Assembly: GCA_025454815.1 (NCBI GenBank)
Contig: JALONR010000006.1
Span: forward strand, 1-64,000
Direction: 5' to 3'
Length of the DNA: 64,000 bases
Source: Bacteroidales bacterium
GTDB lineage: Bacteria; Bacteroidota; Bacteroidia; Bacteroidales; VadinHA17
Shown here one piece after another: positions 1-64,000 of the stretch. The notes under the pieces were generated by a model. The model searched no databases. It was given only the letters and a program-made list of their open reading frames with translations, and was not told the DNA's origin. Both the position numbers and the translations under genes were made by a program. Every line of letters starts with the position of its first letter. Position 1 is the stretch's first letter.

Positions 1-1884
1 CTCGCCATCGGACTCGTGGTCGATGATGCAATCGTCATGGTTGAAAATATTTACACCAAGGTCGAAAAGGGAATTAAACCCATGGAGGCAGCCCTGCTTG
101 GATCACGTGAGATCTTTTTTGCAATCATAGCAACCACGGTAGCCCTTATCGCAGTCTTCTTCCCGATAGTGTTCCTCCAGGGGGTGACCGGAAGACTCTT
201 CCGTGAGTTCAGCCTGGTGATAGTCGGAGCCGTGATAATCTCATCCTTTATCGCTCTTACCCTTACTCCGATGGTTTCATCCAGGATTCTCAAGCATGAC
301 GCCATGGAGGGACGTTTTTACCGTTATACCGAACCTTTCTTCAGCGGGATGATCAACTTCTACCGGAAACTGATATCAGGTTTCCTGAAAAGGAGATACT
401 GGGCCCTGGTAATTGTGGTTGTCTCCGCCCTGCTGATAGGACTGTTCTGGACCCTCCTGCCGTCAGAAATGGCCCCGCTGGAAGACCGCGGCTATGTAAA
501 TATCAGTGCCAGGGCCACTGAGGGTACCTCCTACGAGTATATGACAGGTTACATGGAAACAATATACCCCGTGGTCCAGCAGGAGGTACCTGAGAGTGAC
601 AACATCATGATGATGGTTGGTATGGGCGGAACCAACAGCGCAAACATGAGGGTGCGTCTGACAGACCGTCGTGAGCGCAAACGGTCACAGCAGGAGATAG
701 CCGCAGAACTCTCCCCCGTCCTCAGGGACTACACGGGAGCACGTACGATTGTTTCCCAGCAGCAAACCTTCGGCTCACGCCGCGGGGGCCTGCCGGTGCA
801 GTATGTGATCCAGGCAAAGAACCTTGACGACCTTAAGAGAGTACTCCCCGACTTCATGGCAGAGGTGTCTGAAAGCCCATACTTCTCAGCCAGTGATGTG
901 AACCTGAAGTTCACCAAACCTGAACTGACCGTTCTCATCAACAGGGAAAAAGCCTCGATGATGGGAGTAAATGTCCAGAATATAGCCCAGACGCTTCAGC
1001 TTACCATGAGCGAACAGAGGATAGGCTACTATATACTCGACGGAAAGCAGTACCAGATCTTCAGCCAGTTTGACAAATCAAAGCGCAATGACCCGTATGA
1101 CCTTACAAGTACATATGTCAGGAATGACCGGGGACAACTGATCCAGCTTGACAACATCGTTGAGATCCGGGAGAGCAGCCTCCCGCCGCAGCTCTACAGG
1201 TATAACAGGTTTGTGTCTGCAACTGTTTCTGCAGGCCTTGCCGGAAGGTATACCCTCGGCGAAGGAATTGAGGAGATGGACAGGATCTCCGAAAAAGTGC
1301 TTGATGAGAACTTCAGCACAACACTGTCGGGTGATTCAAAAGACTTTGTTGAGAGTACCTCCAGCCTCCTGTTTGCTTTTGTTCTTGCCATAGTGCTTAT
1401 ATACCTGGTACTGTCAGCACAGTTTGAAAGTTTCCGTGACCCGGTGATTATACTTGTTACTGTGCCACTGGCACTTATAGGTGCTCTCTTTGTAATGGTA
1501 ATAACCGGCCAGACGCTCAATATCTTCAGCCAGATAGGCCTGATCATGCTGATCGGGATGGTGGCAAAGAACGGGATACTTATAGTGGAGTTTGCAAACC
1601 AGAGGCAGCAGGCCGGGCTGACAATAATGGATGCCGCACGTGAGGCTGCCGTCTCACGATTCCGCCCGGTACTCATGACCAGTCTTACAACCATTCTCGG
1701 TATCATGCCACTGGCCCTGGCTACCGGCGCAGGATCTGAGAGCCGCGTCTCAATGGGTGTAACAGTGGTAGGCGGAATGTTCTTCGCAACCTTCCTTACC
1801 CTGTTCGTCGTACCATCAGTATATACCTACCTGGCCGGAAGGAAAAAAGCAGAAAAAAACATCAATGATCAACCTCAGGCTTAA
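1..1884 (+). CDS. RND (HAE1/AcrB-type) efflux pump, 5'-truncated
   Basis: The gene runs in from before base 1, and 627 codons of the C-terminal part are visible. The frame opens in transmembrane helix 4 with the motif VVDDAIVMVEN, whose paired Asp residues belong to the proton relay of RND pumps. The second periplasmic domain follows, then the second membrane half with GMVAKNGILIVEF (relay Lys of TM10) and RFRPVLMTSLTTILG (TM11 Arg). The protein is an inner-membrane proton-driven exporter working with an adaptor and a TolC-type channel. The TolC-like gene starts inside its last codons (20-base overlap), so the two are co-transcribed; the adaptor gene is presumably upstream, outside the window. 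Substrate cannot be told from this part. Confidence 0.95.
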   Translation, partial: LAIGLVVDDAIVMVENIYTKVEKGIKPMEAALLGSREIFFAIIATTVALIAVFFPIVFLQGVTGRLFREFSLVIVGAVIISSFIALTLTPMVSSRILKHDAMEGRFYRYTEPFFSGMINFYRKLISGFLKRRYWALVIVVVSALLIGLFWTLLPSEMAPLEDRGYVNISARATEGTSYEYMTGYMETIYPVVQQEVPESDNIMMMVGMGGTNSANMRVRLTDRRERKRSQQEIAAELSPVLRDYTGARTIVSQQQTFGSRRGGLPVQYVIQAKNLDDLKRVLPDFMAEVSESPYFSASDVNLKFTKPELTVLINREKASMMGVNVQNIAQTLQLTMSEQRIGYYILDGKQYQIFSQFDKSKRNDPYDLTSTYVRNDRGQLIQLDNIVEIRESSLPPQLYRYNRFVSATVSAGLAGRYTLGEGIEEMDRISEKVLDENFSTTLSGDSKDFVESTSSLLFAFVLAIVLIYLVLSAQFESFRDPVIILVTVPLALIGALFVMVITGQTLNIFSQIGLIMLIGMVAKNGILIVEFANQRQQAGLTIMDAAREAAVSRFRPVLMTSLTTILGIMPLALATGAGSESRVSMGVTVVGGMFFATFLTLFVVPSVYTYLAGRKKAEKNINDQPQA

Positions 1885-3151
1885 AACAATATTGCTGCTG
1901 TCAGCTCTGTCGCTGGCAGCCGGGGCACAGAAGCTCATGACCCTCGATGAGGCCATACTGCAGGCCCTTGAGAGTAATTACTCCCTTAAGATTACCCGGA
2001 ACGATGAAACCATTGCAGGGAACAATGTAACCCTTGCACCGTTCCTTCCTTCCGTCACAGGAACCGGAAGGCAGTCTCAAACCAATAACAATACCGAATC
2101 CTCATCAGCCGGGGAGGACAGGTCCCTGACAAATGCCTATGCTGCCGGATTAAGTCTTAACTGGAGACTATTTGACGGATTCGGCATGTTCACCGACTAC
2201 AGCAGGCAGAAAGAGCTTTTAGCCATGAGCAGCCAGAGAGTAAAAATCAATGTTGAAAACCTGATCATGAGAGTCTGCTCGGAGTATTACAATATCATCG
2301 TACAACAGAACCGACTGCAGTCAGCCCTGACTTCACTGACACTCTCAAGGGCAAGATATGAAAACGCCGAGGAGAAATACCTGCTGGGGGTTATTTCAGG
2401 ACTTGACCTTCAGCAGGCAAGAATAGACCTGAATGCCGACAGCTCAGCCGTTCTGACACAGCAGGAAACCGTTATCAGTGCCTATATCCGGATGACCAAC
2501 CTGCTCAACGCAGGACATGAGGTAAATTTCAATATAAATGATACCATAATCCTGGCACCGGAAATTGATATCGATTCGCTACGTCAGCGCACGCTGACCT
2601 TTAATAACCAGCTGATCCTGGCACGACAGGGAGAGAAGCTCTCCCTGTATGATATCGAGTCGGTCAGGGCAGACCGGTATCCCACAATTAACTTCAGTAC
2701 CGGCTATAATTTCTCCCGTAATGAGTATCCATGGCAGGCAAACAGCTATAACCAGACCAGCGGGCTGAACTGGGGCTTCAACCTCTCCTGGAACATTTTC
2801 TCCGGGCTTGAAACCAACCGGCGCCTGGCAAATGCGAAAATTGAGGCGGAAAGCAGCAGGTTTGCATACCTTGACATAGAGAATGAGATACTTGGAGAAC
2901 TTGATCTTCTTTACAATATCTACAGGAATAACAGGATAGTAACCAATTTCGAAACACAGAGCGCAGAGGTGGCACGTGCTTCGCTTGAAATCGCCATGGA
3001 ACGTTACCGCCTGGGTTCACTTTCAGGACTGGAATTCAGGGAGTACCAGAATAACTACCTGAATGCCATAAACCGAAGACTGACTGCACTTTACCAGGCA
3101 AAAATATCTGAAATCGGACTCAGGCTGCTCGCCGGAGAGCTTACAGAGTAG
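1865..3151 (+). CDS. TolC-family outer-membrane efflux protein
   Basis: A 428-residue protein with an N-terminal signal peptide (hydrophobic run ending near AGAQ). The mature part has two tandem halves rich in coiled-coil helix, as in TolC/OprM proteins; the usual opening LMTLDEAILQALESN is present, as is a typical second half (RYRLGSLSGLEFREYQ). It should form the trimeric outer-membrane exit duct for the RND pump whose gene overlaps its start. Its 3' end overlaps the 3' end of the convergent dedA-like gene by 11 bases, so no terminator separates them. Confidence 0.93.
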   Translation: MINLRLKTILLLSALSLAAGAQKLMTLDEAILQALESNYSLKITRNDETIAGNNVTLAPFLPSVTGTGRQSQTNNNTESSSAGEDRSLTNAYAAGLSLNWRLFDGFGMFTDYSRQKELLAMSSQRVKINVENLIMRVCSEYYNIIVQQNRLQSALTSLTLSRARYENAEEKYLLGVISGLDLQQARIDLNADSSAVLTQQETVISAYIRMTNLLNAGHEVNFNINDTIILAPEIDIDSLRQRTLTFNNQLILARQGEKLSLYDIESVRADRYPTINFSTGYNFSRNEYPWQANSYNQTSGLNWGFNLSWNIFSGLETNRRLANAKIEAESSRFAYLDIENEILGELDLLYNIYRNNRIVTNFETQSAEVARASLEIAMERYRLGSLSGLEFREYQNNYLNAINRRLTALYQAKISEIGLRLLAGELTE

Positions 3152-3770
3152 GGCTTTTCTTCCTCCTCCTGTACATCTGGTATCCTTTCCATGAAAGCCA
3201 GATCACAAAAAGGGCTCCCAGGGCATACATTATCCAGTCTATATATGGCATTATGTATTCGCGCTTATCATATGCGTAGTAGCCTACCAACGCAAGAATA
3301 ACGTTCCAGATAGTTGCACCGAGGAAGGTATACAAAAGGAAATGTCCTATATTCATCCTGGCAAGCCCTGCAGGAAGGGAGATCAGTTGCCTGACTGCAG
3401 GCACCAGCCTGCCTATGAATGTCGATGCCTTTCCGTGCTTCACGAAGTACTTCTCGGATTTCTCAACACTTTCCCGGGTAATGAGCAGTAGGTGTGCCCA
3501 TTTTGTATCAGCCAGCCTGTAGAGTACCGGTCTCCCGATCCACATCGCCAGGTAGTAGTTTATTATAGCCCCTGTCATGGCTCCTGCTGAAGAGGCGAGA
3601 ATGACACCCCACAGGGTGAGCGAACCTTCACCTGCCTTCCATGCTGCAAATGGCACAACTATTTCTGACGGGAACGGAATGAATGAACTCTCAATGGACA
3701 TAAGAAGGAATATGGTAAAATAGTTAAGATTAGCCATATACCATTCAAAAACAGTCTGAAAAATCTCCAT
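3141..3770 (-). CDS. DedA-family membrane protein
   Basis: 209 residues with several hydrophobic segments. It shows DedA/SNARE-associated (PF09335) features: ESSFIPFPSEIVVPFAAW near residues 28-45, and GRLVPAVRQLISLPAGLARM in the middle, which carries the conserved Arg residues. DedA proteins sit in the inner membrane and are implicated in lipid-carrier recycling and membrane homeostasis. The gene is downstream of gyrB on the same strand, separated by a short heptamer repeat array. The C-terminus is basic (YRRRKKS). The exact substrate is not inferable. Confidence 0.9.
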   Translation of the reverse strand: MEIFQTVFEWYMANLNYFTIFLLMSIESSFIPFPSEIVVPFAAWKAGEGSLTLWGVILASSAGAMTGAIINYYLAMWIGRPVLYRLADTKWAHLLLITRESVEKSEKYFVKHGKASTFIGRLVPAVRQLISLPAGLARMNIGHFLLYTFLGATIWNVILALVGYYAYDKREYIMPYIDWIMYALGALFVIWLSWKGYQMYRRRKKSPTL

Positions 3771-3775
3771 ATTAT

Positions 3776-3803
3776 TGCCTAATGCCTATTGCCTAATGCC
3801 TGA
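3776..3803. repeat. Heptamer tandem array, TGCCTAA type (4 units)
   Basis: Four consecutive 7-base units, TGCCTAA, TGCCTAT, TGCCTAA and TGCCTGA, fill the gap between the gyrB stop codon (3816-3818) and the dedA start. Read in the sense of gyrB the unit is TTAGGCA. It is one of four heptamer arrays in this window, all beside stop codons. Confidence 0.8.
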
Positions 3804-3815
3804 TCCAACTGCCTG

Positions 3816-5822
<2,007 letters not shown>

Positions 5823-5866
5823 TTAATACTTTAACGCTTTGATAATATGTTATTTAAAAAATCACA

Positions 5867-5874
5867 CAAAGGTA
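5867..5874 (-). promoter_or_regulatory. Candidate -7 element upstream of gyrB
   Basis: On the minus strand the sequence TACCTTTG matches the Bacteroidota -7 consensus TAnnTTTG. No clear TTTG lies at the right distance upstream. Initiation here would give a gyrB leader of roughly 60 bases. Confidence 0.45.
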
Positions 5875-5954
5875 GCAAAATATGCCGGTTTTGCGTTGTG
5901 AAATGATAACTATTCATGAAAAAATATGAACAGTTTACCGGTAATTGCCACACT

Positions 5955-7646
5955 TTACAGGCTGTATGAAATTCCACCGAGAAGCATAAAGTTTCTGGAA
6001 GGATAATAGTTCCATTCAAAATACCTGTTGTACGAAATATTGTTGCATCTGATCCAGAATGAAATGTCAGGTGTATACCTGTATTCGATACCCATATTGA
6101 GGTTGGGATGGAAGGGCAGCCGTATGGTCTCCCCGGGAGCCTTGATCCTGGCGTACCTGTCTCCGGTAAATGTAAGGTCAGCAGATGCGATAATCTTGTT
6201 CCTGAGGTTATAGTCTGCCCTGGCAGATCCGTCCCATTCCGGTTTGTGCCACGCATATTCCTGCCCCGACAGGTTATACCCGTAATAGTTACCCTCAAGT
6301 GAAAGGGTCAGCTGACGGTTGAGCGGGAGTTTCATCTCGCCATGGATCCTGAGGAGGCTGCCGTCAGAGTAAACAGGCACGAAGTAATTGCCCACCCCAA
6401 GAGTATCATTCATAAAGAGAAGCATATCCTTGAAGAGGGTGTAACTGGCATCTATAGCATATGACGAGGTGACATTCATGGTGCCTGAAAATCCTGCCTT
6501 GATCCTGAGTTCATTGTCTGTGCTCTTCAGGTTGTACAACGTGTCACCGGGCAGCATCCATGGATTTAAATAGGCAGTGTTCCGTGCCTGGTTATTGTCA
6601 AGCGAACCGTCGATGGATCCGGTAAACCTCAGGAACTTAGGTATTATCCTGAAGGTGAACATGGCATCAGGGTAGAAAAACATGTAAAGCTTTGAGTTAC
6701 CCCCAACAAGCGGGTCATGGTTTTCCTTAAGATCAGCCGCCAGTTTCAGGCCGAAACGGAACCTCCAGTCGTCATTTCCCTTTGTGAGGTAAGGTGCCAG
6801 CATCAGCAGGTTCCTCGCCTTGTAGTCAATCCCCTTTGAAAATAGATAAAGATCGTACCCCGCATCCAGTCCGGCATAAAGCCCGTAAAGATTCGTCCCT
6901 GCCTTGAGTGTAAGCCCCGGGTTATGCTGAATACCGTCACCCTGCCTCGTAAAAAGGTTATACTTCAGTGCAACGTCCCAGTTGAGGTCACTTGAATCGG
7001 GCTCCATGGTAAAATACCTTGCCTTTGCCGTCACGTCATAATAGAGTGATCTTATATCTTCCTTTTCAGGATCGTACCCGGTAACATCAGGATTGTAGCC
7101 GTATGCGTGACGGGTCATATGCCTGAAATCGATATCAGCATCAAAACGGCTTCTCCGGAAATATTTCTTGCCATACAGCATTGCCTGGTTGTCAAGAAAA
7201 CCGGCATGAACCCTTCTGTCATTCTGCAGCTCGATCTTGCCGGCAGAACCATAGGTTCGGGTAAACAGACCTATTGTCCCCTTGTTTGAACGCCCGTTTG
7301 AAACACTTACCTCAAGGAAAGGCGACAGGTAGGTACCAAGGCCGAGGCTTACATATCCTTTCTTAAGCTCCGGCAGCGGGTCAGGTGAGAGAACCGCCGA
7401 CTTGATCGGGCTTACCTCAAATTCCGGAACAAAGGAACCCGGAGTAAAGTCATAGTCAAACCTGATGCTGACAGTAGTAGTGTCGTCAGCTGAGGGGAGA
7501 AGAGCCCGCTTTGTGGCCTCCTGAAGTGTCGGTTTGTAGGGATTGTAAAGGGTGACGCTCCTCCTGATGGTCTCATCTCCAGTCTGTCCGGCGCCTATCA
7601 GCGGCAGAAGCAGGAATGCAGTGGTGATATATATTCTTCCTTTCAT
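5955..7646 (-). CDS. Outer-membrane beta-barrel protein, TonB-receptor-like
   Basis: 563 residues with a signal peptide (hydrophobic residues 7-18, then GAGQ). The rest is alternating amphipathic strands rich in Tyr, Asp and Arg, ending with a hydrophobic/aromatic strand (LLGGISYSL), as expected for an outer-membrane beta-barrel. No plug domain is evident, so it is not a complete TonB-dependent receptor; annotation pipelines may still name such proteins TonB-dependent receptor-like. It begins 34 bases after the stop of the long TPR gene, so the two probably form one operon. I infer that the TPR protein helps assemble or energise the barrel; substrate is unknown. Confidence 0.72.
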   Translation of the reverse strand: MKGRIYITTAFLLLPLIGAGQTGDETIRRSVTLYNPYKPTLQEATKRALLPSADDTTTVSIRFDYDFTPGSFVPEFEVSPIKSAVLSPDPLPELKKGYVSLGLGTYLSPFLEVSVSNGRSNKGTIGLFTRTYGSAGKIELQNDRRVHAGFLDNQAMLYGKKYFRRSRFDADIDFRHMTRHAYGYNPDVTGYDPEKEDIRSLYYDVTAKARYFTMEPDSSDLNWDVALKYNLFTRQGDGIQHNPGLTLKAGTNLYGLYAGLDAGYDLYLFSKGIDYKARNLLMLAPYLTKGNDDWRFRFGLKLAADLKENHDPLVGGNSKLYMFFYPDAMFTFRIIPKFLRFTGSIDGSLDNNQARNTAYLNPWMLPGDTLYNLKSTDNELRIKAGFSGTMNVTSSYAIDASYTLFKDMLLFMNDTLGVGNYFVPVYSDGSLLRIHGEMKLPLNRQLTLSLEGNYYGYNLSGQEYAWHKPEWDGSARADYNLRNKIIASADLTFTGDRYARIKAPGETIRLPFHPNLNMGIEYRYTPDISFWIRCNNISYNRYFEWNYYPSRNFMLLGGISYSL

Positions 7647-7680
7647 TGTCTTATTCTTCTGAATTTCTCTGCTTTGTAAA

Positions 7681-10600
7681 TCAGTTGGTTGCGGCAGATC
7701 CCTGTGACTGTCCTGTAGTCAGGGCTGCCAGTTTAGCCCTGGCCTCGTCAATAATACCGTCATTGGTGACAGTATAGTAATCTATCAGACTCTGGAGGGT
7801 AGCCCTGGCCTGGAACGTATCTCCCTTTTTAACAGCTATGTCAGAAAGGAGAAGGAAAGTTTTTCCCGTCCAGTATGCATGAGGTGAACTCATGTCTACA
7901 AACTGATTGGCCTCTTTCTCCGCACCGTCGGTGTCTCCTGACATCCACAACAGCTCTGCCACACGGTATTTTGACTCAGCTCCGTAAGCCGTGGCAACCT
8001 CCTGTGCCACGCGGCGGTAATCATCCAGCGCATCGGCATTGTTGCCAAGTCTCTGGTTTGCCCTGGCCGTCAGAAAAGTGGCCTCACGGGCCAGCTCCTC
8101 GGTCAGTTTTTCTGAACCCAGCACCAGATCAGCCGAAGCAATGACCCTGTCATCATCACCGAGGGCTGAGGCTGAACGCATCATCCCCAGGTATGCATAC
8201 ATGCGGTTCTCAGGACTGGAAGCTTCCCTGCCCAGCCGCTCATAAAGCGACAGGGAGCCCCTGTAATCTGCCTTTCCGTAATTGATTGAAGCAGCCCCGA
8301 GCAACGACTGCTCCATGAACTGGTTGTTGCCTACACTGATAACCCTCAGATACATATCGAGAGCCTCGTCAGTCTTGCCTGAACTGTTGAGACAGTCGGC
8401 AAGATAAAACCTCGCATTTGTGGCAAAACTGCCTGAGGGGAACTCATTCAGGTAGTTCCTGAATATCTCTGACGATCTCTCGCAGTTACCCTTTACATAC
8501 TGGTTCTCACCTGATATATAGAGCATTGAATCACGCGTTGATGCCTCAATGTTCCCGAGTCCTTCTACATTCTTCATATAAGCAAAGAACGACTCCACAT
8601 CGTCCATGTCAGTGTAGGCATTCCTCAGACCGTTGACTGCATTGCGCGCTTCCGGTGTATTCCTGTAGTTCTCAATGACCTTCTTGAACTGGGCTATGGC
8701 CTTATCATTCTCACCGGCATTGTAGTATATGAGCCCGAGCTGGACTATCGCCGGCGGTACAAACTGACTACCGGTATACCATGCAATGATATTCGTGAAA
8801 TCCGCCTCTCCCCGCTGGGGCTGGTCGGTGGCAACATAAGCCCTTCCTCTTTCAAAGAGGGCATTAGGCACATAGGCCGACCTGGGGAGAGAGTTGATCA
8901 GACCGGTAAGGGTTGTGATCTTGGCCTGGTTATTATTGCTCAGTCCCTGGGCAAACCCCTTCTGGAACATGGCATAGTCAGCATCAAGCTTTCCGTATTC
9001 AATAACCTTGTCATAGTATGTAATTGCCGAGGCATAGTCAGCCCTGATATAGTGGCAGTCGGCAATCCGGTTCCGGGCATCAACAAGCATATCGCGCCTT
9101 TCAACCGGGTCTGCCTTGTTGCTGAATGCCATGAAATGCGGCAGGGCCCTGGCGTACTCCCCTTCATTGTACCATACATAACCCAGGTTGTAGTCGATCA
9201 GGTCATACTCGGGCATTGAAGAAGCCGCAGGCAGTTTCCTGAAACTCTCCCAGTCGTTCGCTGCAGCATCACTGTTTCCGAGACGATAGTGTGACTCACC
9301 CCTCCAGTAGAGGGCCTGGGCACGAAGGTCCGGGTTCATATCTCCCTGAAGAAGCGACCTGTCAAACATCGCAACCGCATCTGCATACTGCCTGTTACGG
9401 AACTGCTCAATACCCCTGTAATAGGCCACCTTCTGGTATGCAGCCCTGAGCCTGTCATCCCGTGTACTTATCTTTTCAAGCGAGTTGAGTGCAGCCTGGT
9501 AGTTCTTCATCCTCATGTAGGCAGAGATGAGGTAGTCATATGCCTCTGAAACATTCTCAGAGTTGGGATAGGTGCGGATATAGTTGTGGAGAGCATCGAT
9601 CCCCTCACCAAAGGGTGCGTAGGAGTTTTCATATGCCAGCTTGGCAAAGTTGAAGAGAGCTTCCTCCTGCACCTCCGGGTCATGATTCATCCCTGAGGCG
9701 GCTGAGAACGCCATCTGGGCTTTTTTCTTGTCATTTGCCTTAAGGTAGCATGATCCCAGCATGAAATATGCATTCTGTGTCAGGATATCACTTCGTCCCA
9801 CCACTTCATTGAATAGCCTGGTGGCTTTATCTATTGCTCCGGTCTGGTAATAACTGAATGCCAGCTCATACTTGTCGTTCCTGTCACTCAGCTTCGTCTC
9901 CCTGATGAATTTCTCAAGATAGGGGATGGCTTCACTGTAGTTTCCTTTCTGGAAATGAGCATCGCCAATGAAGCGATAGAGCTCCGCCTCCCTTGTCTTT
10001 CCGGCCTGGTCAATAAGCGCCGGGGCCATCTCCAGTATACCGTCATAGTTCTTGTCGATGTAGTAGATCTGTGTAATGTAAAAAGGGACGATGCTTCCGA
10101 ATGTCGCATCACCCTTCAGACGCTCGAAACCCTCCAGGGCAGTGCGGTAAAAGCCGTTTTCATACGCAATTGCCGAATGGTAATAAATTGCCGGGGCTGT
10201 GTAATCAGTATCCACATCGGTAAGCTCGGCAAAGAGCATCTGGGCTCTTTTTGTATCACCCCTCCGGTAATGAGAGTACCCCAGCTTGAACAGATATTCC
10301 GGGAGCTCCTTGTCAGACAACATGCTGCGGTCAGTCTGCTCGAACCAATCGATGGCGCAGCTGTAGTTGCGCTGCTGATAACAGTAGCGGGCTGACTCAA
10401 ACCTTGCCTGGTTGAGCATCGGACTCTCGCCGTTGGTGCTGATAAACATCTGCATCCGGTACTCGGCATCGGGAGCCATGATCCTCATCGAGGCCAGGGC
10501 GGCGTGATACTCCGCGTCACCCCTCTGAAGCCTGCTGCCGGTCTTCTCTGTCTCCAGCCACCTGTCAAACAGACCGATCGCTGTGGCATACTTGCCCTTT

Positions 10601-10728
10601 GAAAACATTTCGTAACCGTTATTCAGCAAAGAGCTCATCTCTTCCCCCGAGAATGAAACCTGTCCCCTTACTGCAGCTCCTGCGGCAATGAGTGAGACCA
10701 TAATTACCATCAGTATCTTCCTGTTCAT
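7681..10728 (-). CDS. Large periplasmic TPR-repeat protein
   Basis: 1015 residues with a signal peptide (MVIMVSLIAAGAAVRGQ). Nearly the whole mature chain is helical TPR/Sel1-like repeats: recurring units such as YRRGDTKRAQMLFAEL, YSEAIPYLEKFI, KKAQMAFSAAS and YADAVAMFDRSL at about 34-38 residue spacing. Such long TPR proteins in Bacteroidota are periplasmic or outer-membrane-associated scaffolds, often linked to TonB-type uptake or envelope assembly. It is the promoter-proximal gene of a likely two-gene operon with the beta-barrel protein 34 bases downstream. No catalytic domain is visible. Confidence 0.85.
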   Translation of the reverse strand: MNRKILMVIMVSLIAAGAAVRGQVSFSGEEMSSLLNNGYEMFSKGKYATAIGLFDRWLETEKTGSRLQRGDAEYHAALASMRIMAPDAEYRMQMFISTNGESPMLNQARFESARYCYQQRNYSCAIDWFEQTDRSMLSDKELPEYLFKLGYSHYRRGDTKRAQMLFAELTDVDTDYTAPAIYYHSAIAYENGFYRTALEGFERLKGDATFGSIVPFYITQIYYIDKNYDGILEMAPALIDQAGKTREAELYRFIGDAHFQKGNYSEAIPYLEKFIRETKLSDRNDKYELAFSYYQTGAIDKATRLFNEVVGRSDILTQNAYFMLGSCYLKANDKKKAQMAFSAASGMNHDPEVQEEALFNFAKLAYENSYAPFGEGIDALHNYIRTYPNSENVSEAYDYLISAYMRMKNYQAALNSLEKISTRDDRLRAAYQKVAYYRGIEQFRNRQYADAVAMFDRSLLQGDMNPDLRAQALYWRGESHYRLGNSDAAANDWESFRKLPAASSMPEYDLIDYNLGYVWYNEGEYARALPHFMAFSNKADPVERRDMLVDARNRIADCHYIRADYASAITYYDKVIEYGKLDADYAMFQKGFAQGLSNNNQAKITTLTGLINSLPRSAYVPNALFERGRAYVATDQPQRGEADFTNIIAWYTGSQFVPPAIVQLGLIYYNAGENDKAIAQFKKVIENYRNTPEARNAVNGLRNAYTDMDDVESFFAYMKNVEGLGNIEASTRDSMLYISGENQYVKGNCERSSEIFRNYLNEFPSGSFATNARFYLADCLNSSGKTDEALDMYLRVISVGNNQFMEQSLLGAASINYGKADYRGSLSLYERLGREASSPENRMYAYLGMMRSASALGDDDRVIASADLVLGSEKLTEELAREATFLTARANQRLGNNADALDDYRRVAQEVATAYGAESKYRVAELLWMSGDTDGAEKEANQFVDMSSPHAYWTGKTFLLLSDIAVKKGDTFQARATLQSLIDYYTVTNDGIIDEARAKLAALTTGQSQGSAATN

Positions 10729-10952
10729 AACTTTGTCCTTTCCCTATCCTCTCCCAAATAAGATCTGCCTGCAAGCACTCGCTGCAGGTAATTATTTTAT
10801 TAACAACACTTTGCCCAGATTTTCCGGCGCAGTTTCATTAGCCGTAAAAATACAATTATAATGCCTCCCGAAATTCTGCTCAAACCTCATTTTATCAACA
10901 GCAATGCCGCTGATTGTTAATTCTTTTTTATTTTGCACAAAAACCGTTCCGA

Positions 10953-11669
10953 ATGGAAGAGACCACTCCGCTGGATACAATCATTGAACTAAAGAGCTGT
11001 ACCATCATGCAGCAGGATCACCTTGTGCTCAGCGACGTGAACCTGAAGGTGGAGAAGGGTGAATTCGTTTACCTTGTTGGCAGGGTTGGCAGCGGCAAGA
11101 CATCGCTTATACGTACCCTTAATGCACAGCTCCCGCTGACTGATGGTGAAGGTTGGGTGGCTGGGTTCAACCTGCGTACAATCAGGAAGAGGGAGGTACC
11201 CCTGCTCAGGAGAAAACTGGGGATTGTATTTCAGGATTTCCAGCTCCTTACTGACAGGTCAGTGCATGACAACCTGGAGTTTGCACTGAGGGCAACGGGA
11301 TGGAACAGCAAGGTTGCCACCGAAGACCGGATCAGGGAGGTTCTTGAGAAAGTCGGACTCCAGAATAAGGGATTTAAAATGCCTCACCAGCTATCAGGAG
11401 GAGAACAGCAGAGGGTTGTAATTGCAAGGGCACTGCTGAATGACCCGGAAATAATCCTGGCTGACGAACCAACAGGAAATCTTGACCCCGAGACTTCGGA
11501 AGAGATCCACATCCTGCTGAAGAGTATAAGCAATACAGGGAGGGCTGTGATTATGTCAACCCATAAGCATACCCTAGTAAAGAAATTTCCCGCAAGGACT
11601 CTCAAGTGCGAAAACGGGATGCTTACCCAGGCTGAAGCTGATGATCAGGTGATTGAACTGCTGTTCTGA
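10953..11669 (+). CDS. ftsE: FtsE-like ABC ATPase (cell division)
   Basis: 238 residues from the ATG at 10953; an upstream in-frame extension to 10914 would add 13 unlikely residues. Walker A GRVGSGKTS lies at residues 43-51, the signature LSGGEQQR at 147-154 and Walker [13 protein letters not shown] at 167-178. The Q-loop region VFQDFQLLTDRSVHDNLEF is typical of FtsE. FtsE works with the membrane protein FtsX to control peptidoglycan hydrolases at the septum. No ftsX lies next to it, so the partner is elsewhere, as is common in this phylum. Its stop codon directly abuts the stop of the convergent gene. LolD-like function is the main alternative. Confidence 0.82.
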   Translation: MEETTPLDTIIELKSCTIMQQDHLVLSDVNLKVEKGEFVYLVGRVGSGKTSLIRTLNAQLPLTDGEGWVAGFNLRTIRKREVPLLRRKLGIVFQDFQLLTDRSVHDNLEFALRATGWNSKVATEDRIREVLEKVGLQNKGFKMPHQLSGGEQQRVVIARALLNDPEIILADEPTGNLDPETSEEIHILLKSISNTGRAVIMSTHKHTLVKKFPARTLKCENGMLTQAEADDQVIELLF

Positions 11670-12578
11670 TCATTTGAAAAGCCTTACCGGCCAGGGCAGA
11701 CTGTTACGATAAAGGCGCCAGTAAGTGCATCTTTCTCCCCCGAAGGAACTCATGAAAATGGCTATGGAGGGAACTGTTGATCCCGCAAAGTCAATAACCT
11801 GACCCGTACCGGCGTAACCTTTTATGAGATGATCGATGACATGGTAGGAGGTCCGCAATTCACGGCTTTTCCTGCTTCCGGCAGTAAAGAGCAGCGTTGT
11901 CCGTCCACAGGTCTCAATCACAAACATTCCCCAGAGCAGTTTTCCTTTGGGCGACCTCACTCCGAGGATCCTTCCGGTTCCTGATGCGATACAGTGCTCC
12001 ATAAGAGCCCGGAGCTGCTGGTAGCTCCTCTCCCGTATGGTGCCTGCCCTGCCGGCAGTGTGGTTCCTGAAGAGTGAGATCAGCTCAGCGGGATTCACAT
12101 CCCCGACAATATCCTGCGGATAGCGGTGTGCAATATTGATATTCCTCCGGCAGTCAGTCATGTAGTTTAACCATATCTTTTCGTATGGGTCACCGAGCAC
12201 CAGCTCATAATTGTAACGGGGAGTCAGTGTAAATCCCGGAACACTCACCTCCTGCCCTATGCAGAGATCAACCAGCCTGAAGAACTCCGGCATGAAGGAG
12301 ATGAACTCACCGGCGATCTGTTTCCTGTCACCGTCAGCGCTGTAAAGCCCAAGCTGCTGAAGGAAGACCGGGGTGGCGATATAACTGAATCCATACTTTC
12401 TGCGGCATGGCAGCGGGAAGACAGAAAGGTAATCATCATCAACCATAGCTTCCCATCCCGGTGACATGATATCAAGATACCATGACATGGCGTAGGGTCT
12501 GACAGCCGGGATCTCCATCAGGCAGGCGTCCCACCGGCCACGGTCAATTTCATTGTTCCTCAGGTAACTGATCATCAT
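11670..12578 (-). CDS. FemAB/GNAT-like acyltransferase
   Basis: 302 residues, no signal peptide. The fold looks like the tandem-GNAT FemAB/acetyltransferase group: an N-terminal half with PYAMSWYLDIMSPGW and SVFPLPCRRKYG, a central helix pair, then GKLLWGMFVIETCGRTTLLFTAGS, typical of the second GNAT sheet, and a C-terminal VIDFAGSTVPSIAIFMSSFGG. FemAB-like enzymes attach amino-acyl or acyl groups to peptidoglycan or glycans in the cytoplasm. The gene start overlaps the stop of the deacetylase-like gene by 4 bases, so the two are translationally coupled; together they suggest modification of an envelope polymer. Exact substrate unknown. Confidence 0.68.
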   Translation of the reverse strand: MMISYLRNNEIDRGRWDACLMEIPAVRPYAMSWYLDIMSPGWEAMVDDDYLSVFPLPCRRKYGFSYIATPVFLQQLGLYSADGDRKQIAGEFISFMPEFFRLVDLCIGQEVSVPGFTLTPRYNYELVLGDPYEKIWLNYMTDCRRNINIAHRYPQDIVGDVNPAELISLFRNHTAGRAGTIRERSYQQLRALMEHCIASGTGRILGVRSPKGKLLWGMFVIETCGRTTLLFTAGSRKSRELRTSYHVIDHLIKGYAGTGQVIDFAGSTVPSIAIFMSSFGGERCTYWRLYRNSLPWPVRLFK

Positions 12579-13876
12579 TTCTGCATGGCAAGGGTTTCCT
12601 CAAATACTCTCCTCCAGCCTTCCCATCCGTTGCCTTCGTTGAGGGATGTATTGTGCCATATCGACACGAAAAGTCCCCCCACCTTTCGCGTGGCCGTTAT
12701 GAGTGAACCGATGACCTCCAGCGCGGCGTCCGGCTGAAGGTGCATATACTGTCTCAGGGTGCCATCCATAACCTGGAAGGGGACAATCGTCAGTCCTGTT
12801 GTTCTTTCCGCTGAGATATCATAGAATGGATAGGGACGGGCGATTCCTGCCCTGAATCCCGGCTCGTCATTGAAGCCCATTGTGTAGTCATGCCTGATCC
12901 CAGCCTCCCCGAAGGCCCTGTAGGTGTCAGGCATAGTAAGGAGGAGCCAGTGCTGACGCGCTTTTTCAGGGTGGTGCCCCGTGATGGCAGAGTACCTTTC
13001 TGTCTCCGTCCTGAGTGTTTTAGGCCTGCCGGCAGAACGGTACGACGGGTGCAGGCCGCTTCCGAACATGGTGTCATACCTCCGGAAGATCTCGCCGTAA
13101 TCGTGATCACGCCATGGAGGATTATGGTCATATTCACCCTGGTCACCCGTCGGAAAGAAGAATAGGGCATCTGAACCATTTGCTTTCAGCTTTTCTTCAA
13201 TATAGCTGAAACTGTCATAAGGATCCTCCATGCTGCCTGACATCGTTTTTAAACGGTCAGCCGGCCGGGCACCCACGCCTGCCAGTCCCTTCACAATTCC
13301 TCCCATACTCCTCAGGAATCCCCGGCTCCGGTATGCAAAAGGCTGATCCACATCCACCGTAACCAGAGCATGGTACTCATTGTGCCTTATGGTCAGCACC
13401 GGGTACCGTTTAACAAGCTCAATTGCAAGATACCTTGACCAGATCTCCACTACCGGTATCCGGAGGAATCCGCCACGGAACGCCGCTGAACCGGCACCCG
13501 GAAACCGTCCGTGAGCATCAGGCGAAAACGGGAGATACTCTTCATATCTCGAAAGCATGTAAAAAGAGGCAGAAAAAAGATCGAAAGGAATTGTACCCTC
13601 CTCAACGGGAAAGAGCACCGGTATCCCGTCAATGGCTGTCACCCGGGGGTCGGTCTGTACAATACCGGTGGCTGAAAGAAGCCCTGATGGACGGATAACA
13701 AACTGATCCTTAACCTTTTCATTGGAATAGATAATTGCCGGACTTCCCCCTATCTTTCTCCGGTCAGTTGTGATCTCAAAATTTATCCCGAGAATGGTGC
13801 TGAAGATCACACCGGCTGTATATTCGAGCCTCGGAGTGACATCCGGAGAGTAAATCCATAGCTTCCTGGTCGCCAT
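12575..13876 (-). CDS. Polysaccharide deacetylase-family protein
   Basis: 433 residues without signal peptide. The N-terminal part (residues 1-130) resembles the DUF7033-type module found before NodB domains in Bacteroidota, including PFDLFSASFYMLSRYEEYLPF. The catalytic-like part has HALVTVDVDQPFAYRSRG, where the metal-binding Asp pair of NodB enzymes is expected, and SGLHPSYRS, corresponding to the H-P-S/T-Y metal motif. The C-terminal region has VSIWHNTSLNEGNGWEGW. It may deacetylate an envelope polysaccharide. It is coupled to the downstream FemAB-like gene. TAAATTTG on the minus strand lies only about 6 bases before the ATG. Confidence 0.75.
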   Translation of the reverse strand: MATRKLWIYSPDVTPRLEYTAGVIFSTILGINFEITTDRRKIGGSPAIIYSNEKVKDQFVIRPSGLLSATGIVQTDPRVTAIDGIPVLFPVEEGTIPFDLFSASFYMLSRYEEYLPFSPDAHGRFPGAGSAAFRGGFLRIPVVEIWSRYLAIELVKRYPVLTIRHNEYHALVTVDVDQPFAYRSRGFLRSMGGIVKGLAGVGARPADRLKTMSGSMEDPYDSFSYIEEKLKANGSDALFFFPTGDQGEYDHNPPWRDHDYGEIFRRYDTMFGSGLHPSYRSAGRPKTLRTETERYSAITGHHPEKARQHWLLLTMPDTYRAFGEAGIRHDYTMGFNDEPGFRAGIARPYPFYDISAERTTGLTIVPFQVMDGTLRQYMHLQPDAALEVIGSLITATRKVGGLFVSIWHNTSLNEGNGWEGWRRVFEETLAMQK

Positions 13877-13881
13877 ATCAG

Positions 13882-13889
13882 CAAATTTA
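13882..13889 (-). promoter_or_regulatory. Candidate -7 element, near-leaderless start
   Basis: TAAATTTG on the minus strand matches TAnnTTTG. Its 3' end is only 5 bases from the deacetylase ATG at 13876, so initiation here would give a leaderless or near-leaderless mRNA. No good upstream TTTG is visible. Confidence 0.35.
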
Positions 13890-13966
13890 ATAAAACACCC
13901 TGTAACCGCCCCGGATGCACACCCTTATTTATTAACAGAAATTCGCACCAAAGTACTAAATTTTAC

Positions 13967-13974
13967 TACTTTTG
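13967..13974 (+). promoter_or_regulatory. Candidate -7 element upstream of bTHX gene
   Basis: TACTTTTG is an exact TAnnTTTG match 43 bases before the ATG at 14018. No clear -33 TTTG precedes it. Confidence 0.5.
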
Positions 13975-14017
13975 TTGTTTGTGCAATTTTGAGTTCACAA
14001 TTTAAACTTCAATAGAC

Positions 14018-14368
14018 ATGGGCAAAGGTGATAAGAAATCAAAAAGAGGTAAGATAATACTGGGATCCTTTGGCGTTCGCCGTCGCAGAAAAGCGAAGAA
14101 GAGTGTGGTTGTACCAGTGAAGGAGGTAGCAGCCAGGATTCCTGAAACCGTTATCGCAGAAGCCCCTGCCGAAGTCAGGGCAGCTAAACCCGCCAAAACT
14201 GCCAGGCCCGAAACAGATGCCAAAACCGCAGCAAAACCTGCCACAAAACCTGCCACAAAACCTGCCGCAAAACCTGCCGCAAAAAAAAGTGAAAAGGAAG
14301 CCGGTGCTGAAAAAGCAGCCAGGCCCGCATCAAAAGCTAAAAAGCCGGCACCAGGAAAAGAAGACTAA
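14018..14368 (+). CDS. Ribosomal protein bTHX with long Ala/Lys/Pro tail
   Basis: 116 residues. The first 27 (opening MGKGDKKSKRGK, then GSFGVRRRRKAKK) match the small 30S protein THX (PSRP4 in plastids), which binds in the head of the small subunit. The remaining ~90 residues are low-complexity Ala, Lys, Pro, Glu and Thr, including four KPA[A/T] units encoded by 12-base tandem repeats at 14231-14284. Classical THX is under 30 residues, so the tail more than triples the size. The tail is probably disordered and positively charged. It has its own candidate promoter and is monocistronic. Confidence is high for the THX head; function of the tail is unknown. Confidence 0.85.
   Translation: MGKGDKKSKRGKIILGSFGVRRRRKAKKSVVVPVKEVAARIPETVIAEAPAEVRAAKPAKTARPETDAKTAAKPATKPATKPAAKPAAKKSEKEAGAEKAARPASKAKKPAPGKED
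14231..14284 (+). repeat. 12-base tandem repeat inside bTHX tail
   Basis: Four copies of [G/A]CAAAACCTGCC plus a partial fifth, in frame, encoding repeated A/T-K-P-A. The copies differ only in the first base, which suggests recent slippage expansion. Confidence 0.9.
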
Positions 14369-14376
14369 TACTTGCT

Positions 14377-16044
14377 TCACCTTCTGACTGTCAGACCATC
14401 GTATATGGCCGGATCAACCGCCGCGTCAATTATTACGGTGCCTGGGTGATTAAGTGCCCGGGCAAGAGCATTACGCATACCTGCCTCATCAGTCACCCGG
14501 ATAACCGCCGCACCAAGAAAACTGCCCTTCCCGAAGAGGGATCCGCTGTATAATTGTATACCGTAAGGATTCACCTTCTTCCATGACTGCTTTAGCTTGA
14601 TGAGGTTTAGCTCCCCGTCGCTGAAAACAATCACTGTGATCTTCAGTCCCAGCCGGCGGGCAGTAATCATCTCCCCTGCATGCATCATAAAACCGCCGTC
14701 CCCGGTTACACATACCACCGGCCCGCCTGTGCCGGCCATGGCAGCAGCCACTGCCGCAGGCAGTCCGAACCCCATTGATGACCACCCGTTTGTCATGATG
14801 AGCCTGCCCTTCTGAACATCCCACATCTGGCCAAGCAGGTGAAGGTGAGATCCAACATCGGCCGTTACCGTGGCTCCAGAGGGAAGCGCTTCCCTGAGGA
14901 GAGCAAGCACCCTGACAGGATTCAACCCGGGAGCCTCCCTGTAAATCCCTTCCCGTATTGACATCCTGGCTTCTGCTGCTAGTTCGGTCATTGAGGATGA
15001 ACCGTTCAGCGGAGCAAGGGCCCTGAACCATCCATCAGGCCCTGATACAATCTCAATGGCACCCTTTATCCGCAAGTCTGATGGCCTGGTATCAAAATGA
15101 ACCAGTGGCACCTGAGGCAACCATGATTCATAATTATACTCCACAGGGTCATACCCGAGACCGATAACAAGATCAGCCTCACGGATCAGCCTGTCGAGCC
15201 TGTCACTTAAAGCATGGAACAGCACCCCGGCATAACAGGGATGATCATATGGGATTACTCCCTTGGCCATCGGGGTGACAATCACCGGCACGCCGTGCTT
15301 TTCCAGGAATTCATGCAGTGCCCGTCCTGCACCGGTTCTCAGGGCAGTTAGTCCCGCTGCTATCAGTGGACGGCGGGCTGATGCAATAAGTACCCCGGCC
15401 CTGATGGCAGCATGTTCTGATTCCTCTTTCCTTACGTGAGCAGGGGGTGAACCTCCGGTCATATTCAGTGCACTGCCGTCAGGAGAACGTGAGTCGCCAT
15501 CCAACACTACCCGGCTGCCTGCCTCAGAGTGTGAACCATGCGTTATCCTTGCTGAACGGCCTGCAATGTCTGACGGCAACCCGATGTGCACCGGGCCCGG
15601 ATACTCCTCACCCGCCAGATCCAGAGCCCTTTCCATGACCTCACCGGCATTACCGGCACTGAGCCTGTAGGTGGCCTTTGTAAGCGGACGGAACAACGCC
15701 TGCTGGTCAATGTTCATCTGTGCAGTCCGGCCCAGCCATTCATCAGGCATCTCCGTTGTCAGGGCAAGCAGCGGGGAACGATCGAGCAATGCTCCTCCCA
15801 CCCCTGAGGCAAGGTTCACCGCCCCGGGCCCGAAGGTTGCATGACATACCCCGGGCACACCGGTCAGCCGTGCTGTGACATCAGCCATCATTGCCGCCGA
15901 TGCTTCATGTGCCGTAAGGACAAACTCTATTCCGGCCCTCCTGAAAGCCTCCATATAGGGGATCGAGGGTCCTCCCGGTATGCCGAAAAACCTTGTGACC
16001 CCTGCCTCACGCAATCGCTTTGCTATTAAATCCTCTATCAGCAT
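14377..16044 (-). CDS. Thiamine-diphosphate enzyme, acetolactate-synthase-like
   Basis: About 555 residues from the ATG at 16044, which has TGGAGG ten bases upstream; a GTG at 16065 would add seven residues. The N-terminal PYR domain has FFGIPGGPSIPYMEAF and the catalytic Glu in VLTAHEASAAMMAD. The central FAD/DHS-like domain follows, then the PP domain with GDGGFMMHAGEM and, about 25 residues on, SDGELNLIKLKQ, the ThDP/Mg2+ motif. The family includes acetolactate synthase, benzoylformate decarboxylase and oxalyl-CoA decarboxylase. No small regulatory subunit or other ilv gene is adjacent, so a stand-alone catabolic 2-oxo-acid enzyme is as likely as branched-chain amino acid synthesis. Confidence 0.85.
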   Translation of the reverse strand: MLIEDLIAKRLREAGVTRFFGIPGGPSIPYMEAFRRAGIEFVLTAHEASAAMMADVTARLTGVPGVCHATFGPGAVNLASGVGGALLDRSPLLALTTEMPDEWLGRTAQMNIDQQALFRPLTKATYRLSAGNAGEVMERALDLAGEEYPGPVHIGLPSDIAGRSARITHGSHSEAGSRVVLDGDSRSPDGSALNMTGGSPPAHVRKEESEHAAIRAGVLIASARRPLIAAGLTALRTGAGRALHEFLEKHGVPVIVTPMAKGVIPYDHPCYAGVLFHALSDRLDRLIREADLVIGLGYDPVEYNYESWLPQVPLVHFDTRPSDLRIKGAIEIVSGPDGWFRALAPLNGSSSMTELAAEARMSIREGIYREAPGLNPVRVLALLREALPSGATVTADVGSHLHLLGQMWDVQKGRLIMTNGWSSMGFGLPAAVAAAMAGTGGPVVCVTGDGGFMMHAGEMITARRLGLKITVIVFSDGELNLIKLKQSWKKVNPYGIQLYSGSLFGKGSFLGAAVIRVTDEAGMRNALARALNHPGTVIIDAAVDPAIYDGLTVRR

Positions 16045-16195
16045 ATGCCGGTGTCCTCCAGGCACCTTTTCCGGGAATTATGCCGGATTATTAAAAAATG
16101 TGAAACCTCTGTAAAATAAGTCATAAAACATCGAAAAAGTGTTTAATATACACCCGATTTATCCTAACTATGCATAAAATTAAAACAGTCCAGCA

Positions 16196-18460
16196 ATGAA
16201 CAGAACATTCGTAAACGGTTTATTTTCTTTTTTGCTTGCCGGTTTTGTTATCATCCCTGGCAGGGCGCAGGGTACTGAAAAGGATTATGAGAGGGCCAAT
16301 AATCTTGACAGGCAGCTCTCCGGGAAGGTATGGCACAGTGAAATCAGGCCTTCATGGATAGGCAGGACCGACATGCTGATCTTTGAAGACAGGACTCCTG
16401 CGGGAAAGAATTTCATTCTTGCTGATGCAACAAAAAAGACTACCAGGAAAGCATTTGATGAAGTGAAGCTTGCAGCAGCGCTGGGAAGTGTTACCGGCGA
16501 CACCATTAAGGCAGATGATCTCCCGGTACGCAATATTTCAATGGCCGATGATCTCAGGAGCATGACCCTCGAGTATTCGGGGTGGGTTTACAGGTGTGAC
16601 CTGAGAAAATATACCGTAACAAAAGAGAGGGAGGCAAGACGTCCGAACTCGTGGGGCGGCGACGGGAGGTGGCCCTGGGGATTCCGTGATGAATCAGCCG
16701 GTAGGCCCGACACATCACCCGATAAAAAAATGACCGCCTTTGTCCGCGATTACAATGTCTGGATCAGGGACCTGAAGGAGAAGAAAGAGTACCAGCTGAG
16801 TTATGACGGAGGAATTGGCAGGTACTACTCTGCCTCAGTAGAGTGGTCGCCCGACTCCAGGAAGCTGATGGCATATCTTGTTCAGCCGGCTGAAAAACAT
16901 ATGATATCATATATTGAATCATCACCTGAAGGACAGGTGCAGCCCAGATATTACACATACGAGTATACCAAACCGGGAGATGCTGTTCCTCAGCGGTATC
17001 CGCAGATCTTTGACGTGGAAGGCAGGAAGCATATCGCGGTTGACGAGGCAATGATCCCAAACCAGTACAGTGCAGACAATTTCAGCTGGGATTCGCTGGG
17101 CAAATCCCTGACATTTGAGTACAACAGGCGCGGTCACCAGGTTTACAGGGTCATGAGAATAGATGCCGAAACCGGGAAAATGAGCGTGGTAATAGATGAG
17201 CAGTCGCCCACTTTCATTGATTACAGCGGGAAGAAGTACAGGTATGATGTGAAGGGTACCGGAGAGATCATCTGGGCGTCAGAGCGTGACGGATGGAACC
17301 ACCTGTGGCTCTATGACGGCAACACGGGAATGGTGAAGAACCAGGTCACAAAGGGAGAATGGGTTGTGCGTGGGGTGGTTAGCGTTGATGATAAGGAGCG
17401 CCATGTGATCTTCAGGGCATCTGGACGTGAAAAAGGCGATCCGTACCTGATTCACTACTACAGGATCGGTTTTGACGGCACCGGACTGACACACCTCACC
17501 CCCGGCGAAGGCAACCATGATGCCGTTTTTTCTGACAATGGAAAATACTTTGTTGATACATGGTCAAGGGTTGACATGCCACCGGTATCAGTAGTGCGAA
17601 GCGCCGCTGACGGCAGCGAGGTGATGAAGCTTGCAGAGGCAGATGTAAAGGACCTCCTGGCCACCGGCTGGCAGTTTCCGGAAGTATTCACCGCGAAGGG
17701 ACGTGACGGGGTTACAGACATCTGGGGTGTAATCATTCGGCCCCTAAATTTCGATCCTTCACGCAAGTACCCGGTCATAGAAAATATATATGCAGGGCCA
17801 CACAGCAGCTTCGTTCCGAAGTCTTTCAGACCTACTTTCGGCAACATGAACTCGATTGCCGAACTCGGATTCATTGTGGTCCAGATTGACGGCATGGGGA
17901 CATCCAACAGGTCAAAGAAGTTTCATGATGTTGCCTGGAAGAACATAAAGGATGCCGGTTTCCCTGACAGGATCCTCTGGATGAAGGCGGCCGCAGAGAA
18001 GTACCCTTATATGGACGTTGAAAGGGTTGGAATTTATGGCACTTCGGCCGGAGGTCAGAACTCAACCGGAGCTCTTCTTTTCCACCCCGAATTCTACGAC
18101 GTGGCTGTCTCATCATGCGGCTGCCATGACAACAGGATGGACAAGATATGGTGGAACGAGCAGTGGATGGGATGGCCCGTTGACCAGAGCTACATCGAAT
18201 CGTCAAATGTCGAGAACGCCCACCTGCTTAAAGGCAAGCTGCTGCTGATCAACGGTGAGATGGACAATAACGTCGATCCTGCCTCCACCACCCAGCTTGT
18301 CAACGCCCTTATAAAAGCCGGCAAGGACTTTGATTACCTGCTCGTCCCTGGCATGCAGCACAGCAGCGGAGGGGCATATGGGGAGAGACGCAGGATGGAT
18401 TTCTTCGTTGAAAACCTGCTTGGCGTAAAAGCTCCCGACTGGAATAAGAAGGAGAAATAA
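16196..18460 (+). CDS. Secreted S9 prolyl-oligopeptidase/DPP-IV-like peptidase
   Basis: 754 residues with a signal peptide (FSFLLAGFVIIPGRAQG). Residues ~40-480 form a beta-propeller like DPP-IV (for example SVEWSPDSRKLMAYLV). The C-terminal alpha/beta-hydrolase carries the nucleophile in GTSAGGQ (Ser617), Asp690 in NGEMDNNVDP and His722 in MQHSSGG, so the triad is complete. The nucleophile motif is GTSAGG rather than the GWSYGG of classical DPP-IV, which marks a sub-branch. It likely cleaves short peptides in the periplasm or at the surface for amino acid nutrition. It is followed 33 bases later by an EamA transporter gene on the same strand. Confidence 0.9.
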   Translation: MNRTFVNGLFSFLLAGFVIIPGRAQGTEKDYERANNLDRQLSGKVWHSEIRPSWIGRTDMLIFEDRTPAGKNFILADATKKTTRKAFDEVKLAAALGSVTGDTIKADDLPVRNISMADDLRSMTLEYSGWVYRCDLRKYTVTKEREARRPNSWGGDGRWPWGFRDESAGRPDTSPDKKMTAFVRDYNVWIRDLKEKKEYQLSYDGGIGRYYSASVEWSPDSRKLMAYLVQPAEKHMISYIESSPEGQVQPRYYTYEYTKPGDAVPQRYPQIFDVEGRKHIAVDEAMIPNQYSADNFSWDSLGKSLTFEYNRRGHQVYRVMRIDAETGKMSVVIDEQSPTFIDYSGKKYRYDVKGTGEIIWASERDGWNHLWLYDGNTGMVKNQVTKGEWVVRGVVSVDDKERHVIFRASGREKGDPYLIHYYRIGFDGTGLTHLTPGEGNHDAVFSDNGKYFVDTWSRVDMPPVSVVRSAADGSEVMKLAEADVKDLLATGWQFPEVFTAKGRDGVTDIWGVIIRPLNFDPSRKYPVIENIYAGPHSSFVPKSFRPTFGNMNSIAELGFIVVQIDGMGTSNRSKKFHDVAWKNIKDAGFPDRILWMKAAAEKYPYMDVERVGIYGTSAGGQNSTGALLFHPEFYDVAVSSCGCHDNRMDKIWWNEQWMGWPVDQSYIESSNVENAHLLKGKLLLINGEMDNNVDPASTTQLVNALIKAGKDFDYLLVPGMQHSSGGAYGERRRMDFFVENLLGVKAPDWNKKEK

Positions 18461-18493
18461 AAAAAACGATATTTGCAGTCTTATCTGATTCAG

Positions 18494-19438
18494 ATGACTG
18501 ACCGCCATGCCAACACCACCATCTGGGCAATAATAACATGCCTGATGTGGTCAACCGCGTATCCCTTCATTAAGGTAGGACTGCAATATTCAACACCGCT
18601 TCATTTTGCGGGTACCAGGTTTATTCTCTCCGGGCTGATGATCCTTCCTTTCACGGTGAGACCCCGTGACTACATCAGGATGATCATCGAAAACCGAAGC
18701 CTTGCCATATGGGTAACTATTCTCCAGACCCTGATCAACTATATCCTTTTCTATATCGGCATGGACTATGTGCCCGGTGCCATCGGTGCGGTCATAGTGG
18801 GTTCACAGCCTTTCGTAACTGCCATTGTTTCAAGAATAATGATCAAGGAAGAGCGCTTCACACGGGCGAAGGTGATCACCATATTCCTCGGGCTGATGGG
18901 GATAGTGCTGGTCAGCCTCGGAAGGCAGGGATTTCATTTCGGCCTCCCCGGTGAGGTTGCCGGCATAATCATGATATTCATTGCAAATATCTCAACAGCC
19001 ACCAGCAACGTGCTTGTCTCAAGAGATGGTAAAAACATGGATCCGCTGGTACTGAGCTCTTTCTCGCTCTTTGCAGGCGGAGCAATAATGTTTTTTATTT
19101 CATTTTTGTTTGAAGATGTACCTTCAAAACCAGACTTTCCGCTCAACTACTGGCTCGTACTTCTGTGGCTTTCATTCATGTCAGCATTCACCTTCTCAAA
19201 ATGGTATGTCCTCCTGAAGCGACCAGAGGTAAAAGTCAGCGAACTGAACCTCTGGAAATTCATAATTCCTGTTTTCGGAGCAATCCTTAGCTGGATGATC
19301 GTGCCGGGTGAGAACGCCGACTGGGTTACAATATCTGGAATGGTGATAATCTCGGTCTCGCTTATATGGTTCTTTGGCTTTACAGGCAGGCGTGAACGGA
19401 AGATTGAGGAAGTACCTGCCGGACCGATTGCCAAGTAA
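18494..19438 (+). CDS. EamA/DMT-family transporter
   Basis: 314 residues from the ATG at 18494; the longer frame begins at a TTG at 18473 and is less likely. Ten hydrophobic segments in two EamA repeats: the first opens with IWAIITCLMWSTAYPFIKVGL, the second with EVAGIIMIFIANISTATSN. Members of the drug/metabolite transporter family export amino acids, nucleotides or other metabolites across the inner membrane. It may be co-transcribed with the upstream S9 peptidase gene. Substrate not inferable. Confidence 0.9.
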   Translation: MTDRHANTTIWAIITCLMWSTAYPFIKVGLQYSTPLHFAGTRFILSGLMILPFTVRPRDYIRMIIENRSLAIWVTILQTLINYILFYIGMDYVPGAIGAVIVGSQPFVTAIVSRIMIKEERFTRAKVITIFLGLMGIVLVSLGRQGFHFGLPGEVAGIIMIFIANISTATSNVLVSRDGKNMDPLVLSSFSLFAGGAIMFFISFLFEDVPSKPDFPLNYWLVLLWLSFMSAFTFSKWYVLLKRPEVKVSELNLWKFIIPVFGAILSWMIVPGENADWVTISGMVIISVSLIWFFGFTGRRERKIEEVPAGPIAK

Positions 19439-19474
19439 GTCTGCAGTTTGGAAGCCACGAAGGAGGAGGATCAA

Positions 19475-19494
19475 TCCTGACACCTGTGTCGGGA
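19475..19494. repeat. TCCNGACAC palindrome, copy of tRNA-remnant hairpin
   Basis: The arms TCCTGACAC and GTGTCGGGA pair over nine positions with one G-U and a two-base spacer. The second arm is identical to an arm of the palindrome inside the tRNA remnant at 49498-49518, suggesting a dispersed family of small palindromes. Confidence 0.55.
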
Positions 19495-19497
19495 CAG

Positions 19498-19587
19498 CAG
19501 TCAGCAGTAAGTGACTTATTTATCAACTGCTGACTGGTACTGCTGACTGGTACTGCCGACTGCTGACTGGTACTGCCGACTGCTCAC
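19498..19587. repeat. TGCTGAC/TGGTAC/TGCCGAC tandem array and inverted repeat
   Basis: From 19528 to 19587 units of 7, 6 and 7 bases (TGCTGAC, TGGTAC, TGCCGAC) repeat about nine times and run into the stop codon of the aldo/keto reductase. The segment CAGTCAGCAGT (19498-19508) is the exact reverse complement of ACTGCTGACTG (19526-19536), so an 11-bp hairpin with a 17-base loop can form. It lies between two convergent genes and may end transcription, though it lacks a T-tract. Confidence 0.75.
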
Positions 19588-20609
19588 CAATCCGCCGGCC
19601 ACTCTGACAGGTTCTTGAAAAAGAGAAGGTCCCTGTAATGTGGTTTCGTCTTTGCTTCTATGGCCAGCATCTCGTCGGCTGTCAACGGCGTGAATTCCCT
19701 GGCAATCTTAATGTTCTCCTCGAGTTCGGCAATCTTGTCAATGCCAATTATGATCGTACTTACCGGGAGGGTAAGGACATAATCCATCGCTTCCTTCATG
19801 GTGATGATTCCGCCGTTGGCGAAGATACGGTCGCGGGCAGGGATCTTCATCCCGACAATCCCCATCTCCTTCTCAACCGCATTGGGGAGAAATTTTTCGA
19901 TAAACGGATCATGATGCTTGTCGGCGGCATTGATTGCAACAAGTACATTGTCAAACGGGAACCGCTCGTTGAGGGCATTCAGGACATCAGGGCCCTCGTG
20001 CCCGCTGAAACCTATGAACCGGATCATTTTTTCATCACGGGCCCTGATCATCGCCTTCAGCACCCCGCCTTCACCGGTGATCCTGTCAAGAGTCTCCAGT
20101 TCAGGCATCCTTACATTGTGTATCTGCCAGAGGTCAAGATGATCAGTGTTGAGCTGTTTCAGCGATTTCTCCAGCAGCCTCATTGATCCGTCATAGGTGC
20201 GGTCATGGGTCTTGCTGGCCAGGAAAACCTCCTCGCGGCGGTATTTCATCACCTGCCCTACGTTCCTTTCACTGGTACCCATGGCATCGGCCCGTGCTAC
20301 CGTCGGCGTCTGTCTTCCGTAAGCGGCTGCCGTATCAATATAGTTTATCCCCAGGTCAATGGCCCGGTTGATAATATCCACAGAGATATCTTCCTTGCCC
20401 GGTATCTCGATGGATCCCTGTCCTCCAAGGCTGAATATGCCGACCATGTGACCTGTTTTGCCGAGAGGCCTGACGGGCAGCTTGCCTTTCCTTATCTCAC
20501 CGAATGGGTGACCGAAGGCATCTGTATAGGGAGCAACACCTGCAAGCGCTGTAAGGGCTATCATTTTCTGCAGGAACTCGCGACGACTGTTTGGGCGGTT
20601 TTCTGACAT
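19584..20609 (-). CDS. Tat-exported aldo/keto reductase
   Basis: 341 residues. The N-terminus has a twin-arginine signal (SRREFLQKMIALTALAGVAPY), so the folded, cofactor-loaded enzyme is probably exported. The AKR barrel follows, with LGKTGHMVGIFSLGG, catalytic Asp and Tyr in YIDTAAAYG, Lys in FLASKTHDR and His in LWQIHNVR, giving a complete tetrad. The C-terminal end has PVSTIIIGIDKIAELEENI, a usual NADP-binding segment. Oxidoreductases with Tat signals are common in Bacteroidota sugar metabolism. Substrate unknown. The convergent EamA gene lies downstream. Confidence 0.9.
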   Translation of the reverse strand: MSENRPNSRREFLQKMIALTALAGVAPYTDAFGHPFGEIRKGKLPVRPLGKTGHMVGIFSLGGQGSIEIPGKEDISVDIINRAIDLGINYIDTAAAYGRQTPTVARADAMGTSERNVGQVMKYRREEVFLASKTHDRTYDGSMRLLEKSLKQLNTDHLDLWQIHNVRMPELETLDRITGEGGVLKAMIRARDEKMIRFIGFSGHEGPDVLNALNERFPFDNVLVAINAADKHHDPFIEKFLPNAVEKEMGIVGMKIPARDRIFANGGIITMKEAMDYVLTLPVSTIIIGIDKIAELEENIKIAREFTPLTADEMLAIEAKTKPHYRDLLFFKNLSEWPADW

Positions 20610-20824
20610 CGTTTTTTTCTTTTAAAGGTAAACCCTTTACTCCGTTTAAAGTTTAGTGAACAGCATAATATTTATCACATCTATCGCGCCTCCGGGGAGG
20701 AGAAGAGACTGCCGGACCGGAAGGAAATCTTAAAGTCTGAAGGGTCACATGCCATTACCTGCCTGCTGCGATAACATATTGTCTCATTTTTTTACAATTA
20801 CTGTCTATTATTTTTACATCTCCA

Positions 20825-20832
20825 TATATTTG
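20825..20832 (+). promoter_or_regulatory. Candidate -7 element for ABC export operon
   Basis: TATATTTG matches TAnnTTTG. There is no strong TTTG near 20804. Initiation would give a leader of about 75 bases before the TolC ATG at 20914. Confidence 0.4.
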
Positions 20833-20871
20833 TTATAATTCATAGCGCTGTTAATCTGGCACTTGCAATCA

Positions 20872-20887
20872 TGGCACAATCCTTGGC
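20872..20887 (+). promoter_or_regulatory. Near-consensus sigma-54 promoter
   Basis: TGGCAC followed by five bases and TTGG resembles the sigma-54 -24/-12 consensus TGGCAC-N5-TTGC. The GG is followed after ten bases by GG instead of GC, one mismatch at the -12 position. It lies 27 bases before the TolC start, and a sigma-54 activator gene sits in the same locus (24442-25806). Confidence 0.35.
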
Positions 20888-20913
20888 CCATTCAATGGCA
20901 AACGTGACAGATT

Positions 20914-22269
20914 ATGATGAAAAAGCTTATACCAATTCTGTTGATCCTGTCGATCGCCCCTCCTGCCCTTCTTACTGCCCAGCAGGAGAGTTGGACGCTT
21001 GAAGATTGCATCTCATATGCCCTTTCAAACAACATTGGATTGCAGAGGCAGGGTCTCCGGACCGAATCAGCCGAAATAGACTTCCGGAAATCAAAGATGG
21101 ACCTGCTCCCCAACCTTAACTTCGGTTCAGATGCAAGGGTAGGGTTCGGACGGTCAATAGACCCTGTCACCAACCTCATCACCTTCAAGCAGAACCTGAG
21201 CAACTCATATACATTAAGTTCAGGGATCGAGGTATTCAATGGTTTTGCCACGCTTAATACCATTTCGGCAAATAAATTCATGATGAAGGCCGGGATAGAA
21301 GCTGAGAAGGTAGCAAGAAACACCCTGATTGTAAATATAATGGGGCAATACTACCAGGTGATTTATGCCAAAGGGCTTGAGGCGGCAGCCAAAATGCAGC
21401 TTGATCTATCCGAAAAGCAGCTGTTCAGGATAACCAGGATGGTGAACACCGGAAGGGAGTCAGTTGCTCGGGAGTATGAAATTGCCAGCCAGGTATCGGC
21501 TGACAGGCTCACCTGGACCACGGCGCAGAGTTCTTCTAGCCGCGCCCTGACACAGCTCAGGCAGATGCTTCAGATTGAACCGGGTACGGATTTCAATATC
21601 CTGATGCCTGATTTTGACGCTATGCTCATCACTGAAAGCGGCTATGACACAGACAGTATCTACAGCATCGCATCAGATGTCCTTCCAAGGCTGAAAGCCA
21701 TCGAATACGAACTGAGGGCCTCAGAAAACATGGTGGCAGTTGCCAGGGGCGCCCTTGCCCCGAACCTCACAGTCGGAGGAGCCATCTATACAGGATATTA
21801 CAAGGTTATCGGCGAAGATGAGGCCAGCCAGGCATCATTCTCCACACAGCTTAAAAACAATAACAGCCAGGCAGTCTGGCTCTCGCTAACCATCCCTATT
21901 TTCAACAGGTACACAGCCTCAAGGAATATCAAACAGGCAGTCATCAGGAAAGAGGATACCAGGCTCCGGCTTGAGCTGGAAAGAAACAGCCTCTACACCG
22001 AGATCGAAGACGCCTGCCTCAATTACAACAGGGGAAGGGAAGAGTATATCGCAGCAGAAGCCAACCTGGCATTCAATGAGAAATCATTTGAGGCAGTTGA
22101 GAAAAAATTCGAGGCCGGACTCGTTGACGTGACCGATTACGCAGCAGCGAAAACCACTCTCTTTTCCGCTGAAACAGAGGCACTCAGAACCAAACTGCAA
22201 CTCCTCATCCGGAAACTCACCATTGAGTTTTACAGTACCGGGGAATATGAAAATATTGTAACAAACTAA
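20914..22269 (+). CDS. TolC-family outer-membrane protein
   Basis: 451 residues with a signal peptide (IPILLILSIAPPALLTAQ). The usual opening SWTLEDCISYALSNNIGLQ and two coiled-coil repeats with beta-strand hairpins mark a TolC-type channel; the second half contains EKKFEAGLVDVTDYAAAKT. It is first in an operon with an adaptor (17 bases downstream) and an ABC ATPase, so it should be the outer-membrane exit of an ABC-driven exporter. Two ATGs stand in tandem at 20914; either may be used. Confidence 0.93.
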   Translation: MMKKLIPILLILSIAPPALLTAQQESWTLEDCISYALSNNIGLQRQGLRTESAEIDFRKSKMDLLPNLNFGSDARVGFGRSIDPVTNLITFKQNLSNSYTLSSGIEVFNGFATLNTISANKFMMKAGIEAEKVARNTLIVNIMGQYYQVIYAKGLEAAAKMQLDLSEKQLFRITRMVNTGRESVAREYEIASQVSADRLTWTTAQSSSSRALTQLRQMLQIEPGTDFNILMPDFDAMLITESGYDTDSIYSIASDVLPRLKAIEYELRASENMVAVARGALAPNLTVGGAIYTGYYKVIGEDEASQASFSTQLKNNNSQAVWLSLTIPIFNRYTASRNIKQAVIRKEDTRLRLELERNSLYTEIEDACLNYNRGREEYIAAEANLAFNEKSFEAVEKKFEAGLVDVTDYAAAKTTLFSAETEALRTKLQLLIRKLTIEFYSTGEYENIVTN

Positions 22270-22286
22270 ATATCAACATTAAAAAA

Positions 22287-23561
22287 ATGGACACACCTCT
22301 GAATAACATGGATAAACCTATTCCCAAAAAGAAAGGGCTTCAGAAAAAACACCTTGTTTACATCATAGCAGGTGCAGCATTCCTGTTACTGATCTACCTG
22401 GCCTTCTTTTCGGAAAAGACCTCCACCTACAGGGTTGAGAAGGATAAGCTGATTATCGAGACTGTTATTGAAGACCAGTTCAATGACTACATTACCGTAC
22501 CCGGTACCGTGGAACCGATAAGCACCGTCTTCCTCGATGCCCAGGAAGGGGGACGGGTGGAAGAGATACTCATTGAAGAGGGTTCAATGGTCAGGAAGGG
22601 AGATATCATCCTGAAACTTTCAAATCACGATCTCTACCTGAACATTCTTGACAGTGAGGCTCAGCTGGCTGAAAAGGAAAACTTCCTCCGCAACACCCTT
22701 GTGGCTATGGAGCAAGACAGGCTGCAGATCAAGCGTGAACTTCTCAACCTGAAATATGACGTTGAACGCAAGGAGAGAAACTACCGCCAGAACCTGGAGC
22801 TGATGAAAGACAGTCTCATCTCAGTGGAGGAGTTCATCCGTTCAAAGGAAGACCTGGATATGGCCAGGCAGTCAAGGGAACTCTTCATTGAACGGCAGAA
22901 ACAGGATTCACTGTTCAGGTCAGTCCAGGTTGACAACCTGGAGAACAACCTTGAAAACATGCGCCGTAACCTTTCACTTGTCAGGCAGCGTGTGGAAAAC
23001 CTGAACGTAAGGGCCACCGTAGACGGCCAGCTCGGACTCCTGGTACCTGAGATCGGACAATCAATCCAGCGGGGGTCAAACATGGGACAGATAAATGTGC
23101 TGACATCATTCAAGGTCACCGCCCAGATAGATGAACATTACATTGACAGGGTAAGAACACAGCTCACGGCAAAGCTTGACCGGCAGGGAAGTGAATTTGA
23201 CCTCGTGGTCAGAAGGGTCTATCCCGAAGTGCGTAACGGAACCTTCGAGATTGATATGACCTTTGAAAACAACGTGCCGGACAATATCCGCACGGGACAG
23301 ACATACTATATCAGCCTCCAGCTCGGGCAGCCCAAGAGATCACTCCTGGTACCAATCGGCGGTTTCTTCCAGGAAACCGGCGGACAATGGATATTCGTCC
23401 TCGATGAAACAGAATCATTCGCCACTAAACGTGATATATCAATAGGGAGGAAAAACCCGAAATACTATGAGGTCCTCGAAGGCCTCCAGCCAGGAGAGAA
23501 AGTTATCATCTCAGGATATGACACCTTTGGCAAAAACGAAAAACTTGTCTTTAAGAAGTAA
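22287..23561 (+). CDS. Periplasmic adaptor (HlyD/MacA-like) of ABC exporter
   Basis: 424 residues. A single N-terminal membrane helix (about residues 27-41) follows a Lys-rich cytoplasmic stretch. The periplasmic part has a split lipoyl/barrel-sandwich domain (TVFLDAQEGGRVEEILIEEGS ... LNVRATVDGQLGLLVPEIGQ) around a long coiled-coil hairpin, then a beta-barrel and membrane-proximal domain ending with GLQPGEKVIISGYDTFG. This is the MacA/HlyD layout linking an inner-membrane permease to TolC. It lies between the TolC and ATPase genes in one operon. Confidence 0.92.
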   Translation: MDTPLNNMDKPIPKKKGLQKKHLVYIIAGAAFLLLIYLAFFSEKTSTYRVEKDKLIIETVIEDQFNDYITVPGTVEPISTVFLDAQEGGRVEEILIEEGSMVRKGDIILKLSNHDLYLNILDSEAQLAEKENFLRNTLVAMEQDRLQIKRELLNLKYDVERKERNYRQNLELMKDSLISVEEFIRSKEDLDMARQSRELFIERQKQDSLFRSVQVDNLENNLENMRRNLSLVRQRVENLNVRATVDGQLGLLVPEIGQSIQRGSNMGQINVLTSFKVTAQIDEHYIDRVRTQLTAKLDRQGSEFDLVVRRVYPEVRNGTFEIDMTFENNVPDNIRTGQTYYISLQLGQPKRSLLVPIGGFFQETGGQWIFVLDETESFATKRDISIGRKNPKYYEVLEGLQPGEKVIISGYDTFGKNEKLVFKK

Positions 23562-23584
23562 AAGCAACATTAATATTTGAAATC

Positions 23585-24259
23585 ATGATCAGAACAAATG
23601 ATTTAACCAAGATCTTCAGAACTGAAGAGGTTGAAACAACAGCACTAAACAAGGTGAACCTCCACGTCAGGGAAGGTGAGTATGTAGCCATCATGGGACC
23701 TTCGGGATGCGGCAAATCAACCCTCCTGAACATTCTCGGCCTGCTTGACAACCCTACCGCCGGGAGCTATATGTTCAACGGTACCGAGGTTGCCAACCTC
23801 CGGGAACGTGACAGGACTATCTTCCGCAAGGGAAACATCGGCTTCGTCTTCCAGAGCTTTAACCTGATTGACGAGCTGAACGTGTATGAGAATGTCGAGC
23901 TCCCTCTCATCTATATGAAGATGAAGGCAGGCGACAGGAAGAAAAAAGTGGAACAGGCCCTTGAAAGGATGAAGATCGGGCACAGGGCAAAGCATTTCCC
24001 CCAGCAGCTTTCAGGCGGACAGCAGCAGAGGGTTGCTATAGCCAGGGCTGTGGTAGCCAATCCGAAACTGATCCTTGCCGACGAACCCACAGGTAACCTC
24101 GACTCCAAAAACGGGCTTGAGGTAATAAACCTGCTTAGTGAGCTCAACAAGGAGGGTACCACAATTGTCATGGTCACCCACTCGGATCATGATGCAGGAT
24201 TTGCCCACCGGATCGTCAACCTGTTTGACGGGCAGATTGTTGATTCACCAATGAGCTGA
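23585..24259 (+). CDS. ABC exporter ATPase, MacB/LolD-type
   Basis: 224 residues. Walker [10 protein letters not shown] lies at about residues 38-46, followed by the Q-loop [20 protein letters not shown], signature [14 protein letters not shown] and Walker [17 protein letters not shown]. The length and the LDEL insert are typical of stand-alone ATPases that serve MacB/FtsX-type permeases. It closes an operon with TolC and adaptor genes and is followed by a strong terminator. No permease is in the operon; the two large permeases at 26336-31204, on the opposite strand, are the natural partners. Confidence 0.93.
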
Positions 24260-24298
24260 AGAAAGTACGTTCTGCCCCCGGGGTGGATCAGAAGCGAA

Positions 24299-24340
24299 AA
24301 ATCCCCTGTTTGCCGCGAGGCAGACGGGGGATTTATTTTG
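24299..24340 (+). terminator. Intrinsic terminator of ABC export operon
   Basis: A 16-bp stem (24299-24314 with 24319-24334, including two G-U pairs) closed by a GCGA tetraloop, then ATTTTG. It begins 40 bases after the ATPase stop codon. The A-rich base of the stem means it may work in both directions, also ending leftward transcription from the sigma-54 activator gene. Confidence 0.8.
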
Positions 24341-24441
24341 TCGGGGCTGGCTGAGAGAATGACTCAGAATCTTAAACTGGCAGCAGATATGACTTCACTC
24401 CGGGCAGGATACGGTATCCGTAGCAGCAGCCTCTGCAACAG

Positions 24442-25806
24442 TCAAAGATTATACTTTGCTATCTTATTGTATAGTGTCTGGCGGGTTATTCCAAGCCGGT
24501 CGGCAACGATGCTGATGTTATTGCAATGTCTCCTGAGGCTCTCCGCAATCAATCTTTTCTCCATCTCATCAAGTGTCATCTCCGTACGCAGGGTTCTTCC
24601 GGAGGAGTGAGCAAAAGAGAAATCCGATGGACGGAGGGTATCCCCTTCACTCATAATAACCGCCTTTTCAATGGTATGCTGTAATTCCCTCACATTTCCC
24701 GGCCAGTCATGGTTGGCCAGCTTCTCCAGGGCCAGAAGGCTTATTTTAAGACCAGTTCGCCCATATCTTTCACTGAATATCTTCAGGAAATGCCTTGCCA
24801 GAACGGGAATATCATCCACCCTGTCTCGCAGCGGCGGTACCTCAATTGTAATCGTGTTTATCCTGTAAAGAAGGTCTTCACGGAAGGTGCCTTCCCTGAC
24901 CATACTCATTATGTCGCAGTTTGTGGCACAGATCAGCCTGATGTTCACCGGCACCGGTCTGTTTGATCCTACCTTTACTATCTGCCTGTTCTGAAGCACG
25001 TTGAGAAGTTTTGACTGGGCGGGCAGAGACAGATTGCCTATCTCATCAAGGAAAAGTGTTCCGTTATGAGCCGTTTCAAATTTCCCTTTCCGCTCCTCCC
25101 TGGCATCCGTAAAGGCACCTCTTACATGTCCGAAAAGTTCACTCTCAATTAGCGACTCTGCAATGGATCCCATATCAACACTGACCATCAGTTCTGCCGA
25201 CCTTGCTGACTGGCGATGGATCTCCCTGGCAATAAGCTCCTTACCGGTCCCGTTTTCGCCGGTTATAAGCACATTGGCATCAGTGCCTGCCACCTTTCTC
25301 ACAATGTTCATCACATTTATCATTGTGGGAGAAGCACCCTGAACGATCTTTTCACGACCATTGTTAATTACCTTTTTTAGCTGGCTGTTGTCAGCTTTCA
25401 GTGAACTGGCCTCAAGCCTTGAAAACCTTAACTGGATGGCCGTGCTTACAGTGGTGACCAGCCTGTTCCTCTCCCATGGTTTCAGGATAAAATCAACCGC
25501 CCCCTCCTTTATTGCCCTGACAGCCAGATCAGTATCAACAGATGTCGTTAATATTACCACACTGATGGCATCGTCATAGGCAAGTATCTCTTTCAGCCAG
25601 TACAGCCCTTCATTACCATTCCTGATTTCAGATCTGTAGTTTGACTCCATAATTACCACATCAACATCCTTCCTTCGAAGTGTTTCCTTGATCCGTTCAG
25701 GGGTGGAAATGGCGATGACATGTTCATATTCGACCCTGAGGGTATCAGCCAGCATCCTGGCCTGGTCAACGTCATCATCAACAATCAGAACCGTCCCTTT
25801 TGTCAT
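24442..25806 (-). CDS. Sigma-54-dependent activator (NtrC family), atypical receiver
   Basis: 454 residues: receiver (1-125), AAA+ sigma-54 activation domain (~165-390) and Fis-type HTH (~415-454). The AAA+ part has Walker A GENGTGKE, a GAFTDA loop in place of GAFTGA, Walker B GTLFLDEIGNL and the conserved WPGNVRELQ. The receiver keeps the acidic pair Asp10/Asp11, Thr87 and Lys109, but the position of the phospho-acceptor Asp is Glu54 (VVIMESNY, codon GAG at 25645-25647). It may therefore act without phosphorylation. No histidine kinase gene is adjacent. It sits between the ABC ATPase operon and the permeases, its probable targets. Confidence 0.9.
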   Translation of the reverse strand: MTKGTVLIVDDDVDQARMLADTLRVEYEHVIAISTPERIKETLRRKDVDVVIMESNYRSEIRNGNEGLYWLKEILAYDDAISVVILTTSVDTDLAVRAIKEGAVDFILKPWERNRLVTTVSTAIQLRFSRLEASSLKADNSQLKKVINNGREKIVQGASPTMINVMNIVRKVAGTDANVLITGENGTGKELIAREIHRQSARSAELMVSVDMGSIAESLIESELFGHVRGAFTDAREERKGKFETAHNGTLFLDEIGNLSLPAQSKLLNVLQNRQIVKVGSNRPVPVNIRLICATNCDIMSMVREGTFREDLLYRINTITIEVPPLRDRVDDIPVLARHFLKIFSERYGRTGLKISLLALEKLANHDWPGNVRELQHTIEKAVIMSEGDTLRPSDFSFAHSSGRTLRTEMTLDEMEKRLIAESLRRHCNNISIVADRLGITRQTLYNKIAKYNL

Positions 25807-25967
25807 TGCAAATCATTTATTATAAAGACGGCAAAAATCCGGAAGTGTGTCAAATTAATAGACATTTTTTTTCTTGCCGCCACCGGTGCAGCAAATAATT
25901 CGATATACCGTCTTTAAAATGAGAGAACTTACACAAAAGGGAAAATTCACAATAAAATAACAGACCA

Positions 25968-26276
25968 ATGACAGTTAGTCTTAAACCAAATGAAGTGGTG
26001 CTGAAGGCCGGTGATACCAGCCAGGTAATAGACCAGACCACCGTTGAAGGAAAACTGATAGTAACAAACCAGAGAATATACTTCAAGACCATGAAAGATG
26101 ATACTGCCAGGTTCAACCTTGAAATTCTGTTTGACAATATCCTGGAGATCATTTATTTCAAACGTGGTTTATTCTCGGTCAAGGGGTTGAATGTCATTAC
26201 CCGTGACGGTATGACATACAGTTTTCCTCTCCGTAAACGAGATGAATTCGGGCAGCTGATAAACAGAATGTACTGA
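25968..26276 (+). CDS. GRAM-domain small protein
   Basis: 102 residues, cytoplasmic, no membrane segment. The sequence fits a GRAM/PH-like beta fold: GKLIVTNQRIYFKTM, then ILFDNILEIIYFKRG and GMTYSFPLRKRDEFGQLI. GRAM domains bind phosphoinositides in eukaryotes; bacterial versions are of unknown role, possibly membrane-lipid sensing. It is divergent from the sigma-54 activator and convergent with the permease gene. No partner can be assigned. Confidence 0.75.
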   Translation: MTVSLKPNEVVLKAGDTSQVIDQTTVEGKLIVTNQRIYFKTMKDDTARFNLEILFDNILEIIYFKRGLFSVKGLNVITRDGMTYSFPLRKRDEFGQLINRMY

Positions 26277-26290
26277 TCGTTTACCCCCCC

Positions 26291-26335
26291 TTACTCATAC
26301 TTCAGTGAACTTGCAGGGTTGACCCTTGAAGCCTC
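26291..26335 (-). pseudogene. 45-base 3' remnant of a second permease gene
   Basis: Directly after the stop codon of the 806-residue permease, and in the same frame, a further 15 codons read EASRVNPASSLKYE and stop. The preceding 45 bases (26336-26380) encode KAARVNPASSLKYE and stop. The two units are 40/45 identical and their differences include synonymous changes. This may be the scar of a deletion between tandem paralogous permease genes, or an old terminal duplication. Confidence 0.7.
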
Positions 26336-28756
26336 CTACTCATACTTCAGTGAGCTTGCGGGGTTGACCCTTGCAGCCTTCATTATCCGGTAGCTTATGG
26401 TCAGAATCGCAATGCCCAGGGCAATTGCCAGTCCTGCAATGAATGTAAATACTCCGGCTTCTATCCTGTAATGGAAATTCTCAAGCCACCTGTCAGCCAC
26501 GAAGTAACTCACAGGCCACGCGATAAGGGCTGAGATGGAAACAAGTACGATTATTTCCCTTGAAATTACCACGTAAATGCCTGCCACGGAGGACCCCATT
26601 GCCTTCCTCACTCCTATCTCCTTGGTCCGCTGTTCAATGGTGAAAGATGTAAGCCCGAAGAGTCCCAGTGCGGCAATAAAGATCGCAAGGATTGAGAAGA
26701 TGACGGCCATCTGCGCATTCTGTTTCTCCTGTATATACATGTTCTCAAAATCCTCGTCGAGAAAATAATACTGCAGGGGGTTGTTTCCGGTGAACTCCTT
26801 CCATACACTTTCAATGCCGGCAATTGTGCTCTGATAGCTTTGCGCGGTGAGTCTTACCGTGAGATAACCCCAGAGATGGCCATCACCCTTAAAGCAGAAG
26901 ATGTAGGGCTGTATCGGGTTGCGGAGCGACTCGTGGTTGAAATTCTTCACAACGCCGATCACCTGCAGGTGTAATGGGGTGCCTCCCTCATCAGGTTTTA
27001 TGAACCTTGCCCGGGAGATATCAGTGATCTCAAAATCCCTGGCGGCATTCTCATTTATGAGGCATGCCTCCTGGTCAGTAGTATGTGACTCGCTGAAAAA
27101 CCTGCCTTCAGCAAGGGTCATCCCGTATGTGTCGAGATAGTCATAATCAACCCAGTTTGTCTGCATCAGGAATGATTCCTCATCCCTCCCTTCCAGTCCG
27201 TAACCGTTATTGTTGTTATTCCTTCCCGGTACAGCGGTTGAGCTCGTAATATTCACAACTCCCGGGATATTCCTGACTGCCTCCTTGAATGCATTCACCC
27301 TGTTGCCAATGGCACCGGCCCTGTTAATGACGATAAGCTGTTCCTTGTTGAATCCAACATCCTTGTTCAGCATGAACCTTATCTGCCTGTACATGATCAT
27401 TGTCCCTACGATCAGAAGTATGGAGACGGCAAACTGGAAAATAACCAGTACCCTCCTCAGGCGGCCGTTCTGCATGCTGTTCCTGGCACTTCCCTTAAGT
27501 ACCATATAAGGATTGAATGACGAGAGGAAGAGCGCCGGGTAGCTCCCTGAGAGTATCCCTACCAGCAGTGTGAACAGCAGAAGTACCGGAACCGTATACC
27601 AGTTGTCAAACAGTCCAAGCCTTAGGGTTGTCCCAAGGAGATTGTTGAAGTATGGCAGCGAGAGCTTAATAATCAGCAATGAAAGGAGCAGTGAGGCAAA
27701 CGCAAGTATGAATGACTCGGTCATGAACTGTGATATGAGCATCCCCCTTGTTGATCCGGATACTTTCTTGATCCCTACCTCCTTCGCCCTTCTCGCCGCC
27801 TGAGCCGTAGAAAGGTTCATGAAGTTGATGGCAGCAATAAGTACAATGAGAACGGCTATGCTTCCGAAAATCCACAGGTATTTCGGATCACTTGCCTGTC
27901 CGAATTCCTGCTGTACTGAAGGGTCAAGATGTATATCAGTCAGATTCTGAAGGAAATATGTGTACCTGTTACCCTGTGCTGTAAATTCATCAATAGATAT
28001 TCCCATATACCTTTCCAGTTCAGGGCCCACATATCTGACCAGCATGTCAGGGATTTTTCTCTCAACATCCTGGTAACTGGCATTTGGCCTGATGAGAAGG
28101 TAGGTACTGAAACTGTTGTTCATCCAGGTGGGATCCTCATGCCTCGGGTTGGTCATGAACGAGGTTATCATATTGGCGGTGAAATGAGTCTTCGGAGGTA
28201 TGTCTCCAATGACACCGGTGACAATATACCTGACGGTATCAGTCCCCAGCTTCAGGGCCTTGTCTATCGGGTCCTCATTACCGAAAATTTTCCTCGCTGT
28301 ACTTTCTGTCAGTATAACCTTGTGCGCTGCATTGAGCATGGCAGCCGGGTCACCCTTTATTACCGGTATAGTAAAGAAACTGAAGAAGGAGGAGTCCGCC
28401 TCAAGGCATGCCTCCTCGGTGAAAGTCTGCCCGTTGTATTCAACAATTGTGGGACCTCTTCCTGTCATCCTGAGAACGTCTTCCACCTCCGGAACTTCCC
28501 TAAGCATTGTAGGTGCCATAATTGAAGGGGTAAAAGCACCAATGACCTCCTGTCCGCCGATTTTACCATTGAGGACAACCCTGAAGATCCGGTCCCTGTT
28601 GACATTGTACCTGTCATACCCTGCTTCGTTTATGACAAAGAGGGTTATGAGCAGACTGCAGGCAATGCCTATTGAAAGCCCAAGTATATTTATGATTATG
28701 TATGATCTCTGCCGCTTGAATGACCTGATGCTGTATCTGATGAGACTCTTTAACAT
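26336..28756 (-). CDS. Large FtsX/MacB-type ABC permease (806 aa)
   Basis: Two FtsX-like halves. After TM1 (IIINILGLSIGIACSLLITLF) comes a MacB-PCD periplasmic domain, then three helices with INFMNLSTAQAARRAKEVGIKKV; a second periplasmic domain is followed by a last helix set with FTIEQRTKEIGVRKAMGSS. Such duplicated permeases occur widely in Bacteroidota next to a stand-alone ATPase, adaptor and TolC. The mechanism is mechanotransmission, pushing periplasmic substrates outward. A related 794-residue permease lies 63 bases upstream. The last 15 codons are duplicated beyond the stop. Confidence 0.92.
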   Translation of the reverse strand: MLKSLIRYSIRSFKRQRSYIIINILGLSIGIACSLLITLFVINEAGYDRYNVNRDRIFRVVLNGKIGGQEVIGAFTPSIMAPTMLREVPEVEDVLRMTGRGPTIVEYNGQTFTEEACLEADSSFFSFFTIPVIKGDPAAMLNAAHKVILTESTARKIFGNEDPIDKALKLGTDTVRYIVTGVIGDIPPKTHFTANMITSFMTNPRHEDPTWMNNSFSTYLLIRPNASYQDVERKIPDMLVRYVGPELERYMGISIDEFTAQGNRYTYFLQNLTDIHLDPSVQQEFGQASDPKYLWIFGSIAVLIVLIAAINFMNLSTAQAARRAKEVGIKKVSGSTRGMLISQFMTESFILAFASLLLSLLIIKLSLPYFNNLLGTTLRLGLFDNWYTVPVLLLFTLLVGILSGSYPALFLSSFNPYMVLKGSARNSMQNGRLRRVLVIFQFAVSILLIVGTMIMYRQIRFMLNKDVGFNKEQLIVINRAGAIGNRVNAFKEAVRNIPGVVNITSSTAVPGRNNNNNGYGLEGRDEESFLMQTNWVDYDYLDTYGMTLAEGRFFSESHTTDQEACLINENAARDFEITDISRARFIKPDEGGTPLHLQVIGVVKNFNHESLRNPIQPYIFCFKGDGHLWGYLTVRLTAQSYQSTIAGIESVWKEFTGNNPLQYYFLDEDFENMYIQEKQNAQMAVIFSILAIFIAALGLFGLTSFTIEQRTKEIGVRKAMGSSVAGIYVVISREIIVLVSISALIAWPVSYFVADRWLENFHYRIEAGVFTFIAGLAIALGIAILTISYRIMKAARVNPASSLKYE

Positions 28757-28819
28757 TTCTGTCGCTTTTAAATCTTTATATCACATTTCGTTCACAAACC
28801 TGGTTTCTCCACGGCTTCA

Positions 28820-31204
28820 TTACTCCCTCTTGATTGCAGTTGCCGGATTGGTGCAGGATGCCCTGTAGGCCTGGTATCCCACAGTGAGGGCGGCAAGAAT
28901 CAGCGTCGCAGCAGCTATCAGAAGGAATATCAGGATGTTGATATCAATCCTGAAGGCGAACTGCTGCAACAGCTTTTTAACAATAAACCAGCCTGTAGGG
29001 AGGGCTATCGCCAGTGCTATCAGCACCAGGACAAGAAACTCCCTGGCCATAGTAAACATCACTGAAAGGGACTCTGCTCCCATGACCTTCCTGACACCAA
29101 TTTCATTGGTTCGCCGTTCAGTTGCGTATGAGGATAAACCATAGAGGCCCAGAGAGGCAATTATCAAAGCCAGGACGGTAAAATACTTCAGGAGGTCTGT
29201 AAGGCGGATTTCAGATCTGAACAGGTTCTCATAGTCCTGGTCAACAAAAGTGTATTCCAGCGGAAATTCTGTTATCACGCTTTTCCAGGTCTTCTCCACC
29301 GCTGCAAGCGATTCCTCTGTTTTTCCCGGCGTCAGCCTTACCAGCATTATCCTCAGATATGCGGTATCAGCCAGGGCAAATGCCATTGGTTCAATAGGTT
29401 CGTCAGCACCCTTAAAATGAAAGTTTTTGAGTACTCCGACAATTGTTCCGTTAAGCCCCATGAACCTGAAGTTCTGACCTACAGGATCATCTTTCCCCAT
29501 CAGTCTTGCCACCTCTTCGTTGACCAGGAAATTTCCCGTTGTATCCCTTGCCATGTCTGCTGTGAAGTCTCTTGAAAAACTGCGGCCTGACGCCAGCTCC
29601 ATTTTCATGGTCTCCAGGTAGTCATAGTCAACGGCATTGGTTCCGATAAGGACATGCCTCTCCGGGTCCATCCCGTCCCATCTTGCACCACCGGAATTGC
29701 TCCCCATATGAACCGGGTTGTGCAATCCGGCCGTCACTCCCTGGATGAAGGTCTCTTTCAACAGCTCCTCCTTGAGGGAATAATACTTTCCGACCATCTC
29801 TTCAGACATCGGAATAGCAATCAGATTCTCCTTGTCATACCCGAGATCCTTGTTCTGCAGGAATTTAAGCTGCAGGTAGATGAAAACGGCCGAAACTGCA
29901 ATTATAACTGAAAGTGTAAACTGAAGCACAACAAGTGCCTTTCTCAGAGATCCATTACCCTTACCTGACATTGTGTCTCCCTTGAGCGTGGCTACGGGCC
30001 TTGCCGAGGAGAGATAAAAGGCCGGGTACAGTCCGGAGAGCAGACCTGCCACAACACCGGTTGCCAGGAAACTGATAATAAACCTCCCCTCCAACAGATC
30101 TGATAACATAAACTCCTTGCCGGAAACATTATTGAAAAGCTCAAGCGATAATCCCACAATTACCAGGGCCAGGATCATTGAAAGCGCCACCAGGATAAGT
30201 GATTCAGACATGAAGTGAAAAACCATTGTTTTCCGGTCTGCCCCGAGTACTTTCCTTATTCCTGTCTCCCTGGCTCTTGAAGATGCCTTGGCAGTTGACA
30301 GGTTAATAAAGTTGATGCACGCAATCAGGAGAATAAAAACTGCTATCAGGCTGAAAATCCACACGACTATCACCGGCCCCCTGGTTTCCTTGAAACCAAA
30401 CTGGGCATGAAGATGGATATCCAGGAAGGGAAAGACCATGAATTTGGTCAAAGTTTCGGGATAATACTCCAGTACAACATCTGTCAGCTTTTTATTGACT
30501 GCCTCAATATCCACACCTTTCCTGAGCTCGACAAAGGTGAAGATTGAGTTGCTGCCCCATGATGTGCTTACAGCTCCTATTTCATGAAGGAAGGAATATG
30601 GAATAATACCTTCAAAGCTAAAAATTGAGTTGTCCGGTATATCCTCCATCACACCGGTGACCATGAACTGGTACCGGTTCTCCACGGTGATGTTCTTCCC
30701 CAGCGGATTTTCATCACCGAAATACTTATCAGCAAGTTTTTTTGTAAGGACAATAGAATGAGGTGAAGTAAGCAGGTTTTCAGGGTCGCCCAGCAAAAGA
30801 GGAAATGTAAACATCCTGAAGAGCCCCGAATCAGAGGCGACAATCTGGGATTCAAAAAATATCTTATCATCCCTTCTGAAGAGCACACGGGGCATCCTGT
30901 TGACCCTGGCCTGCTCCGCTATCTCAGGGATCTTCTCCTTCCATACCGGTCCGCTGGGATGCGGAGTGACCGTAACATGATACCTCTCACCTGAATAGAA
31001 CTGATCCTCCTCGACACGGTAGATCATTTCACCCTTCTCATGAAACCGGTCATAGCTGAGTTCATTCTGGATCCACAGAAGGATGAGCAGAGATGCTGCC
31101 AGGCCTATGGCAAGGCCGGTAATATTAATGAATGTGAAGGCTTTCTGCCGGGAGATGTTCCGGAATGTCACAAGGAAGAAATTGCGGATCATGAGTTTAA
31201 GCAT
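28820..31204 (-). CDS. Large FtsX/MacB-type ABC permease (794 aa)
   Basis: Same layout as its downstream neighbour: TM1 in INITGLAIGLAASLLILLWI, periplasmic MacB-PCD domain, membrane core with INFINLSTAKASSRARETGIRKV, second periplasmic domain and a final helix set with YATERRTNEIGVRKVMGAE. Overall similarity to the 806-residue permease is clear but far from identical, so the duplication is old. The two genes run in one direction 63 bases apart and could form a heterodimer with the ATPase encoded at 23585-24259. Confidence 0.92.
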   Translation of the reverse strand: MLKLMIRNFFLVTFRNISRQKAFTFINITGLAIGLAASLLILLWIQNELSYDRFHEKGEMIYRVEEDQFYSGERYHVTVTPHPSGPVWKEKIPEIAEQARVNRMPRVLFRRDDKIFFESQIVASDSGLFRMFTFPLLLGDPENLLTSPHSIVLTKKLADKYFGDENPLGKNITVENRYQFMVTGVMEDIPDNSIFSFEGIIPYSFLHEIGAVSTSWGSNSIFTFVELRKGVDIEAVNKKLTDVVLEYYPETLTKFMVFPFLDIHLHAQFGFKETRGPVIVVWIFSLIAVFILLIACINFINLSTAKASSRARETGIRKVLGADRKTMVFHFMSESLILVALSMILALVIVGLSLELFNNVSGKEFMLSDLLEGRFIISFLATGVVAGLLSGLYPAFYLSSARPVATLKGDTMSGKGNGSLRKALVVLQFTLSVIIAVSAVFIYLQLKFLQNKDLGYDKENLIAIPMSEEMVGKYYSLKEELLKETFIQGVTAGLHNPVHMGSNSGGARWDGMDPERHVLIGTNAVDYDYLETMKMELASGRSFSRDFTADMARDTTGNFLVNEEVARLMGKDDPVGQNFRFMGLNGTIVGVLKNFHFKGADEPIEPMAFALADTAYLRIMLVRLTPGKTEESLAAVEKTWKSVITEFPLEYTFVDQDYENLFRSEIRLTDLLKYFTVLALIIASLGLYGLSSYATERRTNEIGVRKVMGAESLSVMFTMAREFLVLVLIALAIALPTGWFIVKKLLQQFAFRIDINILIFLLIAAATLILAALTVGYQAYRASCTNPATAIKRE

Positions 31205-31271
31205 GGGTTCAGGATAAAGACGACCAGGAATCTGACATGCTGCACATGGTTATGCAGGAAGGGAAACCGGG

Positions 31272-32495
31272 TCAGTTCTTTTTAACGGAGCTGCCTGTTA
31301 ACCAGAATAAGATCATGAGTAAAGTGGCAATCGCCGACATAGCTGCCCCGAACCAGAACGGCACACTTGAATTGACCCTGTCATAGAGAAAACCGGCAAT
31401 AATGCTTGCAGGAAGAAGTGTTATCCCGAGCATGGCATAGTAAATACCAAGGGCTGTGCCCTTCCTGGCATTATCAGTCATATCTGCCACAAATGCTTTC
31501 TGTATGCCGTCAGTGGCAGCTGAATATAAACCATAAAGCGCAAACAGGACAAAAAGAGCCCCCCCGCCAATATCCATCCCGAAAAAGAGATAAACTACCG
31601 CATATATCATGAATCCCGCAATAATCAGCTTCTCTTTCCCGATCCTGTCAGAAAGTGAGCCGGCAGGTATTGCAGCAACAACCGAAACAACATTGGTTAT
31701 AAGATATACCAGAGGTATGAAAGCGACCTTTATCCCTGACTCATTGGCCTTTACGAGAAGCAGCGCATCAGTTGAGTTCCCAAGGGTAAAAATAAATATG
31801 ATGGCAAGAAAGAACCAGTAACGTCTTGGAAAATCCCTGAAGCGAAACCTTTTTATAAGCCCAGCCTTACTTTTCCTTACCTCTCTTATCCCGAAAATAA
31901 TGACAAAAATTCCTGCGATGGCAGGTATGCCGGCAAGAAGGAAAATAATATGGTAATTGCCGGGAAACAGGCTGAGGAGGGAAAAGGCAATCAGTGGCCC
32001 CGCGATGGCACCGCTGTTGTCCATCGCCTTTTGAAAGCCGAATCCCTTGCCAGTCTCATTATTGGTGACTGATGAAGCTATAAGACTGTCCCGTGGAGCC
32101 GTGCGGATACCCTTGCCGAATCTCTCTGCAAATCTGAAAACAAGCACCTGCATCGGTGAAATGACAAAAGCGTACAGGGGAAGTACCACCGCTGAGAGGG
32201 CATAACCGATAAGCATGAATGGCTTGTTCCTGCCTATCCTGTCACTCCAGAATCCGGACAAGGCTTTGATCAGTGAAGCAGTACTTTCTGCAACACCTTC
32301 TATAAGTCCCAGGCTGGTCTTTGACGCCCCTATTGACATCAGGAACATGGGCATTACCGAATAGATCATCTTGACCGAGGTATCAGTCAGAAAGCTGGTA
32401 AGTCCGGTAAAGAGTATATTCCTTTCAAACCCGAAGATCTTTGGCTCAGTTCTTTCCGGGTCCGGGGGTAACATTTCCTGAATGCTTCCTATCAT
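31272..32495 (-). CDS. MFS transporter
   Basis: 407 residues with about 12 hydrophobic helices. The loop 2-3 motif is visible as GFWSDRIGRNKPFMLIGY and its counterpart in the second half as GSLSDRIGKEKLIIAGFMIYA. RFAERFGKGIRTAPRDSLIA resembles MFS proteins annotated as multidrug or sugar-phosphate-like exporters in Bacteroidota. It sits 23 bases after the start side of the P-type ATPase gene on the same strand, so co-transcription is likely. Substrate unknown. Confidence 0.9.
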   Translation of the reverse strand: MIGSIQEMLPPDPERTEPKIFGFERNILFTGLTSFLTDTSVKMIYSVMPMFLMSIGASKTSLGLIEGVAESTASLIKALSGFWSDRIGRNKPFMLIGYALSAVVLPLYAFVISPMQVLVFRFAERFGKGIRTAPRDSLIASSVTNNETGKGFGFQKAMDNSGAIAGPLIAFSLLSLFPGNYHIIFLLAGIPAIAGIFVIIFGIREVRKSKAGLIKRFRFRDFPRRYWFFLAIIFIFTLGNSTDALLLVKANESGIKVAFIPLVYLITNVVSVVAAIPAGSLSDRIGKEKLIIAGFMIYAVVYLFFGMDIGGGALFVLFALYGLYSAATDGIQKAFVADMTDNARKGTALGIYYAMLGITLLPASIIAGFLYDRVNSSVPFWFGAAMSAIATLLMILFWLTGSSVKKN

Positions 32496-32518
32496 ATCAA
32501 CTTAAACCGGCAGCCCTT

Positions 32519-35194
32519 TCAATCCTGATCGCCCTTAACACCATTTATTCTCAGCAGTTTGAAAAGCTCGACAACGGGTACAGGTGCAAACGCCATCAGT
32601 ATGACTATTATCCAGTGCTCACGGTCCATGACTGCAAGGCTGAATGCCTCCCTCACCGGCGGGACTAGCAGCACTATGAGCCCGATCAGGGCAGATGCTA
32701 AAATGGCACCAATGAGATACTTGTTCTTCAGCGGGTTGAACAGAAACGATGATTTCTCATTTGAGTGCAGGTTGCGCACATGCACCAGCTGTGCGAACAT
32801 AAGAGTCGCAAATGCCATGGTCCGGCCCAGCTCCTCACCTCCGTCATGCAGGCCCATTATATAGGATACCAGTGGAATAATCCCCACCATCAGCCCCTGG
32901 TACATCACACGCCAGATCATACCCCTGGTCATGAAACCTTTCTTTGTGTTGCGGGGCCTGCGATTCATAATGCCCTTCTCAGGAGGGTCAACACTTAGTG
33001 CCAGTGCCGGCAGGCTGTCGGTTACAAGATTGATCCACAGTATGTGGATTGGCAACAGCGGCATACCCATATTGAATATTGAAGTCACCAGGATCAGGAA
33101 AATTTCACCCACATTGGTTGACAGAAGGTATTGTATTACCTTAAGTATGTTGTCATAGATTCTTCTCCCCTCCTCCACAGCCGATACAATTGTTGCGAAA
33201 TTGTCATCGGTGAGTATCATGTCAGATGCACCCTTTGCCACATCGGTACCCACAATCCCCATTGCAGCCCCTATGTCTGCCTGTTTGAGGGCAGGTGCAT
33301 CATTCACGCCGTCGCCGGTCATTGCCACGACCTCACTGTGGCTCTGCCATGCCTTTACGATGCGAACCTTATGTTCCGGGGCCACCCTGGCATAGACCGA
33401 AAACCGCCCGACAGACTCCGCAAGTTCCCCCTCACTCAGTTTCTCAAGTTCGGCTCCTGTAATTGCCACATCTCCTTCACGGTAAATGCCTATCTCACGG
33501 GCTATTGCAAGCGCAGTGCTCTTGTGATCGCCGGTTATCATTACAGGCCGGATACCCGCCGTATTACATCTGGCAACCGCATCTATCACCTCCGGCCGGG
33601 CCGGGTCAATCATGCCGAGAAGACCGGTGAAGATAAGATCATTTTCTATCTGCCCGATTGTGACCTGCTGAGGAGCCTCGTGGTGATCCTTATAGGCCAT
33701 TGCCAGCACCCTGAGTGCTGAATTGGCCATTTTTTCATTCGCTTCGCGGATCTTTTCCAGATCATCAGGCCCGAGAGCCTTTACCTCACCCCTGATGATT
33801 ATCCGGTCACAAACACTTAGCACCTCATCCAGACCTCCCTTTACATTGACCCTGGTCTCCTTCTCCCCCATCCTGTTTACGGTTGTCATCCTCTTCCGTT
33901 CAGAATCGAAAGGTATCTCAGCCACCCTGGGAAAGCTCTTTTCGGCTTCGTCCTTGTAAAAGTTATACAGAACCCCGAAATCGAGCAGCGCCGTCTCAGT
34001 AGGGTCACCGGTGAAAGAAAATTTTCCGTCCTCATTTATTTTCATGGTGGCGTCAGCGCAGAGGACAGAGATGGAAAGAAGTTTCTGTTCCTCATCATTG
34101 AGCACATTTCCCGGTGAGCTCCTGTTAATGACATCATGCTTGTGATTGACATAAGCCTCAACCACCGTCATCCTGTTCTGGGTGAGTGTTCCTGTCTTGT
34201 CGGAACAGATAACCGTGGCGCTGCCCAGAGTCTCCACCGAGGGGAGGGTCCTGATAATGGCGTTTTTCTTAACCATCCGCTGAACACCAATTGCCAGTAC
34301 AATGGTTGATACAGCCGGCAGTCCCTCAGGTATGGCAGCCACAGCCAGGCTCACTGCCGTCATGAACATGCTCATAACCGAGTTGCCGTATAGAACGCCT
34401 ACCCCGAATATCAGAGCACAGATGGCGAGTGCCACTATGCCAAGCATCCTTCCGAGCTGGTTGAGCCTTCTGCTCATCGGAGTCTCGGTGTCACCGGCAT
34501 GCTGCAGCATGTCGGCTATCCGACCCACCTGTGTCTGCATACCAGTGGTAACGACTACTCCGCGGCCGCGGCCGTAGGTAACCATACCGCTCGAGAAAGC
34601 CATATTCTTCCTGTCACCGAGCGGGATATCATTACCGCTCAGAATTTCCGACGTTTTGTCAACAGGAACGCTCTCGCCGGTAAGTGACGACTCCTGTATC
34701 TTGAGATTTACCGCTTCGGTGAGCCTGATGTCAGCAGGGATTACAGCTCCGGTTTCAAGGATGACTATATCACCGGGGACAAGTTCCCTGGTGCTCACCT
34801 CCGTTACGGAACCGTTGCGCAGCACCTTGGAGAGTGGAGCCGCCAGCTCCTTGAGAGCCTCAAGCGATGTCTCAGCCCGTTTCTCCTGGACCGCCCCGAT
34901 CAGGGCGTTGACAATAAGGATACCCATAATAATGTATGTATCCAGGAGTCCTTCGCCCTCCATAACACCCACCACTCCCGAAATGGCTGCTGCAACCAGC
35001 AGTATTATGATCATGAAGCTCCTGAACTGCTCCAGGAACATCCTGAGAAAAGTTTTCCTCGATTTTGATTCTATCTGGTTGTACCCATACTGCTCAATCC
35101 TTTTCCTTACCTCAGCTGTTGTAAGTCCGGATGATTCATCAGTGCCCAGTTCCCTGATAAGTTCACCGGCTTCCCTGTTGTAGAATTCTGCCAT
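32519..35194 (-). CDS. P-type Ca2+-transporting ATPase (type IIA-like)
   Basis: 891 residues. Order: N-terminal cation ATPase domain, actuator with TGES (172-175), M4 with PEGLP (289-293), phosphorylation site DKTGTLTQN (Asp332), nucleotide domain, hinge TGDGVNDAPALKQADIG, and six C-terminal helices. STNVGEIF in M5 and INLVTDSLPALALS in M6 carry the Glu, Asn and Asp ligands seen in SERCA/PMR1-like Ca2+ pumps, so calcium export is the best guess; Mn2+ or Na+ cannot be excluded. It has a 159-base upstream gap with a GC-rich structured segment. The MFS gene follows directly. Confidence 0.92.
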   Translation of the reverse strand: MAEFYNREAGELIRELGTDESSGLTTAEVRKRIEQYGYNQIESKSRKTFLRMFLEQFRSFMIIILLVAAAISGVVGVMEGEGLLDTYIIMGILIVNALIGAVQEKRAETSLEALKELAAPLSKVLRNGSVTEVSTRELVPGDIVILETGAVIPADIRLTEAVNLKIQESSLTGESVPVDKTSEILSGNDIPLGDRKNMAFSSGMVTYGRGRGVVVTTGMQTQVGRIADMLQHAGDTETPMSRRLNQLGRMLGIVALAICALIFGVGVLYGNSVMSMFMTAVSLAVAAIPEGLPAVSTIVLAIGVQRMVKKNAIIRTLPSVETLGSATVICSDKTGTLTQNRMTVVEAYVNHKHDVINRSSPGNVLNDEEQKLLSISVLCADATMKINEDGKFSFTGDPTETALLDFGVLYNFYKDEAEKSFPRVAEIPFDSERKRMTTVNRMGEKETRVNVKGGLDEVLSVCDRIIIRGEVKALGPDDLEKIREANEKMANSALRVLAMAYKDHHEAPQQVTIGQIENDLIFTGLLGMIDPARPEVIDAVARCNTAGIRPVMITGDHKSTALAIAREIGIYREGDVAITGAELEKLSEGELAESVGRFSVYARVAPEHKVRIVKAWQSHSEVVAMTGDGVNDAPALKQADIGAAMGIVGTDVAKGASDMILTDDNFATIVSAVEEGRRIYDNILKVIQYLLSTNVGEIFLILVTSIFNMGMPLLPIHILWINLVTDSLPALALSVDPPEKGIMNRRPRNTKKGFMTRGMIWRVMYQGLMVGIIPLVSYIMGLHDGGEELGRTMAFATLMFAQLVHVRNLHSNEKSSFLFNPLKNKYLIGAILASALIGLIVLLVPPVREAFSLAVMDREHWIIVILMAFAPVPVVELFKLLRINGVKGDQD

Positions 35195-35353
35195 ATTGTT
35201 TTAAAACGTTCGGTAGGTTTTACCCTGAAATGTTTTTGAAGCCTGTATCTGACAACTTCAGGTCACGAAATTAAACAATATTTCTGCGGCATCATAGAAA
35301 CGGCGAAAGCTCTCTTCCGTCCGACGGGGAGTGAGACGGATCCGGCTACCCAG
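35195..35353 (-). other. Upstream leader region of P-type ATPase
   Basis: Between the Mut7-C stop and the ATPase start. The 3' two thirds (in gene sense the 5' part, about 35275-35350) is GC-rich and holds overlapping CCGTC/GACGG complements that can fold. I do not recognise a known riboswitch class. Confidence 0.3.
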
Positions 35354-35830
35354 TCATAAAAGCGGGGCAAGGCTTTTCTTCATGTTGTCATAATGCGATC
35401 CCTCCCAGTATATCCTGTCGCATTGCGGACACCTCTTAAAACTTGAAAAGTACCTCCGGGTATCAGCCAGCAGGCGTTCCGCTATCTCTTCCTTCTTCAC
35501 CTCCTCAAGGATAGAGTTGCATGAGATACATCTGCTGAAGAGATCCACATGGTTTTTCAGCCTGTACCTTTCAAAAACCTCCCTGAGCTGTTCATTGTGA
35601 TACTGTGACTTCACCAGGTAACCCTCAGCATCACCTGCCGCCTTCAGCAGGAGCCTGTCACGCGTCAGTATAATCCGGTTCTCAAGCCGTGCCGTTACAA
35701 TTATTTCACGATCCTCGAAAAAAGTACTGAAAAGTGTATCAAAACCGCACAGTCTAAGGTATTTTGCAAGTCTTCCCAGGTGGACGTCAAGGATGAACCT
35801 GAATGCCGTGTTTTTTTCATCCGGTTTCAT
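35354..35830 (-). CDS. Mut7-C PIN-like RNase-domain protein
   Basis: 158 residues from the ATG at 35830; a longer frame starts at a TTG at 35854 and would overlap the upstream gene. The opening RFILDVHLGRLAKYLRLCGFDT and the acidic ILTRDRLLLKAA fit the Mut7-C domain (PF01927), a PIN-like nuclease fold. The C-terminal half has two CxxC pairs (CISCNS and CPQCDR) forming a zinc ribbon, normal for this family. Role is probably RNA cleavage, but the substrate is unknown. It starts 10 bases after the alcohol dehydrogenase gene stop, so it is in that operon. Confidence 0.88.
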   Translation of the reverse strand: MKPDEKNTAFRFILDVHLGRLAKYLRLCGFDTLFSTFFEDREIIVTARLENRIILTRDRLLLKAAGDAEGYLVKSQYHNEQLREVFERYRLKNHVDLFSRCISCNSILEEVKKEEIAERLLADTRRYFSSFKRCPQCDRIYWEGSHYDNMKKSLAPLL

Positions 35831-35840
35831 CAGATTATCC

Positions 35841-37049
35841 TTATAACCTGCCAAAAATAATTTCTGCCCGCTGATCGAACGACAGGTTCACCGGGTTATT
35901 TTTTACATCTGACTGAGACACTATGTCCGCTATATTGTCTTTTTCAAGGCCGAAAGTGCCCAGCCGGGGCAGACTGAGGCGATAAGTCAGAGCAAACAGG
36001 AAGTCAATGAAGAAGTCGATATACCAGTCGTTATTCTTTCTGGCAGCGTCTGCGAATAATCTTCCCAGGGTTGCATATTTTTCAAGGGATGCAGATATTT
36101 CCGGACCTGTATTCTTCACTGCTTCGGATCCGGCCTGGCTTAATCTGCGCAGCTCTCTGACATTTATTTTATTAGCAGCCGCCATCAGGGTGCCGCAGAC
36201 CGCCCCGTGCGGTATTTCATGAAGGGCTCCTATGGTACCTGCCAGACCATGAACGGCCCCCAGTCCTGCATTGGCAAGACAAATGCCTGACATCAGGGCG
36301 GCAAATGACATATCTGACCTTGCATTTATATCATCTCCGTCAGTATATGATCTGACAAGTGATCTTTTTATTGCCTCCATTCCCTGGAGTGCAAGGGCAT
36401 CCGTAAACTCATTTGACTTTGTTGAAAGGTATGCTTCCGCAAGTTGTGTGAAGCAGTCCATCCCTGCTGCAGCGGTAATATCCGGCGGACAGTTCAGCGT
36501 CAGTTCAGGGTCAATAAGTGCCACATCAGGAACGAAGTTGTCATGACGAAGTGACCGCTTGAAACCACCCTTTCCTACCTGCGAAATTACTGCGTTCTTA
36601 GTGGCCTCACTCCCTGTCCCCGAGGTTGTGGGTACTGCAATGAATGGCACTTTTGTTCCGGGATGTTCGCGGCTCCCGACCACCTCAAGGTAATCGGTCA
36701 CTGATCCGCCAACCGTCAGCATGGCAGAGATGGCTTTGCCGGCATCCATGACGCTGCCTCCTCCAATTCCTGCAACGAGTGTGATCCCTGCTCCCTTAAG
36801 GTTGCTGACAGCCTCGTCGACCGTGACAGGGGATGGTTCCCCGGTGACGGTTACCTGGTGCATCTCAACTCCCAGGGCGGCGAGCTGCTCTCGGAGGCGC
36901 AAAGCCTGCGGTGATTCCGTAAATGACCTCACTCCGGTGACAAGCAGTATCCTTCCGCCATAACCAACAGCCTGATCAGGAAGGTCCCTGACAGCACCTG
37001 CCCTGAATATTATATGCGGCATCCGCGCCAGCCGGAACGATTTCACCAT
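35841..37049 (-). CDS. Iron-containing alcohol dehydrogenase
   Basis: 402 residues. NAD-binding part with GIGGGSVMDAGKAI and PTTSGTGSEATKNAVI, the group III (iron) ADH signatures. Metal ligands are expected in DVALIDPELT, AAGMDCFTQLAEAYLS and AVHGLAGTIGALHEIPHG, which carry the conserved Asp and His residues. Members reduce aldehydes or oxidise alcohols and polyols. The gene overlaps the upstream ABM monooxygenase by 7 bases and precedes the Mut7-C gene, so the three are co-transcribed. Substrate not predictable. Confidence 0.92.
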   Translation of the reverse strand: MVKSFRLARMPHIIFRAGAVRDLPDQAVGYGGRILLVTGVRSFTESPQALRLREQLAALGVEMHQVTVTGEPSPVTVDEAVSNLKGAGITLVAGIGGGSVMDAGKAISAMLTVGGSVTDYLEVVGSREHPGTKVPFIAVPTTSGTGSEATKNAVISQVGKGGFKRSLRHDNFVPDVALIDPELTLNCPPDITAAAGMDCFTQLAEAYLSTKSNEFTDALALQGMEAIKRSLVRSYTDGDDINARSDMSFAALMSGICLANAGLGAVHGLAGTIGALHEIPHGAVCGTLMAAANKINVRELRRLSQAGSEAVKNTGPEISASLEKYATLGRLFADAARKNNDWYIDFFIDFLFALTYRLSLPRLGTFGLEKDNIADIVSQSDVKNNPVNLSFDQRAEIIFGRL

Positions 37050-37351
37050 AACGACTTTTCGGAAGGTTCAACCACATCATACCTGATACCCCTGCGCGGC
37101 TCTGCCATCCACTCCCGGACAGTGTCCCTCCACTTAAGGTAGTGAGGGGTCTCCTTGTGCAGCCTGACAGCCTCCTCGGATTCAAAGACTTCGTAGATCA
37201 TGAACCGGCAAGGGTCATCAGACTGCTGCAGCACGTCAAACCTTATGTTCCCCGGCTCAGCTGCCGTTCCCCGGTAGTTATCAGTTATCGCTTCCTGAAA
37301 TTCAGCTACCCTGTCTGGCAGCACATTTACATGAACACATGTGACTATCAT
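37043..37351 (-). CDS. ABM-domain (quinol) monooxygenase-like protein
   Basis: 102 residues, a single dimeric ferredoxin-like ABM domain. VTCVHVNVLPDRVAEFQEA, then NIRFDVLQQSDDP, and FMIYEVFESEEAVRLHKETPHYLKW are classic for the LsrG/YgiN-like group. Known members oxidise quinols, isomerise autoinducer-2 or degrade haem. It overlaps the start of the iron ADH gene and has a candidate promoter about 30 bases upstream, so it leads the operon. Confidence 0.87.
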   Translation of the reverse strand: MIVTCVHVNVLPDRVAEFQEAITDNYRGTAAEPGNIRFDVLQQSDDPCRFMIYEVFESEEAVRLHKETPHYLKWRDTVREWMAEPRRGIRYDVVEPSEKSLW

Positions 37352-37382
37352 CTGTCTTCACCCATTATTTATCGGTAAGTTA

Positions 37383-37410
37383 CAAAAATAGAGCTTTATA
37401 CTGTTCTCAA
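37383..37410 (-). promoter_or_regulatory. Candidate promoter of ABM-ADH-Mut7 operon
   Basis: On the minus strand TATTTTTG (37383-37390) matches TAnnTTTG, with TTG (37408-37410) 17 bases upstream, slightly short of the usual 19-21. Predicted leader is about 25 bases. Confidence 0.5.
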
Positions 37411-37433
37411 TAAGACCTCAGCCAACGGCGTGG

Positions 37434-38624
37434 TTATACAATGATTTCAATCCCACGGTACCTGCAGGTGATATGCAGAAGTTCAGAGTTATTTCCGGCG
37501 AGCATCAGGAGATGATTGCCAAGGGGTTTTTCCTTCAGCCTCTCTATTGCATCCCCGGGCAATGCTATCTCCACCTGTGTACGGCAGGCATCTGCCAGGC
37601 GCGGCCTGCCGACGACCCTCCCCTCAGTAACAAAAGCCCTGTCAAGGGTGTCTGAAAACCGGAAAAGTGTTACTTCTGTTGAATCTATGATGCCATCAAC
37701 TGCCAGCGACCAGCCAGTCTCATAGTGTGAGGGGAGTTCCACGTTGCTCACAAAATCAAAGGGGGCTGTACAATGGGAAAGTATCAGGGTGCTGTCTGTC
37801 AGCCGTGTTGTATTGGCCATCCAGGGCACCTTGCCAGTCAGGGCTTTGCCTGCCATCATCCCGGCCATGGAGGCAAGGTCACCCTCACAGGCGGCCACAA
37901 TCCCTTCAGTATTAAGCTGGGCAAGGGCCAGGCATGCTGTCACCTTTCTCTGCTGTACCAGGCTGAAGCATTCCACTCCTATTGCATCCAGGTTGCTGTC
38001 ACAGATAACCCTGCGTAAAAGGGTCAGCACCCGGGCAGCATCCTCAAGACCATCAGGATTCTTATTACTGAACCGTTTGAGAAGGTCACCGTCGGGTTCC
38101 TCCCTGCTGTAATCAGGCAGCTCCTTCCAGGGTATCCCTTGTAGTTCAACACCGAATCGCTGCCGCAGGGTTTCGGCAGAAACATCCGATGCCACCAGCC
38201 ACTCTGAGACTGTGCCGATCAGACCGGCTCTGCTCCCATCCAGTTTCTCCCATGTGCCGGCTGACCTTCTCCACCTGTCAATAAGTCCTGACTCTGCCGC
38301 ATCAGCAGCATCAGACAACATGGCAATCCTGTTTTGATTCACCATCCAGGCCTTCACCTCTGTTGCAGCGGCATAGGCATTGTTGCCACGAACAGACAAT
38401 AACAGTACAGGCCTTTCCGGAACTGCCAACTCAATGGCCCTTCTTTCTGAACCACCGCTCATGAAAAGAATAACATCTGGCCTGCGGTCAGTAATAATAT
38501 ATTTTACCCCTGGAATCAATAGACGCAGATACTCTTCCGCTTCTGCCGGGGCTGTGGCCATGGCTCCCCTGTGCGCAGTCCACGCTACCCTGAGGATATA
38601 TTCTTCTTCATTCACTCTATCCAT
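37434..38624 (-). CDS. L-fucose/arabinose isomerase-like protein
   Basis: 396 residues, cytoplasmic. The layout resembles the sugar-isomerase fold of FucI: Rossmann-like N-terminal part with DVILFMSGGSERRAIEL, middle DAIGVECFSLVQQRKVTACLALAQLNTEGI, and EGDLASMAGMMAGKALTGKVPWMANTTRL, where the metal-binding acidic residues of the family lie. It is shorter than true FucI (about 590 residues). Many such genes in Bacteroidota have no proven substrate. It is upstream of the ABM gene by 82 bases, possibly separately transcribed. Confidence 0.7.
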   Translation of the reverse strand: MDRVNEEEYILRVAWTAHRGAMATAPAEAEEYLRLLIPGVKYIITDRRPDVILFMSGGSERRAIELAVPERPVLLLSVRGNNAYAAATEVKAWMVNQNRIAMLSDAADAAESGLIDRWRRSAGTWEKLDGSRAGLIGTVSEWLVASDVSAETLRQRFGVELQGIPWKELPDYSREEPDGDLLKRFSNKNPDGLEDAARVLTLLRRVICDSNLDAIGVECFSLVQQRKVTACLALAQLNTEGIVAACEGDLASMAGMMAGKALTGKVPWMANTTRLTDSTLILSHCTAPFDFVSNVELPSHYETGWSLAVDGIIDSTEVTLFRFSDTLDRAFVTEGRVVGRPRLADACRTQVEIALPGDAIERLKEKPLGNHLLMLAGNNSELLHITCRYRGIEIIV

Positions 38625-38884
38625 CGTTGTTTTTCACCTGGTTACACAAAGGTCCTAAAATAGCAGAATTTCAAATATGTGGGATTTACTCCATTCCCTC
38701 TGCCCTCCTGGCTCATATCACACACCTTTTCGGCGCCGCATATGCCATTACATGCCAAGGCGCCCGATTCGGCATGATTTTTATTGTGAAAATTACATCA
38801 GGCCGGATAAATTGATCATAATTTTTATATTTACGGGCTGATTATAAAAGAAATAATTGATTAATCCGATAAAAAAAACAGAAA

Positions 38885-39850
38885 ATGAAAACAAAGATTC
38901 TGGTTTCAATAGCTTGTATTTTAGCTCTTTACGGCCTAAATCTCAATGGGCAGGACCGCAATGAGGTGATAGCTGTATACAACGAAGGAGCCAAAGCAAT
39001 GCAGACCGATGTTCCGGCGGCCATTGCTGCGTTTGAGAAAGTAATTACTCTTTCCGACCAGGTTGGAGAAACCACCAATGACCTGAAACAAAAGGCCGTA
39101 CAGGTACTACCAGGACTATATTACAAGCTGGCAGCGACAGCCTATAATGAAAAAAAACCTGCATCCGAAATAATTGCAGCCTCCAAACTGGCCGGTGCAA
39201 TGGCTGAGAAATACGGAAGCAAAAACCACGGTGAGAATTCGAAGAAGATCCTTGTAAACGGCTACTATAAACTGGCAACGGATTACTTTTCGGCAAACGA
39301 CTATGACAATGCGATGCTGGCATTTGACAGCGTGCTTGCACTGAATTCTGACCATATCGCCTCAATTTACAACAAGGCACTTATCTACAGGAATCGCGAT
39401 GAGGCTGATTCATATGAGCAGACCGTCGACCTTTTCCTTGGCAAACTTGACCCCGAAAAAGATGCTGATAAAGCCACCCAGGCAAAAGGCTCTGCCCTGG
39501 AATATTTCCGTGCAGCAGGGTCAAAGGCCAACAGCGCAAACAACCTTGATGAAGCCCTGATTCTGCTTACCAAAGCGGCAAAATATGGTGACGACAAGAC
39601 TCTGTTCTACTTCTTTGCTGATGTTCACAATAAGAAGAGCAACTTCACCGAGGGTGCTGCCTATGCTCAGAAAGGGCTTGATCTCGAAACAGGTGACGCG
39701 GAAGCCAAGGCAATGTTCTACTATCAGCTAGCCGTAGCACAGGTCGGCCAGGGTAACACCGCCGCGGCCTGCGAGTCATTCAAAAACGCACAGTACGGCC
39801 CGTTTGCTGAAGCTGCCAAGGCTCAGCGGACAAACCTGAAATGTGAATAA
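38885..39850 (+). CDS. Secreted TPR-repeat protein
   Basis: 321 residues with a signal peptide (ILVSIACILALYGLNLNGQ). The mature protein is helical TPR: VYNEGAKAMQTDVPAAIAAFEKVI, YFSANDYDNAMLAFDSVLALNSD, AANNLDEALILLTKAAKYG-like units, and EGAAYAQKGLDLETGD. Probably periplasmic. A terminator follows 40 bases after the stop, so it is monocistronic. No partner is suggested by neighbours. Confidence 0.82.
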   Translation: MKTKILVSIACILALYGLNLNGQDRNEVIAVYNEGAKAMQTDVPAAIAAFEKVITLSDQVGETTNDLKQKAVQVLPGLYYKLAATAYNEKKPASEIIAASKLAGAMAEKYGSKNHGENSKKILVNGYYKLATDYFSANDYDNAMLAFDSVLALNSDHIASIYNKALIYRNRDEADSYEQTVDLFLGKLDPEKDADKATQAKGSALEYFRAAGSKANSANNLDEALILLTKAAKYGDDKTLFYFFADVHNKKSNFTEGAAYAQKGLDLETGDAEAKAMFYYQLAVAQVGQGNTAAACESFKNAQYGPFAEAAKAQRTNLKCE

Positions 39851-39889
39851 GAGCCACCCGTAAAACGGGTACCCGGAATATTGAAAGTA

Positions 39890-39920
39890 CCCTGCCGGTC
39901 TCCGGCGGGGTTTTTCTTTT
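39890..39920 (+). terminator. Intrinsic terminator after TPR gene
   Basis: Nine-bp stem CCCTGCCGG/CCGGCGGGG (one T-G pair) with a three-base loop, immediately followed by TTTTTCTTTT. Confidence 0.88.
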
Positions 39921-40012
39921 CCGCCACCTGAAGTAAACAGCTCTTTCATGCAGCGGATTAATTCTTTGGACGTCTTTCAGATGACAACCAGGTGTAAAAA
40001 AATCATCCGCAT

Positions 40013-42439
40013 ATGCTGAAGAATTTCCTTGTTCACACAATCCGGAATATGAGAAAACAGGGCGGGTATGTCATGCTTAACATGGCAGGCCTGATAGTAG
40101 GTATCACCAGCTTCCTGTTCATAAGCCTCTACGTGATCCATGAACTGAGCTACGACCGGTTCCATTCCAACTATGAGAATATTTACAGGCTAAAGGTGGT
40201 TGGCCGGATGGCGGGCAGTGAACTCAACCAGGCCGTTACAGCTGCACCCATGGCGCAGGCAATGCTGAATGATTACCCTGAGATCATCAAGGCAACAAGG
40301 TTAAGGAATTTGGGAGAATGGCTGATAGGCTACGGGGAGAACAGGTTCAATGAGGAAGGGGTCATTTTTGCTGACTCTACATTCTTTGATGTTCTCGACT
40401 TCAGACTCCTGAAAGGAGACCCGGCAACTGCCCTGACCAGGCCAAGGTCTATGGTCATGTCCGAGGAATACGCGCAGAAATACTTCGGCAATGCTGATCC
40501 TATAGGACAGAAAGTGACGATGGAATCTGACACTGTGTTGTACACAGTCACCGGAGTCGTTGAGAATGTGCCGGACAACTCGCACATTAAATTTGACATG
40601 GTAGCCTCTCTGAGTACCTATCCTCAAATGGCAAATAACCAGTTCTGGATAGCACATAACTTTTACACATATATCGTCACAGCAGACGGGACACAGAAGG
40701 ATGCCCTCCAGGAGAAACTGCAGGAGATGATAATCAAGTATGTAGGACCTCAACTGCAGGAGGCTATTGGTCAGTCCATAGATGATTTCAGGAACGCCGG
40801 CAATGACTTCAGCTATGTCCTCGAGCCATTGAAGGATATTCACCTCAAGGGCGCAACCCAGTATAACGCCGAGCCCCCTGGTTCACTCACAACCGTCTAT
40901 ATTTTTGCAGTAATTGCTGTCCTGATACTTGTGGTTGCCATTATAAACTATGTCAACCTGGCAACTGCAAAATCAGCAGGAAGAGCCAAAGAGGTTGGTG
41001 TAAAAAAGGTTGCAGGAGCAAGTCGGACAGGACTTATTTCCCAGTTCCTGGGAGAGTCGGTGATACTGGCTGCACTGGCAGGAATTATTGCCTTTCTGCT
41101 TGTTCTTGCACTTACGCCACTGTTCAATCAGCTGATTGGAAAAACACTTTCAGTGGGGTTGACCGGTGTTAACGGCATTCTGTTTATCATTGGGCTGATA
41201 ATATTAACAGGACTGGCTGCCGGGTTTTATCCTGCCATGGTTCTGGCTTCATTCAGACCTGCCGAGGTACTCAAGGGTACACTCAGCCCCGGATCAATGT
41301 CAAAACGACTCAGGGGAATCCTGGTTGTCTTTCAGTTTGCCGTGGCAATAGTCATAATAATAGGTTCAATCATTGTCTTTCGCCAGTTGAACTTCATGAC
41401 GAAAAAGGACATTGGCTTTGACAAGGAAAACCTCATCGTTATCCGGAGATCAGATGCATTCTGGAGGCAGAGGGAAACTTTCAGAAACCAGGTAATGCAA
41501 ATTGAAGGTGTTGTAAATGCCGGGTTTTCAAGGCAGGTACCCGGGATGGATTTCAGCAACAATGCATTCTTCCGTGATGATGACCCTGAAAAAAACACGT
41601 ATCTCCTTCAGCAGGCATGGGTAAGCTTTGACTTTCCCCAGACCCTGGGAGTGGAACTTGCGAGTGGCCGCTTCTTTTCAAGGGATTTCGGGACTGACTC
41701 CACTGCCGTGCTGATTAATGAGGCCGCGGTTAAATTACTGGGTCTTAAGGAGCCTGTCGAGGGGCAGTATATCCTTCAGCCTGCCGGACCGCAACAGTTC
41801 CAGAGATTTCAGATAATCGGGGTAATGAAGGATTTCAATATCACCTCCATGCATAAGGCAATTGATCCTGTTTGTTTCTCGGTTCTCTTCCCCGGCGGGG
41901 GAGACCAGTTTGCATCGGTAAGGCTTTCGGGAACAAACATTCCTTCCGCACTTGCCGGAATCGAAAAGAAATGGAAGGAGTTTACCCCGACTCAGCCGTT
42001 CCAGTATGAATTCTTTACCGACTCCTGGAATAACCTCTATGCTTCGGAAATGAAGACAGGTCGCATTTTTATCCTTTTCTCAATGCTGGCAATCTTTATT
42101 GCCGCGATAGGCCTTATCGGCCTGGTGGCATTCATGACCAACAAAAGGACAAAGGAAATAGGAATCAGGAAGACCTACGGTGCATCTGTTCAGGTAGTTC
42201 TGAACCTGCTCATAAGAGAAATTGCAATTCTTATCCTGATTTCATCCCTGATTGCATGGCCAATGGCCTGGTTCGGATCAAGATTCTGGCTTGAGGGTTT
42301 CGCCGACAAGGCAACTGTCAATCCTCTGATTTACCTGTTTGCCACAATCGGGGTACTGATCATCGGATTCCTTGCTGTCAGCTACCAGACCATAAAGGCA
42401 GCAGGCTACAGCCCGGCCAGTGCGCTGCGGATTCATTGA
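40013..42439 (+). CDS. Large FtsX/MacB-type ABC permease (808 aa)
   Basis: Third paralogue in the window. TM1 lies in MLNMAGLIVGITSFLFISLYVI; the core contains INYVNLATAKSAGRAKEVGVKKV; the last helix set has FMTNKRTKEIGIRKTYGAS, all as in the two minus-strand permeases. It stands alone with no ATPase, adaptor or TolC adjacent, so it either shares the ATPase of the 20.9-24.3 kb operon or an unlinked one. It is bounded by a terminator upstream and inverted repeats downstream. Confidence 0.92.
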   Translation: MLKNFLVHTIRNMRKQGGYVMLNMAGLIVGITSFLFISLYVIHELSYDRFHSNYENIYRLKVVGRMAGSELNQAVTAAPMAQAMLNDYPEIIKATRLRNLGEWLIGYGENRFNEEGVIFADSTFFDVLDFRLLKGDPATALTRPRSMVMSEEYAQKYFGNADPIGQKVTMESDTVLYTVTGVVENVPDNSHIKFDMVASLSTYPQMANNQFWIAHNFYTYIVTADGTQKDALQEKLQEMIIKYVGPQLQEAIGQSIDDFRNAGNDFSYVLEPLKDIHLKGATQYNAEPPGSLTTVYIFAVIAVLILVVAIINYVNLATAKSAGRAKEVGVKKVAGASRTGLISQFLGESVILAALAGIIAFLLVLALTPLFNQLIGKTLSVGLTGVNGILFIIGLIILTGLAAGFYPAMVLASFRPAEVLKGTLSPGSMSKRLRGILVVFQFAVAIVIIIGSIIVFRQLNFMTKKDIGFDKENLIVIRRSDAFWRQRETFRNQVMQIEGVVNAGFSRQVPGMDFSNNAFFRDDDPEKNTYLLQQAWVSFDFPQTLGVELASGRFFSRDFGTDSTAVLINEAAVKLLGLKEPVEGQYILQPAGPQQFQRFQIIGVMKDFNITSMHKAIDPVCFSVLFPGGGDQFASVRLSGTNIPSALAGIEKKWKEFTPTQPFQYEFFTDSWNNLYASEMKTGRIFILFSMLAIFIAAIGLIGLVAFMTNKRTKEIGIRKTYGASVQVVLNLLIREIAILILISSLIAWPMAWFGSRFWLEGFADKATVNPLIYLFATIGVLIIGFLAVSYQTIKAAGYSPASALRIH

Positions 42440-42613
42440 ATTGATAATCATCTGATTATTACCTCAAAATGAAGATTTCAATAATACCCGGCTGTTTCGC
42501 GGGGTCAGATCTGTTCAACACCTGGTCTGATTGATCTGACTGGAAAATTTTAGCACAAAACTGAGACATGAAAACAGTGAGGAAAAAATTTGTAAAGATT
42601 TTTTCCTGAAATG
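42440..42613. other. Intergenic region upstream of lysine operon promoter
   Basis: Part of a 369-base non-coding stretch. It has two inverted repeats: GTCAGATC/GATCTGAC (42504-42511 and 42533-42540, 21-base spacer) and AGGAAAAAAT/ATTTTTTCCT (42580-42589 and 42598-42607, 8-base spacer). The second probably ends the permease transcript; it also lies directly upstream of the lysine operon -33 element, so an operator role is possible. Confidence 0.55.
42580..42607. terminator. AT-rich inverted repeat, likely bidirectional terminator
   Basis: A perfect 10-bp inverted repeat with an 8-base loop whose 3' arm is T-rich. GC content is low, so efficiency is uncertain. Confidence 0.4.
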
Positions 42614-42642
42614 TTGGTGAAAACAAATTTCTCTTACATTTG
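42614..42642 (+). promoter_or_regulatory. Promoter of lysine operon
   Basis: TTG at 42614-42616, then 18 bases, then TACATTTG at 42635-42642, an exact match to the Bacteroidota -7 consensus TAnnTTTG. Transcription should start near 42648, 30 bases before the leader-peptide ATG. Confidence 0.65.
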
Positions 42643-42677
42643 CTGTCACTTTTTAAAGAAACAAACAGGAATACATA

Positions 42678-42734
42678 ATGAATTTTTATACAAAATCCAT
42701 AAAACATGCAGGTAAGAAACCTCACCGGCAATGA
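42678..42734 (+). CDS. Lysine-containing leader peptide of attenuator
   Basis: An 18-codon frame, MNFYTKSIKHAGKKPHRQ, with four Lys codons including a final AAG-AAA pair at 42714-42719. It lies between a matching promoter and an intrinsic terminator ahead of a lysine biosynthesis operon. Its stop codon lies inside the 3' arm of a small hairpin (CCTCA 42720-42724 with TGAGG 42732-42736), exactly the geometry of amino-acid attenuators: a ribosome stalled at the Lys pair would block that hairpin. I chose this frame because of position and Lys content; no homologue was searched. Confidence 0.7.
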   Translation: MNFYTKSIKHAGKKPHRQ

Positions 42735-42736
42735 GG

Positions 42737-42787
42737 GATTTTGTGTAACAATATAAGGCACGAATCTCAGGATCGTGCCTTTTTTTT
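42737..42787 (+). promoter_or_regulatory. Attenuator: antiterminator and terminator hairpins
   Basis: The terminator is AAGGCACGA (42755-42763) pairing with TCGTGCCTT (42773-42781) over nine bases, followed by a run of T. A competing antiterminator pairs 42735-42746 (GGGATTTTGTGT) with 42758-42768 (GCACGAATCTC), about 11 pairs with one bulged T. The antiterminator strand begins in the arm of the upstream CCTCA/TGAGG hairpin, so the three structures are mutually exclusive as in trp- or his-type attenuation. Confidence 0.72.
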
Positions 42788-42808
42788 AACCTGATCCTGA
42801 ATATAATA

Positions 42809-43804
42809 ATGATAACAAGGGAACTTGAGCAGATAATGAAGATTGATTCAACCTCCGGGAAAGAGGCTGAACTCGCACGGTTCATGGCTGAACACTTCAT
42901 GGCTCCCGGCGCTGATCTGGAAATACAGGATGTGGGTGACGGTGCCATAAACCTGTTTTACAAATGGGGCAAACCGGAAATCATCTTCTGCTCCCACCTT
43001 GATACCGTACCTCCTTACATTGCTCCCGCCTCAGGAGACGGCCAGGTTTCAGGAAGAGGCGCCTGCGATGCCAAAGGACAGATAATCACAGCATGGAACG
43101 TCTGCAGGGAACTGTACAATGAGGGCGAAAACAACTTCGGCCTTTTGCTTGTGTCAGGAGAGGAGACCGGCTCAACCGGAGCCAGGGTTGCGAACAACCT
43201 CATCAAGGGCTGCAGGTATGTCATAATTGGCGAACCTACTGAAAACAAACTTATTAAAGCCGGAAAAGGGATCCAGCTCTATGATGTGCAGATACGGGGC
43301 ACCAGCTGCCACTCGGGCTACCCTCAATTTGGCGACGATGCTGTTGAAAGAATGAGACAGTTCCTCAACAGGCTGGCCGCTGCGGACTTCCCTTCAGATC
43401 CTGTCCTGGGTTCAACCACTTATAACATCGGTCAACTCCAATCTGAAAATGCCTATAATGTTCTGCCTGATCTTGTGAGGTTTAAAATCTATTTCAGGAC
43501 TACTCACGCATCATATCAATTAACAGAAGATATCCTGAAAGGCCTCTCTGATGAGAAAACCACAATCACCAAAATAAGGGAGGACAAGCCCTTCCTGTAT
43601 CATTATATTGATGGATTCGAATGCGATATCGTGGCATTCGGCTGTGACGGCCCGTGCCTGACCAACCTGGGGAAATGCCTCCTGTACGGCCCGGGAAGCA
43701 TAAAAGTGGCACATACCGAAGATGAGTATATCAATGTTTCAGAAATCGATAAAGCAATAACTGACCTAAAAAAAATCTACCATACACTTAAAAAGGGAAT
43801 CTAA
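42809..43804 (+). CDS. M20-family deacylase, probable succinyl-DAP desuccinylase
   Basis: 331 residues. Zinc-ligand motifs: CSHLDTVPP (His63, Asp65), GRGACDAKGQ (Asp87), GEETG (Glu118/Glu119), GEPTENK and the final HTEDEY. The dimerisation domain is present (RGTSCHSGYPQFG). It is the first structural gene after the lysine attenuator and is followed by lysC, dapB, dapA and dapD. Because DapD makes the N-succinyl intermediate, the deacylase step (DapE) is needed, and this enzyme is the obvious candidate. It is shorter than classical DapE (about 375) and resembles ArgE/LysK-like deacetylases, so the assignment rests on context. Confidence 0.8.
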   Translation: MITRELEQIMKIDSTSGKEAELARFMAEHFMAPGADLEIQDVGDGAINLFYKWGKPEIIFCSHLDTVPPYIAPASGDGQVSGRGACDAKGQIITAWNVCRELYNEGENNFGLLLVSGEETGSTGARVANNLIKGCRYVIIGEPTENKLIKAGKGIQLYDVQIRGTSCHSGYPQFGDDAVERMRQFLNRLAAADFPSDPVLGSTTYNIGQLQSENAYNVLPDLVRFKIYFRTTHASYQLTEDILKGLSDEKTTITKIREDKPFLYHYIDGFECDIVAFGCDGPCLTNLGKCLLYGPGSIKVAHTEDEYINVSEIDKAITDLKKIYHTLKKGI

Positions 43805-43809
43805 CCGGA

Positions 43810-45222
43810 ATGATAGTAATGAAATTTGGCGGAACATCCGTCAGGGATGGTGAAGCAGTTGAAAGACTTGTAAAGATTGTTGGCCGAAACTCACCTCAGA
43901 AAACAGTTGTGGTGGTTTCAGCCCTGGCCGGGGTGACCGATTCGCTGATAAAGATCGCCCGCCACGCGGCAAAAGGCCAGGCCGGAAAAGCGATGAACCT
44001 CCCTGAAGAACCTGACGAGAGGCACCTTGATATGACGGATGAGTCAGCAGTCCTTATATCCGGACTTGAAAAGAGGCACCTGGAGATGGCTGAAAAACTG
44101 CTTGACGGAAATGAGGAATTGCTCAGTGAGACGACGGAAATCATAAAGCAGCTCTTTACCAAACTGAAAGAAATTGTAAGGGTTATCTCAGTACTGGAGG
44201 AACTATCTGACATGTCTATGGCCAAAATCCTCTCGTATGGTGAGATACTATCCTCTTCGATTATCCACAGGGCAATGCTTAAATCAGGACTTAGGTGCGC
44301 ATTCGCCGATGCCAGGAGTTTAATAATCACCGACGGAAAATACCTGAAGGGAGAACCACAGACAGATATTATCTGCCGGAAGGTTCCGGAATTGCTGGAA
44401 AGAGAGTTCCGGAATAATGACGTTGTAATCACCCAGGGGTTTATTTCCGCCACGGCAGACGGGATCGGCACCACACTTGGCAGAGGAGGGTCTGATTACA
44501 CGGCGGCACTGATTGGCATGGCTGCCAATGCCTCCGAGATACAGATCTGGACAGACGTGGACGGGGTTCATACCACAGACCCGAGAAAAGTAAATAAAAC
44601 CAGGAGCATTTCGGTGATGTCATTCAGTGAAGCAGCCGAACTTTCATTCTTCGGGGCGAAGGTACTTCACCCTGCAACCATACAGCCTGCCGTGGAGAGA
44701 AACATCCCGGTACGGGTGCTTAACTCAATGCAGCCTGACAGGCAGGGTACCCTTATCCTGAGAGATGACGAGGTTCACGAAAACGGGGTCAGGGCCATTT
44801 CGTTCAAGGAAAATATTACCGTAATCAACGTCTTCTCAATGAAGATGCTGAATGCCTTCGGTTTCCTTACCCGCCTGTTTGAGGTTTTCGGGAAATACGG
44901 CATATCTGTTGACCTTATCAGCACTTCCGAGGTAAACGTCTCTCTGACAGTTGATTCAGACACCAGCCTCGATGGCATTGTCGGGGAATTATCACAGTTT
45001 GCTGTGGTATCGGTCAGCAGGGATAAATCGCAGGTATCCGTTGTGGGGAAAAACCTGAAGGAGACAACAGGTCTTGCAAAAAGAATCTTCGGTGCGGTAA
45101 GCGATTACAACATTACAATGATAAGCCAGGGGGCTTCTGATATAAATATTAGCTTCGTGGTAAACAAGAGCGACCTGACAGCAGTGGTCAGTGCTTTACA
45201 TAGAGAGTTTTTCGAAGGATGA
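43810..45222 (+). CDS. lysC: Aspartate kinase, monofunctional, with ACT domains
   Basis: 470 residues. The kinase domain opens with MKFGGTSV and has VVVVSALAGVTD, ITQGFI and TLGRGGSDYTAALIG, followed by WTDVDGVHTTDPR and the FFGAKVLHPATI segment. Two ACT domains at the C-terminus (from about residue 330, with ISVDLISTSEVNVSLTVD) indicate feedback control by lysine or threonine. The long insertion after residue 60 is typical of AK III-like enzymes. It catalyses the first step of the aspartate pathway. No homoserine dehydrogenase is fused. It begins 5 bases after the deacylase stop. Confidence 0.95.
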   Translation: MIVMKFGGTSVRDGEAVERLVKIVGRNSPQKTVVVVSALAGVTDSLIKIARHAAKGQAGKAMNLPEEPDERHLDMTDESAVLISGLEKRHLEMAEKLLDGNEELLSETTEIIKQLFTKLKEIVRVISVLEELSDMSMAKILSYGEILSSSIIHRAMLKSGLRCAFADARSLIITDGKYLKGEPQTDIICRKVPELLEREFRNNDVVITQGFISATADGIGTTLGRGGSDYTAALIGMAANASEIQIWTDVDGVHTTDPRKVNKTRSISVMSFSEAAELSFFGAKVLHPATIQPAVERNIPVRVLNSMQPDRQGTLILRDDEVHENGVRAISFKENITVINVFSMKMLNAFGFLTRLFEVFGKYGISVDLISTSEVNVSLTVDSDTSLDGIVGELSQFAVVSVSRDKSQVSVVGKNLKETTGLAKRIFGAVSDYNITMISQGASDINISFVVNKSDLTAVVSALHREFFEG

Positions 45223-45312
45223 AACCTGCATGAACAGAAACTCACAGGAGGAAATAATTGCTTATCTCATGGAAGTTCCAAACAAAAGATAGAATACTAA
45301 TCAGATTACCGG

Positions 45313-46014
45313 ATGAAAATTGTTTTATCAGGATACGGGAAAATGGGAAAGGAGATCTTTTCCATCCTTCAGGAAAGAGAGGATGTAACTCTCTGCACAA
45401 CTGAAGACATCTGCGGATTCGACAGGGCAGTCGCCCGGGAATCGGTTTGCATTGATTTCACCACACCGGAGGCATTCCGGGCAAATTACAGATTCATAGC
45501 CGACAGCTTCAGGGCGGCAGTTATCGGAACCACCGGCTGGAGCGACATAAAAGAGGAAGTGACCCGCTATTTCCGGGATAAAGGCACAACAATGATATAT
45601 GCCTCCAACTTTTCTGTAGGGGTGAATATATTTTTCGAGATCGCCCGCATTTCATCGGCTATGCTGGCCTCCGCCGGTAACTATGACCCATATATAACCG
45701 AGCTTCACCATAAATTCAAACTTGACTCACCCTCAGGTACGGCCGGTACGGTAAGGGACATAGTGGAGAAGGAGACCGGCAGAAAGTGCCCTGTTCAGTC
45801 GGTCCGGTGCGGCCATATACCGGGAACCCATAACCTGGGTTTCGAGTCAGAAGTTGACCGGATAGTGCTCACGCACGAAGCCTTTTCAAGAAAGGGTTTT
45901 GCTGCCGGGGCTGTCCAGGCGGCATTATGGACTTCAGGACTTGAGGGTGTATTTGATTTCAGGGAATTATTGAAAGAAAAATTCAAAACAGCATTATACA
46001 ATGAGAGAGATTAG
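45313..46014 (+). CDS. dapB: 4-hydroxy-tetrahydrodipicolinate reductase
   Basis: 233 residues. NAD(P) motif GYGKMGKE at residues 7-14, IGTTGWS in the middle, YITELHHKFKLDSPSGTA carrying the catalytic His pair and Lys-Ser-Gly-Thr loop. It reduces the DapA product with NAD(P)H. It lies 90 bases after lysC and overlaps dapA by 14 bases, so it is coupled to it. The gene is at the short end of the family (bacterial DapB about 240-270). Confidence 0.95.
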   Translation: MKIVLSGYGKMGKEIFSILQEREDVTLCTTEDICGFDRAVARESVCIDFTTPEAFRANYRFIADSFRAAVIGTTGWSDIKEEVTRYFRDKGTTMIYASNFSVGVNIFFEIARISSAMLASAGNYDPYITELHHKFKLDSPSGTAGTVRDIVEKETGRKCPVQSVRCGHIPGTHNLGFESEVDRIVLTHEAFSRKGFAAGAVQAALWTSGLEGVFDFRELLKEKFKTALYNERD

Positions 46015-46882
46015 AGGATGTGGCACAGCGCTGATCACACCATTTGATGATGATTTTGAGATAGACTGGGATTCTTTCGGAAAACTGGTCAGCCGGCAGC
46101 TGGATGCCGGGATTGATTTCCTGGTTCCGCTGGGCACAACCGGAGAAACACCATGCCTGGAAGAATATGAGAAGGAGAAACTGCTTGCAACCGTAACTGA
46201 AATTAACGGGGGTAAGGTACCTGTGGTGGCCGGAGCCGGATCAAACTCCACAAAAAAGGTATTAAATAACATATCATCCCTTTCAAGACATAACCCCGAT
46301 GCTTTCCTGGTTGTGGTTCCCTATTACAACAAGCCAACGCAGGAGGGTATCTTCCTGCATTTCAAAGCAATCTCTGAATCAACCTCAACTCCCCTTATAC
46401 TCTATAACATCCCGGGCCGTACCGGCGTCAACATGACTGTGGAGACAACACTGAGACTTGCTGAACTTAAGAACATTATTGCAGTCAAGGAGGCCTCGGG
46501 CAACTACGAGCAGATAAGTGAAACCATCCGCCTTGCCCCGGATGGATTTTCAGTTTTGTCAGGCAACGATGATATGACTTTCCCCCTTATGTGCTCCGGG
46601 GGTAAAGGTGTCATAAGCGTTGCTTCCAACGTTGCCCCCTCCCCCATTGTGAAAATGACCGGCCTTCTGTCAGAAGGGCGCACGGAGGAGGCTGCGGTTC
46701 TGCACCACAGGCTCATGCCGCTGTTTAAAGCCTGTTTCGTTGAAAGCAATCCCGGCCCGGTGAAATCGGCCATGGCACTCAAAGGCCTGATAAGGAACAG
46801 GCTGAGACTGCCACTGACGAGCTCTACAGTGCAGACCAACCGGTTAATGGAAAGCATATTGGAAGATATTGCCGATCTCTGA
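46001..46882 (+). CDS. dapA: 4-hydroxy-tetrahydrodipicolinate synthase
   Basis: 293 residues, the usual length. Class I aldolase barrel with GTTGETPCL (44-53 region), the catalytic Tyr135 in LYNIPGRTGVN and the Schiff-base Lys163 in IIAVKEASGN, plus SGNDDMTFPLM. It condenses pyruvate with aspartate semialdehyde, the first committed lysine/DAP step. Start ATG at 46001 lies inside the dapB 3' end. Confidence 0.97.
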   Translation: MREIRGCGTALITPFDDDFEIDWDSFGKLVSRQLDAGIDFLVPLGTTGETPCLEEYEKEKLLATVTEINGGKVPVVAGAGSNSTKKVLNNISSLSRHNPDAFLVVVPYYNKPTQEGIFLHFKAISESTSTPLILYNIPGRTGVNMTVETTLRLAELKNIIAVKEASGNYEQISETIRLAPDGFSVLSGNDDMTFPLMCSGGKGVISVASNVAPSPIVKMTGLLSEGRTEEAAVLHHRLMPLFKACFVESNPGPVKSAMALKGLIRNRLRLPLTSSTVQTNRLMESILEDIADL

Positions 46883-46901
46883 AACTATAAATCAACAGGT
46901 T

Positions 46902-47732
46902 ATGAAAAACATTTCATTACTGAAAGGGGAGTTTGAAAAGATTGCAGATTCCGGAGATCCGGAAAAATCCCTTGCTCTTTTCTATAAGGTCAGGGATGCG
47001 CTCGAAAGCGGGGATCTGAGGGTTGCGGTAAAAGGTGAGACCGGTTGGGCGATAAACTCGTGGGTGAAAAGCGTGATCCTTTGGGGATTCAGGTATGGAG
47101 TCCTCAGAGAATATGGCGAGGGCACCCTCTCATTCCATGACAAGGATACGTACCCGGCAAGGTCATTCAGAACGGATGACGGCATAAGAGTCGTCCCAGG
47201 AGGCACCTCGGTGAGGAGCGGTGCATATGTAGCCCCCGGAACGGTGATTATGCCTCCCTCCTACATAAATACCGGAGCATACGTTGACAGCGGATGCATG
47301 ATTGACTCACATGCGCTGGTTGGATCATGCGCACAGGTAGGACGTAACGTTCACATCTCTGCCGGTTCACAGATTGGAGGTGTCCTTGAACCTGTAAATG
47401 CCATGCCGGTGATTATTGAAGATAACGTTTTTGTCGGCGGTAACTGCGGGATTTATGAAGGGACAATCATAGGGGAGAGAGCCGTGATAGGTACAGGGGT
47501 TATTCTTAACGGTTCAACCCCCGTTTTTGACAATACCACCGGAGAGTTAATGAGAAAAAATGATAACGCACCATTGAAAGTCCCAGCAGGTGCCGTGGTA
47601 GTAGCCGGAAGCAGACCTGTAAGGAAAGGTCCCGGAAGGGACCAGGGGATCCATCTCTACTGCCCGGTGATAATCAAATACAGGGACCAGAAAACCTCCG
47701 CAGCAACGGCACTGGAGGAGACGCTCCGGTAA
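46902..47732 (+). CDS. dapD: Tetrahydrodipicolinate N-succinyltransferase
   Basis: 276 residues from the ATG at 46902, 20 bases after dapA stop; an extension to a TTG at 46869 would overlap dapA and is unlikely. Left-handed beta-helix hexapeptide repeats run through GTVIMPPSYINTGAYVDSGC and MIDSHALVGSCAQVGRNVHI, then GGVLEPVNAMPVIIEDNVFVG, as in DapD. It makes N-succinyl-2-amino-6-ketopimelate from succinyl-CoA. This shows the organism uses the succinylase branch for DAP and lysine, and it is the last gene of the operon visible here. Confidence 0.95.
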   Translation: MKNISLLKGEFEKIADSGDPEKSLALFYKVRDALESGDLRVAVKGETGWAINSWVKSVILWGFRYGVLREYGEGTLSFHDKDTYPARSFRTDDGIRVVPGGTSVRSGAYVAPGTVIMPPSYINTGAYVDSGCMIDSHALVGSCAQVGRNVHISAGSQIGGVLEPVNAMPVIIEDNVFVGGNCGIYEGTIIGERAVIGTGVILNGSTPVFDNTTGELMRKNDNAPLKVPAGAVVVAGSRPVRKGPGRDQGIHLYCPVIIKYRDQKTSAATALEETLR

Positions 47733-47788
47733 AAACCTGAAGTCTTATTCTATGAGTATAAGAACCTCATGGCGCTTTTCAATCCTGA

Positions 47789-48232
47789 TCAGAAGTTTAT
47801 TCTCACCCCGAGCGAAACTACCCCTGTACTATTGTGATTGCCGGAGGGGATTTTTTCCAGCCTGGAATAGAACAGAACTTCAGCCTCCCGGGTTGTCCTG
47901 TTAATTTCGTCGCAAAGAGATTCCAGTGAACCAACTCTGTCCGGTTTCGAATTGATATATACAGATTCAGAAAATTTTGTGAAATCAGGTATTGCTGCCT
48001 CAAGCTTTTTATCCTGCTTCTTTTTGATAATGAGGTAAGTGACTATACCCCCGATGACAACCACAGCTCCACCGGCAATCAACAGCATTTCACCATCGCT
48101 GATCATACCGGGTAATTCATCGCTACGGTCCCTGTATCCTGCATAAAGAGACTGGGCTCCGGAATCAGGTGTGGCAACAGATATAATCAATACCACAATA
48201 GACAATCTGGTCAAAAATTTTCTGGTTTTCAT
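47789..48232 (-). CDS. Small exported protein with one membrane helix, unknown
   Basis: 147 residues from the ATG at 48232 (the longer frame starts at a TTG). Signal peptide LSIVVLIISVATPDSGAQ, then an acidic stretch, a membrane helix (MLLIAGGAVVVIGGIVTYLII) followed by KKKQDKK, and a C-terminal domain ending in VSLGVRINF. I do not recognise the family. It is divergent from another small secreted protein with a similar terminal strand. Confidence 0.65.
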   Translation of the reverse strand: MKTRKFLTRLSIVVLIISVATPDSGAQSLYAGYRDRSDELPGMISDGEMLLIAGGAVVVIGGIVTYLIIKKKQDKKLEAAIPDFTKFSESVYINSKPDRVGSLESLCDEINRTTREAEVLFYSRLEKIPSGNHNSTGVVSLGVRINF

Positions 48233-48465
48233 TCTTTCCGCATTTATGTTTAACAAAATAATTGTCCTTTATATCTGCAATTCAGACTGGAGACAAAGCA
48301 ATACCCCGATCCGTTCAGACCCCAAATGTCCAAAAGATACTTTATTGTGATCTTAACTACTTTGATTAATTTATCTTAATTATTTCATCTAATTTACTAT
48401 ACATTTTAAATATTTAGCATATCTTTTCTTGATTTTATTTGCGAGATCTTTAAAACCACTACGAT

Positions 48466-48981
48466 ATGAAGACTGTCATGATTATTGCTCTGATGGGTAT
48501 CATTTGTTCACTACCCGTCAGGGCACAGGTTTCTTCCACGATCACTGTGGAAAAGAAAGGACTGGCAAAGCATTACATTCAGAATGGTGAACGGCTTGAT
48601 CACAAGGAGATCAGGTCTGTTCTGTCCGGTTACCCGGGATCTGCAGATGAGTTTAAGAAATCTTCAAGGAATTCAGGAATAGGACTGGGACTTGTGGCGG
48701 GAGGATGCCTTGTGATTGGCGCCAACTCAATTATAGGGACCATTAAGGATCTCGAAGCCCTTAACAGCGGCAGCATGAATATTTCAGGCAGCAACACCGG
48801 AATATTCCTGGCAGGTTGCGGTATGGCTGTAGCGGGTATTCCTTTTCTGCTCAGGGGTAATTCACAGTTTATCAGGTCAATAAACCTTTATAACTCCCAA
48901 CCGGGACTTAGTCATTCACCCGGCACAAGCATCGTGGTAGCTGTCACCCCTGTCAGCGCCGGGCTAAAAATATGTTTTTAG
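48466..48981 (+). CDS. Small secreted hypothetical protein, two membrane-like segments
   Basis: 171 residues with a signal peptide (MIIALMGIICSLPVRAQ). Mature part: an N-terminal YIQNGERLDHKEIRSVLSGYPGSADEF segment, then two glycine-rich hydrophobic helices (GLGLVAGGCLVIGAN and FLAGCGMAVAGIPFLL), then NLYNSQ and a C-terminal strand ending GLKICF. This order occurs in a family of Bacteroidota hypotheticals of unknown role. A terminator follows 30 bases after the stop. Confidence 0.72.
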   Translation: MKTVMIIALMGIICSLPVRAQVSSTITVEKKGLAKHYIQNGERLDHKEIRSVLSGYPGSADEFKKSSRNSGIGLGLVAGGCLVIGANSIIGTIKDLEALNSGSMNISGSNTGIFLAGCGMAVAGIPFLLRGNSQFIRSINLYNSQPGLSHSPGTSIVVAVTPVSAGLKICF

Positions 48982-49011
48982 ACCTTATATCGATCCCTTC
49001 ACCGCTCAGTC

Positions 49012-49034
49012 ACAGGAAGTAATCCTGTTTTTCT
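49012..49034 (+). terminator. Intrinsic terminator after small secreted gene
   Basis: ACAGGA and TCCTGT pair over six bases with a five-base loop, followed directly by TTTTTCT. Confidence 0.6.
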
Positions 49035-49094
49035 CCGTTAGAATCAAGACCTTAGTCCACCAGAAGTCTTGTAAGCCATAATATCAGTTTTCGG

Positions 49095-49343
49095 TCATCT
49101 GGTACCAACCAGGTTCTCAATATATTTACGGCTTTTCATCTTCTTGATTTCTCTTTCACGTCTGATAGCAGTTGTCTTGTCCCTGAACTCTTCAGTATAG
49201 ACTAAGGTCCAGGGCCTGCCAGACCTGGTTGAAGGTGTAGCTCCTAGGTTGTGTTCAATAAGCCGTTCTGAAGGATCACTTGAATAACCGGTATAATACC
49301 GGCTCTTCAACTTACTGTAAATGATATAGACATAATATTCCAC
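49095..49343 (-). CDS. GIY-YIG domain protein (UPF0213-like)
   Basis: 82 residues, a single GIY-YIG domain: the motif appears as YYVYIIYSKLKSRYYTGYS, followed by RLIEHNLGATPSTRSGRPWTLVYTEEF with the conserved Arg, and a basic end. Proteins of this size are widespread, and whether they cut DNA is uncertain. It lies 50 bases from a tRNA gene on the same strand. There are no other signs of a mobile element around it. Confidence 0.88.
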   Translation of the reverse strand: MEYYVYIIYSKLKSRYYTGYSSDPSERLIEHNLGATPSTRSGRPWTLVYTEEFRDKTTAIRREREIKKMKSRKYIENLVGTR

Positions 49344-49394
49344 ATCACTAAATTACAAAAAAAACAGCCCGGGGTATATAGACCGGACTGTTTG

Positions 49395-49468
49395 TAGCGA
49401 GAGGGAGAATTGAACTCCCGACCTCATGATTATGAATCATGCGCTCTAACCAACTGAGCTATCTCGCC
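49395..49468 (-). tRNA. tRNA-Met (CAT anticodon)
   Basis: A full cloverleaf reads on the minus strand, 74 bases: acceptor GGCGAGA with TCTCGCT (one G-U), D-arm with AGCTCAGTTGGTTAGAGC, anticodon stem CATGA/TCATG with loop TTCATAA giving anticodon CAT, and T-arm with GTTCAAT. The anticodon stem lacks the three G-C pairs of initiator tRNA, so elongator Met is likeliest; Ile2 (lysidine-modified CAU) is a lesser possibility. CCA is not encoded. Confidence 0.93.
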
Positions 49469-49481
49469 ATATAAATATTTC

Positions 49482-49557
49482 ATTGAACTCCCGACCTTCC
49501 CGACACTTTGTGTCGGGACGCTCTAACCGTCTGATCCCGATCTATCGGGATCGCCAT
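49482..49557 (-). pseudogene. tRNA-Met-like remnant with arms replaced by palindromes
   Basis: Three blocks are shared exactly with the tRNA next to it: ATTGAACTCCCGACCT (49482-49497), CGCTCTAACC (49519-49528) and TCGCCAT (49551-49557), in the same order. Between them the anticodon arm is replaced by a perfect palindrome (arms TCCCGACAC and GTGTCGGGA, 49498-49518) and the D-arm side by another (arms TCCCGAT and ATCGGGA, 49535-49550). It cannot form a functional tRNA. Confidence 0.65.
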
Positions 49558-49671
49558 TTCACTCACAGGTCGGGTTTTCGAGGCTGCAAATATAAATATT
49601 TTTTCATTTTGCCCGGCAAACTTTTTCTTTTCAGCTATTATTTTTATATTGCATGAGACTCTCCCTCATAC

Positions 49672-50058
49672 ATGAGATCCAGATTCGAAATAGAGTACAC
49701 CCTCAACACCCCCGTACGAGTGCTCTACGACAGGTTAAGCACACCTGAAGGGCTCTCGGAATGGTTCGCCGATAATGTTACCGTGGAAGGTGACATCTTT
49801 ACATTTTTCTGGGATAAAACAGAAGCAAGGGCACGCCTCGTATACACCAGGGAAAACAAGGCAGTGAAATTCGAATGGCTCGATTTCCCTGACACCGACT
49901 CAAACTTCTTTGAATTCCGGATCGTCATTCATGAACTTACAAATGACACCGCACTCCTGATAACCGATCATGCAGAGGAGAACGAGGTGGATGACGCCCG
50001 CGACCTGTGGGATACCCAGATATCATACCTCAGAAAGGTGCTTGGCCTTACCGACTGA
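49672..50058 (+). CDS. START/AHSA1-like domain protein
   Basis: 128 residues, soluble. SRPBCC helix-grip fold is suggested by RFEIEYTLNTPVRVLYDRLSTPEGLSEWFADNV, strands VKFEWLDFPDTD and FFEFRIVIHE, and a long C-terminal helix ARDLWDTQISYLRKVLG. Such proteins bind hydrophobic ligands. In this phylum they often occur as single genes of unknown role. The LptF/G gene follows after its own promoter. Confidence 0.85.
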   Translation: MRSRFEIEYTLNTPVRVLYDRLSTPEGLSEWFADNVTVEGDIFTFFWDKTEARARLVYTRENKAVKFEWLDFPDTDSNFFEFRIVIHELTNDTALLITDHAEENEVDDARDLWDTQISYLRKVLGLTD

Positions 50059-50064
50059 AAGAGC

Positions 50065-50096
50065 TTTGCATCTTTCTCAAAAATAACGTACGTTTG
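50065..50096 (+). promoter_or_regulatory. Consensus promoter of LptF/G-glycosyltransferase operon
   Basis: TTTG at 50065-50068, 20 bases, then TACGTTTG at 50089-50096: a full match to the Bacteroidota TTTG-N19-21-TAnnTTTG promoter. The LptF/G ATG is 17 bases after the -7 element, so the leader is about 10 bases. Confidence 0.75.
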
Positions 50097-50112
50097 CACC
50101 ACACCCGCGAAA

Positions 50113-51612
50113 ATGAAGAAGATCGATCTGTTCATGATAAGATCGTTTATAGGACCGTTGATACTGACGTTCTTCATTGTGCTCATTATCTTTATCCTCC
50201 AGTTCCTCTGGATGTACGTCGATGAACTTGCTGGCAAGGGACTCGAACCTCGCGTGCTGGCGGAGCTCCTCTTTCAGTTCTCCCTGACATTTGTTCCCCT
50301 CTCCCTCCCCCTGGCTATCCTCCTCGCATCATTGATGACCTTCGGCAACCTGGGAGAATTCCTCGAACTCACCGCACTCAAATCAGCCGGCGTACCACTG
50401 CAGAGGATTATGATGCCCATTTTCATCTTTGCAGCCATCCTCGCCGCAGGCTCATTCCTCTTCGCTGATTATGTCCTTCCAATCTCCACAAGAAAGGCAA
50501 GAACCCTGCTGATGGACATCCGCAGGATGAGACCCGAACTGAATATCCAGGCAGGAACCTTCTACAACGGCATCGACGGATTCAGCATCAAGATCACAGA
50601 TAAGGACCCGGAAACCAACCGCCTCGACGGGGTCTACATCTATGACCACCGCGAAGGAATCGGAAACACCTCCGTCATTCATGCAGACTCAGGATACATG
50701 AATGTGACACCTGATGAGAGCGGGCTCATCCTGACACTCTTCAACGGCTACGCTTACAAGGACATTGAAGAAAAGAACGTCCCCCAGGATAAAAGGAAAT
50801 ACCCCTTCAGACGCGACAGATTCACGGAACAGACCATGGTAATTGAACTGACAGGATTCGGTCTCAACAGGTCGGCAATGGATATCTACCGGTCAAACTA
50901 CGCCATGCTCAACACCTCCGACCTGACTTTCTTCATAGACTCACTCTCCACCAGGTTCAGCTCAAGAACCGATGCATACTACTCGGAGTTCAAACAGACA
51001 AGACTGATGACCCCCGGACAGTTCTACTATCCTTCAAATACTAAGGAAGATGACTCAGCTGCAGTGTGGAAAACAGAGAAGTTCAATACCAGGACTATCT
51101 TTGACACCCTCAGTTTCATGGATAAGAACACTACCATAAGCCGTGCGCTCAGTTTCGCCCGTGAGGGTACTTCCTTCATGACCGAAAAAAGCGAGGCGCT
51201 GATTGCCGAGGCAAAGAACCTGAAAAAATATGAGGCCGAAAAATACAAACGTTTCACCCTTCCCCTCGCATGCCTGGTATTTTTCTTTATCGGGGCACCC
51301 CTGGGAGCAATAATCAGGAAGGGAGGACTGGGCACGCCGGCAGTTATCTCAGTGCTCTTCTTTGTCTTTTATTATGTGATCTCCCTCTCCGGCGAGAAAT
51401 TTGCCAAAGAACTGATAATAAGCGTTCCCCTGGGCATGCTGGCCTCTACCATCATACTCCTGCCAATCGGCGTATTCCTCACCTATAAGGCCACAACCGA
51501 CGCCGCTATAATGAATGCCGAAACATACATTCTGTTCTTCAGGAAGATAGGGGCACTACTTACCGGCATTAAGCCTGAAAAGGATGATGAAGATACTGGC
51601 ACTCGCGCCTAG
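50113..51612 (+). CDS. LptF/LptG-family permease (YjgP/YjgQ)
   Basis: 499 residues. Three N-terminal helices (first LILTFFIVLIIFILQFLWM), a jellyroll-like periplasmic part (~130-400), and three C-terminal helices beginning FTLPLACLVFFFIGAPLGAIIRKGG, a YjgP/YjgQ signature. LptF and LptG form the inner-membrane core that lifts lipopolysaccharide with the LptB ATPase. The protein is longer than the 360-residue E. coli forms because of an extended periplasmic segment, as usual in Bacteroidota. It leads a run of genes including two glycosyltransferases. Confidence 0.9.
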   Translation: MKKIDLFMIRSFIGPLILTFFIVLIIFILQFLWMYVDELAGKGLEPRVLAELLFQFSLTFVPLSLPLAILLASLMTFGNLGEFLELTALKSAGVPLQRIMMPIFIFAAILAAGSFLFADYVLPISTRKARTLLMDIRRMRPELNIQAGTFYNGIDGFSIKITDKDPETNRLDGVYIYDHREGIGNTSVIHADSGYMNVTPDESGLILTLFNGYAYKDIEEKNVPQDKRKYPFRRDRFTEQTMVIELTGFGLNRSAMDIYRSNYAMLNTSDLTFFIDSLSTRFSSRTDAYYSEFKQTRLMTPGQFYYPSNTKEDDSAAVWKTEKFNTRTIFDTLSFMDKNTTISRALSFAREGTSFMTEKSEALIAEAKNLKKYEAEKYKRFTLPLACLVFFFIGAPLGAIIRKGGLGTPAVISVLFFVFYYVISLSGEKFAKELIISVPLGMLASTIILLPIGVFLTYKATTDAAIMNAETYILFFRKIGALLTGIKPEKDDEDTGTRA

Positions 51613-52798
51613 ACCACTATGGCCCGCACATGACGGCGGAACAGTGGCAACAGCGAGATGCCTCCGGGGACTGGCAGCCGCAGGAGCTGATTTGACACTT
51701 CTCTCAATGAGAACGGAGAAACATCCTGAAGGGGATGCTTCAGCCGGTGAACATCCGGACCGATATCTGACCAGATACAGGGAAATACACCTGAACACCC
51801 GTATTAACCCCTTTTCGATGCTCCTGAATCTGCTGTTCTCTGACAAACCCTATGACCTTGCCCGCTTCAGGTCTCCGGCATTCTCAGAAGCGGTCGCCGC
51901 AGAACTCGGAAAAACACATTTTGACCTCATTCATTGCGAAGGCCTTGCTTTTACACTTTACCTTGATGAAATAAGAAAACATACCGGGGTACCGGTTGTG
52001 ATGCGGGCACACAACCTGGAGCACAACATCAGGAAGATGATGGCAAAAACTGAAATATCACCTCTCCGCAAGGCCTACCTCTTAAACCTTTCACACAGAC
52101 TCCTTGAACTGGAGAAACAGGCAGCAAGCCGGTTTGATGCCGTGGTGCCCATAAGTGAACCGGACAGCCGGTGGTTCTCATCAGCAGCACCGGCAAAGCC
52201 TGTTTTCCTGTCAGCTACCGGGGCCGATGACGTGGGATATATTCCAGAACCTGAAACAGATAACCCGCGGGTTGGATTCATGGGATCAATGAACTGGCAA
52301 CCAAACGCGGAAGGAATAAGATGGTTCATTAAATCGGTCTGGCCCCGCGTTTTGCTGAAAATTCCCGAAGCAACACTTCATATTGCCGGAAAGGGACTTC
52401 GTCATCGTGATACCTTCCTCCCCGGCGGAAGGAACATATACATCGAGGGTGAACCTGATGATGCCCGTCGCTTCATGGCTTCAAACCATGTCCTGATTTC
52501 CCCGCTCTTCACAGGAAGCGGTATCAGGATTAAAATAATTGATGCCTTGAGCACCGGCAGACCCGTGGTGGCATCATCCGTCGCGGTGGCAGGACTGAAG
52601 GCCGTCCACGGCAGGGATCTGGCTGTGGCTGATGACGAGGATTCATTCAGCAACGCAATTGTGAAATACCTGCAGGACCCGGCACTGAGATCCTCTGCGG
52701 GCAAGGCGGCAATTGAGCTTGTGCGTACAGAATACGACAACCGTGACCTTACAATCCGGCTGTATGAATTTTATGAAGAACTGAGCCGTGGCCGCTGA
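51584..52798 (+). CDS. Glycosyltransferase family 4-like
   Basis: 404 residues, two Rossmann domains of GT-B type. N-terminal ILALAPRPLWPAHDGGTVATA, linker region VVMRAHNLEHN, C-terminal VGFMGSMNWQPNAEG and GSGIRIKIIDALSTGRPVVAS, with the nucleotide-sugar site Glu replaced in its usual place by Lys-Ile-Ile-Asp. It overlaps the LptF/G gene by 29 bases and the next gene by 11. It probably adds a sugar to an envelope glycan at the cytoplasmic face. Confidence 0.88.
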   Translation: MMKILALAPRPLWPAHDGGTVATARCLRGLAAAGADLTLLSMRTEKHPEGDASAGEHPDRYLTRYREIHLNTRINPFSMLLNLLFSDKPYDLARFRSPAFSEAVAAELGKTHFDLIHCEGLAFTLYLDEIRKHTGVPVVMRAHNLEHNIRKMMAKTEISPLRKAYLLNLSHRLLELEKQAASRFDAVVPISEPDSRWFSSAAPAKPVFLSATGADDVGYIPEPETDNPRVGFMGSMNWQPNAEGIRWFIKSVWPRVLLKIPEATLHIAGKGLRHRDTFLPGGRNIYIEGEPDDARRFMASNHVLISPLFTGSGIRIKIIDALSTGRPVVASSVAVAGLKAVHGRDLAVADDEDSFSNAIVKYLQDPALRSSAGKAAIELVRTEYDNRDLTIRLYEFYEELSRGR

Positions 52799-53960
52799 AA
52801 TAATACTTGCAACAGTGACGCTCCTCCTGGCATGGACCTATTTCCTGTACCCGGTGGGGGTTATCACTGTGGCCCGGCTCATAAAAAAGGGGAAGAAAGT
52901 GCCGGCGGCCAACACAAAAGAAGCGCCACTGCCTTTAATTACCGTGATTATGTCTCTTTATAATGAAGAGAAAATCATTGAGGCGAAGATGAAAAGCATG
53001 CTGGAATCAGACTATCCTTCTGACAGGATTGAGTTCCTCATAGGGTCAGACGGCTCAACTGACGCCACAGATTCAATGGTGATGCGCTATGCCTCCGCTG
53101 ATACCAGGATCAGGTTTATCCGCAACGCGGAAAGGAATGGGAAACCGTCGGTGCTCAACCAACTGGCTTCAATGGCAACAGGTGAGATACTTGTGATTAC
53201 TGATGCAAATGTGATCCTGACACCACAGACGATCAGGAGGCTTGCTGCTGGATTTGCAGACCCACGCACCGGCCTTTGTGATGCAACAGTTTACCCGCGC
53301 AGTGCAGACCACACGGGCATTACACGGCAGGAGAACCTTTATGGCAGGTTCGAGACAAACCTCAAGAGAGCCGAAGGTGACCTCTGGGGTGCTATGCCAG
53401 GCCCATACGGAGGTTGTTACGCAGTCCGGCGGCATCTGTTTCCCATTTTGCCGGAAAACATCCTGGTTGACGACCTCTTTGCCGGTCTTTCAGTGCTGCG
53501 GAAGAATAACAGAGCCATCAATATACCTGACGCCGCGGTCTGTGAAGATACCCAGCCTGAAATGAAGGAACAGTACCTCCGGCGGGTAAGGATAGCAGCC
53601 GGATCGTTCCAGAACCTGTTTCACTTCGGACCGTTTCCCTCACGAAGGTTCAGCGTCATTTTTACATTTCTTTCTCATAAGATAATGAGGTGGTTAACCC
53701 CTTTCCTGATACTCCTGTTTTTCATGACAACGGTCATTCTTTCAGCCCGCTCTGATTTCTATTTTTGTCTGACAGCATTTCAGCTGATTTTCATAATTTT
53801 GTCAGCGCTTGACCTGGTGCTGTACAGGAAGGGAAAAAAGGTCGGATATCTTAGGTATGTAACCCATTTCCTGCTTATGAATGCAGCACTGGCTGCAGGG
53901 TTTGTGAAGGCACTGAGAGGAGTTGAACAAGGGATATGGGAACCCACCAAACGTGTTTAG
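52788..53960 (+). CDS. Membrane-bound glycosyltransferase family 2
   Basis: 390 residues from a GTG start. N-terminal membrane helix, then GT-A domain: [44 protein letters not shown] (DXD-like), and [11 protein letters not shown]-like [11 protein letters not shown] region of processive synthases, followed by C-terminal helices (residues ~295-370). It resembles beta-glycan synthases or chain-elongating enzymes. It lies between a GT4 gene and ribBA. Confidence 0.88.
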
Positions 53961-53961
53961 A

Positions 53962-55206
53962 ATGACGAAAGATACAAAGCTGAATACAATCATTGAGGCC
54001 ATCGAGGAGATCCGGGCGGGAAGGGTGGTTATCGTTGTTGACGATGAAGACAGGGAAAATGAGGGCGATTTTATCTGCGCCGCCGAACTTGTCACTCCCG
54101 AGATAGTAAACTTCATGGCCACACACGGCCGCGGGCTGATATGTGTACCGCTACCTGAGGAGAGATGCGAGGAGCTTGATCTTGACATGATGGTCGGACA
54201 TAATACCTCCCTCCACGAGACAGCTTTTACCGTTTCCGTTGACCTGCTCAGCCCTGATACCTCCACCGGCATCTCCGCAAAAGACAGGGCACTGACAATC
54301 AAGGCACTGGTAAACCCTGACACCAAACCTTATCAGCTCGGAAGACCCGGACATATATTCCCTCTCAAGGCACGTACAAAAGGTGTGCTGCGAAGGGCAG
54401 GTCATACGGAGGCAGCCGTGGACCTCTCCAGGCTGGCAGGATTGAACCCGGGAGGCGTACTGGTTGAGATAATGAACGAAGACGGATCCATGGCAAGGCT
54501 GCCGGACCTTCTTAAATTATCTGAAAAATTCGGGATCAAGGTCATATCCATACGAGATCTTATCCGCTACCGGCTCGGCATTGAATCAATAGTTGAGATG
54601 GGTGAACAGGTCAAGCTGCCCACCGAATACGGCGACTTTGACTTCATCCCTTTCAGGCAGGTAAGCAACGGGCTGGAGCATGCCGCCCTGGTCAAGGGCA
54701 ACTGGACAAAGGATGAACCGGTGCTGGTGAGGGTCCATTCATCATGTTTTACAGGAGACATTTTCGCATCCAAAAGATGCGACTGCGGGCCTCAGTTGCA
54801 CAAGGCCATGGAGATGGTTGATGCCGAAGGGAAGGGAGCCATTATTTACCTGAACCAGGAAGGAAGGGGCATAGGTCTGATAAACAAGATCCGTACATAC
54901 AAACTCCAGGAACAGGGCCGGGATACGGTTCAGGCCAACATTGAGCTGGGCTTCAGGGAGGATGAACGCGACTACGGCATCGGCGCAAATATTATGAGGA
55001 GCATAGGTCTCGGGAAAGTCAGGCTTATCTCCAACAACCCGGTAAAAAGGGCCGGTCTCGAAGGATACGGAATTACCATTGTTGATACCGTGCCGCTGGT
55101 GATACCGCCAAACCCGTTCAACTTGTTTTACCTTGAGACCAAGGCCACCAAGATGGGGCACAGCCTTTCATGCTACAAAACGCCAACAAAAGGCGAAAAT
55201 GACTGA
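53962..55206 (+). CDS. ribBA: Bifunctional RibBA: DHBP synthase / GTP cyclohydrolase II
   Basis: 414 residues from ATG 53962, which directly follows the preceding stop; an extension into that gene is not used. The DHBP synthase half has [16 protein letters not shown] and [11 protein letters not shown], then [10 protein letters not shown] and [13 protein letters not shown]. The GTP cyclohydrolase II half carries the zinc motif [34 protein letters not shown] and [11 protein letters not shown]. It supplies both starting reactions of riboflavin synthesis. It overlaps fmt by 8 bases. Confidence 0.97.
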
Positions 55207-56155
55207 AAGCCTGCCACGGATAGTATTCATGGGCACACCGGAATTTGCCGTTGCAAGCCTCCGCGCCCTGCATAATGCAGGTCACTGCATCGAAGCAGTG
55301 GTGACTGCCACGGATAAACCAGCAGGCAGGGGAAGAAAGATCATATTCAGTCCTGTCAAGGAGTATGCTCTTGAGCACGGTTTTAAGATACTTCAGCCGG
55401 AAAAACTCCGTGACCCGGATTTCATCGCAGCGCTGAAAGACCTTGAAGCAGACATTTTTGTAGTGGTTGCCTTCCGCATGCTCCCTGAAGAGGTCTGGAG
55501 CATGCCACGACTGGGCACCTTCAATCTTCATGCATCTCTTCTTCCCCAATACAGGGGAGCAGCTCCCATAAACCATGCAATCATAAATGGCGAAACCCGT
55601 ACTGGCGTAACCACATTCCTGATTGACAGGGAGATAGATACAGGGATGCTACTTCTTTCACGCGAAACGTCAATTAATCAGGATGATAATGCCGGCAGCC
55701 TGCATGACCGCCTTATGAAACTGGGGGCCGCACTTGTCGTCGAGACAGCGGCAGGCCTTGGCAACGGCAGTCTTAAGCCTGTTCCGCAAAAGGTCAACCC
55801 GGATGAGATAATCAAACCGGCGCCGAAGATATTCCCGGCTGATAATGTCGTTGACTGGAAAAAGCCGGTTGTAAAGGTGCATAACATGGTTAGGGGTCTC
55901 ACTCCCTCCCCCGGAGCCGCAACGATGCTCCGGAAGGGTGACAAGGTTATCCGCCTGAAGATAATTGCAACCCGCATCATAAATGAGATCACAGGAGAAC
56001 CTGCCACAATTAAAGTAAAGGATAAATCAAGGTTGCTGATTTCCTGCGCAGACGGTACAATTGAGATTCTCTCACTGATACCGGAGGGCCGCAAGCTCAT
56101 GACCGCTTCTGAATTTCTTCGCGGATTTGACGTCTCCGGCTGGGAACTGATATAA
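55199..56155 (+). CDS. fmt: Methionyl-tRNA formyltransferase
   Basis: 318 residues from the ATG at 55199; the longer upstream frame lies within ribBA and is rejected. N-terminal formyltransferase domain with [40 protein letters not shown] and [12 protein letters not shown] (catalytic Asn-His-Asp). A C-terminal OB-like domain follows. It formylates initiator Met-tRNA. The ribBA-fmt coupling by an ATGACTGA overlap is notable, since no functional link is known. Confidence 0.96.
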
Positions 56156-56160
56156 CCCTT

Positions 56161-57216
56161 CTACCTGATTCTCAGTTTCTGTCCGGGACGGCATTCAGTA
56201 CCCTCGTCCATAAGGTTCATCTTATATAGTGAAGAAAGCCTCACAGCATACTTCTGAGAAATGCTGTACATTGTCTCACCGGCTTCCGCAACATGAACAG
56301 AAAAGCCCTGTGCCGCCTTCGAGCGCTTGGGCTGCAGGTAGATTACCTGGCCCGGAGATAGGACACTCCCCGACGGCAGATCGTTATATCGGGTTATCTC
56401 CCATGAAAGAAGCTGGTGTCTGTCAGCCAGTGATTCATATGTATCTCCTTCTTCCACAATGATGTATTCCACGTTGTTGTTCTCCAGGGTCTTTTTCCCG
56501 GTGTCCAGCCTTATCACCTTTATCGGCTCTTCGGTCTCGCGTGACGGAACGGTCCTGGCAGGAGAAGGCTGAGACGGTGCTGATGTTGCAGCAGTCTTTG
56601 CAGCTTCACTTCCGCCGGTTACCGGAGGAGAGCCGGAATCTGGCTGGCGCACCCCTGCAGAAACTGCTTCTCCCGTATCATAAGCCCACAACCGGTATTC
56701 TTCGATCTTTCGGATAAGAAGCTCAGGGTACTTTGGATCGGTAGCATATCCTGCCTTCTTCAGACCATGCGCCCATCCTTTGTAATCTGTGGGGCTCAGC
56801 CTGAAAAGATCCCGGTATCGTGACCCGCTGACAAGGAACTCCGAATGGTCAATGTATGACTCCTCCGCTGAAGAGTATACCCTGAAACACTCCCCCCGCC
56901 TGTTATCATCATGGTATATTTTCCTGCCGGTCCAGCTGCTGTGACACTTTATACCGAAATGGTTGTTTCCCTGGGTGGCAAGCCTGCTGCGCCCGTAATT
57001 CGATTCCAGCATCCCCTGGGCCAGGGTTATACTGGCCGGTATTCCGGTCCTTTTCATCTCACTGACAGCCAGTGAACCGTATTTACTCAGATAATCAATG
57101 GCGTAATCCCTTGCCGGCCCTAAGGGCTCGCTGCTGCGGGCAGCCCTCCTCGATGAACTGCATGAGGCAAGCAACAGAATGAAAGCAAGAAATGTATATA
57201 GTGCAATATTTTTCAT
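56161..57216 (-). CDS. Lipoprotein glucosaminidase with LysM domains
   Basis: 351 residues from the ATG at 57216. Lipobox LASC puts the lipidated Cys at residue 19. A FlgJ-type N-acetylglucosaminidase domain (residues ~35-190) contains ITLAQGMLESNYGRSRLA with the catalytic Glu, then NNHFGIKCHSSW and FRVYSSAEESYIDHSEFL. A Pro/Ser linker follows, and two LysM domains near the end (EEGDTYESLADRHQL and EAGETMYSISQKYAVR). It should remodel peptidoglycan at the envelope. It has a full-consensus promoter. Confidence 0.93.
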   Translation of the reverse strand: MKNIALYTFLAFILLLASCSSSRRAARSSEPLGPARDYAIDYLSKYGSLAVSEMKRTGIPASITLAQGMLESNYGRSRLATQGNNHFGIKCHSSWTGRKIYHDDNRRGECFRVYSSAEESYIDHSEFLVSGSRYRDLFRLSPTDYKGWAHGLKKAGYATDPKYPELLIRKIEEYRLWAYDTGEAVSAGVRQPDSGSPPVTGGSEAAKTAATSAPSQPSPARTVPSRETEEPIKVIRLDTGKKTLENNNVEYIIVEEGDTYESLADRHQLLSWEITRYNDLPSGSVLSPGQVIYLQPKRSKAAQGFSVHVAEAGETMYSISQKYAVRLSSLYKMNLMDEGTECRPGQKLRIR

Positions 57217-57230
57217 CCGAAGGGTTTTGA

Positions 57231-57263
57231 CAAAAATATAAAAATGTCGGCACCCCCGACAAA
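57231..57263 (-). promoter_or_regulatory. Consensus promoter of glucosaminidase gene
   Basis: On the minus strand TTTG (57260-57263), 21 bases, TATTTTTG (57231-57238): both elements match. The -7 element lies 14 bases before the ATG at 57216, giving a leader of about 8-10 bases. Confidence 0.7.
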
Positions 57264-57325
57264 CCATGCATCCGGAGGTAAAAATATTATTACTTTTATG
57301 GCTCTGTAAATCACAGTTATCACCT

Positions 57326-57808
57326 ATGAAGAAGAGAGAAGCGATTGTCTCTTTTGTGGAATACCAGAATATGGATGAGCTGCCCTGTGCTGAAAAGGCA
57401 CTTGTCAGAGAGGCTCTGAAGGCAGCATCAGGTGCTTATGCTCCCTATTCGCACTTCATGGTAGGAGCTGCAATCCTGCTGGACGATGGCACCGTTGTAA
57501 GGGGTGCCAATGTTGAGAACGCAGCCTTCCCGTCAGGAAGCTGCGCGGAGAAGACGGCGCTCTCCTATATGGTTGCAAATTATGGTGACAGACAGGCTGT
57601 GGCAATTGCCATCGCAGCCCTGAAAGACGGGCAGCTTACTCCCGATCCGGTCCCTCCGTGCGGCAACTGCCGGCAGATGCTCACAGAGGAGGAACAGAGG
57701 ACCGGCAGGCCAATAAAAGTCATTCTGGCCGGGGATTCTGCCATCTATGTGTTGGAAAGCAGTCAGGCACTGATGCCGCTCAGCTTCACCGGCAGGAACC
57801 TTAGGTAA
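57326..57808 (+). CDS. cdd: Cytidine deaminase
   Basis: 160 residues from ATG 57326; the longer frame to 57266 is not needed. Zinc motifs: CAE in PSGSCAEKTAL and PCGNC in VPPCGNCRQML. SHFMVGAAILLDDGTVV and GANVENAAF are typical of tetrameric CDAs, with a short C-terminal extension. It salvages cytidine and deoxycytidine to uridines. It is divergent from the glucosaminidase gene. Confidence 0.94.
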   Translation: MKKREAIVSFVEYQNMDELPCAEKALVREALKAASGAYAPYSHFMVGAAILLDDGTVVRGANVENAAFPSGSCAEKTALSYMVANYGDRQAVAIAIAALKDGQLTPDPVPPCGNCRQMLTEEEQRTGRPIKVILAGDSAIYVLESSQALMPLSFTGRNLR

Positions 57809-57810
57809 AT

Positions 57811-57838
57811 ATTTGCGATTTTCGATTTGCGATTGGGG
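57811..57838. repeat. Heptamer tandem array, GCGATTT type (4 units)
   Basis: Units ATTTGCG, ATTTTCG, ATTTGCG and ATTGGGG follow the cdd stop by two bases and fill the gap to the convergent response-regulator stop. Read in phase GCGATTT, it is the reverse complement of the AAATCGC units at 61536-61598. Confidence 0.8.
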
Positions 57839-57842
57839 ATCT

Positions 57843-58535
57843 CTAGTCTCCTACCACCAGCTGGAAACCGCTCCCGTGGATGTTCTTCAGGATTATCTGC
57901 GGGTCCTCACTAAGGTACTTCCTTAATTTGGTGACATATACATCCATGCTGCGGGCAGTGAAATAATCATCGGCACCCCAGATCTTCTTCAGCGCCGCCT
58001 CACGGCTCACCAGTGCATTGGGTGAGAGGGCCAGCATCTCCAGCAGCTGTCCTTCCTTGGGTGAGAGTTGCCTCTCCTGGTCACCCAGGGTCAGCGTCCG
58101 AAGCCTGGAATTGAAAATGTATTTTCCTATCTCATATATATCACGGGTACCATCCTGTATGTCACGCCTCGCAATTATGGCCTTGATCTTACACAGCAGA
58201 ATGTCAGTGTCAAATGGCTTGGTAATATAATCATCGGCACCCACTCCGTAACCCTTAAGCAAATCTTCCTTCAGCTTCTTGGCAGTAAGAAAGATAATAG
58301 GAATCACAGAGTTCATGACCCTTATTTCCGACGCAATGGTAAAACCGTCAACATGAGGCAGCATCACATCTAGTATACAGAGGTCATACACCCCCCTCCG
58401 GAATGTTTCAACAGCAATCTTGCCGTCATCAACAAGTTCAACCTCGAAATCATTTATTTCAAGATATGACTTGAGGACTGATCCGAAGCTCATGTCATCC
58501 TCAACAAGGAATATCCTCGCACTTTTCCTGCTCAT
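57843..58535 (-). CDS. OmpR-family response regulator, RprY-like
   Basis: 230 residues. Receiver with acidic pocket VEDD (11-14), phospho-acceptor Asp56 in ILDVMLP, and Lys106 in GADDYITKPFD. A winged-helix C-terminal domain has LSPKEGQLLEMLALSPNALVSREAAL and SMDVYVTKLRKYLSEDPQIIL. Similar to RprY of Bacteroides by family impression. It follows its kinase with 4 bases overlap, and should bind the TTAAC repeat cluster upstream of the kinase gene. Confidence 0.93.
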   Translation of the reverse strand: MSRKSARIFLVEDDMSFGSVLKSYLEINDFEVELVDDGKIAVETFRRGVYDLCILDVMLPHVDGFTIASEIRVMNSVIPIIFLTAKKLKEDLLKGYGVGADDYITKPFDTDILLCKIKAIIARRDIQDGTRDIYEIGKYIFNSRLRTLTLGDQERQLSPKEGQLLEMLALSPNALVSREAALKKIWGADDYFTARSMDVYVTKLRKYLSEDPQIILKNIHGSGFQLVVGD

Positions 58536-60082
58536 GCCCTTGATTCGTTCCTGAAAGGTAAAAATACTGTAAAAATACTTCCCCTGCCCTGCTCACTTTC
58601 CACTGTTACATTTCCTCCATGAGCATCTGTAATAGCCTTGACATAGTTAAGTCCCAGCCCGAATCCCTTAACGTTGTGAACATTACCTGTTGACTCACGG
58701 TAAAACCGCTCGAACACCCGGTGCTGGACCGCTTTGCTCATCCCTATTCCCCTGTCTTCCACCGAGATGAATATGCCACTGTCATTGCTTTCCGTCCTCA
58801 CGGTTATCTCCGGTGCCCCTTCTGAATACTTGTTGGCATTGTCCAGAAGGTTATGGACCAGGTTGCGAAGGTGTTCGGCATCGCCCGTAACCACGCTGTC
58901 AGCTGCTTCCAGGAATCGGTGTATCACTCCTCCCCTGTCGGTCACCTGGATTTCAATGGTTTCAATCGCCTGCCTGATCAATTCATGCATGTCGGTGTCA
59001 GCGAATGCAAAATCCATCTCATGCTTGTCAAGAGTGGCTATCTGCAGTATCGTTTCCACCTGCCTGTTCATGCGTGAGTTCTCCTTTTTGATCATGCTTA
59101 CGAAATGCCGCACCTTGTTTTCATCCGAAATAACCCGGTTATTGGCTATGGTATCTGCTGCAAGCGATATGGTGGCCAGGGGTGTTTTGAACTCATGTGT
59201 CATGTTGTTGATGAAGTCGGCCTGCATCTCCGAGGTCTTTTTCTGTCTTATTATGAACCATAGGCTCAGAGCAAAGGTTGATAAAATGATAAGCAGGAAC
59301 AGCCCGAATCCACCGAGCATAAGCCCCATGGTTCCGAGGACGTAATTCGTTTTCCTCGGGAAGACCACCGAAAGCGTTTCTCCCCTGCGGAGCAGTCCCT
59401 GCGCAAAGAGACTGACCTTGTAAGGGCTCTCAATAAAATCCTTCTCTTTCGCTTTTGAAAAAACTCCGTCAATAATAGAATCACCCCTCAGAACTGCAAA
59501 CTCGAACTGTGTATCTATCCCGGAAGCTGCCAGTTCTCCCTGGAGAGTATGCAGAAGCTCTTCCTTATTGATCTCCTTGTTTTTTTCCCATACGAACATC
59601 TCGGAAACCAGCTGGTTGCTCATCGACTGGAATTCAACGGCCTGTTGCTGGACCCACCGCATATACTCATCGGATCCAACCGTGATGGTGTTTCCCATTT
59701 TTGCCTCTGCTTCCTCACGGGTAACCTTCATCGTCACCGGCGGGTTATCATTGGTGGAGACAATAATCTCAACCGAATCGCTTTCAGAGCTTGCCCTGCT
59801 CTGCACACTGTAACTCTCAGTTCGCAGTTCCGGTGAAGCCGAACGCCTTAGAGCCTGTGGAAGCGCAGAATAACCCCTAATGAACATTTCGTTCAGAAAA
59901 CTCATCCTTCGGTTTGTCTCCATTGAATGGGCAGTGTTCCGCAGGCTGTTTATCACAAAAAAATCAAACTGCTCACTCTGCGCCCTGACGGAGTTGCTGA
60001 TCCAGGTCACCTGAACCCATACAATGGCTATTACGGATACTACCATAAGCACTATGAGTCCGGTGAATTTCTTCCTGTTCAT
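58532..60082 (-). CDS. Sensor histidine kinase, RprX-like
   Basis: 516 residues. TM1 at about 7-27, a periplasmic sensor of ~220 residues, TM2 at 248-278, HisKA with NNMTHEFKTP (His296), and HATPase with DNANKYSEG, DRGIGMS and KGFGLGLNYV. No HAMP is obvious. It forms a two-component system with the overlapping regulator. The ATG lies only 5 bases after a TATTTTTG element, so the mRNA may be leaderless, and the TTAAC operator lies 40-77 bases upstream. Confidence 0.94.
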   Translation of the reverse strand: MNRKKFTGLIVLMVVSVIAIVWVQVTWISNSVRAQSEQFDFFVINSLRNTAHSMETNRRMSFLNEMFIRGYSALPQALRRSASPELRTESYSVQSRASSESDSVEIIVSTNDNPPVTMKVTREEAEAKMGNTITVGSDEYMRWVQQQAVEFQSMSNQLVSEMFVWEKNKEINKEELLHTLQGELAASGIDTQFEFAVLRGDSIIDGVFSKAKEKDFIESPYKVSLFAQGLLRRGETLSVVFPRKTNYVLGTMGLMLGGFGLFLLIILSTFALSLWFIIRQKKTSEMQADFINNMTHEFKTPLATISLAADTIANNRVISDENKVRHFVSMIKKENSRMNRQVETILQIATLDKHEMDFAFADTDMHELIRQAIETIEIQVTDRGGVIHRFLEAADSVVTGDAEHLRNLVHNLLDNANKYSEGAPEITVRTESNDSGIFISVEDRGIGMSKAVQHRVFERFYRESTGNVHNVKGFGLGLNYVKAITDAHGGNVTVESEQGRGSIFTVFLPFRNESRA

Positions 60083-60086
60083 GGCG

Positions 60087-60094
60087 CAAAAATA
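60087..60094 (-). promoter_or_regulatory. Candidate -7 element of two-component operon
   Basis: TATTTTTG on the minus strand. The kinase ATG (60080-60082) follows after only four or five bases, predicting a leaderless start. No clear -33. Confidence 0.4.
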
Positions 60095-60120
60095 TACATA
60101 TAAATAATGTTGAAATCCGT

Positions 60121-60159
60121 TTTAACTTTTTGTTAACCAGATTTAACCTCACTTTAACC
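60121..60159. promoter_or_regulatory. Four TTAAC direct repeats, OmpR-type operator candidate
   Basis: TTAAC begins at 60122, 60133, 60143 and 60154, so spacing is 11, 10 and 11 bases, one helical turn each. OmpR/PhoB-type regulators bind head-to-tail on such repeats. The last repeat ends 22 bases before the rightward -7 element at 60180, near the -33 position, where activators act. Confidence 0.6.
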
Positions 60160-60179
60160 CCCGGCAGGAAAAGATGGGC

Positions 60180-60187
60180 TATTTTTG
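60180..60187 (+). promoter_or_regulatory. -7 element of secreted-protein gene
   Basis: TATTTTTG matches TAnnTTTG and lies 27 bases before ATG 60214. A -33 TTTG is missing, as expected for an activator-dependent promoter. Confidence 0.55.
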
Positions 60188-60213
60188 CAATGTCACACCA
60201 AAAAAGACGAGCA

Positions 60214-60681
60214 ATGGGTAAAACATTAATCACAACCGCAGCAATCATGGCAGCTTTTCTTGCCGGGACTGCAGCCCTTCAGGCGCAGGAGGCAAAAAAA
60301 GTTGAAAAGAAAATGGTTATTGTGACTCTCGAAGACGACGGGGTGACAAAAAAGGACACTACCATTGTCACTACAGACACCCTTGTATTTGAAGATGGTG
60401 ATCTGGTGATAAGAACAAGGGAAGGTAACAGGCTGATACGCAGGCCTGGAGAGAAAAGCCGGATGATCTGGGTAGGTGAAGAGGGAAATTTCAGCACCCG
60501 GGTTACCGAACCAGGAATGATGCCGGCAAGGGCTATGCAGCAGCGTTTTCCTGAAAAAGACGGGGTAAGCTACAACATTTCTGTCGACGGAGTTGTTGTT
60601 AATATCAGAGCCCCCAGGGAAAAGGCGAAAGAGGCAGACAGGATCCTCGAGGAGGTAAAAAAGATACTGATGAGCAAGTAA
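60214..60681 (+). CDS. Small secreted protein, probable two-component target
   Basis: 155 residues from ATG 60214; the longer frame runs through the operator and promoter. Signal peptide ITTAAIMAAFLAGTAALQAQ, then a Lys/Asp-rich stretch with KKMVIVTLEDDGVTKKDTTIV, a central VWVGE-like part and a C-terminal YNISVDGVVVNIRAPREKAKEAD helix. I do not recognise the family. It lies divergent to the histidine kinase operon with the TTAAC cluster between them, so it is a likely envelope-stress target or sensor partner. A terminator follows. Confidence 0.75.
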   Translation: MGKTLITTAAIMAAFLAGTAALQAQEAKKVEKKMVIVTLEDDGVTKKDTTIVTTDTLVFEDGDLVIRTREGNRLIRRPGEKSRMIWVGEEGNFSTRVTEPGMMPARAMQQRFPEKDGVSYNISVDGVVVNIRAPREKAKEADRILEEVKKILMSK

Positions 60682-60759
60682 GGGCGGAAGCCTTTCGCGG
60701 ACCCGCCGGGGACCGCAGATCATCAGGTGGTTGATTCAGGTTAGTTTTGGGTTAGGTTG

Positions 60760-60796
60760 AGAAGAGGCGCGGCAGAGGTGCCTCTTCTTCTTTTTC
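60760..60796 (+). terminator. Intrinsic terminator after secreted-protein gene
   Basis: GAAGAGGC (60761-60768) pairs with GCCTCTTC (60780-60787), extended by one A-T pair, followed by TTCTTTTT. It lies next to the convergent rluA-like stop. Confidence 0.8.
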
Positions 60797-61484
60797 ATAC
60801 GTTCGAGAAAAGCTTCCAGATACGGTCACCGGGCAAGGGCGCCTCCGCAGTGATCTCTTCATTCTTCACAGGGTGCACAAACGAGACTCTCCTTGAATGA
60901 AGTGAAATGCCGCCTCCTTCGTTTGATCTCTTTGCACCGTATTTCAGGTCACCCTTAACCGGACATCCCGCGGCTGCCAGCTGTGCCCTTATCTGGTGAT
61001 GCCTGCCGGTCTGCAGGTCCACCTCCACCAGGTAATACCTCTCTGAACGCCCCAGGATTCTGTATGAAAGTTCAGCCAGTCTGGAGCCCTTCACTTCCGT
61101 GGGATAAACATATGACTTGTTCTGCTTCTCGTTCTTCTTCAGCCAGTTGGTGAGAGTACCCTCCTCGGCAGGGGGCCTGTCAGTGACTATGGCCCAGTAT
61201 GTCTTTTTTACTTCACGGGTTCTGAACAGTTCGCTCAGACGTGTCAGAGCCTTTGATGTGCGCGCATAAACCACGCATCCGCTAACCGGCCTGTCAAGCC
61301 TGTGAACCACACCCAGGAAAACATCGCCCGGCTTGTTGTACTTCTCCTTGATATAACCCCTTACAATGTCATCAAGAGGCTCATCACCGGTGCTGTCGCC
61401 CTGCACCAGGTCAGATGACCGCTTGTTCACAATAATTATATGATTGTCCTCATAAAGGACCTCCGGAAATCCCTTTCTTACCAC
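60795..61484 (-). CDS. RluA-family pseudouridine synthase
   Basis: 229 residues. Catalytic Asp64 in GVVHRLDRPVSG, then VKKTYWAIV, DLQTGRHHQIRAQLAAAGCPV and GDLKYGA, all canonical RluA segments. No S4 domain is present, so it resembles short RluA/TruC-like enzymes. It converts uridine to pseudouridine in rRNA or tRNA; which site cannot be told. A heptamer repeat array separates it from panB. Confidence 0.93.
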   Translation of the reverse strand: MVRKGFPEVLYEDNHIIIVNKRSSDLVQGDSTGDEPLDDIVRGYIKEKYNKPGDVFLGVVHRLDRPVSGCVVYARTSKALTRLSELFRTREVKKTYWAIVTDRPPAEEGTLTNWLKKNEKQNKSYVYPTEVKGSRLAELSYRILGRSERYYLVEVDLQTGRHHQIRAQLAAAGCPVKGDLKYGAKRSNEGGGISLHSRRVSFVHPVKNEEITAEAPLPGDRIWKLFSNV

Positions 61485-61535
61485 TTTTTTCCTGTTATTT
61501 CAATTTCCCAATGATTTTCCGGCTCCGTGTCCCGC

Positions 61536-61598
61536 AAATCGCATATCCGACATCTCAAGTCCCAAATCCCAAATCCCAAATCGCACATCCCAAATCCC
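61536..61598. repeat. Heptamer tandem array, AAATCSC type (9 units)
   Basis: Nine units in strict 7-base phase from AAATCGC at 61536 to AAATCCC ending at 61598; variants include ATATCCG, ACATCTC and AAGTCCC. It abuts the panB stop codon (61599-61601). In panB sense it reads GSGATTT, the same orientation relative to the gene as the array after cdd. Confidence 0.85.
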
Positions 61599-62414
61599 CT
61601 AGTACTGCTCCTTCTCGTTCGGGAATTCGCCGGATCTCACATCAGCAATATAGTGGTGCACCGCACCTTTTATCTCGTCATACAGGTTATGGTACCTTCT
61701 CAGGAACCGGGGAGAAAACTCCATGTTGATACCCAGCATGTCATGAAGCACAAGCACCTGTCCGTCAACCTGCCGTCCTGCGCCTATACCTATTACCGGC
61801 ACCCTGACTGACTCTGCAACCTCTCCTGCCAGGGCTGCAGGGATCTTCTCCAGGACAATTGCAAAACATCCGGCCTTCTCAATGATTCTCGCATCCTCCT
61901 TAAGCTTTCTGGCCTCTTCCTCATCACGGGCCCTGACCACATAGGTGCCGAATTTATGAATCGATTGCGGGGTAAGACCCAGATGACCCATCACCGGTAT
62001 CCCTGCAGACATTATTCGTTCAATGGACTCCACTATCTCTCGCCCCCCTTCAAGCTTTACGGCACTGGCACCTGTCTCCTTCATGATCCTTATCGCTGAA
62101 GCCAGCGCTTCGCGCGAATTCCCCTGATATGTACCGAAAGGAAGGTCAACAACCACCAGCGCACGCTTTACACCCCTCACAACCGATGCAGCATGATAAA
62201 TCATATTGTCAAGCGTGATTGGCAGCGTGGTGTCAAAACCGGCCATCACATTCGATGCTGAATCACCTACAAGAATCACATCAATACCCGCCTCATCAAG
62301 TATCCTGGCCATTGAGTAATCATAAGCCGTCAACATCGATATCTTTTCCCCCTTCAGCTTCATCTCGTAAAGCACATGGGTGGTAACGATTTTTACAGTC
62401 TTCTGTACTGACAT
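61599..62414 (-). CDS. panB: Ketopantoate hydroxymethyltransferase
   Basis: 271 residues from ATG 62414 (a TTG at 62441 would add nine). Barrel motifs: [61 protein letters not shown], and [21 protein letters not shown] with the catalytic Glu region before it. It catalyses the first committed step of pantothenate synthesis. A TAGCTTTG -7-like element lies 25 bases upstream. Other pan genes are not in the window. Confidence 0.96.
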
Positions 62415-62438
62415 CTCTTCACTATTTGTTGTCAGATG

Positions 62439-62446
62439 CAAAGCTA
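62439..62446 (-). promoter_or_regulatory. Candidate -7 element of panB
   Basis: TAGCTTTG on the minus strand matches TAnnTTTG, with about 20 bases of leader to the ATG at 62414. No clear upstream TTTG. Confidence 0.45.
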
Positions 62447-62650
62447 CAAAATAAGAATGTGGAATAACATCCTTGCGGTTTCTTTTAACCCTGCCTGCCG
62501 TTTTGTCATAATCATGAAAACTATTACTGCCGGCTCATTCGGGTTGCCATGACATAATTTCATAATTACGGCGCGGGAAGCACCATGGCACAAACATTGT
62601 CACAACAATGAGTATCAGAAAAGAAATTTAAAGTATAAATCAGTATAAAA

Positions 62651-64000
62651 ATGGGAAAAATTATCGGTATTGACCTGGGAACCACCAACTCATGCGTTTC
62701 AGTGATGGAAGGAAATGAGCCCGTGGTTATACCCAACAGTGAAGGCAAGCGCACCACCCCTTCGGTGGTTGCCTTTCTTGAGAACGGAGAACGCAAGGTA
62801 GGTGACCCTGCAAAAAGGCAGGCTATCACCAACCCCCGGAAAACCGTATCATCAATCAAACGCTTCATGGGAAGAAGCTACGACGAGGTAACCAATGAGA
62901 TGAAGAAGATGACCTACGAGGTCGTCCGCGGTGACAACAACACCCCGAGGGTGAAGATTGATGACCGCAACTACTCACCCCAGGAGATCTCTGCAATAGT
63001 GCTCCAGAAAATGAAGAAGACCGCCGAGGATTACCTCGGCCAGGAAGTCACTGAGGCAGTCATTACCGTTCCGGCATACTTTAATGACTCACAGCGCCAG
63101 GCCACCAAAGAAGCCGGTGAAATAGCCGGGCTCAAGGTGAAGAGAATCATCAATGAACCCACTGCAGCATCACTTGCATATGGCCTCGACAAGAAAGCCC
63201 ATGACCTCAAGATCGCAGTGTTCGATCTTGGCGGCGGAACTTTTGACATATCCATCCTCGAGCTGGGCGACGGGGTCTTCGAGGTAAAATCTACCAACGG
63301 TGACACCCACCTTGGCGGTGATGACTTTGACCACCTTATCATCGACTGGCTGGCGGATGAGTTCCAGAGAGAGGAAGGAATTGACCTGCGCAAGGATCCG
63401 ATGGCTCTTCAGAGACTTAAAGAGGCTTCTGAAAAAGCCAAGATCGAGCTCTCAAGCACTACCTCCACGGAAATCAACCTCCCTTACATCATGCCGGTCA
63501 ACGGTATTCCCAAGCATCTGGTCAAAACACTCACCAGGGCACAGTTTGAGAAGCTGACCGACAAACTCATCAACGCGGTAATTGAACCGTGCCGCAAGGC
63601 TCTTGATGATGCAGGGCTTAAGACTTCTGACATAGACGAGGTTTTGCTCGTTGGCGGTTCAACCCGTATACCCGCAATACAGCAGGTGGTTGAGAAGTTC
63701 TTCGGCAAAGTACCATCCAAGGGTGTCAACCCTGATGAGGTTGTTGCCGTCGGCGCAGCAATACAGGGAGGTGTACTGACAGGTGAAGTCAAGGACGTCC
63801 TTCTTCTCGATGTGACCCCGCTTTCTCTCGGTATTGAGACCATGGGAGGTGTAATGACAAAGCTCATTGAATCAAATACCACCATCCCCACCCGCAAGAC
63901 AGAAACATTTACCACAGCCAGCGACAGCCAGCCTTCAGTGGAGATACATGTCCTTCAGGGTGAACGCCCGATGGCTTCCGGCAACAAAACCATCGGCCGC
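62651..64000 (+). CDS. dnaK: Chaperone DnaK (Hsp70), 3'-truncated
   Basis: 450 codons visible, running off the window edge. The actin-like ATPase domain is complete: [16 protein letters not shown] (residues 5-20), [49 protein letters not shown], and the linker [19 protein letters not shown]; the substrate-binding domain has begun. ATG 62651 is preceded by an A-rich leader, no Shine-Dalgarno. A palindromic CATTGT/ACAATG pair (62595-62610) lies in the leader, with unknown role. grpE or dnaJ is not seen in the window. Confidence 0.98.

Follow-up and report, generated by a model that had tools for sequence, protein, structure and literature searches.

A predicted lysine-sensing leader-peptide attenuator upstream of an M20-lysC-dapBAD operon in the Bacteroidales

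Introduction

The trpL, hisL, thrL and leuL leaders of Enterobacteria are leader-peptide attenuators, and a 2004 work by Vitreschak is said to count the Bacteroidetes/Chlorobi among the groups in which some attenuators exist for amino acids other than lysine. The theory of leader-peptide attenuation is set out in the part of PMC1183508 available to us. The accessible portions of PMC1262725 and PMC2659441 name such attenuators for trp, his, thr, leu, ilv and phe and assign lysine genes to the riboswitch, which the first of these papers cites for lysine elsewhere. According to the excerpt of PMC2965389 consulted, leader-peptide systems were, to its authors' knowledge, unshown outside the Proteobacteria and Actinobacteria (ermC aside), to which it adds His leaders in the Firmicutes. 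The available parts of the open-licence literature searched contained no description of a lysine leader-peptide attenuator, nor of any amino-acid leader attenuator shown in the Bacteroidota.

Here we analyze a leader region in a 64,000-nt stretch of DNA (hereafter, the window) from Bacteroidales bacterium (VadinHA17; GCA_025454815.1, JALONR010000006.1 positions 1-64,000, forward strand). The region shares with trpL, hisL, thrL and leuL a promoter, a short ORF rich in cognate codons, the pairings 1:2, 2:3 and 3:4, a T-run and a cognate operon, and it differs from them in its lysine codons and lysine genes, its Bacteroidota promoter and the placement of its Lys codons, one lying inside segment 1, one just past it and a pair in the loop of 1:2. 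The predictions made in Actinobacteria for trp, ilv, leuS and trpS likewise rely on comparative evidence for a leader peptide and alternative hairpins, whereas no conserved RNA structure is reported upstream of lysine operons in the consulted part of that work (PMC1262725). Sinorhizobium SEP5, which precedes what its authors word as an aspartate dehydrogenase gene, is also a proposed leader peptide from a small ORF with a Thr/Lys codon cluster; unlike the window leader, it has six Thr and three Lys codons and its translation was shown, and an attenuator fold is not among the content of the portion consulted (PMC10117765). The lysine riboswitch (RF00168, L-box) also controls lysine genes, in other phyla, but neither the window nor any of the 149 genomes searched in the order matched its model. 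The mechanism considered here is known, and lysine as the sensed amino acid appears to be new within the open-licence literature searched.

Results

Gene content of the downstream operon

The leader element is followed by an M20 deacylase gene and by lysC-dapB-dapA-dapD, all on the plus strand:

42809-43804, plus strand: M20-family deacylase, first gene (matches to ArgE/DapE-type models, each of those shown scoring under its curated cut-off)
43810-45222, plus strand: lysC, lysine-sensitive aspartokinase III type (NF006570, 467.5 bits, cut-off 455)
45313-46014, plus strand: dapB (TIGR00036, 132.7 bits, cut-off 122)
46001-46882, plus strand: dapA (TIGR00674, 328.6 bits, cut-off 206.15)
46869-47732, plus strand: dapD, tetrahydrodipicolinate N-succinyltransferase (NF008808, 300 bits, cut-off 204)

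The operon makes the amino acid specified by the leader codons, with lysC, dapB, dapA and dapD each above a curated cut-off, although dapD scores 217.7 bits against TIGR00965, under that model's cut-off of 375.4. The M20 protein matched 38 NCBIfam models and fell below the curated cut-off for each of the 25 shown. Because the ArgE/DapE models shown all score below cut-off, its role as a succinyl-DAP desuccinylase (DapE), which we consider probable, is predicted from operon context. These scores bear out the genes named in the initial annotation (M20 deacylase, lysC, dapB, dapA, dapD), with the M20 protein below the cut-offs shown.

The M20 deacylase (42809-43804) falls in a clade that scores under the curated ArgE/DapE cut-offs shown, and its distribution within the genus is patchy: apart from the window, it was found in 4 of the 21 genomes. 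The M20-lysC-dapBAD operon may have been horizontally acquired. A second lysC lies elsewhere in the window genome (G000:C66).

Architecture of the leader region

The region upstream of the M20 gene comprises the following elements:

42614-42642, plus strand: promoter, with TTG at 42614-42616, an 18-nt spacer and TACATTTG at 42635-42642 (read in the sequence)
42678-42734, plus strand: leader ORF of 18 codons, MNFYTKSIKHAGKKPHRQ, ATG to TGA (sequence reading; coding selection)
42686-42698, plus strand: segment 1, TTATACAAAATCC, pairing with 42736-42748 as anti-antiterminator (-20.5 kcal/mol, z -4.8)
42720-42736, plus strand: small hairpin CCTCA (42720-42724) / TGAGG (42732-42736) over the stop codon (sequence listing; not conserved)
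42735-42748, plus strand: segment 2, GGGATTTTGTGTAA, of which 42735-42746 pairs with 42758-42768 as antiterminator (-9.2 kcal/mol)
42755-42787, plus strand: segments 3 and 4, intrinsic terminator stem 42755-42781 with T-run 42780-42787 (-13.9 kcal/mol)

The promoter, which we take to be of the Bacteroidota -33/-7 type on the basis of the generally known consensus, is separated from the leader ORF by 35 nt. The four Lys residues of the leader (6, 9, 13 and 14) are encoded by AAA at 42693, AAA at 42702 and AAG-AAA at 42714-42719. An intrinsic terminator stands between the leader and the first gene, the end of its T-run lying 21 nt from the M20 gene.

From the leader to the T-run, the sequence folds far more stably than its dinucleotide shuffles (z -6.0, 0/300), and the same shuffles single out the 3:4 (z -4.5, 0/300), 1:2 (z -4.8, 0/300) and 2:3 (z -3.0, 5/300) pairings individually. 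The strongest element of the leader region is the 13-bp 1:2 helix, in which 42686-42698 pairs with 42736-42748. Neighbouring pairings exclude each other, so that 1:2, 2:3 and 3:4 compete in the order needed for attenuation. The promoter (TTG-N18-TACATTTG), the 18-codon leader with four Lys codons ending in an AAG-AAA pair, the antiterminator (42735-42746 with 42758-42768) and the terminator (42755-42781 plus T-run) described in the initial annotation are all found here at those positions, the last two with the energies and z-scores just given. Its mutually exclusive structures also stand, but the CCTCA/TGAGG hairpin, which it had placed first in the series, is far weaker than the 13-bp helix, the main competitor; present in the window, this hairpin is absent in five homologous elements (L004, L005, L062, L181 and L182), and we rejected it as a required part because it is not conserved.

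Binding of lysine or tRNA by the leader RNA (riboswitch or T-box), or of a protein by an attenuator, would regulate the same genes, and the available part of PMC2659441 gives lysC as a target of the riboswitch in Shewanella. Against this explanation, which we regard as very improbable, a tRNA was the only Rfam match at gathering score in the window, RF00168 was found in 0/149 genomes of the order, and the block conserved among relatives consists of the ORF, the terminator and the antiterminator. The RF00168 search of the 149 genomes, the window genome included, used filters that lose some weak matches, and the corresponding control search was positive in 4/14 control genomes. The T-box (presumably RF00230) gave no match at gathering score across the whole window. 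The lysine riboswitch and other Rfam families were rejected on the Rfam search of the window and the RF00168 search of the order.

Homologous elements in the Bacteroidales

The M20 type was detected at 72-77% identity in 4 of the 59 other genomes first searched; all four belong to the 21 genomes of the same genus, and in each of them the leader and attenuator are present. Named genomes were then searched with a five-member M20 alignment; the best 80 loci were kept, and 36 of these were read upstream (L076 with only 25 nt of upstream sequence). The element is present in L062, L064 and L065, whereas L063, at 70% identity in M20, lacks it. An extra gene between M20 and lysC, identified by HMM as an aspartate-semialdehyde dehydrogenase (asd), was noted at 7003-8073 of L067, and L066 has a gap between M20 and lysC resembling that of L067.

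A covariance model (R1) refound the four genus members with E-values of 1.6e-18 or better among 60 genomes, the window genome included. Over 393 genomes of the order it yielded a single additional true member, G338, which belongs to another family; this search scored few candidates per genome under strict filters, making absence from it weak evidence. Within the family of G338 (f9), M20 searches found 16 loci in 149 genomes, and the element is carried by G338, G468 and G520, the last with the same upstream sequence as L064. Two more (G450 and G432) have unlike Lys-rich ORFs and terminators, MALKSKHNPKQNKRKNCLPWNFIA and MSKKSYKRGKQVSNLLRDSLV, and no such element was seen in the other 11 of the 16. 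A second model (R2) searched against this family recovered G338, G468 and G520 together with one false match. L315 (E 4.5e-4) was not a member on reading, and 15 of 17 weak covariance-model matches read were not leader-like. The two leader-like ones were L155, a true homologue, and L148, where a leader rich in Trp precedes a TrpB-like gene.

In all, nine distinct elements were compared (the window, L003, L004, L005, L062, L064, L065, L181 and L182), representing at least two Bacteroidales families. The order M20-lysC-dapB-dapA-dapD follows in the window and in 7/8 others (L305, L306, L307, L308, L311, L064 and L065); the L062 contig ends inside lysC. Across the seven closest elements, TAC[A/T]TTTGC is present in every case 27-35 nt 5' of the leader ATG, with a variable -33 part.

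The terminator might instead be an ordinary one belonging to the upstream permease gene (40013-42439), preceded by chance by a small ORF, and it does lie on the same strand, 315 nt past the permease stop. Yet a promoter and a protein-selected ORF stand between the two, and the element tracks the lysine operon while its upstream neighbour varies: a TPR gene in L062, L307 and L308, a permease in L311 and another gene in L064/L065. We therefore rejected a plain terminator of the upstream gene, an account that the intervening promoter and ORF and the changing neighbours render scarcely credible.

Conservation of the RNA pairings differed among the three helices. Over the nine-row alignment (A3), 3:4 pairs in 97.0% of cells, a value matched by 1/500 shuffles, with both-side changes in two pairs (58/500 shuffles) and four cells (1/500), the double-sided changes occurring in the more distant family. 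The antiterminator 2:3 is paired in 92.9% of cells in the nine elements, compared to at most 61.5% when slid, and shows nearly no covariation (1 double change, observed values reached by 128/500 shuffles) because segment 3 is almost invariant. The 1:2 helix is paired in 78.0% of cells, compared to at most 58.4% when slid, with 3 double changes (reached in 117/500 shuffles), and its long form is strongest in the window and L064; this pause or anti-antiterminator pairing is thus very strong in the window, weakly supported over the nine elements and unprotective in seven of them. Given these proportions, the antiterminator and terminator constitute the conserved core. The compensatory hairpin changes that the initial annotation had suggested seeking in relatives were found for the terminator, in the distant family, but amount to a single double change in 2:3 and three in 1:2.

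Selection on the leader peptide

The leader is a short ORF with codons clustered for one amino acid; its translation is predicted, and the comparison of the seven closest leaders is indicative of coding selection. The mean BLOSUM score was 2.17 in frame 0, a value reached in 0/5000 column shuffles (null 1.00, sd 0.36); the two remaining forward frames scored 0.85 and 1.20, and no reverse frame exceeded 1.42. Synonymous swaps among leaders involve AAA/AAG and CGN/AGA, and the L064 and L065 leaders present a 6-nt in-frame insertion. Lys14 is kept in all seven (six AAA, one AAG), Lys6 and Lys9 in six each and Lys13 in five. The initial annotation had proposed aligning relatives and had held that unconserved Lys codons or hairpins would refute an attenuator; Lys codons, antiterminator and terminator are kept before the same operon, with Lys14 in 7/7, but the four Lys codons are not all retained.

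Residues other than Lys are also constrained. In the seven closest leaders position 15 is Pro or Gln, position 16 is His, Tyr or Asn, and every one has an Arg within the final two positions of the 18-codon alignment, by way of CGN/AGA swaps. The distant leaders MNTISVNNNQFKNSSKKP and MNKSIKKYLFSSKKPKL retain K-K-P. The L062 leader (5869-5977) has its stop 18 nt farther downstream, and its ORF reads through segment 2 (MKVHPKSIKQGGKKQYRRQGILCS); the ribosome would there cover segment 2 while still elongating.

Folding of the leader in the presence of a stalled ribosome

To compare stalled and terminating states, transcripts were folded to just past segment 3 with the ribosome footprint masked, the footprint being a simplification. 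Segment 3 capture in the window was 0.75 for a ribosome at Lys6, 0.69 at Lys9, 0.75 at Lys13 and 0.11 at Lys14, compared to 0.09 for a ribosome at the stop codon and 0.07 for ribosome-free RNA. With the failing Lys14 left out, the contrast computed from Lys6, 9 and 13 was 0.62 (null -0.05, sd 0.11), a value reached in 0/500 dinucleotide shuffles of the upstream part. An antiterminator that excludes the terminator is hence freed in silico by stalls at K6, K9 and K13 of the window, not at K14. A stall at Lys14, the sole Lys kept in all seven leaders, leaves segment 3 unfreed in the window, and its counterpart in L065 (K16) gives 0.28 compared to 0.46 at stop. The Lys14 stall fails because 1:2 can close again around the ribosome in the model, which we judge sterically unlikely.

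At least one Lys stall exceeded the stop state in 8/9 elements. L181 is flat (0.42-0.46 in every state), and the contrast is modest in L004 and L005 (0.60-0.77 vs 0.43-0.48). The state with no ribosome is off in the window and L065 (0.24) and unprotected in 7/9 elements (0.42-0.79).

These observations bear on whether the leader could be an arrest peptide, in which nascent K-K-P-[H/Y/N]-x-R, rather than the speed at which Lys codons are decoded, halts the ribosome on the model of TnaC and ErmCL, possibly together with a ligand (free lysine, for example). Such a peptide would account for the non-Lys residues kept at positions 15 and 16 and for the terminal Arg, for the presence of K-K-P in L181 and L182 of another family, and for the poor performance of the invariant K14 as a stall site in the mask model. 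Against it, L181 and L182 both lack the Arg, the leaders found before lysC-lysA are Lys-rich and have no such motif, and stalls at Lys6 and Lys9, distant from the motif, fit the folds. We consider an arrest peptide unlikely, if somewhat less so than either of the alternatives weighed above.

Leaders upstream of lysC-lysA and other genes

Other lysC genes also show a layout of promoter, small ORF and terminator, and the next gene was lysA above the curated cut-off in 3/3 loci tested. The survey comprised 101 lysC loci, made up of 90 of 91 places (G046, with an incomplete start, was left out) and 11 added loci; partial matches (L057, L058, L060 and L061), a locus of another type (L037) and repeats (L040, L042 and L048) were excluded. 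A terminator of -12 kcal/mol or better lies close to lysC in 14/101 loci, and an ORF of 10-45 codons ends near it in 14/14, compared to 8.5/14 in shuffles. With the longest ORF taken at each locus, Lys makes up 16.3% of residues compared to 10.8% in shuffles (reached in 3/200), with Met (7.4 vs 2.6%) and Gln (6.8 vs 4.4%) raised relatively as much as Lys or more. By the same -12 kcal/mol test, the second lysC of the window genome itself (L213) has no proximal terminator.

Lys-rich leaders with terminators before lysC-lysA occur in about six Bacteroidales families, the clearest being those of G134 (MKKMKKYNKQKKDKTICRALLF), G053 (MKGLKNIVKIKQVKRIKPVYKRM) and G166 (MKTKTYKMKVKKVNIQLP) and the pairs G059/G267 (KKQxxKQAV) and G115/G218. 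A Lys-rich small ORF and proximal terminator were noted at L215, L049, L230, L038, L246, L248, L211, L263, L041 and L059. Twelve of the 14 terminator-bearing loci were folded, with start codons chosen by eye (G262 and G252, which have no Lys-rich tail, were left out), and ten of the twelve were read codon by codon. Five of these ten have, at the end of their leader, six to eight bases complementary to the first strand of the terminator: CTGTAGGC (G115), CTGCAGGC (G218), CCGGGC (G134), GCAGGCC (G059) and, spanning the stop, GCAGGC (G022); in G115/G218 the leader end changes in step with the terminator. The remaining five have five or fewer complementary bases, and codon reading gave no such terminator match for the G267 leader end. 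Stalls favour antitermination over the stop state in 8/12 folded cases, with no clear effect in G267, G059, G032 and G034, and in most of the twelve the untranslated RNA was also antiterminated. The lysC-lysA leaders are likely lysine attenuators, on weaker evidence than that available for the window.

No convincing leader was seen at 22 lysC loci of other orders, and support in this sample accordingly does not extend beyond the order. A nearby terminator is present in 4/22, which we would attribute to the ends of upstream genes; at one of the four (L289), a short ORF with three Lys in 11 codons precedes the terminator.

Within M20-lysC-dapBAD operons, L309 (G450) and L310 (G432) present Lys-rich ORFs and terminators unlike the window type, and these leaders are possibly of independent origin. 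In the family of the window genome, L148 (G029) has a Trp-bearing candidate leader, MFKITLHNWRWHRINNYTVIQTVM, followed by a terminator, GGCACGCTGttcaCAGCGTGCC, with T-run, upstream of the TrpB-like gene (TIGR01415 trpB_rel, above cut-off), suggestive of a possible tryptophan attenuator.

Discussion

Taken together, these data suggest, with a probability that we place at roughly 0.86, that the element at 42614-42787 is a ribosome-mediated transcription attenuator sensing charged lysyl-tRNA. A leader-peptide attenuator explains the data far better than its rivals, and this reading, already put forward in the initial annotation, is supported by conserved Lys codons, antiterminator and terminator, by the lysine/DAP operon downstream and by the absence of a lysine riboswitch match in the window and in the 149 genomes searched. 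As predicted from sequence, the locus displays the features of an attenuator that can be evaluated in silico, except firm 1:2 pairing across homologues.

Under the predicted mechanism, with enough lysine the ribosome would reach the TGA at 42732 and cover segment 2, leaving segment 3 free to pair with segment 4, and transcription would stop at 42780-42787. Under a shortage of lysyl-tRNA, the ribosome would wait at Lys6, 9 or 13/14, covering segment 1 or the loop of 1:2; segment 2 would then capture segment 3 before segment 4 is made, and RNA polymerase would read into M20-lysC-dapBAD. If the leader were untranslated, the 13-bp 1:2 helix would hide segment 2 and the terminator would form. We infer the stalling, the transcription start site and the lysine-dependent read-through of this element from its sequence.

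More broadly, we give about even odds to the joint reading that, in many Bacteroidales, lysine leader-peptide attenuation replaces the missing riboswitch and has had several origins, both in M20-lysC-dapBAD operons (the window type and the unlike L192/L195 type) and upstream of lysC-lysA in about six families, some lysC-lysA antiterminator strands lying inside the last leader codons and changing with the terminator. A class of lysine attenuators in the Bacteroidales would name unannotated regions upstream of lysine operons and would suggest how the pathway is controlled in bacteria in whose order no lysine riboswitch was detected. A single pathway would then be served by different RNA sensors in different phyla.
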